Below are positions 1 to 39,330 of a DNA stretch of 39,330 nucleotides, piece by piece. Below the pieces are notes generated by a model that was not told the DNA's origin, did no database searches, and worked only from the letters and a program-made list of their open reading frames with translations. Position 1 is the stretch's first letter; every line of letters starts with the position of its first letter. The stretch comes from a virus, in the IMG/VR virus record IMGVR_UViG_3300027833_000106, positions 1 to 39,330 of that record; one strand, written 5' to 3'. The position numbers and the translations under genes are program-made.

Positions 1-24
1 CCTCCCAGAATTTCCCCGACTTTG

Positions 25-50
25 CCCAGATTTCGATCTGGGTTTTTTTT
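25..50 (+). terminator. Rho-independent terminator
   Basis: A 7-bp perfect stem, CCCAGAT (25-31) with ATCTGGG (36-42), closes a TTCG tetraloop and is followed by eight T residues (43-50). It would end + strand transcripts entering from a gene lying left of the window. Confidence 0.9.
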
Positions 51-61
51 GCCTAGAAAAA

Positions 62-86
62 AGTATTTTATTTTAAGTAAAATACT
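62..86. repeat. AT-rich inverted repeat
   Basis: AGTATTTTA (62-70) and TAAAATACT (78-86) form a perfect 9-bp inverted repeat around a 7-base loop. On the minus strand the hairpin is followed by a short T run (complement of 57-61), so it could be a weak minus-strand terminator. It could equally be a protein-binding dyad. Confidence 0.45.
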
Positions 87-144
87 ATGTCGGTTGTGCG
101 TACTGTTCAGCCGACTTGCGGTTCGCCAATGCGAATGCAAAACA

Positions 145-185
145 TGGGGGGTGTGGGGTGTGGGTGTAGGGTGTGGGGTGTGGTG
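145..185 (+). repeat. G-rich (GGGGTGT)n tract, possible G-quadruplex
   Basis: Five runs of three or more G (145-151, 155-158, 162-164, 169-171, 175-178) are separated by TGT or TGTA. This fits the pattern for an intramolecular G-quadruplex on the non-template strand. It ends where the -35 region of the promoter at 181-209 begins. Confidence 0.6.
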
Positions 186-209
186 TTCAGATTTTAGGTA
201 TGCTATAAT
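181..209 (+). promoter_or_regulatory. Host-type extended -10 promoter, first copy
   Basis: TATAAT (204-209) is preceded by TGC, an extended -10. TGGTGT (181-186) lies 17 bp upstream in the -35 position. The same arrangement, with GATTTTAGGT in the spacer, recurs at 1776-1804. It would drive the first early gene at 297. Confidence 0.7.
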
Positions 210-251
210 GACGTTGTCATTGGGGCAATCCTGTCCCAGACATTCACTTAA

Positions 252-271
252 AATCTTTACATGTAAAGAAA
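252..271 (+). promoter_or_regulatory. 20-bp operator-like element, copy 1
   Basis: AATCTTTACATGTAAAGAAA contains the perfect 14-bp palindrome CTTTACATGTAAAG (255-268). It lies between the promoter at 204 and the ATG at 297. Identity with copy 3 extends to 27 bp (248-274 versus 1836-1862). A palindrome with no loop is a poor RNA hairpin, so a DNA-binding site is the better reading. Confidence 0.7.
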
Positions 272-296
272 TCAATCCAAATAGAGGAACGATGTT

Positions 297-641
297 ATGA
301 ACTTATTAACTGCAATAGAGCAATGGGTAGACGCTAGAGCTGCCAAGCAAGTAGAGATACGTATGACTGATGTAGCTAGGATGGTGTACAACGATATACA
401 GAAACAGTTAGAAACTAGTACCCTTGGTGACCTAGAGTCTCGCGTTGATACCTTAGAGTCTACTGTCGAAAGCCATGACAATGGTATTGACGAATTAGAA
501 GTACGCATTGATGATCTGGATTCGCGCCTTGATGATGTTGATACATCAATTGCTGATACGGATGATCATATTTCGCATGGGGAAGTAGCTGACCTAGTGC
601 GTGACGTTATCAACAATGCCTCAATCTCTTTTAACCTATAA
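297..641 (+). CDS. Coiled-coil early protein
   Basis: A 114-residue acidic protein, not recognised as a named family. Residues 45-90 form heptad repeats (LESRVDTLEST, IDELEVRIDDLDSRLDDVD) typical of a long parallel coiled coil, so it probably oligomerises. The ATG at 297 has GAGG at 284-287. It is the first gene after the promoter at 204 and the first operator copy, so it should be among the earliest products. There is no signal peptide or membrane segment. A role in host takeover is only inferred from position. Confidence 0.7.
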   Translation: MNLLTAIEQWVDARAAKQVEIRMTDVARMVYNDIQKQLETSTLGDLESRVDTLESTVESHDNGIDELEVRIDDLDSRLDDVDTSIADTDDHISHGEVADLVRDVINNASISFNL

Positions 642-659
642 TCTTTACATGTAAAGAAA
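637..659 (+). promoter_or_regulatory. 20-bp operator-like element, copy 2, abutting a TATAAT
   Basis: AATCTTTACATGTAAAGAAA at 640-659 overlaps a perfect TATAAT at 637-642, which includes the stop codon region of the upstream gene. No good -35 is seen at 17 bp. If the TATAAT is used, the palindrome (643-656) would cover the transcription start, a classic repressor position. The next ATG is at 673. Confidence 0.6.
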
Positions 660-672
660 CGGAGTAACTACC

Positions 673-879
673 ATGATGTTATTAATTTATCCTAGCAAGA
701 AAGAACTCAAGACGCAGATTGGCAAGCCTTTGCGATACGAGGAGACTAGCCTATTTGGTAATGAGTATTTGGCAGACGGTAAGTTCGTAGGGGCTAACCG
801 TCCACACTTAACGGGCATGGGGCGTGAGTTCTTCGCTGAAATTACTATGTCGGCAGGACTGATCAAGGCGGTGAAGTGA
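673..879 (+). CDS. Small early protein, unknown
   Basis: A 68-residue protein preceded by GGAG (661-664). It has a run PLRYEETSLFGNEYLADGKFVGANRP, rich in charged and aromatic residues, which looks like a compact folded domain. It resembles conserved hypothetical proteins of phage early regions, but I cannot name a family. Its stop codon overlaps the ATG at 879, so it is translationally coupled to the next gene. Its function is unknown. Confidence 0.65.
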   Translation: MMLLIYPSKKELKTQIGKPLRYEETSLFGNEYLADGKFVGANRPHLTGMGREFFAEITMSAGLIKAVK

Positions 880-1115
880 TGACTATTAAAAAGCAAGGTT
901 GGACTTTGTGGTATCAAGACGAGCGTGGTGAAGTCTACGCCAAAGAACTCATACGCTCCTCGAAAGGGGAGCAATGGGTCATCGAGGGCGGTACGCCACC
1001 ACACAAGCCTAGCAGTACGGGCAGGGTGTGGGTACGTTTGCTTGACGATCCTACGTGGAACCGTGAGTTCTTTCCATCGGTGTTTGGTATGGAGTGGAGG
1101 GAAGATGATGCATAA
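879..1115 (+). CDS. Small early protein, unknown
   Basis: A 78-residue protein. The start is taken as the ATG at 879, which shares a base with the preceding TGA. A GTG lies one codon upstream. The product (MTIKKQGWTLWYQDERGEVY...) is rich in Trp and charged residues and reads like a small beta-rich domain. No family is recognised. It overlaps the next start at 1105 by 11 bases, so it belongs to a tightly packed operon. Confidence 0.65.
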   Translation: MTIKKQGWTLWYQDERGEVYAKELIRSSKGEQWVIEGGTPPHKPSSTGRVWVRLLDDPTWNREFFPSVFGMEWREDDA

Positions 1116-1281
1116 TATCGCAGTGTGGGACATACAGTTCTATAAAGTTGACGAGGACGGTAACGAGTTACTCAACGATGACGGTAGCGTCAAACTGTTC
1201 ACTAGTAGCCGCAATATGGATTTCTCATGGGTAGCTGAGTCTGCTGATGCTGATGAACTAGTTGAAGTGGAGGTTAGATGA
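1105..1281 (+). CDS. Small acidic early protein, unknown
   Basis: A 58-residue acidic protein (MMHNIAVWDIQFYKVDEDGN...). The frame is open further upstream, but that part overlaps the previous gene completely. ATGATG at 1105-1110 is the sensible start, with GGAGG upstream (1098-1102). An IQFYKVDEDGNEL segment suggests a small beta sheet. The stop overlaps the next start (TGATG). Its function is unknown. Confidence 0.6.
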   Translation: MMHNIAVWDIQFYKVDEDGNELLNDDGSVKLFTSSRNMDFSWVAESADADELVEVEVR

Positions 1282-1442
1282 TGAATGATTATAGGGAATT
1301 GTTCCCCAATGTATCTTTCAATGACAAAGTAGCGATCCATTTTCAAGATGGGTCAACTATTTACCTTAAACACCTGTACCACGATAGCTCTGAACTAGAT
1401 GCAATCTGTTGGTGGGATGTAGTCGATTGCCACGATATATAA
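1278..1442 (+). CDS. 54-residue early protein, unknown
   Basis: A very short acidic protein: MMNDYRELFPNVSFNDKVAI at the start, then a beta-type segment and CWWDVVDCHDI at the end. The start overlaps the preceding stop (ATGATGA at 1278-1284), the same coupling seen for its neighbours. It is not recognised. The coupled start and unbroken run of small genes support it being real. Confidence 0.55.
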   Translation: MMNDYRELFPNVSFNDKVAIHFQDGSTIYLKHLYHDSSELDAICWWDVVDCHDI

Positions 1443-1443
1443 A

Positions 1444-1472
1444 AGTTATCGAGAGTTATCAATAAAGTTATC
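1444..1472 (+). repeat. Three direct AGTTATC repeats
   Basis: AGTTATC occurs at 1444-1450, 1454-1460 and 1466-1472, just before the ribosome-binding site (GGGAGG, 1473-1478) of the HTH gene at 1484. The spacing of 10 and 12 bases is about one helical turn, as expected for a cooperative binding site. It may also be chance in AT-rich DNA. Confidence 0.4.
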
Positions 1473-1483
1473 GGGAGGTAACA

Positions 1484-1765
1484 ATGTCCATACGACAGAT
1501 AGTTAATCGGTCTACGCACGAGCGTATGATCTCAGGTGCTGAGTATTCTCTCAAGGCTATCAGCATTATCACGGGTATACACTTTAACACCCTGCGTAAC
1601 AGACTTGCAGGCAAGGATGCCTTCACTAATCACGAGATAAGGGCTGTCCATGCCTCTCGGATGTCACCGGAAAAGCGCAGGAAGGCGGGGCTAGGTAGTA
1701 ACTGGCCTGAGTTTGAAACTAAAGCCGAGGCGTATTCCGCTAAGTTCTTACGAGGTAAGTTGTAG
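1484..1765 (+). CDS. Helix-turn-helix DNA-binding protein
   Basis: A 93-residue basic protein. Residues 22-52 (SLKAISIITGIHFNTLRNRL, then AGKDAFTNHEIRA) read as a helix-turn-helix: a first helix ending in the ITGI turn and a recognition helix FNTLRNRL. The C-terminal part is basic (SPEKRRKAG). A strong ribosome-binding site, GGGAGG, lies 5 bases upstream. It probably regulates phage genes. The direct repeats just before it and the palindromes at 255, 643 and 1843 are candidate targets, but no pairing can be shown from sequence alone. Confidence 0.65.
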   Translation: MSIRQIVNRSTHERMISGAEYSLKAISIITGIHFNTLRNRLAGKDAFTNHEIRAVHASRMSPEKRRKAGLGSNWPEFETKAEAYSAKFLRGKL

Positions 1766-1775
1766 CGGCCTCGAC

Positions 1776-1804
1776 TGGTGTTAGGATTTTAGGTGTGGTA
1801 TACT
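1776..1804 (+). promoter_or_regulatory. Host-type extended -10 promoter, second copy
   Basis: TGGTGT (1776-1781), a 17-bp spacer containing GATTTTAGGT, and TATACT (1799-1804) with an upstream TGG. It closely copies the promoter at 181-209. It is followed by operator copy 3 at 1840, so promoter and operator have been duplicated as a unit. Confidence 0.7.
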
Positions 1805-1839
1805 ATCACTTCAAAGCCACACCTTCATTCATCTTTTAA

Positions 1840-1859
1840 AATCTTTACATGTAAAGAAA
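1840..1859 (+). promoter_or_regulatory. 20-bp operator-like element, copy 3
   Basis: AATCTTTACATGTAAAGAAA with the palindrome at 1843-1856, between the promoter at 1799 and the ATG at 1878. It matches copy 1 over 27 bp. Confidence 0.7.
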
Positions 1860-1877
1860 TCATATAGGGGATTTACC

Positions 1878-2579
1878 ATGAAACTATTAGCACGAGATAC
1901 CAACTTCAAGTTAATCAAGACAGCTAAGAAAGCAAAGCAGCCTGTAGTACTTGCAGGTTTATCCATGATGCCATCTATTGAGACATGCCCAAGCAGTACC
2001 ATTGCCGATTGCTTTACTGACTGCCTCAAGGAAAGTGGGTTCGCTCAAGTATTCACCTCCGTTAACGAAGCACGACAGCGCAAGACTGACTTCTACCTGT
2101 CAGATCGTGAGGGGTTCCTAACCCAGATCAGACGCGAGTTACACAACCTTAATAAGTACGGCATCAAGCATGGCAAGCAGCCCATTGTACGGCTCAACGT
2201 CCTATCCGATGTGGCGTGGGAGAAGCACGAGATACCGCAGGAGTTCCCTGACATTACCTTCTACGACTACACCAAGTTAGCAAAGAGGCTCGGCAACACG
2301 CCCGACAACTACGGCCTGATGTTCAGCTACTCAGCCGCACCCAAGTACCAGAAGCAGGTACGTATGGCCTTCCAGACTGACGCACCGATCACGGTGGTGT
2401 TCAGGGGTGGGCTACCTACGCACTTCATGGGGCGTGAGGTGTATGACGGTGACCAATCTGACCTAGATAATCTAGAACAGCGTGGCAAGATCATCGGCCT
2501 ACGTGTCAAGGGTAACGATGCCAAGAAGTCTACCTCTCCCTTCATCGTGGACTCTAACTTGATAGCGATAGGGGGGTAG
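1878..2579 (+). CDS. Conserved phage protein, possibly GP88-like
   Basis: A 233-residue protein. Three cysteines lie close together (C37, C45, C49 in TCPSSTIADCFTDC), followed by a basic helix NEARQRKTDFYL, then PIVRLNVLSDVAWE and TFYDYTKLAKR. This order (CP...C..C, N.AR...T..F, RLN..SD..W, YTK) resembles, from memory, the 'gene product 88' family of phage proteins of unknown function. The family call is tentative. It has the largest product of the early region, and its own promoter and operator copy 3 lie upstream. The ATG at 1878 follows AGGGG at 1866-1870. Confidence 0.6.
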   Translation: MKLLARDTNFKLIKTAKKAKQPVVLAGLSMMPSIETCPSSTIADCFTDCLKESGFAQVFTSVNEARQRKTDFYLSDREGFLTQIRRELHNLNKYGIKHGKQPIVRLNVLSDVAWEKHEIPQEFPDITFYDYTKLAKRLGNTPDNYGLMFSYSAAPKYQKQVRMAFQTDAPITVVFRGGLPTHFMGREVYDGDQSDLDNLEQRGKIIGLRVKGNDAKKSTSPFIVDSNLIAIGG

Positions 2580-2580
2580 T

Positions 2581-2760
2581 ATGAATAGAATACCAATGCG
2601 GGGTGCTGATGAATACGATGCGTTCTCCAAACGCACCCGCAAGTACCTTACTTTTTCCAGAGGGTTGCTGCGCCAGATCAAGCGCAGTTACAACAAACGG
2701 TTTAGACAAGCGAGTAAAACTTTAATCAGAGAGGAGAAACACAATGAACTTGATTCTTAA
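2581..2760 (+). CDS. 59-residue basic protein
   Basis: A short, strongly basic protein: MRGADEYDAFSKRTRKYLTF, then a Lys/Arg-rich helix GLLRQIKRSYNKRFRQ. Similar 'GADEYDAFS...R.KRSYNKRFR' sequences are common in phages and prophages, to my recollection without a known function. A G-run (2571-2576) serves as the ribosome-binding site. Its 3' end overlaps the next gene by 17 bases. It may bind nucleic acid. Confidence 0.6.
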   Translation: MNRIPMRGADEYDAFSKRTRKYLTFSRGLLRQIKRSYNKRFRQASKTLIREEKHNELDS

Positions 2761-3103
2761 TAAGCCTGAGTACTGTAACAATGACGATAGAATATGTGTG
2801 CAGTTACTACTAGCAGAGATACTACGGCGTGGGTATACTGTATCTGTCTACGATGGTGAGGATTGGCCGCTGAATTTATCATCCGATTTGCATGAAATAC
2901 TAGATAACCTCGCCACCTCTGGTGAGGATATGATCGAGGTAAGAGATAAGGCTTACGAGAGAGTGGGTATGTTCTATATGATATACTGCAATGGTTCGGA
3001 AGGTGATCCGCCGGTATGTATCTCCGATTACTCAGCCAATAAAATATGTGAAGATATTTATACAGATATAGAAACCATACTAAGCGAGGTAGTAACAGCA
3101 TGA
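2744..3103 (+). CDS. Acidic early protein, unknown
   Basis: A 119-residue acidic protein with five cysteines spread along its length and no membrane segment. It has no recognised family. GAGGAG (2731-2736) is a strong ribosome-binding site within the 3' end of the previous gene. The stop overlaps the next ATG (ATGA at 3100-3103). Small acidic early proteins sometimes mimic DNA or inhibit host enzymes, but nothing specific supports that here. Confidence 0.6.
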   Translation: MNLILNKPEYCNNDDRICVQLLLAEILRRGYTVSVYDGEDWPLNLSSDLHEILDNLATSGEDMIEVRDKAYERVGMFYMIYCNGSEGDPPVCISDYSANKICEDIYTDIETILSEVVTA

Positions 3104-3342
3104 GCCATAAAGAAATATTCCAAAGCTATTATAAAAATCCCAATAACTTACCAACACTGGAGGAGTTCTCCGGCCTCTGTAACAATCACGACTGGACGTA
3201 TTCATATAGCGATGATCATTCCGTGTACAAGCGTGGCTCTGTCGAGCGAGATATCCTGTTGGAGATTGTCGAGCAGGGAGGGGCAGGGTACTCAAAGGTC
3301 TATAACATAATGGCTGAAGCGAGGTTGCCTAGTTATGGGTAA
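3100..3342 (+). CDS. Small early protein, unknown
   Basis: An 80-residue protein, translationally coupled to the previous gene through an ATGA overlap. It opens with MSHKEIFQSYYKNPNNLPTL and ends in a helix VYNIMAEARLPSYG. It is not recognised. It overlaps the zinc-ribbon gene at 3335 by 8 bases, so both are in one operon. Confidence 0.6.
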   Translation: MSHKEIFQSYYKNPNNLPTLEEFSGLCNNHDWTYSYSDDHSVYKRGSVERDILLEIVEQGGAGYSKVYNIMAEARLPSYG

Positions 3343-3568
3343 GGGTAGCCGACAACGGCCAACCGACCAAGGTGCGTTCGATGAAAACTTTGATCGTATC
3401 TTTTTAAAGAACCGACTGCCTGTCGAAAAGGAATGTAAGACATGTGGTAAACTGTTTGCTGTCAACGAGGGAGTGTTGATTGCGAATGCAATAGGCGGGG
3501 AGATGTTATGCCCCAAGTGTAGTAGTTCAAACATTACAGACTATAAAGGAGTACGTAATGACGTTTGA
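3335..3568 (+). CDS. Zinc-ribbon protein
   Basis: A 77-residue protein. A basic N-terminal part (MGKGSRQRPTDQGAFDENFD) is followed by CKTCGKLF (C34, C37) and CPKC (C59, C62), a four-cysteine zinc ribbon. The N-terminal 'MGKGS..RP....FD.NFDRIF' segment is widespread in small phage and prophage proteins of unknown role. Zinc ribbons of this size often bind nucleic acid or RNA polymerase. It overlaps the genes on both sides by a few bases. Confidence 0.65.
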   Translation: MGKGSRQRPTDQGAFDENFDRIFLKNRLPVEKECKTCGKLFAVNEGVLIANAIGGEMLCPKCSSSNITDYKGVRNDV

Positions 3569-3782
3569 GATATTGAAGGGATGGTTTCTATCCATCAATC
3601 TGCGTAACGGTGTCGGTATTGATCTGGAGTTTCACAGGGATAAACCAGTGTGGGTATCCTATCAATCCAAAGGAGAGTTACACGCCACAATAAGTGAGTT
3701 TGATGGGGTTGAGTTGAATGTTCCCTTCATGCGTGTAAGTCTCGGACAATTGTTTGAAGTAAAAAATGATAACAAAACTTAG
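3558..3782 (+). CDS. Small early protein, unknown
   Basis: A 74-residue protein with alternating hydrophobic residues (FLSINLRNGVGIDLEF, KPVWVSYQS, MRVSLGQLFEV), suggesting a small beta barrel or sandwich. A good GGAG (3547-3550) precedes the ATG. It is the last gene before the promoter at 3789. No family is recognised. Confidence 0.6.
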   Translation: MTFEILKGWFLSINLRNGVGIDLEFHRDKPVWVSYQSKGELHATISEFDGVELNVPFMRVSLGQLFEVKNDNKT

Positions 3783-3788
3783 TAGTAC

Positions 3789-3816
3789 TTGACTATTACA
3801 CCGGTGTATGTATATT
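3789..3816 (+). promoter_or_regulatory. Sigma70-like promoter with palindromic operator
   Basis: TTGACT (3789-3794), a 16-bp spacer and TATATT (3811-3816). The spacer holds a perfect 12-bp palindrome TACACCGGTGTA (3797-3808), placed exactly between the -35 and -10. This is a typical repressor site. It would control the 3851 gene, the 4104 gene, the winged-helix regulator and the integrase. Confidence 0.65.
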
Positions 3817-3850
3817 CCATTAATGTTTTCGACTCAAAGGAGAGTTCAAT

Positions 3851-4051
3851 ATGAAAACAGCAACAATTTTCAGGAAAAGAGTTAAGAAAAACAGGTTCGG
3901 ATACAGCAGAGGCCCGTGTTACAGGGGCTATCACTTCGGCAAGTATTCTTATTACACTAAAGTAGCAAACAGTAGAGGGTCTGGTCTGTTTTCGCTACAA
4001 GATACACAGGGCCACGAGATCGTTAACGGTGTTGTGACAGTTGGCAGCTAA
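3851..4051 (+). CDS. Small basic protein, unknown
   Basis: A 66-residue protein with a very basic, aromatic N-terminal half (KTATIFRKRVKKNRFGYSRG, then CYRGYHFGKYSYYTK), then a beta-type tail. GGAG precedes the ATG. It is the first gene after the operator-bearing promoter. It is small enough and basic enough to be a DNA-bending or excisionase-like protein, and its place before the integrase would fit, but no excisionase motif is clear. Confidence 0.55.
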   Translation: MKTATIFRKRVKKNRFGYSRGPCYRGYHFGKYSYYTKVANSRGSGLFSLQDTQGHEIVNGVVTVGS

Positions 4052-4103
4052 GAGACTAAGGAGACACGGATGTCTCTCGTCAATCTATAAAAGAAAGATA
4101 CAT

Positions 4104-4304
4104 ATGTATACGTTTTTTAAAATATGGAAGTGGGAGTTTGTTCTCAGCTTCTTCTATTACGATCAAGAAAAGAATAAGAATAATATACTTGCAACTTATA
4201 ACAACGGTGGTATATTCTCCTATCGTGTAAGAACAACAATGTTTGGGAAGGACAGAGTGTTAGTTATATGGAGATTTATTTTACATGTCAGTAAAACTGG
4301 ATAG
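4104..4304 (+). CDS. Small aromatic-rich protein, unknown
   Basis: A 66-residue protein (MYTFFKIWKWEFVLSFFYYD...). An upstream in-frame ATG-less extension to 4041 overlaps the previous gene, so the ATG at 4104 is preferred. It is rich in Phe, Trp and Tyr, with a moderately hydrophobic N-terminal stretch that may sit at the membrane. It overlaps the regulator gene by 20 bases. The upstream bases 4061-4076 form a small hairpin (GAGACA/TGTCTC). Its function is unknown. Confidence 0.5.
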   Translation: MYTFFKIWKWEFVLSFFYYDQEKNKNNILATYNNGGIFSYRVRTTMFGKDRVLVIWRFILHVSKTG

Positions 4305-4656
4305 GATAGATGCGCTTCTATCTGAGTTCAGAAAACTTGACCCCAACTTGCAAATGCAAACTGCTTTAGCTTTTGTATATATAGCGCAGGGTGATGACGC
4401 TAACGATCCTCTATCTGTGTATCAGGTAGGTGACAAGCTAGGGTGTACCAGTGCGAGTGCGTCAAGAAACGTAGCAGCATTAAGTAACTGGTCACGCCAT
4501 AATCGTGCAGGGTACGGGTTAGTCGAGGCTAACGAAAATCCTGAGAGGCGTAATGAAAAAGTAATCACACTTACACCCAAGGGTAAGCAGTGGTTGAGAT
4601 CACTCGACAAGATTTGTGAAGATCAAGTAACAGCAATCATAAGGAGTAGAAAGTAA
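4285..4656 (+). CDS. Winged-helix (MarR-like) transcriptional regulator
   Basis: A 123-residue protein with a MarR-type fold order: an N-terminal helix (LDRIDALLSEFRKLDPN), a hydrophobic helix (QMQTALAFVYIAQG), an HTH (LSVYQVGDKLGCTSASASRN with recognition helix SASASRNVAAL), then a wing and LTPKGKQWL, the motif seen after the wing in MarR proteins. It ends four bases into the integrase start (TAATG), so regulator and integrase are made together. It likely acts as the lysogeny or integration regulator. The palindrome at 3797-3808 is a natural autoregulatory target. No known ligand site is visible. Confidence 0.75.
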   Translation: MSVKLDRIDALLSEFRKLDPNLQMQTALAFVYIAQGDDANDPLSVYQVGDKLGCTSASASRNVAALSNWSRHNRAGYGLVEANENPERRNEKVITLTPKGKQWLRSLDKICEDQVTAIIRSRK

Positions 4657-5639
4657 TGAGTATTAAAAGCAGAGGTAATTCTTTTGTTGTGGACATACGC
4701 AAGACAGGCTTCGAGCGTGTGCGTAGATCATTCCCTACCAGAGAAGAGGCTGTATTATTTGAGGCGCAGGTAGCGGTGAGTCACCGTACTGGTACGCCCT
4801 TACCTGATAAGTATGTGCCTGAGAGTAGCTACACTTTAGCCAAGGCGCAGGATGCCTGTTTTAATATGCACTGGCAGGGTGGTAAGTCTGAACAAGCCAT
4901 GCTTAAACTTATGCAAGTACACTGTCGTTACTTTGGTGCTAACATACCTATCTCAGCAATTAATACAGGTGTGTTGGACGGTTACATCGAACACATGAAG
5001 CTGGCTAGAAAATCCAATGCCACTATCAACAGACATCTCGCGTGTATCTCTAAGGTGCTGCGGCTTGCCCATGAACAAGACAAGCTAGATAAATTCCCAC
5101 ACTTCCATCGTCAAAAGGAAGGGCAAGGTAGGGTACGCTGGTTGACTGATGAAGAAGAGGCCAAGATATTACAAACCCTACGACTGTGGGGTTCTAACAA
5201 GTTTGCTGATGCGTGTGTTGTGTTACTCGACACGGGTATGCGTAAGTCAGAGTTGCTTCGAGTTACTAAGAGTGACATCACCAAGCAGGGGGTGTACTGT
5301 AGTGATCGTAAGGGTAACAGCCAAACCATTATCCCATTGACAGCTAGGGCCAGAAAAATTCTGGAGATATATGCCCGTACCAGTACTGATACATGTATAA
5401 TGTCTGGGTACTACAATAAAAGTGTATGGGGTAGGATGCAAACTCACTTAAATTTACCTGATGTATCGCTGCATGTACTCAGGCACACTTGCTGTTCACG
5501 TTTAGTGCAAGGAGGTATGCCACTGGTACACGTAAAAGGTTGGATGGGACACAAGGCTATCTCTACCACCATGCGTTATGCCCACCTAGCACCTACTGAT
5601 TTGATACAAGGTGTTACCTTACTGGAGAATAGGGCTTGA
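4656..5639 (+). CDS. int: Tyrosine recombinase, phage integrase
   Basis: A 327-residue integrase. It has an N-terminal arm-binding part (MSIKSRGNSFVVDIRKTGFE, then RVRRSFPTREEA, like other AP2-type arm domains), a core-binding SAM-like domain (about 60-145) and a C-terminal catalytic domain. The catalytic residues are complete: R196 (GMRKSELL), K219, H273 and R276 (HVLRH), H299 (GWMGHK) and Y308 (TTMRYAHL). It cuts and joins phage and host att sites. It is coupled to the upstream winged-helix gene and ends 75 bp before a tRNA-Leu flanked by repeated arm-like octamers, so the phage is predicted to be temperate. Confidence 0.95.
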   Translation: MSIKSRGNSFVVDIRKTGFERVRRSFPTREEAVLFEAQVAVSHRTGTPLPDKYVPESSYTLAKAQDACFNMHWQGGKSEQAMLKLMQVHCRYFGANIPISAINTGVLDGYIEHMKLARKSNATINRHLACISKVLRLAHEQDKLDKFPHFHRQKEGQGRVRWLTDEEEAKILQTLRLWGSNKFADACVVLLDTGMRKSELLRVTKSDITKQGVYCSDRKGNSQTIIPLTARARKILEIYARTSTDTCIMSGYYNKSVWGRMQTHLNLPDVSLHVLRHTCCSRLVQGGMPLVHVKGWMGHKAISTTMRYAHLAPTDLIQGVTLLENRA

Positions 5640-5672
5640 TTAATTACACTCATGCGACTACAAACTACTTGA

Positions 5673-5710
5673 TGCCGCATGTGGCGCACGATGTGGCGCA
5701 GGTGTGGCAC
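5673..5710 (+). promoter_or_regulatory. Left integrase arm-type repeats (attP, P arm)
   Basis: Three direct octamers, TGTGGCGC (5680-5687), TGTGGCGC (5692-5699) and TGTGGCAC (5703-5710), are spaced 12 and 11 bp. An inverted copy TGCCGCAT lies at 5673-5680. Matching repeats appear on the other side of the tRNA (5908-5991). Short, helically phased direct repeats on both sides of a tRNA core are the hallmark of integrase arm sites. Confidence 0.65.
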
Positions 5711-5714
5711 TCAC

Positions 5715-5801
5715 GCCCTCGTGGTGAAATTGGTATACACGCAAGACTTAAAATCTTGTGCCTCTTGGGGCTTACCGGTTCAAGTCCGGTCGAGGGCACC
5801 A
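5715..5801 (+). tRNA. tRNA-Leu(UAA), complete with CCA
   Basis: Acceptor stem GCCCTCG (5715-5721) pairs perfectly with CGAGGGC (5791-5797), followed by ACCA. The anticodon arm is CAAGA-CTTAAAA-TCTTG with anticodon TAA. The T arm is ACCGG-TTCAAGT-CCGGT. A long variable arm, as in leucine tRNAs, is present. All arms are intact, so it could be a working tRNA. Its position right after the integrase and between arm-type repeats suggests it is also the identity block of attP, restoring the host tRNA-Leu after integration. Confidence 0.95.
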
Positions 5802-5877
5802 CATTAAAATGATTTCCACTGGTCTTAAAATCGCATACCGCCCTAGTTACACCCCTGTATTAAGGGAGAAACCCTAA

Positions 5878-6045
5878 ATGAATTGTATAAATACATGCTG
5901 CGTTACATGTGGCACTAACTTCATACACTATCGTAGTAAAATACACTTTTATGCACCACAAAGTGTCCACTTGCGGCACTTTATGCGGCACTCAACCCAT
6001 TATGGAGAACAATATGGCAACCTTAGAAGATCAACTAGCACTTGA
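5878..6045 (+). CDS. Possible 55-residue cysteine-rich protein
   Basis: An open frame starting MNCINTCCVTCGTNFIHYRS, with four cysteines within the first 11 residues. GGGAG (5864-5868) lies 9 bases upstream of the ATG. It runs through the right-arm att repeats and overlaps the polymerase start at 6014. The ribosome-binding site is good, but the frame may be accidental, as the DNA is already explained by att repeats. Confidence 0.3.
   Translation: MNCINTCCVTCGTNFIHYRSKIHFYAPQSVHLRHFMRHSTHYGEQYGNLRRSTST
5908..5991 (+). promoter_or_regulatory. Right integrase arm-type repeats (attP, P' arm)
   Basis: TGTGGCAC (5908-5915), TGCGGCAC (5972-5979) and TGCGGCAC (5984-5991) repeat the octamer seen on the left of the tRNA. 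The last two are spaced 12 bp, as on the left. A reverse copy, read as TGTGGTGC on the minus strand, lies at 5953-5960. Confidence 0.6.
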
Positions 6046-6790
6046 GTTACAGATGTGCCAAGCAGGAGAAGAAAGATACGACAAGCAGGTGACTGCACTA
6101 GCTGATAAGGGTGTGGAGAGCCGAGCGCAACACGGTAAGGCCATCATTGGCAATGTACTCGGCCCGTTATCAAAAGCTATAGCAGAATTCTGTACGGGTG
6201 AGACTTCATCTAATCGGAGTGTTGCCTATGGTAAGATCAAGCACCTTAACGCTGACCGTCTTGCTGTCTTAGCCCTGTTAGGTGCTATTGATAAGATCAG
6301 CCAGCGTGTACCACTAATGGCCGTAGCAAGGACTGTGGGCCTGTACATTGAGGATCAAGATAGGATCGAGAAGTGGCTGGGTGCAGACAAGGAGGTGGCC
6401 GCTACCATTCTTAAAATGGCGGCAGAAAAATCTACCTACAGACACAGGCGGTCAGGTGTCATTCATAAGATGAATAATGATGGGTACTACGAAACCTCGT
6501 GGACTAATGACGAGCGTATCCATGTAGGTTTGAAGATGATTGACCTGATCATTACCCATACAGGTGTACTAGAATTGGTACGTGTCAGGACATCTCGAAC
6601 CAAGACCACAACATACCTTGTTGCACAGGATGTAACACTGGATTGGATCAAGGGTTTCCATGCGTCCCATAGAAGTGCGCGTCCCCGTTACGCCCCTTGT
6701 CTCATACCACCTAAGAAGTGGGAAGGGTTGTTCGGGGGTGGCTACTACATAGACGCACTTAATAATTTACCCCTAGTGAGGATGCACTAA
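6014..6790 (+). CDS. Phage RNA polymerase, N-terminal subunit (split gene)
   Basis: A 258-residue protein matching only the N-terminal domain of T7-type single-subunit RNA polymerase. Recognisable T7 landmarks are LEDQLALELQMCQAGEERYDKQ (T7: REQLALEHESYEMGEARFRK), WTNDERIHVGLKMIDLIITHTG, YAPCLIPPKKWEGLFGGGYY and the end LPLVRMH (T7: LALVRTH). This region carries the promoter-binding and intercalating-hairpin elements. The start at 6014 follows GGAG (6004-6007). An upstream extension to 5909 would run through att repeats. It stops with TAA overlapping the ATG of the catalytic half, so the polymerase is made as two coupled polypeptides. Confidence 0.9.
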   Translation: MATLEDQLALELQMCQAGEERYDKQVTALADKGVESRAQHGKAIIGNVLGPLSKAIAEFCTGETSSNRSVAYGKIKHLNADRLAVLALLGAIDKISQRVPLMAVARTVGLYIEDQDRIEKWLGADKEVAATILKMAAEKSTYRHRRSGVIHKMNNDGYYETSWTNDERIHVGLKMIDLIITHTGVLELVRVRTSRTKTTTYLVAQDVTLDWIKGFHASHRSARPRYAPCLIPPKKWEGLFGGGYYIDALNNLPLVRMH

Positions 6791-8466
6791 TGAGAAAGAG
6801 AACCACTGAGTATTTTCTTGAGTTAGAGAAGTGTGATATGAGCCAAGAGTTGAAGTGTGTGAATGCACTACAGGACACACCTTGGCAGATCAACAGACAT
6901 GTGTTGGCTGTACTACGTCAGGCGTGGGACAGTGGACAGACATGGGGTGGCTTACCAGCAAGGGATAATCTACCGCTGCCTGAGTACCCTTTTAGCTGTG
7001 AACCCAGCGAGTTAACACCAGCGCAACAGGTTGAGTTTAAAGAGTTCAGAAAGAAACGAGGGGCGGTACACGCTCACAATAATACGACAATGAGTTTACG
7101 TATTCTGATCGAGCGTACCATTCAGATTGCGGAGCAGTATGAGAAAGAGACGGAGTTCTTTTATGTCTGGCAGTTAGACTTCCGGTCACGTAAGTACCCT
7201 ATGGAATCCTTCCTGTCACCGCAGACGGGTGATGCAGGTAAGGCACTACTCACCTTTGCGTATGGTGTAGCGATAACCTGTGCAGATGATGCCAAGTGGT
7301 TAGCCATACAAGGTGCGAATGTCTACGGCAACGATAAGATCACCCTAGAGGAACGCGAATTGTTTGCGTACATGAATACGGAGTTGGCTCAAGCTGTAGC
7401 TGACGATCCCTTCAGTGAGACTATCTGGCTGGAGGCTGATAAGCCGTGGCAGTTCTTAGCATGGTGTTACGAGTGGGCGGGTTACACTAGGGCCAGAGAT
7501 GCGGGTGAAGAGTATCTCACCACACTACCTTGCTCTGCTGATGGCTCGTGTAACGGCTTACAACACCTGTCAGCTATCTTACGAGACAAAGAGGGAGGTA
7601 AGGCCGTGAACCTAACCAAGACTTCACTGCCGCAGGACATCTACGCTGATGTCGCTATGAAAGCAATGGCCCGTATCCGTAAGGATGCTGAAGACATCTC
7701 TAATACAATGGCCCAGCAGTGCCTGAAGTTTGGCATCACTCGTAAGGAGACTAAGAGGTCAGTGATGATCGTGCCGTATAGCGGTACACGATACGCCTGT
7801 CGGGATTACGTCATGGAAGCACTGAAGGAACGGGTGAAGAAGCAGGGCCATAACCCTTGGGGTGATGATCTGTACTTAGCTGCCAACTACATGTCAGGAC
7901 ACATCTGGGATGCGATCAGCGATAGTATCAGTTCGGCCCGTATTGTTATGGACTACATCAGGTCAGTAGCAGAGGTATACGCCAAGAACAAGCAGGTCAT
8001 GCAGTGGTATACACCAACAGGCATGTTGATCTGGCAATGCTACAGTGACATGAACAAACGTAGGATCAAGACATCCATCAACGGTTCGGTTGTTAAACTC
8101 AACTACCACAGTCAGATAGACGATACTGTAAACCGTTCTAAGACGTTATCGGGTGCATCCCCTAACATGATCCACAGTTTAGATGCGGCTGCTCTAACCA
8201 TGACTGTGAACCGCTGTACGGATGTAGGCATCAGGGACTTTAGTATGGTGCATGACAGCTACGGCACTCAGTCACCCTACATGCCACAGATGGTCAACAT
8301 TATCCGTGAAAGTTTCGTGGATATGTATGAAGAGAACGATGTCCTGCAACAATTATACGAACATGCCGTCAAGGTTTTACCTGATGGTGTAGAAATTCCC
8401 AAGCCACCGGAGAAAGGTGACTTGAGTTTACAAGAGGTGCTGCAATCTGAGTACTTCTTTTCCTAA
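6790..8466 (+). CDS. Phage RNA polymerase, catalytic subunit (split gene)
   Basis: A 558-residue protein that resumes exactly where the upstream gene stops when compared with T7 RNA polymerase, giving about 816 residues together versus 883. All catalytic residues are present: D251 (SADGSCNGLQH, T7 D537), K322 and Y330 (TKRSVMIVPYS, T7 K631 and Y639), H462 (IHSLDAA, T7 H784) and D489 (MVHDSYGT, T7 D812). It ends in the hydrophobic foot SEYFFS. The motif after Y330 is SG rather than T7 GS. Its own ribosome-binding site GAGG (6778-6781) lies 8 bases before the ATG. It is expected to work as a heterodimer, like N4 RNA polymerase II, and to read the motif found at 8463, 16554 and 38681. Confidence 0.93.
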   Translation: MRKRTTEYFLELEKCDMSQELKCVNALQDTPWQINRHVLAVLRQAWDSGQTWGGLPARDNLPLPEYPFSCEPSELTPAQQVEFKEFRKKRGAVHAHNNTTMSLRILIERTIQIAEQYEKETEFFYVWQLDFRSRKYPMESFLSPQTGDAGKALLTFAYGVAITCADDAKWLAIQGANVYGNDKITLEERELFAYMNTELAQAVADDPFSETIWLEADKPWQFLAWCYEWAGYTRARDAGEEYLTTLPCSADGSCNGLQHLSAILRDKEGGKAVNLTKTSLPQDIYADVAMKAMARIRKDAEDISNTMAQQCLKFGITRKETKRSVMIVPYSGTRYACRDYVMEALKERVKKQGHNPWGDDLYLAANYMSGHIWDAISDSISSARIVMDYIRSVAEVYAKNKQVMQWYTPTGMLIWQCYSDMNKRRIKTSINGSVVKLNYHSQIDDTVNRSKTLSGASPNMIHSLDAAALTMTVNRCTDVGIRDFSMVHDSYGTQSPYMPQMVNIIRESFVDMYEENDVLQQLYEHAVKVLPDGVEIPKPPEKGDLSLQEVLQSEYFFS

Positions 8467-8476
8467 TGGCCCCCTA
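8463..8476 (+). promoter_or_regulatory. Putative phage RNA polymerase promoter, copy 1
   Basis: CTAATGGCCCCCTA, overlapping the polymerase stop codon and upstream of the SSB gene. Fifteen bases (TCCTAATGGCCCCCT) are identical to the copy at 16552. Its layout resembles, from memory, the promoter reported for cyanophage Syn5 polymerase (ATTGGGCACCCGTAA). Confidence 0.6.
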
Positions 8477-8523
8477 GTGCAGTAAGGGCTGAAAAACTTA
8501 AACAACAGAAAGAGACTATTAAT

Positions 8524-9162
8524 ATGGCTAGACAAGATTTTGAAAGAATGAACATTAAAGGTAAGGCGATGTGGTGTAAGGTGCTAGAGCCTGACACTAA
8601 GTTTAATCCCGATGGGGACTACTCCACTGACATCCTGCTACAAGAAGCAGATGCTGCACCGATATGTGAGAAGCTAGATAATGCAATTCAATCTGCATTT
8701 GACAATGCGATCAAGGACTCCCCTAAGTTAAAGAATGTCCTGTCCACATCCTCACCGTACCAGACTGTCTACGATAATGAGACAGGCGATCCTACTGGTG
8801 AGATCAAGTTCAAGGCTAAACTAAAGGCTATATGGAGAGCCAGAGATGGCCGCTTTGGTGAACAACGTCCAGTAGTAGTGGATAGCAAGTTAAATCCACT
8901 GGACAAGCACGTTGCCATTGGTAATGGATCGGACATCAATGTGAACGTAGAGGTTGTACCTTACGTTATGCAGTCTACTAAGTCAGTCGGTGCAAGTCTG
9001 CGACTGAAGGGCATACAAGTCGTTAACCTCGTTGAGTACGGTAACAACGCCTCAATGTTTGGTGAAGTGGATGGTGGCTTTGAAGCACCCCCAGCACCAG
9101 TGAATGACTCGATTCCTTTTGAAGTGGAGAGCAGTGATGACAGCGACCAAGGGGACTTTTGA
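8524..9162 (+). CDS. Single-stranded DNA-binding protein, T7 gp2.5-like
   Basis: A 212-residue protein with an OB-fold type core (MNIKGKAMWCKVLEPDTKFN; GEIKFKAKLKAIW; VGASLRLKGIQVVNLVEYG) and a very acidic C-terminal tail ending SSDDSDQGDF. The acidic tail with a terminal phenylalanine is the feature by which T7 gp2.5 contacts DNA polymerase and primase-helicase. It is the first gene after the putative phage promoter. Its 3' end overlaps the endonuclease gene by 26 bases. Confidence 0.85.
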   Translation: MARQDFERMNIKGKAMWCKVLEPDTKFNPDGDYSTDILLQEADAAPICEKLDNAIQSAFDNAIKDSPKLKNVLSTSSPYQTVYDNETGDPTGEIKFKAKLKAIWRARDGRFGEQRPVVVDSKLNPLDKHVAIGNGSDINVNVEVVPYVMQSTKSVGASLRLKGIQVVNLVEYGNNASMFGEVDGGFEAPPAPVNDSIPFEVESSDDSDQGDF

Positions 9163-9505
9163 GGCGAGGGTGGTTAGTGATTTGAATAGCCGCAGTATCT
9201 CGTTTGAATATGAACCAGACAAGTTGCCATACACAGTTCAACGGAACTACATCCCTGATCTTCGGATCGGGGAGATGTATGTCGAGGTCAAGGGTTACTT
9301 CCGACAGGAAGCACAGCGAAAGATGCGTAACGTCAAAGAGCAACACCCAGAAAAGGACATACGGTTTCTATTTCAGAGATTGGACAGTCCAGTACAAGGC
9401 GCAAAGAAGCGCAAAGACGGCACGAAGATGACTTGTGCTGAATGGGCAGAGCGTAACAACTTTATGTACGCAGAAAAGGAGATACCTGATGACTGGATCA
9501 ACTGA
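9137..9505 (+). CDS. Endonuclease I, Holliday junction resolvase (T7 gp3-like)
   Basis: A 122-residue protein with the full active site of T7 endonuclease I: E9 (FEARV), D41 (YIPDLRI) and E50-x-K52 (VEVKG). EQHPEKDIRFLF also matches T7 EQHPELDIRIVF. It resolves branched replication intermediates and breaks down host DNA. The ATG at 9137, inside the SSB gene, has GGAG at 9126-9129. It overlaps the primase-helicase start by 17 bases. Confidence 0.92.
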   Translation: MTATKGTFEARVVSDLNSRSISFEYEPDKLPYTVQRNYIPDLRIGEMYVEVKGYFRQEAQRKMRNVKEQHPEKDIRFLFQRLDSPVQGAKKRKDGTKMTCAEWAERNNFMYAEKEIPDDWIN

Positions 9506-11111
9506 GGAAACTACCAGTGAGTTTTTATATCATGAATCTTGTGAAAAATGCGGCAGTTCTGATGCTAAAAGTGTTTATGATGATGGTCATTCCTATTGTT
9601 TTAGCTGCACTGATCACCAAATGGGAACTGACACAGGCACACCAAAGTTACAAGCAGTCCCCAACACACCAAAGGCTGACTTGTTGGTGGGCGATGCTAT
9701 CGCATTGGGTAAGCGTAAGATTAATCAAGCCACTGCTAAGTTTTGGAATTACCAAGTGGGAGAATTTAAAGGATCACCTGTCCAGATAGCCAACTACAAG
9801 GACAAGACAGGGCAGGTAGTATCACAGAAGATACGGTTCCCGAACAAAGACTTTCTTAGTTTAGGAGAGCATAAGAAAGCACAGCTATATGGACAGTGGC
9901 TGTGGAGAGACAAAGGGAAGATGGTCTGTGTGGTGGAGGGGGAGTTGGACGCTCTCTCTCTGTCACAAGCCTTCGACAATAAGTGGCCTGTAGTGTCACT
10001 AAAGAATGGAGCAGCCTCCGCTAAAAAAGATATTGCGGCAAGTTGTGAGTGGCTGGAGCAGTACGAGTCAGTGATACTCATGTTTGACAACGACAAAGTT
10101 GGACAGCAAGCGGCTATAGATGCCGCCTCCGTTCTCTCACCATCGAAAGCTAAGATCGCAAAGCTACCGTTGAAGGATGCGTCTGAGATGCTTCAGGCAG
10201 GTAGAGTGAAAGAACTGATAGATGCAGTGTGGGCGGCTAGAGCATTTCGCCCAGACGGTATACTGGATGGGGCTGACCTTTGGGATGTGGTTACTGAGGT
10301 ACAAGATGTAGAGAGTGTGCCGTATCCATACCAAGGTCTGAATGATGTCACTAAAGGTTGTAGGCGTGGAGAGATCACGACTATTACAGCAGGTAGTGGT
10401 ATCGGAAAATCACAGTTAGTCCGTGAATTTGCGGCTAACTTGGTTAGACAGGGAGAGACGGTGGGTTACATAGCCCTTGAAGAGTCCGTCAAACGAACTG
10501 GGTTGGGTTTGATGTCCATTGAAGCAAACCAGCCTTTACACTTAGGAACAGATAATATTACTAAAGAGGAACTAAAACGTGCTTTCGATAATACCCTCGG
10601 TACTGGTCAAGTATTTTTGTATGACCATTGGGGTTCAACTGACAGCGATAATCTTCTCTCTAAAATACGATACTTGGTTCGCGGATGCTCTTGCAATTGG
10701 ATCGTGCTTGATCACCTTTCCATTGTTGTATCTGGTATGGGAGACGGCGATGAGAGGCGTTTAATTGACAACACCATGACCAAACTGCGGTCACTCACTG
10801 AAGAGTTAAACTGCGGGATGTTATTGGTAAGTCATTTGAAACGTCCGTCAGGCGACAAAGGCCATGAAAACGGGGCAGAAACATCTCTGTCCCAACTTCG
10901 AGGATCAGCAGCTATCGGACAGCTAAGTGATATTTGTATGTCTCTAGAACGGAATCAACAGGCAGCTAAAGGTGCTGACATTACAACAGTACGAGTACTA
11001 AAGAACCGCTGGTCAGGGGAAACGGGCATTGCCTGTCACCTTGAGTATGACAGGGACACTGGACGTATGACTGAGGTGGCCGAACCACAAGAAGCAGAGG
11101 AGATGTTCTGA
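9489..11111 (+). CDS. Primase-helicase (T7 gp4-like)
   Basis: A 540-residue bifunctional protein. An N-terminal zinc-binding site (C18, C21, C37, C40) is followed by a TOPRIM primase domain with E150 (VVEGELDAL) and D200/D202 (MFDNDKVG). The RecA-type helicase has Walker A AGSGIGKS (301-308), Walker B IVLDH (D408), LVSHLKR, and a likely arginine finger in KNRWSGETG (R507). T7 gp4 is 566 residues. The ATG at 9489 has GGAG at 9478-9481. An upstream extension would overlap the endonuclease gene much further. Confidence 0.95.
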   Translation: MTGSTEETTSEFLYHESCEKCGSSDAKSVYDDGHSYCFSCTDHQMGTDTGTPKLQAVPNTPKADLLVGDAIALGKRKINQATAKFWNYQVGEFKGSPVQIANYKDKTGQVVSQKIRFPNKDFLSLGEHKKAQLYGQWLWRDKGKMVCVVEGELDALSLSQAFDNKWPVVSLKNGAASAKKDIAASCEWLEQYESVILMFDNDKVGQQAAIDAASVLSPSKAKIAKLPLKDASEMLQAGRVKELIDAVWAARAFRPDGILDGADLWDVVTEVQDVESVPYPYQGLNDVTKGCRRGEITTITAGSGIGKSQLVREFAANLVRQGETVGYIALEESVKRTGLGLMSIEANQPLHLGTDNITKEELKRAFDNTLGTGQVFLYDHWGSTDSDNLLSKIRYLVRGCSCNWIVLDHLSIVVSGMGDGDERRLIDNTMTKLRSLTEELNCGMLLVSHLKRPSGDKGHENGAETSLSQLRGSAAIGQLSDICMSLERNQQAAKGADITTVRVLKNRWSGETGIACHLEYDRDTGRMTEVAEPQEAEEMF

Positions 11112-11272
11112 TGGCACTACTAACTGAAGGCCAATTACGGACGATGTACATTAAGCACATGATTTCACTGTACATCTTAGAGATGGAAGAGAACTTTGAC
11201 TTGGGTGACTACCCTACCTACGAGGACTTCTTGATTATGTACAAAGAGGAAATGCAAGTTGCACCAAACTAA
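11111..11272 (+). CDS. 53-residue protein, unknown
   Basis: A small acidic helical protein (MALLTEGQLRTMYIKHMISL..., ending EEMQVAPN). The ATG at 11111 overlaps the primase-helicase TGA. It lies between helicase and DNA polymerase and keeps the operon spacing. A GAGG (11284-11287) follows for the next gene. No family is recognised. A replication accessory role is only inferred from place. Confidence 0.6.
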   Translation: MALLTEGQLRTMYIKHMISLYILEMEENFDLGDYPTYEDFLIMYKEEMQVAPN

Positions 11273-11293
11273 TCACTCCAACGAGAGGATGTT

Positions 11294-13009
11294 ATGAGAT
11301 TACTATTTGATATAGAGGCCGATGGCCTATTGAAAGAAGCTACGAAGGTGTGGTGTCTGGTCATACGTGACTTAGATACAGGCAAGGTATCGGCTTACGA
11401 TCCCTTCACACTGGACGCTGGCTTACAACACTTAGGTGAAGCAGATGTTCTTGTCGGACATAATATAATCGACTACGACTTGCGCCTGCTGGAGAAACTC
11501 CACGGGTTCAGAACCAACGCTACCCTAGAGGATACTCTAGTATGGTCACGGACAATCTTCCCTGATCTACGAGAGCAGGACTTAAAACGTCTTAACGCTA
11601 ATAAGGTAATGATCGGTAGCCATGCACTCAAGGCTTGGGGGATACGCCTAGCGTGTCACAAGGGAGAGTTTGGTCAGGACGATGGTGCATGGGAACGGTA
11701 CTCCCCAGAGATGTTGGAGTATTGCAAGCAAGACGTAGAGGTAAACTTTAAACTGTATGGAAACCTATGTAAGAAGATAGCGGAATGGAAACCGTGGACT
11801 GAAGTACTGAAGTTTGAGACAGAGGTACACCGACTGCTACAGGATCAAACCACTAGGGGTTTTCCGTTTGACGTTGCCAAGGCTGAAAAGCTGTACAGCG
11901 AACTGGCGGGAGAGAAGGCTGAACTAGAGCAGTCACTAGTGTCAAACATTGAGCCTACGATTGTGCAGTTAAAGACCAAGGAGAAGGTGATACCTTTTAA
12001 CCCTGCATCCAGACAGCAGATTGCAGATCGACTAATGAAGCGAGGGTGGGTTCCAGAAGCATTCACCCCATCAGGTGAGCCTAAAGTTGACGAGCAGGTA
12101 CTTAGTAAGATTGAGTTACCTGAAGCTAAACAACTGTGCAGGTTCTTATTACTAAACAAACGTATAGGCCAACTAGCTACAGGTAAACAGGCGTGGCTTA
12201 AAGTACAAACCGAAGGCCATGTACACGGTAGGGTCAACCACATGGGGGCAGTGACATCTAGGTGTACACACTCTGATCCTAACGTGGCCCAAGTACCCTC
12301 ACTCAGTGCAGAGTACGGTCAGGAATGCCGTGAGTTGTTTCACGCCCCTGCTGGTTATGTACTGCTAGGTGCTGATGCGTCTGGGTTAGAACTTAGATGC
12401 CTTGCGGCTTACATGAAACCTTTTGACAACGGTAATTACGTAGAGGAAATATTAAACGGTGACATCCACACGAAGAACCAACATGCGGCAGGGCTTACAA
12501 CGCGCCCTCAATCTAAGACGTTCATTTATGCTTTTCTCTTCGGAGCCGGTGATGAAAAAATCGGAAGTATTATCGGAGGAAGCAAAAGTGACGGCAAAAA
12601 AATTAAGGCCCGTTTCCTAAAGCAGACTCCCGCACTCAAGATACTACGTGAGAAGGTTAGCGAGAAGGCTGCTGGCGGTTACATTAAAGGGATTGATGGG
12701 AGACGCATACCTATACGTCACCCCCATGCTGCATTGAACACACTACTGCAAAGCTGCGGTGCTGTGATCTGTAAGAAGTGGTACGTGGAAATTCACAAGA
12801 TGTTTAGACAAGCAGGTTTAACAGAGAACGATGCCCGTGTAGTGGCATTCGTACATGACGAGGTTCAGATTGTCGTGCGTAACGGAATGGAGGAACAAGT
12901 AGGTGAAATTACCTTACAAGCAATTCGAAATGTGGAACGACAACTCAACTTTGGGTGCAGACTTGACGCAGAGTACAACACTGGACAAAGCTGGGCGGCA
13001 ACCCACTGA
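11294..13009 (+). CDS. DNA polymerase, family A (T7 gp5-like)
   Basis: A 571-residue polymerase with a 3'-5' exonuclease domain (D6 and E8 in LFDIEADG; NIIDYDLRLL; D147 in YCKQDVEV) and palm motifs A (GADASGLELRCLA, D361), B (RPQSKTFIYAFLFGAG) and C (VHDEVQ, D522). It is 133 residues shorter than T7 gp5. Most of the loss falls before PFNPASRQQIADRL, where T7 carries its thioredoxin-binding loop. Only about 18 residues fill that place here, so processivity probably does not depend on host thioredoxin in the T7 way. The 3' end overlaps the next gene. Confidence 0.95.
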   Translation: MRLLFDIEADGLLKEATKVWCLVIRDLDTGKVSAYDPFTLDAGLQHLGEADVLVGHNIIDYDLRLLEKLHGFRTNATLEDTLVWSRTIFPDLREQDLKRLNANKVMIGSHALKAWGIRLACHKGEFGQDDGAWERYSPEMLEYCKQDVEVNFKLYGNLCKKIAEWKPWTEVLKFETEVHRLLQDQTTRGFPFDVAKAEKLYSELAGEKAELEQSLVSNIEPTIVQLKTKEKVIPFNPASRQQIADRLMKRGWVPEAFTPSGEPKVDEQVLSKIELPEAKQLCRFLLLNKRIGQLATGKQAWLKVQTEGHVHGRVNHMGAVTSRCTHSDPNVAQVPSLSAEYGQECRELFHAPAGYVLLGADASGLELRCLAAYMKPFDNGNYVEEILNGDIHTKNQHAAGLTTRPQSKTFIYAFLFGAGDEKIGSIIGGSKSDGKKIKARFLKQTPALKILREKVSEKAAGGYIKGIDGRRIPIRHPHAALNTLLQSCGAVICKKWYVEIHKMFRQAGLTENDARVVAFVHDEVQIVVRNGMEEQVGEITLQAIRNVERQLNFGCRLDAEYNTGQSWAATH

Positions 13010-13313
13010 TGATGGTAACAGGGTTGGTGACATTGCTGAGTTCTATGCTGTCACATACCTGTGGGATCAAGGGTACGAAGTATTCCCTAATGCAGGATGC
13101 ACCGGAGCCGTGGATATGATTGCTATTAAAGGTGACGAGATCAGACTGATAGATGTGAAGACGGTATCCGAAACCACTCAAGGTGGCAAGGTACTAACCG
13201 CACTCCAAAAACAGATGGGTGTGGAACTTCTGTATTTCGATTATCAAACACGCCATCTCAGTTGGGACAGACTGATGATTAAAGGCATTCAAAAAGAGAG
13301 AGAGACTATATGA
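12930..13313 (+). CDS. PD-(D/E)XK-type nuclease-like protein
   Basis: About 127 residues if the ATG at 12930 is used. The conserved part begins only at GNRVGDIAEFYAVTYLWDQG, so the true start could be a later non-ATG codon near 12963. The pattern GDIAE...GYEVFP..GCTGAVDMIAI......IDVKT fits a PD-(D/E)XK fold: E in the first helix, D in VDMIAI, then D-x-K in IDVKT. Its 5' part is nested in the end of the polymerase gene. It ends four bases into the exonuclease gene (ATGA-type overlap). It is likely a small resolvase or repair-type endonuclease. Confidence 0.65.
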   Translation: MWNDNSTLGADLTQSTTLDKAGRQPTDDGNRVGDIAEFYAVTYLWDQGYEVFPNAGCTGAVDMIAIKGDEIRLIDVKTVSETTQGGKVLTALQKQMGVELLYFDYQTRHLSWDRLMIKGIQKERETI

Positions 13314-14035
13314 ACACATTACTGATAGACGGAGACATCGTAGCGTATCGGGCGGCTACCGCCTGTGAGCAACCGATAGATTGGGGTGATGGTCACTGGA
13401 CACTACATGCCTTCGAGCATGAGGTTGAACAGAACATTGATAGCTTCATGGAGAACCTAATCAAAGATAGTAAAGTTAAGGACTGGGTGACATGTTTGAC
13501 TGGGCCTAAAAACTTCAGAAAAAATGTAGCGGCATCTTACAAGGCTAACCGTAATGATAAACGTAAACCGATGTTACTGCCCCATGCTCGTGCCTACTTG
13601 CTAAATGAGTGGAAGGGTAGGATTGACGAGAACATTGAGGCTGATGATACTTTAGGCTTACTCGCTACTAGCGGGGACGGTTACATGATCTGGTCAATCG
13701 ATAAAGATTTAATGACCATACCTGCCTACCACTTTGTAGATGGTGAGGTAAAGATCGTAGGTGAGGCTGAAGCTGACTACTGGTTCTTCTACCAGACGCT
13801 AGTGGGTGACTCCACCGATAATTATAAAGGATGTCCTAACATTGGGCCGAAGAAAGCCAAAGGCTTACTAGACGATGACTGCTCATGGGAAACGGTAGTT
13901 AAGGCTTTTGAGAATGCAGGGCTATCGGCAACGGTAGCACTAGAGCAAGCAAGGCTGGCTCGTATCTTACGGCACGGTGAATACGATTTTAATACAAAGG
14001 AGGTATCCTTATGGGAACCAAATATAAAACACTAA
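13310..14035 (+). CDS. 5'-3' exonuclease (T7 gp6-like)
   Basis: A 241-residue FEN-type nuclease. Metal-binding acids appear in LLIDGDIVAY (D7, D9), ENIEADDTLG and WSIDKDLMTI. The helix-hairpin-helix GDSTDNYKGCPNIGPKKAKG is diagnostic for this family. In T7 this enzyme removes RNA primers and degrades host DNA. The ATG overlaps the stop of the upstream gene. Its end overlaps the next gene by 25 bases. Confidence 0.92.
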   Translation: MNTLLIDGDIVAYRAATACEQPIDWGDGHWTLHAFEHEVEQNIDSFMENLIKDSKVKDWVTCLTGPKNFRKNVAASYKANRNDKRKPMLLPHARAYLLNEWKGRIDENIEADDTLGLLATSGDGYMIWSIDKDLMTIPAYHFVDGEVKIVGEAEADYWFFYQTLVGDSTDNYKGCPNIGPKKAKGLLDDDCSWETVVKAFENAGLSATVALEQARLARILRHGEYDFNTKEVSLWEPNIKH

Positions 14036-14445
14036 ACGATGCCAGTCCCAGTGATTGGGATAGGGCACATAAAAAGAGTACTAACGAACACGGTACTATT
14101 TGGAAGCAGGCAATTAAACAGGCGGCTATTGAGGAAGCAAATCAATACAACATTCCCCCGTTTAAACTACCCGTTGATGCCCAAGCCCGTAAGAACATTC
14201 CGGTGTACTCAGGGTTCTTTGCTTACTTCCCACGGGCTATAGCAGCGGTAGCACAACTCTCCTTAGTCGGAGGTATACAACACGGCCAGACACGCGAAAC
14301 CCTACACTGGGATCGTCCCTTATCAGGTGATGAGTTAGACGCAATGATGCGGCACATGATTGATGGGGATTGGGAACAGGTAGCGTGGCGAGCAATGGCT
14401 CACTTAGAAAAACAATTAGAGAAGGAAGAAATAAATGACAACTAG
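14011..14445 (+). CDS. DUF5664-like (dATP/dGTP diphosphohydrolase N-terminal type) protein
   Basis: A 144-residue protein. The core RKNIPVYSGFFAYFPRAIAA, followed by VAQLSLVGGIQHGQ, LHWDRPLSGDELDAMMRHM and WRAMAHLEKQLE, follows the pattern of the phage DUF5664 family (R.D.P......P...A.VA.....G..KHG..NW......RHL.....D...HL). The family is linked by name to dATP/dGTP diphosphohydrolases, but activity in this short form is not shown. It sits between the exonuclease and the ribonucleotide reductase, fitting nucleotide metabolism. GGAGG (13999-14003) serves as the ribosome-binding site. Confidence 0.65.
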   Translation: MGTKYKTLNDASPSDWDRAHKKSTNEHGTIWKQAIKQAAIEEANQYNIPPFKLPVDAQARKNIPVYSGFFAYFPRAIAAVAQLSLVGGIQHGQTRETLHWDRPLSGDELDAMMRHMIDGDWEQVAWRAMAHLEKQLEKEEINDN

Positions 14446-16330
14446 TAAAATGGACGAGTACCAATCATTCATACACAAAAGCCGCTACGCACGATGGTTG
14501 GATGATAAGGGCCGTAGGGAAACATGGGAAGAAACAGTAAACCGTTACGTCAACTTTTGGGTTGAACGTGGGCAGATAGATCAAAAAACCAGTAGCAAAA
14601 TGTTTCATGCAATTTACAATATGGAAGTAATGCCTAGTATGAGATGCTTAATGACTGCTGGGGAAGCGTTGGACAAAGACAACGTAGCAGGATTTAACTG
14701 TAGTTATTTACACATCGACTCCCCTCGTAGCTTTGACGAACTGATGTATGTACTGATGTGTGGAACAGGGGTTGGGTTTAGTGTCGAGCGTAAGTTTGTT
14801 GAACAGTTACCTTGTGTAGCAGATAGCTTTCATCCGACACCTTCAACCATTGTGGTAGGTGATAGTAAGATTGGATGGGCCTCCGCTTTTCGAGAACTGA
14901 TTGCCATGCTATACGCAGGTAAGATACCGCAGTGGGATGTAAGTGGAGTCCGTCCGGCAGGGGCAAGGTTAAAAGTATTCGGTGGACGCGCTAGTGGCCC
15001 AGAGCCGTTGGTTGCGTTGTTTGAATTTGCGGTAAAACTCTTCCAAGGTGCAGAGGGTAGAACCTTGACTACACTAGAGTGTCACGACTTGTGTTGTAAG
15101 ATTGCAGAGGTAGTCGTTGTCGGTGGCGTTAGACGCTCCGCATTGATCTCTCTCAGTAACTTGACTGACAACCGTATGCGTAAGGCTAAGTCCGGCGCAT
15201 GGTTCTTAGAAGAGGGCCAACGAGGTCTTGCTAACAACTCAGTGTGTTACACCACCAAGCCAGACTTTGCTGACTTCCTAACAGAGATGCAATCCCTGCA
15301 TGAGAGTAAAGCAGGTGAGCGTGGTTTGTTTAGCCGCCCTGCCGCCCAGAACATTGCAGCACGTAATGAACGCAGAGATAGCAGTTATGACTTTGGTACG
15401 AACCCTTGCTCTGAAATTATCTTACGCAGTAACCAGTTCTGTAACCTGTCAGAGATCGTGGTACGGGCAGATGACACACTTAAAACCTTAACGGCTAAAG
15501 CAGAGATGGCCGCAATCATTGGTACACTTCAGGCTACCTTAACTGACTTCCGTTATTTACGCGCAATTTGGAAGAAGAATACGGAAGAAGAAGCCTTACT
15601 AGGTGTAAGCATGACTGGTATCATGGATCACTATCTACTAGGTAAAGGAAATTCACCTGACTTGGAGAAGTGGTTGAACAGTTTACGTGACGTTGCTGTA
15701 GAGACAAACAAACAGTGGGCCTCTAAATTAGGGATTGCCCAATCAGCCGCTATCACTGCGGTAAAACCATCAGGCACGGTATCGCAATTGGTAGACAGTG
15801 CCAGTGGTATCCACCCAAGGTTCTCTAGTCAGTATGTACGTACCGTCAGGTCAGATAAAAAAGACCCACTCGCTCGTTTCATGCAAGACCAAGGGTTCCC
15901 GTGTGAACAGAACCTAGCCTCACCAGAGGGTTTAGTGTTTAGCTTTCCAATCAAGGCTCCTCAAGGGTCAGTAACGGTCAAAGATGTAGGAGCGATGCAG
16001 CAGTTAGAACTGTGGAAAGCCTATCAGGATCATTGGTGTGAACATAAGCCTTCCATTACGGTGTACTACACAGATGACGAGTTCCTTGATGTGTGTTCGT
16101 GGATATGGAAGAACTTTGACATGTGTTCGGGCATTTCATTACTGCCTTACAGTGATCATGTGTACCCACAAGCCCCTTACACAGACGCATCGGACGAGGT
16201 ACTGGAAACACTACAAGCCCAGATGCCTAAAGATGTAGACTGGTCAGGGTTACAAGCCTACGAAAAAGAAGACAACACTATCGGTAGCCAAGAGTTAGCC
16301 TGTACGGGTGGGGCTTGCGAGATTGTCTAA
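14435..16330 (+). CDS. nrdJ: Class II (B12-dependent) ribonucleotide reductase
   Basis: A 631-residue monomeric adenosylcobalamin-dependent reductase. Compared with the Lactobacillus leichmannii enzyme, C89 (FNCSYL) and C336 form the redox pair, N323-P-C325-S-E327 holds the thiyl radical cysteine, and the C-terminal C623-x4-C628 is the shuttle pair. The spacing of 11 between C325 and C336 and of 5 at the C-terminus agrees with that enzyme. No separate small subunit gene is present, as expected. It makes deoxynucleotides for phage DNA and depends on host cobalamin. A strong terminator follows directly. Confidence 0.93.
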   Translation: MTTSKMDEYQSFIHKSRYARWLDDKGRRETWEETVNRYVNFWVERGQIDQKTSSKMFHAIYNMEVMPSMRCLMTAGEALDKDNVAGFNCSYLHIDSPRSFDELMYVLMCGTGVGFSVERKFVEQLPCVADSFHPTPSTIVVGDSKIGWASAFRELIAMLYAGKIPQWDVSGVRPAGARLKVFGGRASGPEPLVALFEFAVKLFQGAEGRTLTTLECHDLCCKIAEVVVVGGVRRSALISLSNLTDNRMRKAKSGAWFLEEGQRGLANNSVCYTTKPDFADFLTEMQSLHESKAGERGLFSRPAAQNIAARNERRDSSYDFGTNPCSEIILRSNQFCNLSEIVVRADDTLKTLTAKAEMAAIIGTLQATLTDFRYLRAIWKKNTEEEALLGVSMTGIMDHYLLGKGNSPDLEKWLNSLRDVAVETNKQWASKLGIAQSAAITAVKPSGTVSQLVDSASGIHPRFSSQYVRTVRSDKKDPLARFMQDQGFPCEQNLASPEGLVFSFPIKAPQGSVTVKDVGAMQQLELWKAYQDHWCEHKPSITVYYTDDEFLDVCSWIWKNFDMCSGISLLPYSDHVYPQAPYTDASDEVLETLQAQMPKDVDWSGLQAYEKEDNTIGSQELACTGGACEIV

Positions 16331-16335
16331 TAACG

Positions 16336-16359
16336 GTGGCCCTTCGGGGCCGCTTTTTT
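16336..16359 (+). terminator. Rho-independent terminator after RNR
   Basis: GTGGCCC (16336-16342), TTCG loop, GGGCCGC (16347-16353) and six T residues. It closes the replication operon just before the virion module. Confidence 0.9.
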
Positions 16360-16377
16360 AAATAAAGGATATCATTT

Positions 16378-16557
16378 ATGACTGAAAAAGCTAATAAGAA
16401 GCCAAAACCTATCACTCAAGATAACCAAGCACTGGTAGACCTACTATGTCTGTCGCAATTATTCAGTACATATTACACAAAATCAGGCAATACTGAAGTT
16501 GCACTCCAGAATTCCACACACATACTTGGTATTTTAAAACAAGTGTGCAAATCCTAA
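16378..16557 (+). CDS. 59-residue protein, unknown
   Basis: A small protein (MTEKANKKPKPITQDNQALV..., ending GILKQVCKS): a basic N-terminus and two likely helices. AAAGGA lies upstream at 16364-16369. It sits alone between the terminator and the putative late promoter, which overlaps its stop codon. Its function is unknown. Confidence 0.55.
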   Translation: MTEKANKKPKPITQDNQALVDLLCLSQLFSTYYTKSGNTEVALQNSTHILGILKQVCKS

Positions 16558-16567
16558 TGGCCCCCTT
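16554..16567 (+). promoter_or_regulatory. Putative phage RNA polymerase promoter, copy 2 (late)
   Basis: CTAATGGCCCCCTT, at the border between DNA metabolism and virion genes. Fifteen bases (16552-16566) are identical to 8461-8475. This is where a T7-like phage needs its main late promoter. Confidence 0.6.
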
Positions 16568-16582
16568 ATGTAGGAACAAAGG

Positions 16583-16768
16583 ATGAAACAAGTATTAAAT
16601 AAGCAATATAGCATTTCAAAGCCCCTTGTAGAGTATCTCAAGGGCCTTTTTCCAAACCAACTCCCTAATAACAGGGACATAACATTAAACGATGTCTCAT
16701 TTCTCCAAGGTCAGCAGTCCGTTATTGCTAAATTAGAGGAATTGTATGACCAAGAATTTGAGGAATAA
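16583..16768 (+). CDS. Small protein at the start of the virion operon
   Basis: A 61-residue acidic-tailed protein (MKQVLNKQYSISKPLVEYLK..., ending LEELYDQEFEE). It is mainly helical and not recognised. Marine T7-like phages commonly have one or two such small genes just before the gp7.3-like and portal genes. AAAGG precedes the ATG. A local GCCCCTTGTAGAG...CTCAAGGGC inverted repeat lies at 16621-16647, inside the gene. Confidence 0.6.
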   Translation: MKQVLNKQYSISKPLVEYLKGLFPNQLPNNRDITLNDVSFLQGQQSVIAKLEELYDQEFEE

Positions 16769-16773
16769 CTAGT

Positions 16774-16989
16774 ATGTGTATGAAACAAAAAGCCCCAAAA
16801 GTAATCGCCCCCGCTAAAGTAGCGGCCCCTGCTGCTGTGGATCAAGCTGATCTCCAGCTAACCGAAGCAGATACTGCCAGTTCTACTAAGAACAAGAAGC
16901 GTAAAGGTAAAGCTGGTATGACTGTAAGCCGTAAAGGTGTGCAATACGCTGGCGGTGGTTCAGGACTTAACATTCCGAATAAAGCATAA
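16774..16989 (+). CDS. gp7.3-like tail/host-range protein
   Basis: A 71-residue Ala/Lys-rich protein ending KAGMTVSRKGVQYAGGGSGL then NIPNKA. T7 gp7.3 has the same plan: low-complexity Lys/Ala, then a Lys/Arg-rich stretch and a terminal 'KSLSVARSSGGGINI'. T7 gp7.3 is a tail component needed for adsorption. Its position, directly before the portal, also agrees. Similarity is in composition and the C-terminal motif only. Confidence 0.65.
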   Translation: MCMKQKAPKVIAPAKVAAPAAVDQADLQLTEADTASSTKNKKRKGKAGMTVSRKGVQYAGGGSGLNIPNKA

Positions 16990-16999
16990 AAGGTGACGT

Positions 17000-18574
17000 A
17001 TGACTGAGGCAACTTCGGTAGCTAATCGCTATCAACAACTAGAAAGCAGTCGGAGTTCCTTTCTTTCCCGTGGACGAGAAGCGGCTAAGTTAACCATCCC
17101 GACACTACTCCCGCCTGACGGCCACAACGGTAGCACTGAGTACTACACTCCCTACCAAGGAGTAGGCGCACGAGGTGTTAATAACCTAGCATCTAAGCTA
17201 TTACTATCACTCCTTCCACCTAACACACCTTTCTTCCGCTTAATGATTGATGACTTTGATCTTGAAAAGATTAATGCCAGTGACAATCGAGGCATGATAG
17301 AAGAAGCGTTATCCCGTATTGAACGGGCTACGATGGGAGAGATTGAAGCAGGTGCTGTAAGAGTTCCCGTGTTTGAAGCCTTAAAAAGTTTAATCGTTAC
17401 AGGTAATGCACTTGTATATATGCCGAAGAAAGATGGCATGAAAGTATACCGGATGGATCGGTATGTTGTTACTCGTGACACTATGGGTAACGTATTAGAA
17501 ATTATCATTAAAGAAAGCGTAAGCCCTTTAATGCTATCCACGCAAATGAAACAAGAATTGGCTGACAAGATCGAAGATAGTGCGAAAAGCATCGACATGT
17601 ACACCAAGGTTTGCCGCAAGGATAAGAAGTGGGAAATTTATCAAGAAGTGGCCGGTGTAATCGTGCCAGAAAGCGAAGGGACTTTTCCCTTAGATAAATC
17701 CCCCTTCATCCCTTTGCGTTTCATTCGTGTCGATGGTGAAGATTACGGACGAGGTTTCGTTGAAGAATACTTCGGTGATCTTAAAAGTTTAGAAGCATTG
17801 ACCAAAGCAATCGTAGAAGGTTCTGCGGCATCAGCTAAAGTCCTGTTCATGGTACGCCCGAACAGTACTACTAAGGCACGAGTGTTAGCTGAGAGTCCTA
17901 ACGGAGCGATTGTGTCAGGTGATGCGAATGATGTATCTACACTCCAAGTTCAAAAAGGCGGTGACTTTAGAGTCGCTATGGAGACAGCTTCAGTTATCAC
18001 TGAACGTCTCTCGTATGCCTTCTTGCTCAACTCAGCCGCTACACGTAATGCGGAGCGAGTAACAGCAGAAGAAGTACGTTACATGGCTCAAGAATTAGAG
18101 TCAGCACTGGGTGGTGTCTACGCGATGCTATCTCAGGAGTTCCAACTCCCTCTCATTACCCTGCTCTTGCACCGTATGGAAGGAAGTGGTAAAATGCCCA
18201 AGATGCCAAAGGGGATGGTGAAGCCCACTATCGTTACTGGTATCGAAGCACTTGGAAGAGGACAAGACCTAAATAAACTGGCCATGTTCTTACAACACAT
18301 TCAACCACTAGGGCCAGAAGTTATCGGCTCACAACTCAACGTAAACGATTACATTGCACGACTCGGCGCTTCCCTTGGCATTGACATGGGAGGTCTGATA
18401 AAATCTCAAGAGCAGTTACAGCAAGAAGCTGAAGCCGCACAAGCACAGCAACAAGAGATGATGGCACAACAGCAGATGGGTGACATGGCTACTAAGAGCG
18501 CACCACAGATGCTTCAAGGTGCTATAGATAATCCAGAGATGGTTCAAGCAATGGCAGAACAAATGCAAGAATAA
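17000..18574 (+). CDS. Portal (head-tail connector) protein, T7 gp8-like
   Basis: A 524-residue protein with the T7 portal signature at its start (ANRYQQLESSRSSFLSRGRE, then TPYQGVGARGVNNLASKLLL and SLLPPNTPFFRL). The middle carries NAERVTAEEVRYMAQELESA, also typical. The C-terminus is Gln-rich (QQEAEAAQAQQQEMMAQQQM). It forms the dodecameric ring through which DNA is packaged and ejected. T7 gp8 is 536 residues. GGTGACGT precedes the ATG. Confidence 0.95.
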   Translation: MTEATSVANRYQQLESSRSSFLSRGREAAKLTIPTLLPPDGHNGSTEYYTPYQGVGARGVNNLASKLLLSLLPPNTPFFRLMIDDFDLEKINASDNRGMIEEALSRIERATMGEIEAGAVRVPVFEALKSLIVTGNALVYMPKKDGMKVYRMDRYVVTRDTMGNVLEIIIKESVSPLMLSTQMKQELADKIEDSAKSIDMYTKVCRKDKKWEIYQEVAGVIVPESEGTFPLDKSPFIPLRFIRVDGEDYGRGFVEEYFGDLKSLEALTKAIVEGSAASAKVLFMVRPNSTTKARVLAESPNGAIVSGDANDVSTLQVQKGGDFRVAMETASVITERLSYAFLLNSAATRNAERVTAEEVRYMAQELESALGGVYAMLSQEFQLPLITLLLHRMEGSGKMPKMPKGMVKPTIVTGIEALGRGQDLNKLAMFLQHIQPLGPEVIGSQLNVNDYIARLGASLGIDMGGLIKSQEQLQQEAEAAQAQQQEMMAQQQMGDMATKSAPQMLQGAIDNPEMVQAMAEQMQE

Positions 18575-18592
18575 CTAGCTGTAGGAGGCTAT

Positions 18593-19381
18593 ATGAGTAC
18601 AGAAGCTACAAACGCTTATGAAGAACAAACTGAAAGTCAAGACCACATCGACAAGATGTTGGCAAAAGCAGATGGCCTAGCGAACGCTGGGCAAGAGCGA
18701 CCTGAATGGTTGCCAGAGAAGTTTAGCAGTGCCGAAGAGATGGCACTATCGTACCGTGAATTAGAACGGAAACTTTCTTCTGGTGACACCCCTAATAATC
18801 CCGACAAGGATCAGGCCCAAGAGGGGGTTGAAGAACCCGCCCCCGTAAGTGAAGAAGTGTCGGAAGTGTCGGATTACTTAGAAGGACAGGGTGTTGATTT
18901 TGATTCAATGCAAAATACTTATGCAGAGACAGGAGAAATCACCGAAGAGAATTATGCTGACCTTGAGAAAGCAGGACTCCCCAAGAGCCTTGTTGATCAG
19001 TGGATAGCAGGTCAAGAAGCAGTAGCCAATGCGAGTGTAAACTCAATCATGGACACTGTGGGAGGCAGAGATGCATATAACGATATGACATCTTGGGCTT
19101 CAGATAACCTATCAGAGATGGAGATCGCTACGTTCAACAAGGCGATTGACTCTGGTGATAGAGACTTACAGATCATGGCGATAGAAGGTATCCAAAACAA
19201 GTATCAGGCTGTAGAAGGACGACAACCTAACCTTATGCAAGGTCAGGCCGCACCTCAAACAGGCGGTGGTTTTGCATCAGTGGCTGAACTCACTGCGGCA
19301 ATGTCCGACCCTCGATACAGTAAAGATACTGCATACCGCCAAGACGTTGCTTCTCGCCTAGCGAAGAGTAACATCTTATAG
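18593..19381 (+). CDS. Capsid assembly scaffolding protein, T7 gp9-like
   Basis: A 262-residue acidic, helix-rich protein lying between portal and capsid genes. The N-terminal part has the family-typical PEWLPEKFSSAEEMALSYRE segment. The C-terminal part ends in a helix with SDPRYSKDTAYRQDVASRLA. It directs procapsid assembly and is not part of the mature virion. GTAGGAGG precedes the ATG. A terminator follows directly. Confidence 0.9.
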   Translation: MSTEATNAYEEQTESQDHIDKMLAKADGLANAGQERPEWLPEKFSSAEEMALSYRELERKLSSGDTPNNPDKDQAQEGVEEPAPVSEEVSEVSDYLEGQGVDFDSMQNTYAETGEITEENYADLEKAGLPKSLVDQWIAGQEAVANASVNSIMDTVGGRDAYNDMTSWASDNLSEMEIATFNKAIDSGDRDLQIMAIEGIQNKYQAVEGRQPNLMQGQAAPQTGGGFASVAELTAAMSDPRYSKDTAYRQDVASRLAKSNIL

Positions 19382-19395
19382 TCTCCTAACCTTCA

Positions 19396-19418
19396 GCCCT
19401 CCTCGTGAGGGCTTTTTT
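19396..19418 (+). terminator. Rho-independent terminator before capsid gene
   Basis: GCCCTC (19396-19401), loop CTCGT, GAGGGC (19407-19412), six T residues. It separates scaffold from capsid and may set their different expression levels. Confidence 0.85.
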
Positions 19419-19560
19419 ATAACTATCGAAAAGTACGACTACTAACTAATTACCTTTTACCCTCTACGGAGGACAATTTGAGAGAACGGGAACGTGGTTA
19501 ACGCTGATTAGAGAGTAACAACTTTAATTAACTTAACTATATAACCAAAGGTAAAATACA
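19419..19560 (+). promoter_or_regulatory. Capsid gene leader, no clear promoter
   Basis: A 142-base AT-rich leader. No copy of the GGCCCCC promoter motif is visible, though a terminator stands just upstream. It has GGAGGAC at 19469-19475, not followed by a usable frame, and AAAGG about 11 bases before the capsid ATG. A divergent phage promoter or an RNA processing site is expected here, but I cannot point to one. Confidence 0.35.
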
Positions 19561-20577
19561 ATGGCATTTCCATTAGATCAAACTGTCTCACGTTTGGGAC
19601 AACAAAACGCAACAGGTGACGCACGAGCGTTATTCCTGAAGCTATATGCTGGTGAAGTACTGACCGCTTTTGAAGAGAAAAACATCTTCATGGGTCTGCA
19701 CCGCACCCGTACAATCAGCAACGGTAAGAGCGCACAGTTCCCCCTAACAGGTACTGCGACTGCTGGCTACCACACTGCTGGTCAACTTATTGAAGGCACT
19801 AACATCAAGGCTGGAGAGCGTACTGTAACTGTAGATGACCTACTGTTGTCTGCTCAGTTCATCTCTAATGTTGATGAAGCAATGAACCACTACGATGTTC
19901 GTTCTATCTACTCCAAGGAAGCTGGTAACGCACTAGCTAACACTTGTGACAAGAACGTAGCACGAGTAATTGCTAAAGCTGCTGGTATCAACAACGCTTC
20001 CGAAGCTGCTACAGCTTTCGGTGCATCTTTCGATGATGAAGTCTACACTGACAATGTTACCATTGGCGCTGCCGCTGGCGATGCTGTTGTAGGCGGTAAG
20101 ATTGCAACTGCTATCTACGCTGCTCTTGAAGAGTTCGATAAGAAAGATGTAACTGGTGAGAAGGTATGTGTACTTCCACCTCAACAGTACTACGCTCTCT
20201 TTGGTGCAGATTCAAGTGTTAACAATCTCGCATACATGAACAGAGACGTTGGCGGTTCTGGTAGCCTTTCTACAGGCGCTGCGCCAATGATCGGTGGTGT
20301 TAAGATTCTGATGTCTAACCACATCCCTACCACTGACGAGTCAGGTACTGCTAACCCACCTTCAGGCACTACCAACACTGGTGCTTACAACGCTGACTAC
20401 TCAGCACTCCGTGGTCTAATCTTCACTCAAGATGCTGCTGCAACTGTTAAGTTGCTTGATCTTGGTGTTGAGTCTGAATATCAGATCGACCGTCAAGGTA
20501 CTCTGATGGTTTCTAAGTACGCAATGGGACACAATGTACTACGTCCTGCTTGTGCTATTCAGTTACTGTCTGCATAA
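19561..20577 (+). CDS. Major capsid protein, T7 gp10A-like
   Basis: A 338-residue protein with the HK97-fold podovirus capsid pattern: DARALFLKLYAGEVLTAFEE, then GKSAQFPLTGTATAGYHTAG and GERTVTVDDLLLSAQFISNV. The C-terminal part has VESEYQIDRQGTLMVSKYAM and GHNVLRPACAIQL. T7 gp10A is 345 residues. The codon use is more even and G/C-richer than in the early genes, as expected for a very highly expressed gene. It is flanked by terminators on both sides, and there is no sign of a frameshifted gp10B. Confidence 0.97.
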   Translation: MAFPLDQTVSRLGQQNATGDARALFLKLYAGEVLTAFEEKNIFMGLHRTRTISNGKSAQFPLTGTATAGYHTAGQLIEGTNIKAGERTVTVDDLLLSAQFISNVDEAMNHYDVRSIYSKEAGNALANTCDKNVARVIAKAAGINNASEAATAFGASFDDEVYTDNVTIGAAAGDAVVGGKIATAIYAALEEFDKKDVTGEKVCVLPPQQYYALFGADSSVNNLAYMNRDVGGSGSLSTGAAPMIGGVKILMSNHIPTTDESGTANPPSGTTNTGAYNADYSALRGLIFTQDAAATVKLLDLGVESEYQIDRQGTLMVSKYAMGHNVLRPACAIQLLSA

Positions 20578-20585
20578 CCACTCTA

Positions 20586-20614
20586 GGGGGGAACTTCGGT
20601 TCCCTCCTTTTTTT
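20586..20614 (+). terminator. Rho-independent terminator after capsid gene
   Basis: GGGGGGAAC (20586-20594), TTCG loop, GTTCCCTCC (20599-20607) with one G-T pair, then seven T residues. It is equivalent in place to the T7 terminator after gene 10. Confidence 0.92.
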
Positions 20615-20628
20615 CATTTGGAGATAAC

Positions 20629-21210
20629 ATGACCCCTTTAACCGAACTAGAAGCTGTTAACATTATGCTATCAGCAATAGGCGAAACGCCTGTTAACTCG
20701 CTTACATCAGGCTTAGTGGAAGCTGAACTAGCGGAAACCATCCTTGGACAAGTAAGCAGAACAGTGCAGACAATGGGGTGGAGTTTTAATAAAGACACAG
20801 GAGTAATCCTGTCAGCAGATACTAACGGTGAGATAAACTTACCTAATAACGTATTAAGTGCAGACAGCCTTTACGAAAGTAACGGCACTAACCTCGTACA
20901 ACGAGGCACAAAGATGTGGGATCGAAAGAACATGACGTTTACTCTGAACAAGTCAGTAAAAGCCGACCTTGTTTATGAACTTATCTTTACTGATGTTCCT
21001 CCCCTTGCTAGGGCCTACATAACTGTAAGAGCCGCTAGGATATTCCAAGATCGTGTTGTAGGCGCAGACAGCCTCCACGGTTTTCAAAAACGTGATGAAG
21101 ATGAAGCACTAATTGCACTAAAGCAAACTGAAAGCGAAACCCAAGATCACAACTTATTTAACAATTACGATGTCTTTAGAGTTATAGACAGAGGTATTAA
21201 CGGAGCGTAA
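20629..21210 (+). CDS. Tail tubular protein A, T7 gp11-like
   Basis: A 193-residue protein. The start LTELEAVNIMLSAIGETPVN, the middle EAELAETILGQVSRTVQTMG followed by WSFN, and later ARAYITVRAARIFQDRVVG are the standard motifs of the T7-like tail gatekeeper. It attaches the nozzle to the portal ring. T7 gp11 is 196 residues. TTGGAG precedes the ATG. The next gene starts 3 bases after its stop. Confidence 0.95.
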   Translation: MTPLTELEAVNIMLSAIGETPVNSLTSGLVEAELAETILGQVSRTVQTMGWSFNKDTGVILSADTNGEINLPNNVLSADSLYESNGTNLVQRGTKMWDRKNMTFTLNKSVKADLVYELIFTDVPPLARAYITVRAARIFQDRVVGADSLHGFQKRDEDEALIALKQTESETQDHNLFNNYDVFRVIDRGINGA

Positions 21211-21212
21211 CA

Positions 21213-23549
21213 ATGGCTATTGAATTACTCAGCAGTTCCATACCAAACCTGATAAACGGAGTGAGTCAACAGCCTCCAGCATTACGTCTACCGTCACAGG
21301 CAGAAACTCAAGTTAACGGACTGTCGAGTGTAGTAAACGGTTTATCTAAACGCCCCAACACACAGTTTATCAAAAAACTAGGCAATGCAAATGAATTAGC
21401 CAACTGCTTTATTCATACCATGCAGCGGGATAATGACGAGTTTTATATTTTAGTTATATCAACTAGCGCAATTAGAGTCTTTGATAAGGATGGTGTTGAA
21501 CGCTCAGTCACTGGCAGTGCTAGTTACTTATCTGGGTTGATTTCGCCCTCTTCTGAGTTAGCCGCTACTACAGTCAATGACTTTACTTACATTGTAAACA
21601 AGTCAACAACTACTGCCACTACCTCGGCTCTAAGTCCTACTCGTAATCCAGAAGCCTTGGCGTATATTAAGAAAGGTGCCTACGCAACTACGTACACTGT
21701 AAAAGTTACAAAAAACGGTATTACTTCCACCTCTTATTATACCACCATGAACTCCACACAGAGTTCAGATGCGTTAGTACAAAATGCAGAAAATACTATC
21801 AAGACGAGCAACATCACAATTCAGTTACAGACGTTCCCTTCACCACCTTCCAATATGAACATATCTAGGATTGGTGCTAATATTTTACACTTTGAATCCA
21901 CTGATGGTGTTGACTTTGATTTTAGTGTTGAAGATTCCCAAGGCGATACGTTATTGCTAGGTTTCAAAGATACGGTAGCTGATTTTAAAACACTCCCTCC
22001 TGAAGGCCCTACAGGATATAAGATTGCAGTAGTTGGTGATAACACTAAAGGCCAAGATGACTACTATGTCGAGTTACGCCAGCCAGAAAGTAACGGCACA
22101 CAAGTGTGGAAGGAAACACTTAAAGATAATATTTTATTTGAAATAAACCCCACGAGTATGCCTCATACTCTAGTCAGTAACGCAGACGGTACATTTACAT
22201 TTGCGGCTGCATCTTGGGTAGATAGAAAAGTAGGAGATGATGATACTAACCCAGTACCTAGTTTTATAGGTAACAAGTTAAATGATATTTTCTTTTACAA
22301 GAACAGACTAGGCGTGTTGTCAGGCGAAAGCGTTATAATGAGTTCCAATGGAGAGTTTTATAATTTCTTTGCTAAGACTGTGTTAACAACCTTAGATGCG
22401 GCCCCTATTGATGTAGCGGTAACTAACAATCAAGTATCGGTACTTAAACACGCTGTACCTTTTGATTCATCTCTCTTACTGTTCTCGGATTTAAACCAAT
22501 TTAAACTAGAAGGTGATGGGATACTTACTAACGAAACTATATCCATCAACGTCACCACTTCATTTGAGGCTGACTTATCTGCTAAACCTGTAAGTGCGGG
22601 TAAGAATGTTTACTTCGCTACTAGCCGTAACAGTTTTGCAGGTATAAGAGAATACTTTGTAGATTCTGATGTTGACACTAACGATGCAGCAGATATTACA
22701 GCCCACGTACCTACTTACCTTGAAGGTAGTATTAGTGATCTAGCTGCTTCCTCTAATGAGGACATGTTGTTAGCCCAAGGAAGTGAGACTAATACCATTA
22801 ATGTTTATGCGTATTACTGGCAAGGCCGTGAGAAGCTACAAGCTGCGTGGTCAAAGTGGACATTTACTGGAACAGTACGTAACTTTCTTTTTAATAAGAG
22901 TGATATTTACATTATTACAGACGATAGCCAAGCAGGTACGGTTTTAGAGAGGATTAGTCTAAATAGACAACCCAGCGCCACGAACTCTGTAACCAACGCT
23001 ACAAGACCTTTTATACCTTTAATTGATCGCTCACATAAAATTGTGGCTAGTGATTACGTAGGTGGACTATTTACACCTCCCTATTACAACAGTGATTCAG
23101 TAATTGTAGGTGATAATGGCTCTTTCTATGCAAACGTGTCTACCTACAATGCTAATGTTCCAGCAACAGGTACGTATTACTACGGAGTTCCTTACCAGTT
23201 CCTTTACAGGTTTTCGCCTATTGTTATGAAACTAGCTGATCAACCAGTGACTGATGGCCGTTTACAATTACGTAATATGACAGTTACTTTTAATGATGTA
23301 GGTACATTTGAAACAGTTGTTACTCACGAGGCTCGTACCTCTAGATTGACAACCTTTAATGCCAACACATTAAATAGTGTTAACTCTGCAATCAACCAAG
23401 TCTCTATAGGCTCTGGTAATTATAGATTCAGTGTCTTAGGTGAAACCTCTAGCATAGGTGTAACTTTAATTAACAACTCTTACACTCCATGCACATTTCA
23501 ATCAGCAGAGTGGGAAGGTATTTTCAACACTCGTAATCGGAGAATTTAA
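21213..23549 (+). CDS. Tail tubular protein B (nozzle), T7 gp12-like
   Basis: A 778-residue protein. It opens with SSIPNLINGVSQQPPALRLP then SQAETQVNGLSSVVNGLSKR, the diagnostic start of this family. It has FFYKNRLGVLSGESVIMSS and the end TFQSAEWEGIFNTRNRRI. It forms the hexameric tail nozzle that carries the fibres. T7 gp12 is 794 residues. It overlaps the next gene by one base (TAATG). Confidence 0.95.
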   Translation: MAIELLSSSIPNLINGVSQQPPALRLPSQAETQVNGLSSVVNGLSKRPNTQFIKKLGNANELANCFIHTMQRDNDEFYILVISTSAIRVFDKDGVERSVTGSASYLSGLISPSSELAATTVNDFTYIVNKSTTTATTSALSPTRNPEALAYIKKGAYATTYTVKVTKNGITSTSYYTTMNSTQSSDALVQNAENTIKTSNITIQLQTFPSPPSNMNISRIGANILHFESTDGVDFDFSVEDSQGDTLLLGFKDTVADFKTLPPEGPTGYKIAVVGDNTKGQDDYYVELRQPESNGTQVWKETLKDNILFEINPTSMPHTLVSNADGTFTFAAASWVDRKVGDDDTNPVPSFIGNKLNDIFFYKNRLGVLSGESVIMSSNGEFYNFFAKTVLTTLDAAPIDVAVTNNQVSVLKHAVPFDSSLLLFSDLNQFKLEGDGILTNETISINVTTSFEADLSAKPVSAGKNVYFATSRNSFAGIREYFVDSDVDTNDAADITAHVPTYLEGSISDLAASSNEDMLLAQGSETNTINVYAYYWQGREKLQAAWSKWTFTGTVRNFLFNKSDIYIITDDSQAGTVLERISLNRQPSATNSVTNATRPFIPLIDRSHKIVASDYVGGLFTPPYYNSDSVIVGDNGSFYANVSTYNANVPATGTYYYGVPYQFLYRFSPIVMKLADQPVTDGRLQLRNMTVTFNDVGTFETVVTHEARTSRLTTFNANTLNSVNSAINQVSIGSGNYRFSVLGETSSIGVTLINNSYTPCTFQSAEWEGIFNTRNRRI

Positions 23550-24001
23550 TGCAACCATACTACCGACCCACCCAACCGGAAGACTTAGAACTGTTAGCAC
23601 CTAACATGAGAGTATGTGATGTTAACGAGGTAAAAGCGTCCAGTGGTGTTACCCCCTTAGAAGCCCTCCAAGTCTGCGCTACAAGCGAAGAATGTAACTC
23701 TATCGTACACGAGAACCGTATCATAGGGATGTTTGGATGTGCCAATTTAGGTAACGATGTTGGCAGTCCGTGGTTACTAGGCACTGATGAAATACCAGAC
23801 ATCAAAGAACACTTCCTCCCTCAATCAAAAGAATGGGTTGAGAGGATGCAAGATCAATACAAGGTTCTCATTAACTACATTGACGCTCGTAACTCTTACG
23901 CTTTTAAGTGGCTCAAGTTCTTAGGATTTGAGTTTACGAAAGACGTACCTGATTACGGTTATGAGAAGAGACCATTTATAGAATTTATGAGGACAAGATA
24001 A
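23549..24001 (+). CDS. gp13-like internal protein, GNAT-type fold
   Basis: A 150-residue protein with a GNAT-acetyltransferase-like layout: RPTQPEDLELLAPNMRVCDV at the start, then NRIIGMFGCANLG, GSPWLLGTDEI and a final RNSYAFKWLKFLGFEFTKDV. T7 gp13 in the same genome position has the same plan (QCWFVTSD; SHIRFLKTIGAVF). In T7 it is needed for assembling the internal core. Whether it acetylates anything is unknown. It overlaps its neighbours by one base at each end. Confidence 0.8.
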   Translation: MQPYYRPTQPEDLELLAPNMRVCDVNEVKASSGVTPLEALQVCATSEECNSIVHENRIIGMFGCANLGNDVGSPWLLGTDEIPDIKEHFLPQSKEWVERMQDQYKVLINYIDARNSYAFKWLKFLGFEFTKDVPDYGYEKRPFIEFMRTR

Positions 24002-24585
24002 TGTGTGATCCAGTAACAATGGCTACATTAGCAGTAGTAAGTGGCATTGGCGAATACCAAGCCGCAAGCGAAGCTACAAAAGCGCACAACAGAAACGCTG
24101 ATGTTAACAATAAACTGGCGGCTGATGCCCGTGATTTAAAAATTAGACAACTTGATTTAAGAACCCAACAAGAATTATCTAACTCCCAGCAAGAAAAGTT
24201 AGACGCTCAGTTAGAAATGCTACGTACTACCTCTAAGGCTCAAGTAGCAGGATCAGCAGCAGGGGTGAGTGGTAATAGTCTTAGCACCATCACTAATGAA
24301 TTTATGCGAAGAGGCTTAATGGCTAATACTGCATCCAGTACTGACCAAGACAATGTATTTGCATCTTCACAGGTGCAGGCACAGGGTTTCCAAGCGGAAG
24401 CGTTAGGCCGTTTAAGACAGAAGAAGGCTAAACCAAGCGCACTGCTCCATGCAATTAAAACAGGTGTTTCTGCTATGACAGCCTACAACGCATTTGCGGC
24501 CCCCGCAGCAACAACAGCAGGGTCTACAGCAACAGGTGTGGCTCAAGCCCCCGTAGATTTATCGTCAGTAGCGAGAATAGGATAA
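24001..24585 (+). CDS. Internal virion protein, T7 gp14-like
   Basis: A 194-residue protein: MCDPVTMATLAVVSGIGEYQ (a hydrophobic start), a long helical coiled-coil middle (LDLRTQQELSNSQQEKLDAQ) and an Ala/Gly-rich segment AQVAGSAAGVSGNSLS. T7 gp14 (196 residues) has the same MCxPxxM start and is ejected into the outer membrane as part of the DNA-delivery channel. It precedes gp15- and gp16-like genes, as in T7. Confidence 0.88.
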   Translation: MCDPVTMATLAVVSGIGEYQAASEATKAHNRNADVNNKLAADARDLKIRQLDLRTQQELSNSQQEKLDAQLEMLRTTSKAQVAGSAAGVSGNSLSTITNEFMRRGLMANTASSTDQDNVFASSQVQAQGFQAEALGRLRQKKAKPSALLHAIKTGVSAMTAYNAFAAPAATTAGSTATGVAQAPVDLSSVARIG

Positions 24586-24590
24586 CTAAC

Positions 24591-26588
24591 ATGGCTAAAA
24601 GAATACAAGTACAAGGCCCTAACGTCAGGAGCCAACAGTTAAACGTAAACGCTCCAATAGTAGATACTTACTACAGGACAGAAGCGGCTGAAAACAAATA
24701 TGCTGAGTTATCTAACTTCCTAAGTAAAGTAGTCCCTCAAGTAACAAAACTTGCCGTTGATAAACAGACTAAGCAGATTAAACAGGACATCGACCTGATA
24801 GGTGAAATGTCTTATTCCCAAAAAGATTGGGGAGTGTTTGAAGAGTTTATTAAAGAAAAAGGTATTACCAACACCCACGCTACTTATACAGCATACAACG
24901 CACGTAAGGGTATGGAAGATGGTAAACTGGCGAAGATAGGTTTAGATAAATACTACCAAGAGAATTCAGCAAGGTGGATGTCGCAACCCGATAGCACCTT
25001 AATGAAAACGGATGTGAACAACTGGTTACAGGAAAACTTCCCACAAGGGAGAGAAGCTGAGACTGGTTACTTAACTGAGTACACCAAAATAGTCCAAAAC
25101 CACAACAACCACTTGGATCAAAACCACACCCAAGCCCACAGAACTTTAATTCAGAAAGATGAAGAAAATGGTTTAGTAGAAAACATTGCTAACCTATTTA
25201 CCGAAGGTGTGGACGGCCAAGATATTACAGACACTACAAAGTTCTTCGTAGACACAGGAGTCATTTCTGACGGTGCTTACGGACGTAAACTTATTGAGAA
25301 GGCTGTTATACGTGCTATTCAAGAAGATAGTGCTGCCAATGGTGGAATGAACATTGAAAAGATAGCTGACAAGTGGTCAAACTTAACTACGGCTACAGGG
25401 GCTAAACTAAGTGCTGTAAAAGGCTCTAATGAAATAGTCCAATCAGCTATTAACACTGCACTGGCAAAAATTGATCAAGATGCAAATCGTGAGGAGCGTG
25501 CGGATGATCGCCTAAAGAGAGAACAAGGTGAAGAAATTACTAACCTTATATTCGAAGGGCTAGAAGTAGACTCTGACAAATACCCAAACCTCACTGCATT
25601 TGAATTTAATACTTTTGTTACGAAAGGTGAGACTAGTAGAAATAGTAGAAGAGTCGCAAACGAAACTACTCCTGAAGTATACCAGTCTTATGAAACTATG
25701 TTTGCTGATGTCCAAGGTGGTATGGGAGGTATGGAAGCATTACGTGATCAACTCCTAGATGAAAATCAAACGGTAGCGGGTGATAACTTGGTTAAAGCTG
25801 CATTCCTAAATGCAACCCTAAGTACTAAAGATCAAGTCCTTACTGATATTAAAGATAATATTACTGCAAAGTATAAACTTAAACTAGGTGCAGGTGGAGG
25901 ATCGGGAATTGGTAACACATGGTTGCCTACGATACCTGAAGATGCAATCGCAATGAAGGCTGAACAGCAGAGAGCAGAACGGGCTTGGTTGACTTACAAA
26001 GCTGAAAAGAAGGCGAGTAGGTTTTATAGCGATGAAGGTATGACAGTTAAAAAGTCCCCTGAGCAAATTGCAGCAGATGATGCCGCTTGGTTTGCAGACC
26101 CAGATACACGGGCAAGGTTTGAACTTGATGCAGAGGTTCCTTCATTACAAACTGTAACACTTAGTGGTGTAAATAATGGTGACGGTACAAGAAATCGCAT
26201 GGTAAATGGTATCGAGGTAATAGAAATTAATGATTCTGAAGTACCCTTTGATAAAAGCATGGTTGATACATCTACCAAAGGTGGACGACTGATTAATGAA
26301 AGTATCTTTGCTAGTAAGACCGGATCAAATGCAAAAATAACTGATAAAATATCCGCTTCGTTAGATGATTACGGAACTAAACTTGTTGGTACGATAGGCG
26401 AGTTAAGTGAAGAACTAGCCGACCTTCCAGAAGATGATGGTATGGGAGGTAATTCAATGGGTTCTCGTAACTTTAAGTTTAAACAATTAACTAAGCAACT
26501 AGAGCAATATCAAGAAGAATATGATGTGTTAAACAAATACCTAGCAAGTATGGATGAAGATCAAGAATCTCAAACAGCTAACAATTAA
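24591..26588 (+). CDS. Internal virion protein, T7 gp15-like
   Basis: A 665-residue hydrophilic, largely helical protein. The start RIQVQGPNVRSQQLNVNAPI followed by VDTYYR is typical of marine T7-like gp15 homologues. In T7 (747 residues) it forms the periplasmic tube for DNA entry. Sequence similarity across phages is low, so the call rests on place between gp14 and gp16, size and the N-terminal motif. The downstream gene starts 17 bases after its stop. Confidence 0.85.
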   Translation: MAKRIQVQGPNVRSQQLNVNAPIVDTYYRTEAAENKYAELSNFLSKVVPQVTKLAVDKQTKQIKQDIDLIGEMSYSQKDWGVFEEFIKEKGITNTHATYTAYNARKGMEDGKLAKIGLDKYYQENSARWMSQPDSTLMKTDVNNWLQENFPQGREAETGYLTEYTKIVQNHNNHLDQNHTQAHRTLIQKDEENGLVENIANLFTEGVDGQDITDTTKFFVDTGVISDGAYGRKLIEKAVIRAIQEDSAANGGMNIEKIADKWSNLTTATGAKLSAVKGSNEIVQSAINTALAKIDQDANREERADDRLKREQGEEITNLIFEGLEVDSDKYPNLTAFEFNTFVTKGETSRNSRRVANETTPEVYQSYETMFADVQGGMGGMEALRDQLLDENQTVAGDNLVKAAFLNATLSTKDQVLTDIKDNITAKYKLKLGAGGGSGIGNTWLPTIPEDAIAMKAEQQRAERAWLTYKAEKKASRFYSDEGMTVKKSPEQIAADDAAWFADPDTRARFELDAEVPSLQTVTLSGVNNGDGTRNRMVNGIEVIEINDSEVPFDKSMVDTSTKGGRLINESIFASKTGSNAKITDKISASLDDYGTKLVGTIGELSEELADLPEDDGMGGNSMGSRNFKFKQLTKQLEQYQEEYDVLNKYLASMDEDQESQTANN

Positions 26589-26605
26589 ATTAGGAAGAAG
26601 TATAT

Positions 26606-29600
26606 ATGTATACTTATCAAATTGGTAACTACAAACATAAAACTGATAAACAGTTGAATGATCAAGAGTTAAACACTCTCGTAACACAACTACAATCCAG
26701 TAACGTCCTTAGTGAAGAAGCAGCAGAACAGGAAGAATACTCAAGAGTAGAAAACCTAAACAATGCTGAGTTGATCAACAGTTCAAGACGTTGGTTAACA
26801 AAGACTACAGGTGCAGATTGGACAAAGCAGGGAGACGGTGAAGTCATTGAGCAGTACTACGAAACCATGCGGGACTACGAGCATAACTTAACAAGTTCCC
26901 TATCTTTGGCCGCAGGGCTGAGAGGTGACAAGTACGAAGAACAGGATCGTCAAGACTTACGTTTCATGATGGAGAACTGGGACAGGACTGTACCCTTCTG
27001 GCAAGAAGAAGGCGGGAAGTGGACAGCAGCAGGTGACTTTTTAGAAGCACTAGGTACTGACGTTACGACTTACGCAGGTTTAGCTACAGGTGGTCTAGGT
27101 ACTCTAACAGGTCAAGCCGCTAAACAAGCAGCCAAGCAAGGGGTTAGACAAGCTGTAATGGCTTACGCTAAACAAGGAGCGAAGTGGGGTGCTATTGAAG
27201 GAACAGCTATTGGTGGACTGCATAGTGTAGGCAACCAAGGTATTCGTATGGAAACCGGACAGCAAGACGAATTTGATTACGGTGATCTTGCAGTAGGTGC
27301 AGGCGGCGGCTTACTGTTTGGTGGTATCTTAGGTGGTGCTGTTGGCGGTGCTTCGGGAGGTTTAAAAGCCCTTCGTCCTGAAAAGGTTGTTCCTAGCGGT
27401 ACAATGGTGGATGGTAGAACGACACTTAACCCTAAGTCACTTACTAAAATAATTAAAGAAGAAAAGGTTGAAGGCGGTACGCTAGTTACCAACCCTGATG
27501 GTACTCAAGTAAAGATTACAAGTGCTGGTAAAAACAAATGGGAAGTAGGCGATGCCGATGGCAATGTAACTACCTTTAGTGGTACAAAAGCAAAACTCCT
27601 CGATGACCTCGATGCAGAAGCTAAAACTAAAGTTCGGGCAGAGACAGCAGCTAAACGTAAATCACTAAAAGAGGACTTGTCCCCTGATGAAGTCAATGCA
27701 GAAATGTTGGCAGAACGAGAGGCGCGTGAACTCCTTGAAGCAGGTGAAGTACTGTCACACGCACAGGAACTTGCTATTAGAAATGCTGATGATACTCGCA
27801 TCAGAGAAGTAAGACGTAAGGACTTTGATGCTTTCCACAATAATATTAAAACCACAGTTTATGCAAGAGCCGATAAAGCAGGTTCTACCGCAGAGCAGAA
27901 AGCACTAGCTGAAGCAGAAGTTACCAAGACAATGAAAGACTTTGACATTAATGTTGAGGACTTTGATCTTGACGATGTCATTGAAAAGTTAGTCAAGAAC
28001 CTGAACAAAGGTAAAGACAAAGGTAGGCTCACTAACTTCTCACTAGCGGTAGAAGATGAAGCCCTAAAACGTGCCATCAACTTGCACAAGGATAACTCAT
28101 CGGAGTTCCTATCGGCATTCAAGCAGTGGGATAGACTATTTACAAAGAACGGTGAGATCGCAACTGAAGCCGGTAGAACGCTACAGATGCAAAAGAACCG
28201 TAGCCGTATGACCGCCAAGCAGCAACTAGAGTTGATGGAAGGCGTGTTGAAAGCAAAAGACGGTGAGGAAGTTAGGCAACTGGTTAAAGCCATTAGTGAA
28301 CGGCCCCTGTCTAAAGTTACTAAAGTTACTAAGGTGATCAACGAATACTTTGTACACAACATCCTGACCGCAGGAAGTACAATGGCCGTTAACTTGGTAT
28401 CCTCGATGATGCATATGAGTTACCGCAGTATAGAAAAATCTGCCGGTGGTATGATGCGTCTAAACACCCGCCAAGCAAAAGAAGGTATGGTTGAACTGTA
28501 CCAAAGCTGGTCTAACATTGGCTTTGCATTACAGAATGCTAAGAATGCTATGGCTGAGTCCAAGACGATAATGTCACAACGGGCTTTCTCTGACACACTA
28601 GAAGATGTCTCCGAAACACACTTAGGGCGTGATTACAAACTGAGTGAAGGTTTTGCAGGTATGGCGAAAGAAGGCGAAGGTCTTTTAGATCATGTCGCTA
28701 ATGCCGCTGGTAACATGAACCGTCTAGTGGGCCGCAGGGTTATGTTTGGTACAGACGAGTTAGTAAAGTCAATGGCGTTCCGTGGTCACATGGAATCTAA
28801 ATTCATCATGAAAAATCTTGATGAAGGTGCTACTTTCTCTGACGCAGTAAAGAAAGCAAAAGCAGATACAGATATACTCGTGAAGTCACACATGGATGAT
28901 GTAGCGGCAGGGCGTAAACTCAGCCGTAACAAAGACATCAGAGAAGCAATGGACAATGCAGAACGTGCTACCTTCCAGAATGACTACAAGGCAGACATGT
29001 TTGGTTCAATCGGCAGTGCATCCGCAACTGTCCGTTCAAAGTTCCCAGTGTTGACTATTGTTGTACCCTTCATTCGTACTCCCGCTAACCTACTTTCTTT
29101 TGTAGGTGAACGGACTCCAATATTACAAGTAGCATCTAAAGAGATCAGAGAAATGCTAAACGGTACTCCCGCACAACGGGGAACTGCCGAAGCAGCATTA
29201 GCTATGGGAACTGCGATGTGGGCTATGGCCGCAGGTATGGCCGCTGGTGGTATGTTGACTGGTGCAGGAGCGCAAGACAGAGGACGTAAGAACGTAGCAA
29301 TGGGTAACGATGTGTTACCACACTCTATCGTTCACGAAGATGGTAGCAGTACTTCCATCAGACGTTACGATCCCTTCAGTCGCTTTATGCTGACAATGGG
29401 TATTGTTCACGACACATTTAAATATCAAGACGAGCAATCTCAAAAAGAGTTATATGCTGAGTTAGCCGTAGGTACGGCCCGAAGCCTTATCTCCATGCCG
29501 TCTTTAACAGGTGTCTCACAACTGTTTGATACGTTAGGTGATCCCAATACTAAAGGGATGGCTACTAAAGGTGAAGCATACGCTGCTAAAACTCTAGCGG

Positions 29601-30277
29601 CCTTCATGCCTTACTACCGACTGTTTGAAGAAATCTACTCTGGTAACGAGAACATGATACCTGAGATTAAAAAGATTGAAGATGCAATCAACGCTCGACC
29701 ACACGCACTTAGCTTACTCACTCGTGGGTTCCATCAAAGTGCTAATGTCAAACGTGATGCTATCTTTGGACAGCCTTTAATTAAAGATGACATGATCTTA
29801 GCCGTCTCTGGTTTACCACATCACGAAGTGAACGGTAATGAGCAAGAGAAGAATGTGCTTAGAGAACTGGATCGACTGGGCATGAGTGTTGGTAATCTTA
29901 GTAAGAAATCAAGTACGTTAGGTAATCAAGTCCTGACGGAGTTTGATGTCGATGATGTTACCAATCGTAGTGTGTATGATTTACTTCAGGAAACTGTAGG
30001 TACAGTGAAGCTAGGCGGTAAGACTTTAGTTGAGGCCCTAGAGACACAAATGAATACTAATATGTATGTCAACAGTTTTACTGATCCAACCAGACGCACA
30101 GGCGCAAAAGAAATAGAAGGTCAACGGATCGCTGCTTTAGATCAGGTGATAAGTGCCTATCGACAGGCGGCTCGTGTTAAAGTGCGTAAGATTTTAGGTG
30201 AAGATCACCCAATATTTGACAGCGAGAAACTATCTAATCAACTACAACTCAATAGAGTTTTAACAGGAGGTGAGTAA
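26606..30277 (+). CDS. Internal virion protein, T7 gp16-like
   Basis: A 1223-residue protein, the longest in the window and close to T7 gp16 (1318). Gly/Ala-rich hydrophobic stretches (about 155-170 and 228-252, and about 865-890 with [19 protein letters not shown]) could cross the inner membrane. The C-terminal half has [20 protein letters not shown], a motif common in these proteins. I do not see the N-terminal lytic transglycosylase motif (ES.......A) that T7 gp16 has. It forms the inner-membrane part of the ejection channel. It overlaps the fibre gene by one base. Confidence 0.87.
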
Positions 30278-31746
30278 TGGCTTATAGTTACGCACAGTAC
30301 ACAGCAGATGGTACCACCAAGACATTTGCCATTCCATTTACTTATTTGGATGATGCTGAAGTTGTAGTGTTAAAGAACGGGGTACAAGAAGTACTCCCTT
30401 CTAATACACTGACAGCTACCGTAGGAAGTGTGACATTATCTGGGTTTCCTATTTTTGGTGATATTATTAAAGTAGTCAGGGTAAGCGATTTGGCTACAAG
30501 GGCTGTTGATTTTCAATCAGGTGCAATGATCAGAGAAGAAGATTTAGATTCTTCGGCACAGCAGGTATTCAACGCAGTACAAGATGTTAAAGATGCTGTT
30601 GATCTGTCGCTCAAACTTAACTATCAAGGCAACCTCGATGCTCTAAACGCAAGAGTCATTAACGTAGCTGATCCGGTAGACAATACAGATGCTACAAGTA
30701 AAGGGTGGGTGAATTCAGCAGCCGCTTCTACGCTTGCCGCAGCCAATTTAGCTGTAACTGATGCCCAAGCAATTAAAGACCAGTTAACTAATCTGTCAAT
30801 TGTTTATGTGGGAGTTACAATAGGCACGGCAGGTTCAGTAGTTTATGATGTCGATACTGGAGTTGCTACCTTTAGTATTCCCGAAGGCCCCGCAGGCCCA
30901 GCAGGCCCTACAGGTGCCACAGGATCAATAGGTTCTGAAGGCCCTACAGGTTCTCAAGGCCCAATAGGCCCACAAGGCCCAGTAGGTGCTACAGGTGATA
31001 CAGGTGACACAGGCCCCATAGGACTTCAAGGTGCTATAGGCCCCACAGGACTTCAAGGTGAAAGAGGCTTTGAAGGGGATGTTGGCCCCGCTGGCCCAAC
31101 CGGACTCCAAGGCCCTACAGGTGCCACAGGTCTCCAAGGTGAAAGAGGCTTCGAAGGTGATGTTGGCCCCGCTGGCCCTACAGGACTTCAGGGTGCTATA
31201 GGCCCTACAGGCCCTCAAGGCGTTACTGGTGCTGAAGGTGATGATGGTGCTACAGGCCCAGCAGGCCCCACAGGACTCCAAGGCCCTACAGGTGCCACAG
31301 GCCCTCAAGGCATTACCGGTGCTGATGGTGATGATGGCGATACTGGCCCCCAAGGCCCCGTAGGTAATACGGGAGCCACAGGAGCAATAGGCCCAACAGG
31401 AAGCCAAGGCCCTATAGGCGCTACAGGTTCTACAGGCCCAGCAGGCCCCGAAGGTAATCAAGGTGTCGCAGGGTTACAAGGCCCTACAGGATCACAAGGC
31501 TTGATAGGTCTTACAGGCGATACAGGTTCTTCAGGCCCAGCAGGCCCTACAGGCAGTCAAGGCCCTACAGGTAACCAAGGCCCTGTGGGAGCGCAAGGTA
31601 ACATGGGCGCAACTCCTTTAGGCTTGGCGTTTGGTAGAATGCAAGTGACCAGTGCAGGAATACTACAAATGGAATACTACGGTGATGCTGATGATAACGA
31701 TTTCAGCATTAACTCTTCTGGCATATTAACAGTAACAACGGTATAA
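30277..31746 (+). CDS. Tail fibre with T7 gp17-like N-terminus and collagen-like shaft
   Basis: A 489-residue protein. Residues 1-150 match the T7 gp17 virion-attachment domain ([56 protein letters not shown]). Residues 204-446 are 81 uninterrupted Gly-X-Y triplets by hand count, often GPTG, GPQG and GATG, forming a trimeric collagen-like shaft. A short C-terminal cap of about 43 residues follows. There is no receptor-binding head of its own, so the next gene may supply it. The two genes are 5 bases apart. Confidence 0.93.
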
Positions 31747-31751
31747 AAATT

Positions 31752-33374
31752 ATGGGAACAATTAATATAGGTAAAGTACGTCAATCCTTTGAAGGCACGT
31801 ACAGTTCTAGCACAGCTTATGTTGTGTTAGATGTAGTCTTTTCTAGTGGCGAAAGTTTTGTATGTATTCAAGACGCATCAGCAGGAACTTCTCCAACAAA
31901 CACAACACACTGGCAAAAATTAGTCCAAAAAGGAAGTGATGGTGCTGACGGTGCTGATGGCTCAAATGGCGCTACAGGCGCTACAGGCCCTCAAGGTAAC
32001 GCAGGCCCTCAAGGTGTTCAGGGAGAAGATGGAGGCACTGGCCCTCAAGGTGCCACAGGCCCCGCAGGTTCTACAGGCCCTCAAGGTGCAACTGGAGCCA
32101 CCGGCCCAGCAGGTGATGATGGAGGCACTGGCCCTACAGGTTCTACAGGCCCCCAAGGCCCAGCAGGTAATGACGGTGCTGACGGTGCAACAGGCCCTCA
32201 AGGCTCCCAAGGCCCTACAGGTAACACCGGTGCAACAGGCCCTCAAGGCCCCGCAGGTGATGACGGTTCTGACGGTGCCACTGGTGCTACAGGCCCTCAA
32301 GGCCCTACAGGTAACACTGGTGCAACTGGTTCACAAGGCCCCGCAGGTGACGATGGCCCCACAGGCTCCCAAGGCCCACAAGGCCCCATAGGTAACACTG
32401 GTTCTACAGGGTCACAAGGCCCCGAAGGTGATGATGGCCCTACAGGTGCCACAGGCCCTCAAGGCCCCATAGGTAACACCGGTGCGACTGGTGCAACTGG
32501 TTCACAAGGGTCACAAGGCCCACAAGGCTCACAGGGCGGCACAGGCCCTCAAGGCCCCGCAGGTGATGATGGTTCTACAGGCGCTCAAGGTGCTTCAGGT
32601 GCAACAGGCCCTCAAGGTGCAACAGGCTCCCAAGGTGCAACTGGCCCAGCAGGTTCAAACGCTAATGTTACTAGTGCAACTATCTCGTCAGCAGGCGGCA
32701 TGTTGAAATCTGCTAACTCACAGCTAGACATGAACAACAACGACATTGTGGGTGTCGATCAGATTTTCCACGAAGGTGACACCAACACATACATCCAGTT
32801 TCATGCGGCTGATGAGTGGCGTGTTGTTACTGGTGGAGTAGAGCGTTTAGAAGTTAACAATAGTGCTGTGACAATTGCTGGAACGCTTAATGTTCGTACT
32901 GCTATTGATCTTGCAGATAATGATCATCTTCGATTCGGATCTGGCGATGATTGCAAAATGTTCTGTAATGGTTATGCTCAGTTCATAGATTTGAATAGCG
33001 GTATTGGAAACTTGTTCATTCGTGATGGAACTACAACTCGCTATACCTTTGATGACAACGGATCATTCACAGCAACAGGTAACATCACCGCTTATTCTGA
33101 TAGACGATTAAAGGATGACATCCAGCCAATCGAAAGTGCTTTAGAAAAAGTCGGCACACTTAGCGGTAACACTTACCAGCGGAATGACTTGAAAGACCCC
33201 GACAGACGTTACGCAGGTGTCATTGCTCAAGAGGTTGAGCAGGTACTTCCTGAAGCAGTTACTGAGGCTGAAGATGGTATTAAGACTGTAGATTACAACG
33301 CTATCATTGCCCTACTTGTAGAGTCTGTTAAGGAACTAAAAGTAGAGGTTGATCAACTTAAAGGAGGTTCCTAA
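31752..33374 (+). CDS. Collagen-like fibre protein with S74 chaperone domain
   Basis: A 540-residue protein. Residues 1-60 form a small beta domain ([20 protein letters not shown], then [11 protein letters not shown]..., W54) like carbohydrate-binding or fibre-connector modules. Residues 61-303 are again 81 Gly-X-Y triplets. A beta-rich head (about 305-445) follows. Residues 446-540 are an intramolecular chaperone of the peptidase S74 type: S449 and K454 in [10 protein letters not shown], then [17 protein letters not shown] and a C-terminal coiled coil. The chaperone is expected to cut itself off before S449 after trimer folding. It is likely the distal receptor-binding fibre. Confidence 0.92.
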
Positions 33375-33952
33375 TGTCCTTACAAACATCAGGGGCAATA
33401 AGCCTCAACCAAATTCACATTGAAGCTGGAGGGTCTTCGGGCAGTACAGCAGGTCTAAATGACGCAGATATCCGTGGTTTGATTGGTAAAAGCAGTGGCG
33501 CTAGTATGGCATTTAACGAATGGTACGGAGCCTCCAATGTTGAAGAACAAACTGTAACTGTAGGCATAAGACCTGCCCAACAATACTCAAACCCACAATA
33601 CGGTTTCGGAATTAATGTCTTCGGTTCTACAAGTGACGGTACGTTTAACATTAAGAGCGCCAATGTTACGGCACTTAACTGGGCTGTAACTATCATTGGT
33701 AGTAATTTTGTAAGAAACACATTTCAGATTGAAGGTGTTCACGCCAACAGTGGATTTACTACAATGACGATAAAAAATGGTAACACAACCACAGGTACTT
33801 TTCAACGCAGTGCAGCAGTATTTTCTACCATAGCAGCATCAACCGGTTATGCCGGAGCGACACTTTGGACGTGGGAGGGTACGAATAGCACTGCCATGCC
33901 GAACCCTTATGGGGGTGTTAGCGGTGCAACGAGGACGGTGACATGGACTTAA
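33374..33952 (+). CDS. Virion/fibre-associated beta protein
   Basis: A 192-residue protein. The start [20 protein letters not shown], together with LNDADIRGLIG and MAFNEWYGAS, is a motif common in small phage tail proteins ('SLNDIHVEAGG...ADIRGL...MSFSEFYGAS'). The rest is Thr/Ser/Gly-rich beta strand sequence ending in SGATRTVTWT. It is probably a fibre tip or decoration protein. It overlaps the genes on both sides (one base upstream, ten downstream). Confidence 0.7.
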   Translation: MSLQTSGAISLNQIHIEAGGSSGSTAGLNDADIRGLIGKSSGASMAFNEWYGASNVEEQTVTVGIRPAQQYSNPQYGFGINVFGSTSDGTFNIKSANVTALNWAVTIIGSNFVRNTFQIEGVHANSGFTTMTIKNGNTTTGTFQRSAAVFSTIAASTGYAGATLWTWEGTNSTAMPNPYGGVSGATRTVTWT

Positions 33953-34749
33953 ATAGAAACTATAGCCAAAGGGTGGCTGAGTTAGACCCTAGTGAGCAGT
34001 ATGTAACATACCAGAAAGGTAAGTATTATTACGAAATACCTAAGAGAGTTGAGTCTGAGTTAGAAACACAAGAACGCCTAGACAGCCACATGCTTGAAAC
34101 TGCCACTTTAAACTTTAAAAAATCACAATGCCGTGATGATGTTTATGTAGACCAAGAAATAGTAAGGCAAGACTACACCACTGCTCAACCAGAAGGAGTA
34201 GCACTTGTTCAAATTCTTCAAGATCGTTTTCCTGATTACGTTAATTATACTAGATGGGACTATAACTTTGTAGGTTCTTATGGAGGTTATAGAGAACCTT
34301 ATGAAAATAATAGTATCAGCTTTTATGATTTTGGAATTAATGCTAGTGAAGAATTACAACTAAGGTTTGGTACTTCTTATCTGATAAGTGATCTTTATGG
34401 TTGGTACGGATTAAAGTTTGATCTAGTTACTGATGAAGTGATGCTAAAGATGGTATTTAAAACTTATGATGACCCAAGACCTGAGTTTCCTTCGACTAGA
34501 AACTTATTCTTTGCTCGTACACATTTTACAGACGGTACGTCAAGTGACTGGGTAGATGCTTATATTTACGCTACTCCTAAAGTTGTTAAAAACTTCTGTG
34601 CTGAAAACAACTTAACATACCCTCTAAACGATAACGAACATTTAGCATGTGATGTTATTTGGTGTTGGGGTTTTGTCTTTCACAAAGACACTCAAGAATA
34701 CGGTGCTGTGAAAGCGTACTCTCGTTACAACTTACCTGACGAGGTCTAG
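33943..34749 (+). CDS. Fibre-region protein, unknown
   Basis: A 268-residue protein, rich in Tyr, Phe, Asp and Glu, with no recognised family. The N-terminal 90 residues look helical (KRVESELETQERLDSHMLET). The rest alternates short strands with aromatic residues (YNFVGSYGGYREPY, YGWYGLKFDLV). Its DNA is more AT-rich than that of the neighbours. Position between fibre and lysis genes suggests a fibre tip, a fibre chaperone or a recently acquired host-interaction gene. Confidence 0.6.
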   Translation: MDLNRNYSQRVAELDPSEQYVTYQKGKYYYEIPKRVESELETQERLDSHMLETATLNFKKSQCRDDVYVDQEIVRQDYTTAQPEGVALVQILQDRFPDYVNYTRWDYNFVGSYGGYREPYENNSISFYDFGINASEELQLRFGTSYLISDLYGWYGLKFDLVTDEVMLKMVFKTYDDPRPEFPSTRNLFFARTHFTDGTSSDWVDAYIYATPKVVKNFCAENNLTYPLNDNEHLACDVIWCWGFVFHKDTQEYGAVKAYSRYNLPDEV

Positions 34750-34750
34750 G

Positions 34751-35029
34751 ATGAACATGGATGAATTTAAACGCCTTGATAGAATTGAGAACAAAATAGA
34801 CAAGCTAGTGGAGGTTGTGGCCTCCCTAGCACGTTTAGAGGAACGAATGGATGCAGTCAACCAGCGTGTTGACAGACACGAGTATAGACTTGACGATCAA
34901 GAGCAGCACACAGATGCCTTGACCGAAAAGGTTACCGAAAACACATCCTCCAGAAACGCACTTGAAAGGTTCGTATGGTTAGTCGTAGCTGCTATAGCTT
35001 CGTCAGTCGCTTATATGTTCCGAGAATAG
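34751..35029 (+). CDS. Coiled-coil, C-tail-anchored membrane protein (lysis region)
   Basis: A 92-residue protein. Residues 8-65 form a strong coiled coil (LDRIENKIDKLVEVVASLAR, MDAVNQRVDRHEYRLDDQEQ). Residues 73-88 are a single hydrophobic segment (RFVWLVVAAIASSVAYMF) followed by RE. This plan resembles XhlA-like haemolysin-associated proteins that help holins. It is directly before the holin gene, 9 bases apart, which supports a lysis role. Confidence 0.7.
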   Translation: MNMDEFKRLDRIENKIDKLVEVVASLARLEERMDAVNQRVDRHEYRLDDQEQHTDALTEKVTENTSSRNALERFVWLVVAAIASSVAYMFRE

Positions 35030-35038
35030 GAGACAATA

Positions 35039-35437
35039 ATGTTAGAACAACTAATAGGCCCTGTAACGGGCCTCCTTGATAAATTTATAGAGGATAAAGA
35101 TAGTAAGAATGCACTTGCATTTCAAATTAGCACGTTGGCTGAGACACATGCTCAAGAACTGGCAAAGGCCCAAATTGAAGTTAATAAAACGGAAGCGGCT
35201 CATAACTCGCTCTTTGTTTCTGGCTGGAGACCCGCTGTTGGGTGGGTGGCTGTATTTGGTATGGCGAGTAACTTCTTGGTTATACCAATGGCAAATTTCG
35301 CGCTGGCTATTTTTGGGTCTGCGATCACTGTTCCAGTCCTTGATCTAAGTCAAATGATGCCGGTACTGCTTGGTATGCTAGGTCTAGGTGCCATGAGAAC
35401 CGCAGAAAAAGTTAAAGGAGTGCAAAGAGACAAATGA
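35039..35437 (+). CDS. Holin, three-TM (GTA holin type)
   Basis: A 132-residue protein. A helical N-terminal part (AFQISTLAETHAQELAKAQI) is followed by FVSGWRPAVGWVAVFGMASN, the conserved 'WRP..GW' motif of the GTA_holin_3TM family, then hydrophobic segments around 70-90 and 100-118. It would open the inner membrane at the end of infection. The stop overlaps the endolysin start (ATGA at 35434-35437). Confidence 0.85.
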   Translation: MLEQLIGPVTGLLDKFIEDKDSKNALAFQISTLAETHAQELAKAQIEVNKTEAAHNSLFVSGWRPAVGWVAVFGMASNFLVIPMANFALAIFGSAITVPVLDLSQMMPVLLGMLGLGAMRTAEKVKGVQRDK

Positions 35438-35784
35438 CAGACTTCATATACTTTGACAAAGATGACTTCCGTTGCATGGAGACAGGCAACAACGAGATCA
35501 AAGACGAGTTCATACATAAACTAGATACCCTAAGAGAAGTATGTGGCTTCCCGTTTATCGTAACTAGCGGCTATCGTGATCCCACCCACAGTGCGGAGCG
35601 ACATAAACCCAATGGTGGCGGTACGCATACCAAAGGGATTGCCGCTGACATCAGAGTGTCAGGAGGCTCACAGCGTATGCAGATCGTTAAGTTTGCAACG
35701 TCTCTGGGTTTCTCCGTAGGCGTAGCTAAAACATTTGTCCATGTGGACATCAGAGATACCGAAGCAATGCTTTGGTGTTACTAA
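35434..35784 (+). CDS. Endolysin, peptidase M15 (D-Ala-D-Ala carboxypeptidase type)
   Basis: A 116-residue zinc peptidase. The ligands are H65 and D72 in GGGTHTKGIAADIRV and H103 in FVHVDIRD, the standard Hx6D...HxD pattern of M15. FIVTSGYRDP is also family-typical. It cuts peptidoglycan cross-links. It lacks a signal peptide, so it needs the holin. T7 uses an amidase instead, encoded early, so this late lysis cassette differs from T7. Confidence 0.92.
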   Translation: MTDFIYFDKDDFRCMETGNNEIKDEFIHKLDTLREVCGFPFIVTSGYRDPTHSAERHKPNGGGTHTKGIAADIRVSGGSQRMQIVKFATSLGFSVGVAKTFVHVDIRDTEAMLWCY

Positions 35785-35793
35785 GGAGTAATA

Positions 35794-36045
35794 ATGGCTA
35801 AGTTAAATAAAGACAGCCTCAAGGTAGACACACCTAGAGCCACCCCCAGTCACAAAAATAAATCTCATGTCGTTAAGACACGAGTTGGCGATAAGTTAAA
35901 GATTATCCGCTTTGGTGAGCAAGGTGCTGAGACAAACAGAAGTGCCAAGCAACGTAAGGCTTTTAGAAGCCGCCACGGTAAGAACATTGCTAAAGGTAAA
36001 TCATCAGCCGCTTACTGGGCTAACAGAACAAAATGGAAGGGTTAA
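35794..36045 (+). CDS. Small basic conserved phage protein
   Basis: An 83-residue very basic protein (MAKLNKDSLKVDTPRATPSH, then KNKSHVVKTRVGDKLKIIRF, ending SSAAYWANRTKWKG). Closely similar small proteins stand before the terminase genes in many marine podoviruses, as far as I recall. The role is unknown. Its charge suggests DNA binding. AAGGAG precedes the ATG. The next gene starts one base after its stop. Confidence 0.65.
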   Translation: MAKLNKDSLKVDTPRATPSHKNKSHVVKTRVGDKLKIIRFGEQGAETNRSAKQRKAFRSRHGKNIAKGKSSAAYWANRTKWKG

Positions 36046-36046
36046 T

Positions 36047-36265
36047 ATGTCTACAGATCGTGAAATTATCGACACGTTGCATGACGCACTTGCCAAAGAC
36101 CTACTCGTAAGAGTTAAGTCAGGTGAAGCTACTGCATCAGAGTTAGCCGTTGCCGCTAAGTTCCTCAAGGACAACAACGCTAGTCTCGACATTATCCAAG
36201 CAGATACTGCTATGGGTAACTTGTTAGAGGCCCTCCCGTTCCAACCGAAGATAGTAGGACAATAA
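36047..36265 (+). CDS. Terminase small subunit (T7 gp18-like)
   Basis: A 72-residue protein. MSTDREIIDTLHDALAKDLL, then VRVKSGEATASELAVAAKFL and KDNNASLD, carries the 'SGEATASEL..A.KFLKDN' motif common to short small-terminase proteins of T7-like phages. It recognises concatemeric DNA for packaging. The frame is open further upstream, but that overlaps the previous gene, and the ATG at 36047 fits the one-base gap. Confidence 0.82.
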   Translation: MSTDREIIDTLHDALAKDLLVRVKSGEATASELAVAAKFLKDNNASLDIIQADTAMGNLLEALPFQPKIVGQ

Positions 36266-36266
36266 G

Positions 36267-36491
36267 ATGGCTAGAGATTACCGCAAAGAATACGACAACT
36301 ACCACAAGCAACCTGAACAGCGCCTTCGTAATGCCGCACGGAAACGTGCAAGGCGTAAAGTGATCCGTGATAAAGGCGCAGCCGCTGTACAAGGTAGAGA
36401 CGTTGATCACGTAGATCGTAACCCACAGAATAATGCCTCTAGTAACTTACGCATTATGTCTAAGAAAAGAAATAGGAGTCGAAATGGCTAA
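36267..36491 (+). CDS. HNH-like small protein
   Basis: A 74-residue basic protein. The Arg/Lys-rich helix RNAARKRARRKVIRDKG is followed by DVDHVDRNPQNNASSNLRIM, which has the D-H...N...N-L core of HNH nucleases, though the final histidine is not evident. HNH proteins next to the large terminase are common and can help cleave DNA at packaging. It overlaps the terminase start by 8 bases. Confidence 0.65.
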   Translation: MARDYRKEYDNYHKQPEQRLRNAARKRARRKVIRDKGAAAVQGRDVDHVDRNPQNNASSNLRIMSKKRNRSRNG

Positions 36492-38166
36492 CCCACAACT
36501 GCCTCAAGAGTTACACGACTTCAGGAACTTCCTGTTTATTGTATGGAAGCATCTGGCACTACCAGACCCGACAGAAGTACAATACGACATGGCCGAGTAT
36601 CTCCAGAACGCTCCTAGACGAGCAATCATTGAGGCATTCCGTGGAGTTGGTAAGAGTTACATCACTGCCGCCTTTGTAGTGTGGAAGCTACTGCTTGATC
36701 CTGAGATTAAGTTTATGGTTGTCTCCGCATCAAAGGCTCGTGCAGATGATTTCTCTACATTCACCCAACGGCTGATTATGGAACTACCAATGTGTAGTCA
36801 CCTGATCGCTAAAGATCACCAGCGGTGGTCTAAGATTGCATTCGATGTTGGCCCAGCCAAGGCATCAGGTTCCGCTAGTGTTAAATCTGTCGGTATCACT
36901 GGACAGCTTACAGGCTCTCGTGCAGACATTATTATTGCCGATGACGTTGAAGTACCCAACAACAGCATGACCCACATGATGCGTGAGCGTCTAGCGGAAG
37001 CTGTAAAGGAATTCGATGCGGTACTTAAACCCAACGGTAAGATACTTTACCTTGGCACACCACAGTGCGAAATGAGTCTTTATAATACACTCACAGAGCG
37101 TGGTTATAAGATGCGAGTATGGCCTGCACGTTTCCCTACCACAGAACGCGCTGAGAAGGCGTATGGGAGTCGTTTAGCACCTCTGCTATACGATAAGATG
37201 TCCTTTAGTGACAAGCCGTTAGACGGGCAACCAGTAGACCCTAAGAGGTTCGATGCTGATGACCTGTTAGAACGAGAACTCAGCTACGGTAAATCAGGCT
37301 TTGCTTTACAGTTTATGTTGGACACCAGCCTCAGTGACCTTAACAAATACCCACTGAAGCTAAGTGATCTTATGATCATGTCGTGTGACGCTAAGAAAGC
37401 CCCAGAGAAACTCGTGTATGGCATTATGAAGGAGATTAAAGACCTCCCTAATGTTGGCCTAGCGGGTGACAAGTACTACGCCCCAGAAGCTGTTGTAGGT
37501 GACTACGTTGACTACACAGGTTCCCTGTTGGTCATTGACCCGTCAGGTAGAGGTTCGGATGAAACCGCTTACGCAGTCATTAAGATGCTTAACGGTTACT
37601 TGTACGTTGTCGAGTGTGCTGGCGTTGACGGTGGTTACTCCACCCCCGCACTAGAGCATCTTGCAAAGAAGGCTAAAGAACACTCTGTCAACATGGTGCT
37701 GATCGAGAGTAACTTTGGTGACGGTATGTTTACAGAACTACTGAAGCCCATACTCAACCAGACGTACTCTGTTACCATCGAGGAGGTACGCCACAGCAAG
37801 CAGAAAGAATTACGTATCATCGACACACTAGAACCCCTGTTCAACCAACACCGGATCATTATAGACCCCAAGGTTGTCCAGCAGGATTACGATAGTGTTC
37901 AGAAGTACCCAGCAGAACAAGCCCAACGCTACATGCTCACCTACCAACTGTCTAGGATCACTAGAGATAGAGGCTCCCTAGCGCATGACGATAGGTTAGA
38001 TGTACTCGCTATGGGCTGTAAGTACTTTGTCGATCAAATGGCCGCTGATGTTAACTTAATGATGAACGAGCGCAAGGATGAAGTCCTACGTGCAGAACTC
38101 GACAAGTTCATTGGTGGATTCAATATAGGCAACAAGGGTAGCCCAACAGCCCTTACTGCATTCTAA
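36484..38166 (+). CDS. Terminase large subunit (T7 gp19-like)
   Basis: A 560-residue packaging motor. Walker A is AFRGVGKSYIT (K57), Walker B is ADIIIADDVE, and the coupling motif is KILYLGTPQ. The C-terminal nuclease has LLVIDPSGRGSDETA, MVLIESNFGDGMF and AHDDRLDVLAM with its metal-binding aspartates. It matches T7 gp19 (586 residues) in order and size. The start at 36484 has AGGAG (36473-36477). The upstream open frame overlaps the HNH-like gene. Confidence 0.97.
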   Translation: MANPQLPQELHDFRNFLFIVWKHLALPDPTEVQYDMAEYLQNAPRRAIIEAFRGVGKSYITAAFVVWKLLLDPEIKFMVVSASKARADDFSTFTQRLIMELPMCSHLIAKDHQRWSKIAFDVGPAKASGSASVKSVGITGQLTGSRADIIIADDVEVPNNSMTHMMRERLAEAVKEFDAVLKPNGKILYLGTPQCEMSLYNTLTERGYKMRVWPARFPTTERAEKAYGSRLAPLLYDKMSFSDKPLDGQPVDPKRFDADDLLERELSYGKSGFALQFMLDTSLSDLNKYPLKLSDLMIMSCDAKKAPEKLVYGIMKEIKDLPNVGLAGDKYYAPEAVVGDYVDYTGSLLVIDPSGRGSDETAYAVIKMLNGYLYVVECAGVDGGYSTPALEHLAKKAKEHSVNMVLIESNFGDGMFTELLKPILNQTYSVTIEEVRHSKQKELRIIDTLEPLFNQHRIIIDPKVVQQDYDSVQKYPAEQAQRYMLTYQLSRITRDRGSLAHDDRLDVLAMGCKYFVDQMAADVNLMMNERKDEVLRAELDKFIGGFNIGNKGSPTALTAF

Positions 38167-38176
38167 CGAGGACATT

Positions 38177-38647
38177 ATGATTGAAATAGCAATGGCAATA
38201 AAAGCCGCACACTCTAGTGTCCAATTTATCACCAAGGCGGTTAACGCAGGTCACGATGTAATGGACTTGACTGACCGCATCGGTGCTTTCTTTGACGCTA
38301 AAGAACAGATACAGGAGGCAGAGATAGCCTCCAAGAACCCCTCCATAGCCGCTAAACTACTTGCAGGAGGCTCTGTAGAGTCTCAGGCATTGCAGATTAC
38401 TGCTGCCAAGTACAAACTACAAGAGCATGAGAAGCAGTTAAGGGAAATTATAATGTACCACGGGGCAGGTGAAGCATTCTACCAAGAAATGTTACGGAAT
38501 AGACGCTTAATACGTGACCAGCGTATGAGAGCAGCTAGGAAGAAGGCTGAAACCAAGAAGATGGTACTCGATACAGCCCTAATAATCTTCGTAACACTTA
38601 TAGGAGCCGCCACGATCCCTTTGCTTGCTGTGTGGTTGATAGAATAA
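38177..38647 (+). CDS. Helical protein with C-terminal membrane anchor
   Basis: A 156-residue protein, last in the late operon. It is helical with many charged residues (LQEHEKQLREIIMYHGAGEA, RNRRLIRDQRMRAARKKAET) and ends in one transmembrane segment (LDTALIIFVTLIGAATIPLL then AVWLIE). T7 encodes spanin genes (18.5/18.7) near this place, but the anchor here is C-terminal rather than N-terminal, so it is not a typical i-spanin. Its function is unknown. Confidence 0.65.
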   Translation: MIEIAMAIKAAHSSVQFITKAVNAGHDVMDLTDRIGAFFDAKEQIQEAEIASKNPSIAAKLLAGGSVESQALQITAAKYKLQEHEKQLREIIMYHGAGEAFYQEMLRNRRLIRDQRMRAARKKAETKKMVLDTALIIFVTLIGAATIPLLAVWLIE

Positions 38648-38680
38648 ACCTATTAAGACCAGGGAATTCATAGGTATTTT

Positions 38681-38694
38681 CTAAAGGCCCCCTA
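38681..38694 (+). promoter_or_regulatory. Putative phage RNA polymerase promoter, copy 3
   Basis: CTAAAGGCCCCCTA, 13 of 14 bases identical to the copy at 8463. It points into the gene-free, hairpin-rich right end and would make a short non-coding transcript or prime replication. Confidence 0.6.
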
Positions 38695-38709
38695 TTAGTG
38701 GCGTGTTTG

Positions 38710-38751
38710 TACATACTACTACATATATATATGTAAGTAAGTAGGTATGTA
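38710..38751. repeat. AT-rich nested inverted repeat
   Basis: A perfect 16-bp palindrome TACATATATATATGTA (38720-38735) lies inside a larger imperfect inverted repeat with outer arms TACATAC (38710-38716) and GTATGTA (38745-38751). GTAAGTA is also directly repeated. It could form a cruciform and may be a melting site, origin or concatemer-processing signal. Confidence 0.6.
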
Positions 38752-38824
38752 AGTAGCTAACTACTCTATAGATGGCTCTAATTCCTATAGATACCAGCCC
38801 CACACCCCCACATCAAAGGTTCTT

Positions 38825-39088
38825 GACGGTACTGAGGTATCGTCCCGATGGGTAACAAAGGACTACACAGAGACATTTAGTGTCTCCTACCTTCCCCCCA
38901 AGGTGTAGTCGGACAAAAAGCCCGTCCCTAATTTGGTAGAAAAATCTGAAGAGGTTATTAACGTGGGACAGTTCTACGATTCCCCCATGCGCTACACTAT
39001 AGGCCGAAAGATATGCCACCGGATACCGACTAGCGCCGCAGCTAGTGCCGCATGATCGCTGCGAGGCGCTTTGATGTTGGCCTTTCGG
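38825..39088 (+). ncRNA. Candidate structured RNA, unknown class
   Basis: Several strong helices follow one another. An 8-bp stem GACGGTAC/GTATCGTC (38825-38844) has a TGAG loop. An 8-bp stem GACTACAC/GTGTAGTC (38861-38868 with 38903-38910) encloses GAGACA/TGTCTC (38870-38886). A stem CCGAAAG/CTTTCGG (39004-39010 with 39082-39088) encloses an 11-bp helix AGCGCCGCAGC with GCTGC and GGCGCT (39032-39042 with 39058-39070, two-base bulge). An alternative hairpin ACTAGC/GCTAGT (39029-39046) excludes the last one. It lies downstream of a putative phage promoter. It is not a tRNA, tmRNA or RNase P by its visible motifs. The boundaries are uncertain. Confidence 0.5.
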
Positions 39089-39123
39089 TAGACTATTAAT
39101 CTAGTGCCAGCCGATACGGTGAT

Positions 39124-39143
39124 TTTCTTTACATGTAAAGATT
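39124..39143 (-). promoter_or_regulatory. 20-bp operator-like element, copy 4 (inverted)
   Basis: The reverse complement of AATCTTTACATGTAAAGAAA, with the palindrome at 39127-39140. It is the only copy on the minus strand. It lies about 54 bp upstream of the host promoter -35 at 39197. Confidence 0.7.
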
Positions 39144-39196
39144 CTATTGTGTCTGTTTGTCTTTTCTATCGGTTGCATTTATTTCACTAGGTGGCC

Positions 39197-39226
39197 TTGC
39201 ATTTGCTATAGGTATTTTGCTATACT
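39197..39226 (+). promoter_or_regulatory. Sigma70 extended -10 promoter for the right-end early gene
   Basis: TTGCAT (39197-39202), an 18-bp spacer and TATACT (39221-39226) with TGC directly upstream. It would start transcription near 39233, at the foot of a hairpin AATGGC/GCCATT (39233-39250), and drive the gene at 39301. Confidence 0.75.
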
Positions 39227-39264
39227 ATTGCCAATGGCGAGAAAGCCATTATTTCAACCCTAAA

Positions 39265-39279
39265 TGAGAATCATTCTCA
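39265..39279. promoter_or_regulatory. Fur-box-like palindrome
   Basis: TGAGAATCATTCTCA is a perfect 7-1-7 inverted repeat, the form of core Fur sites (TGATAATNATTATCA with G/C at one position per arm). It lies in the leader, between the promoter at 39221 and the ATG at 39301. A phage repressor site or an mRNA hairpin are alternatives. Confidence 0.5.
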
Positions 39280-39300
39280 ATAACTTTAAGAGGCTACACC

Positions 39301-39330
39301 ATGACCGATTTCAACTTAAATACTGCTTTA
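39301..39330 (+). CDS. Early gene start, cut by the window edge
   Basis: Only ten codons are present (MTDFNLNTAL). AAGAGG (39288-39293) is a good ribosome-binding site, and a strong promoter and the Fur-box-like dyad lie upstream. Reading on into base 1 would run through the terminator at 25-50, so the gene must continue in sequence not shown. The product is unknown. Confidence 0.6.
   Translation, partial: MTDFNLNTAL

Follow-up and report, generated by a model that had tools for sequence, protein, structure and literature searches.

A predicted T7-type concatemer junction in the gene-free right end of a marine phage contig

Gene content around the hairpin stretch

The analysed DNA (the window, 39,330 nt) is an incomplete and permuted contig of a marine T7-like phage, which encodes a T7-type RNA polymerase and T7-type replication genes. 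Its large terminase subunit (TerL) was of the T7 short-DTR type (DTR, direct terminal repeat), with 51-58% identity to TerL of T7 and marine autographiviruses, and 50-58% to TerL of DTR phages. The gene 3' of terL encodes 156 aa and gave a single borderline PHROG match, of unknown function in PHROG. A stretch rich in inverted repeats (38820-39090; Table 1) lies beyond this last late gene and before the first early gene (from 39301). A nearly identical IMG/VR contig (L092) runs from the right end of the window through the early genes to the first bases of the window. Thus, about 0.9 kb is absent between the window ends, and the stretch is placed between the end of the late region (terminase side) and the early region, where T7-type phages have their concatemer junction. 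A candidate host-type early promoter was read from the alignment and stays under the scan threshold; L004 carries TTGTGT-18-TATAAT at this position. A search of GenBank phage nucleotide sequences with the hairpin region gave no match.

The earlier note had described the stretch as free of protein genes, which was confirmed. The sole ORF (38813-39019, minus strand) had no Pfam match and is frame-shifted in relatives by 1-nt indels, and a protein gene on either strand was rejected on these grounds. A phage promoter proposed 140 bp upstream was rejected as well: the sole T7-promoter-like string (CACGCCACTAATAGGGGGC, minus strand, 38687-38705) would point away from the hairpins, and no second copy was found in the window within 4 mismatches. 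This single-copy string is nearly invariant in five relatives.

Table 1. Positions of genes, predicted junction elements and stems at the right end of the window.
Feature	Position	Strand	Basis or remark
Terminase large subunit (T7 gp19 type)	36433..38166	+	PHROG phrog_38, E 4e-114; upstream landmark
Small gene, 156 aa, 3' of terL	38177..38647	+	ORF list; last late gene before junction
Hairpin 1, 8 bp, GACGGTAC-TGAG-GTATCGTC	38825..38844		Sequence; 8/8 pairs kept in 4 sequences
Hairpin 2, closed multi-branch; candidate concatemer hairpin left of cut site	38848..38925		Fold, 4-sequence comparison, 61 relatives
Hairpin 2, closing stem	38848-38853/38920-38925
Hairpin 2, inner stem	38861-38868/38903-38910
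Hairpin 2, apical hairpins	38870-38886 and 38891-38902
Conserved box AATTTGGTAGAAAAATCTGAAGAGGTT, abuts predicted DTR start	38930..38956	+	Family PWM, homology to T7/T3/gh-1
Predicted DTR, single copy at concatemer junction, ~196 bp	38957..39152	+	Box, C5 spacing, right-boundary block
C5 box, +25 nt into predicted DTR	38982..38986	+	24-28 in 10/11 phages
7-bp closing stem around GC-rich helix	39004-39010/39082-39088
Alternative ("switch") hairpin	39029-39046		Excludes GC-rich helix
GC-rich helix, 6+5 bp	39032-39042/39058-39070		Within 7-bp closing stem
14-bp palindrome CTTTACATGTAAAG within predicted DTR	39127..39140		Also at 255, 643, 1843
Right-boundary block TTCTATTGTGTCTGTTTG	39142..39159	+	Counterpart: TGTGTCTCTCTCTATCTGTT in relatives, CCCT|ATCTGTT in T7 and T3
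Candidate host-type early promoter, TTGCAT-18-TATACT	39197..39226	+	Read from alignment; under scan threshold

The cut-site box and the predicted terminal repeat

Alignment of close relatives revealed a near-invariant block ending in GGTAGAAAAATCTGAAGAGGTTATT, beyond which the sequence is hypervariable for ~130 bp. Among 2.9 million viral contigs scanned for the pattern, the block was detected in 48 stretches, and the box consensus over all fetched loci was AATTTTGGTAGAAAAATCTGAGGGGGTATAT. The box of the window fits the signature AATTTTGGTAGAAAAATCTGAGGGGGTA. A position weight matrix (PWM) was built from 61 rows, with the close relative L092 left out and L004 (~76% identical here) included; its only strong match in the window scored 36 bits at 38926, the next best at most 0.6. 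For 96 of the 104 boxes in the fetched IMG/VR loci, CTGA was followed by a C-run at a distance of 31-33 nt. The box was located downstream of terL on the same strand in 87 of the 92 loci with a detectable terL (median distance, 503 nt), and on the strand opposite to the terL match in five loci. Six of the 104 box-bearing contigs end no more than 40 nt downstream of the box, and L002 and L006 end at the same base. That these are physical ends was rejected, since assembly breaks at the hypervariable DTR explain them equally well. One contig (L118, near 12809-12827) contains the box in tandem, the second copy being degenerate (AAAAAGATTTGGTGAAAAAATGCGAGACACTTACGC) and presumably the one followed by the C-run.

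Phages with terminally repeated records were used for comparison. The box ends exactly at the start of the identical repeat in T7 (160 bp), T3 (231 bp) and gh-1 (216 bp). In T7, the terminal repeat begins immediately after the box CATAAAAATCTGAGTGACTA and carries CCCCC at +25 nt, and the offsets of T3 and gh-1 agree with this to within 1 nt. Weaker related boxes were found at the repeat start of phiYeO3-12, HTVC019P, Syn5 and P-SSP7. Five test phages (phiYeO3-12, K1F, P-SSP7, phiKMV and SP6) were added after anchoring on T7, T3 and gh-1. The C-run starts 25-28 nt into the repeat in all five. Of their boxes, that of phiYeO3-12 was clear and that of P-SSP7 could be recognised; those of K1F, phiKMV and SP6 had diverged strongly. 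The ends of P-SSP7 have been mapped experimentally, with a repeat of 206 bp (PMC3350473), and the same length was found in its record here. In total, 10 of 11 phages had the C5 or C-run at 24-28 nt from the DTR start; the exception was LUZ100 (C-run at +13), whose annotated DTR start lies 12 nt off the position given by the C5 rule.

Applied to the window, the box and the C5 rule place the predicted repeat start at 38957 and the C5 at 38982. The right edge was taken from TTGTGTCTGTTT at 39148-39159, corresponding to TGTGTCTCTCTCTATCTGTT in relatives, which gives a repeat length of about 196 bp; T7, T3 and Syn5 have ATCTGTT at this edge. The left edge is set to the base by homology and the right edge to within about 5 bp. 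Most T7-type phages compared have repeats of 160-237 bp, a range that includes the predicted length. The predicted repeat is present once because the contig was assembled across joined ends, and one copy is expected for short-read assemblies (PMC10438801, PMC3350473). Homology gives strong support to the cut site and the repeat. As a kind, the T7-type terminal repeat is already known.

The window shares with T7 and T3 the gene order (terL, small gene, repeat, early promoters), the same box abutting the repeat, the C5 at +25, a CTGTT block at the right edge and an inverted repeat about 100 bp left of the cut. It differs from them in having AGAGGTT before the cut instead of GTGACTA or ATGGGTA, in an unrelated repeat sequence, and in the palindrome CTTTACATGTAAAG inside the repeat. 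In gh-1, the box AGAAAAATCTGAATGGTCA likewise abuts the repeat, and a strong stem-loop (R13) lies 75-140 bp to the left; its sequence differs from that in the window and it is annotated as a putative RNase III site. The marine T7-like phages HTVC019P (162 bp), Syn5 (237 bp) and P-SSP7 (206 bp) resemble the window in having GGGGTA or GTCATA ahead of the repeat and the C5 at 24-26, but their AATCTGA core is altered; in HTVC019P, the upstream stretch is coding, and its fold is hardly better than that of shuffles (z -0.9).

The signature holds across phages whose TerL are ~35-58% identical and can therefore locate DTR ends in contigs, which is useful where short-read assembly hides them. A family-wide box plus C5 rule was not described in the open papers searched; the older subscription papers on T7/T3 pac sites were outside this search, and the rule is therefore not claimed as new. 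Its power to predict genome ends across the family is possibly undescribed.

Folding on both sides of the predicted cut

The stems listed in the earlier note (an 8-bp hairpin, a multi-branch stem, a GC-rich helix in a closing stem, and a mutually exclusive hairpin) were all recovered. The pairing density, held there to be unmatched elsewhere in the window, turned out to be ordinary: the full 291-nt fold had z = -1.89 and was equalled by 12 of 200 shuffles. Its rank among 291 windows was 34th by z and 24th by raw energy. This rank would suit chance hairpins in a neutral, fast-changing spacer in which the box alone matters, as would the DTR part, whose sequence is hypervariable and which shows no structure beyond that of controls. 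Left of 38930, the stretch is better structured. Hairpin 2 (38848-38926) had z = -2.67, equalled by 3 of 200 shuffles, and the left hairpins (38825 to about 38926) are retained in three relatives. In the four sequences of the clade of the window, 98% of cells were paired. Covariation, proposed earlier as a check, yielded one compensatory change (A-T to G-C) in the left hairpins of these close sequences; the signal did not exceed that of column shuffles (72/500) because four sequences are too few.

Foldback potential at the corresponding place was enriched in relatives as well. The 150 nt left of the box in 61 non-redundant, diverse relatives had a mean z of -1.63, with 41% below -2 (dinucleotide shuffles), versus a mean of -0.58 and 8% below -2 for pieces drawn at random from these contigs (p = 6e-6). 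The best stem score upstream of the box averaged 11.9 versus 8.9 in shuffles. With the left hairpins conserved and the enrichment seen across the relatives, chance hairpins are considered an improbable explanation.

On the repeat side, the fold of the 150 nt in the same 61 relatives was no better than in controls (p = 0.45), and the right part of the stretch, with the GC-rich helix and its rival hairpin, had a z of about -0.9, which is not significant. A conserved switch pairing was sought in L004, where 1 of 6 pairs of the switch hairpin and 1 of 7 pairs of the closing stem were kept. Comparison with Rfam, also suggested earlier, returned only a tRNA for the whole window. The headline of the earlier note, a new phage RNA, switch or decoy, thus found no support: the stretch had no Rfam match, and the alternative pairings lie in the hypervariable repeat and are lost in L004. 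Neither a family match nor a conserved alternative pairing, as expected of a structured regulatory RNA or riboswitch, was found. A trans-acting or switch-like RNA from 38820-39090 could draw on the stable local stems (z -2.67 for 38848-38926), the non-coding character of the stretch and the alternative pairing present in the window sequence. It would, however, run across the terminase cut site, with no plus-strand promoter found, and is regarded as very improbable. Another option of that note, a packaging or origin structure, is the one favoured by the evidence.

Proposed role in packaging and further observations

The stretch is very probably, as predicted from its sequence, the concatemer junction of a T7-type (Autographiviridae) phage, i.e. 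a DNA packaging element. TerS/TerL would cut concatemers at about 38956/38957 and near 39152, yielding mature ends, and each packaged genome would need a second repeat copy. After nicking, the inverted repeats left of the cut may fold back and prime DNA synthesis through the repeat, by which a repeat copy would be provided at both ends of each packaged genome. In T7 infection, a hairpin structure was found in repeat-containing DNA and has served as support for one duplication model, according to PMC4281155, which refers to T7 DNA packaging papers; for the 'hairpin end' of T7 concatemers, Chung et al. 1990 is cited in PMC4281155 and PMC4925675. T7 has palindromes left of the terminase cut site, and its own upstream stem (ATGGTCTATC/GATAGGCCAT) has its centre 110 bp to the left of the repeat. 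In the window, conserved inverted repeats able to form hairpins are likewise located 30-130 bp left of the predicted cut and repeat. The foldback enrichment upstream of the box is consistent with such a hairpin end, and the inverted repeats at 38825-38925, box and repeat together fit the T7 duplication arrangement. That the left inverted repeats prime repeat duplication is a role borrowed by analogy from T7, and is considered somewhat more probable than its opposite.

The main rival for the hairpin is RNase III processing of late mRNA. On this view, late transcripts would end in the left hairpins, which would serve as an RNase III site or as a terminator before the repeat and have no role in DNA processing. 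The stem-loop of gh-1 annotated as a putative RNase III site (37000-37069) is at the corresponding place, and terminators are annotated near it in LUZ100 and phiKMV. Against this, the stems are not followed by a T-run, a scan detected no intrinsic terminator at this place, and the hairpin position tracks the DTR boundary across the family. A purely transcriptional role is thus rather unlikely, although both roles could be served at once.

Tentatively, and at somewhat less than even probability, the combination of hairpin, box TTTGGTAGAAAAATCTGAGGGGGTA and C5 at +25 may mark the left DTR boundary in nearly all phages of the T7 supergroup. Metagenomic contigs would then reveal genome ends at single-base precision, and hairpin-primed repeat duplication might be ancestral to the Autographiviridae. 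The packaging junction replaces the reading as a new RNA and places predicted physical genome ends for an uncultivated marine phage; repeat duplication, a step of T7 packaging, becomes testable by comparison.

Further features of the phage were recorded. The palindrome CTTTACATGTAAAG occurs in early-gene leaders and inside the predicted repeat, with additional copies in L092 (4461) and L004 (8833, 8888 and 9625). Two copies come after GATTTTAGGTRTGNTATAMT repeats resembling early promoters, and the palindrome is a candidate repressor operator. At 4656-5801, a complete tRNA-Leu (TAA) gene comes after an integrase gene; this is a likely attachment site, and the T7-like phage may therefore be capable of integration. 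Collagen-like GGN-CCN repeats (30880-32660) were found in the neighbouring genes 30277-31746 and 31752-33374, which probably encode tail-fibre-type proteins. The T7-type RNA polymerase is split over two neighbouring cistrons (5909-8466) that overlap at TAATG, with separate matches to the N-terminal domain (Pfam RPOL_N, E 4e-13) and the polymerase domain (RNA_pol, E 7e-103). Both parts were in separate frames in all relatives reaching both, including L169-L171 (~43-53% identity); the split single-subunit RNA polymerase is conserved.
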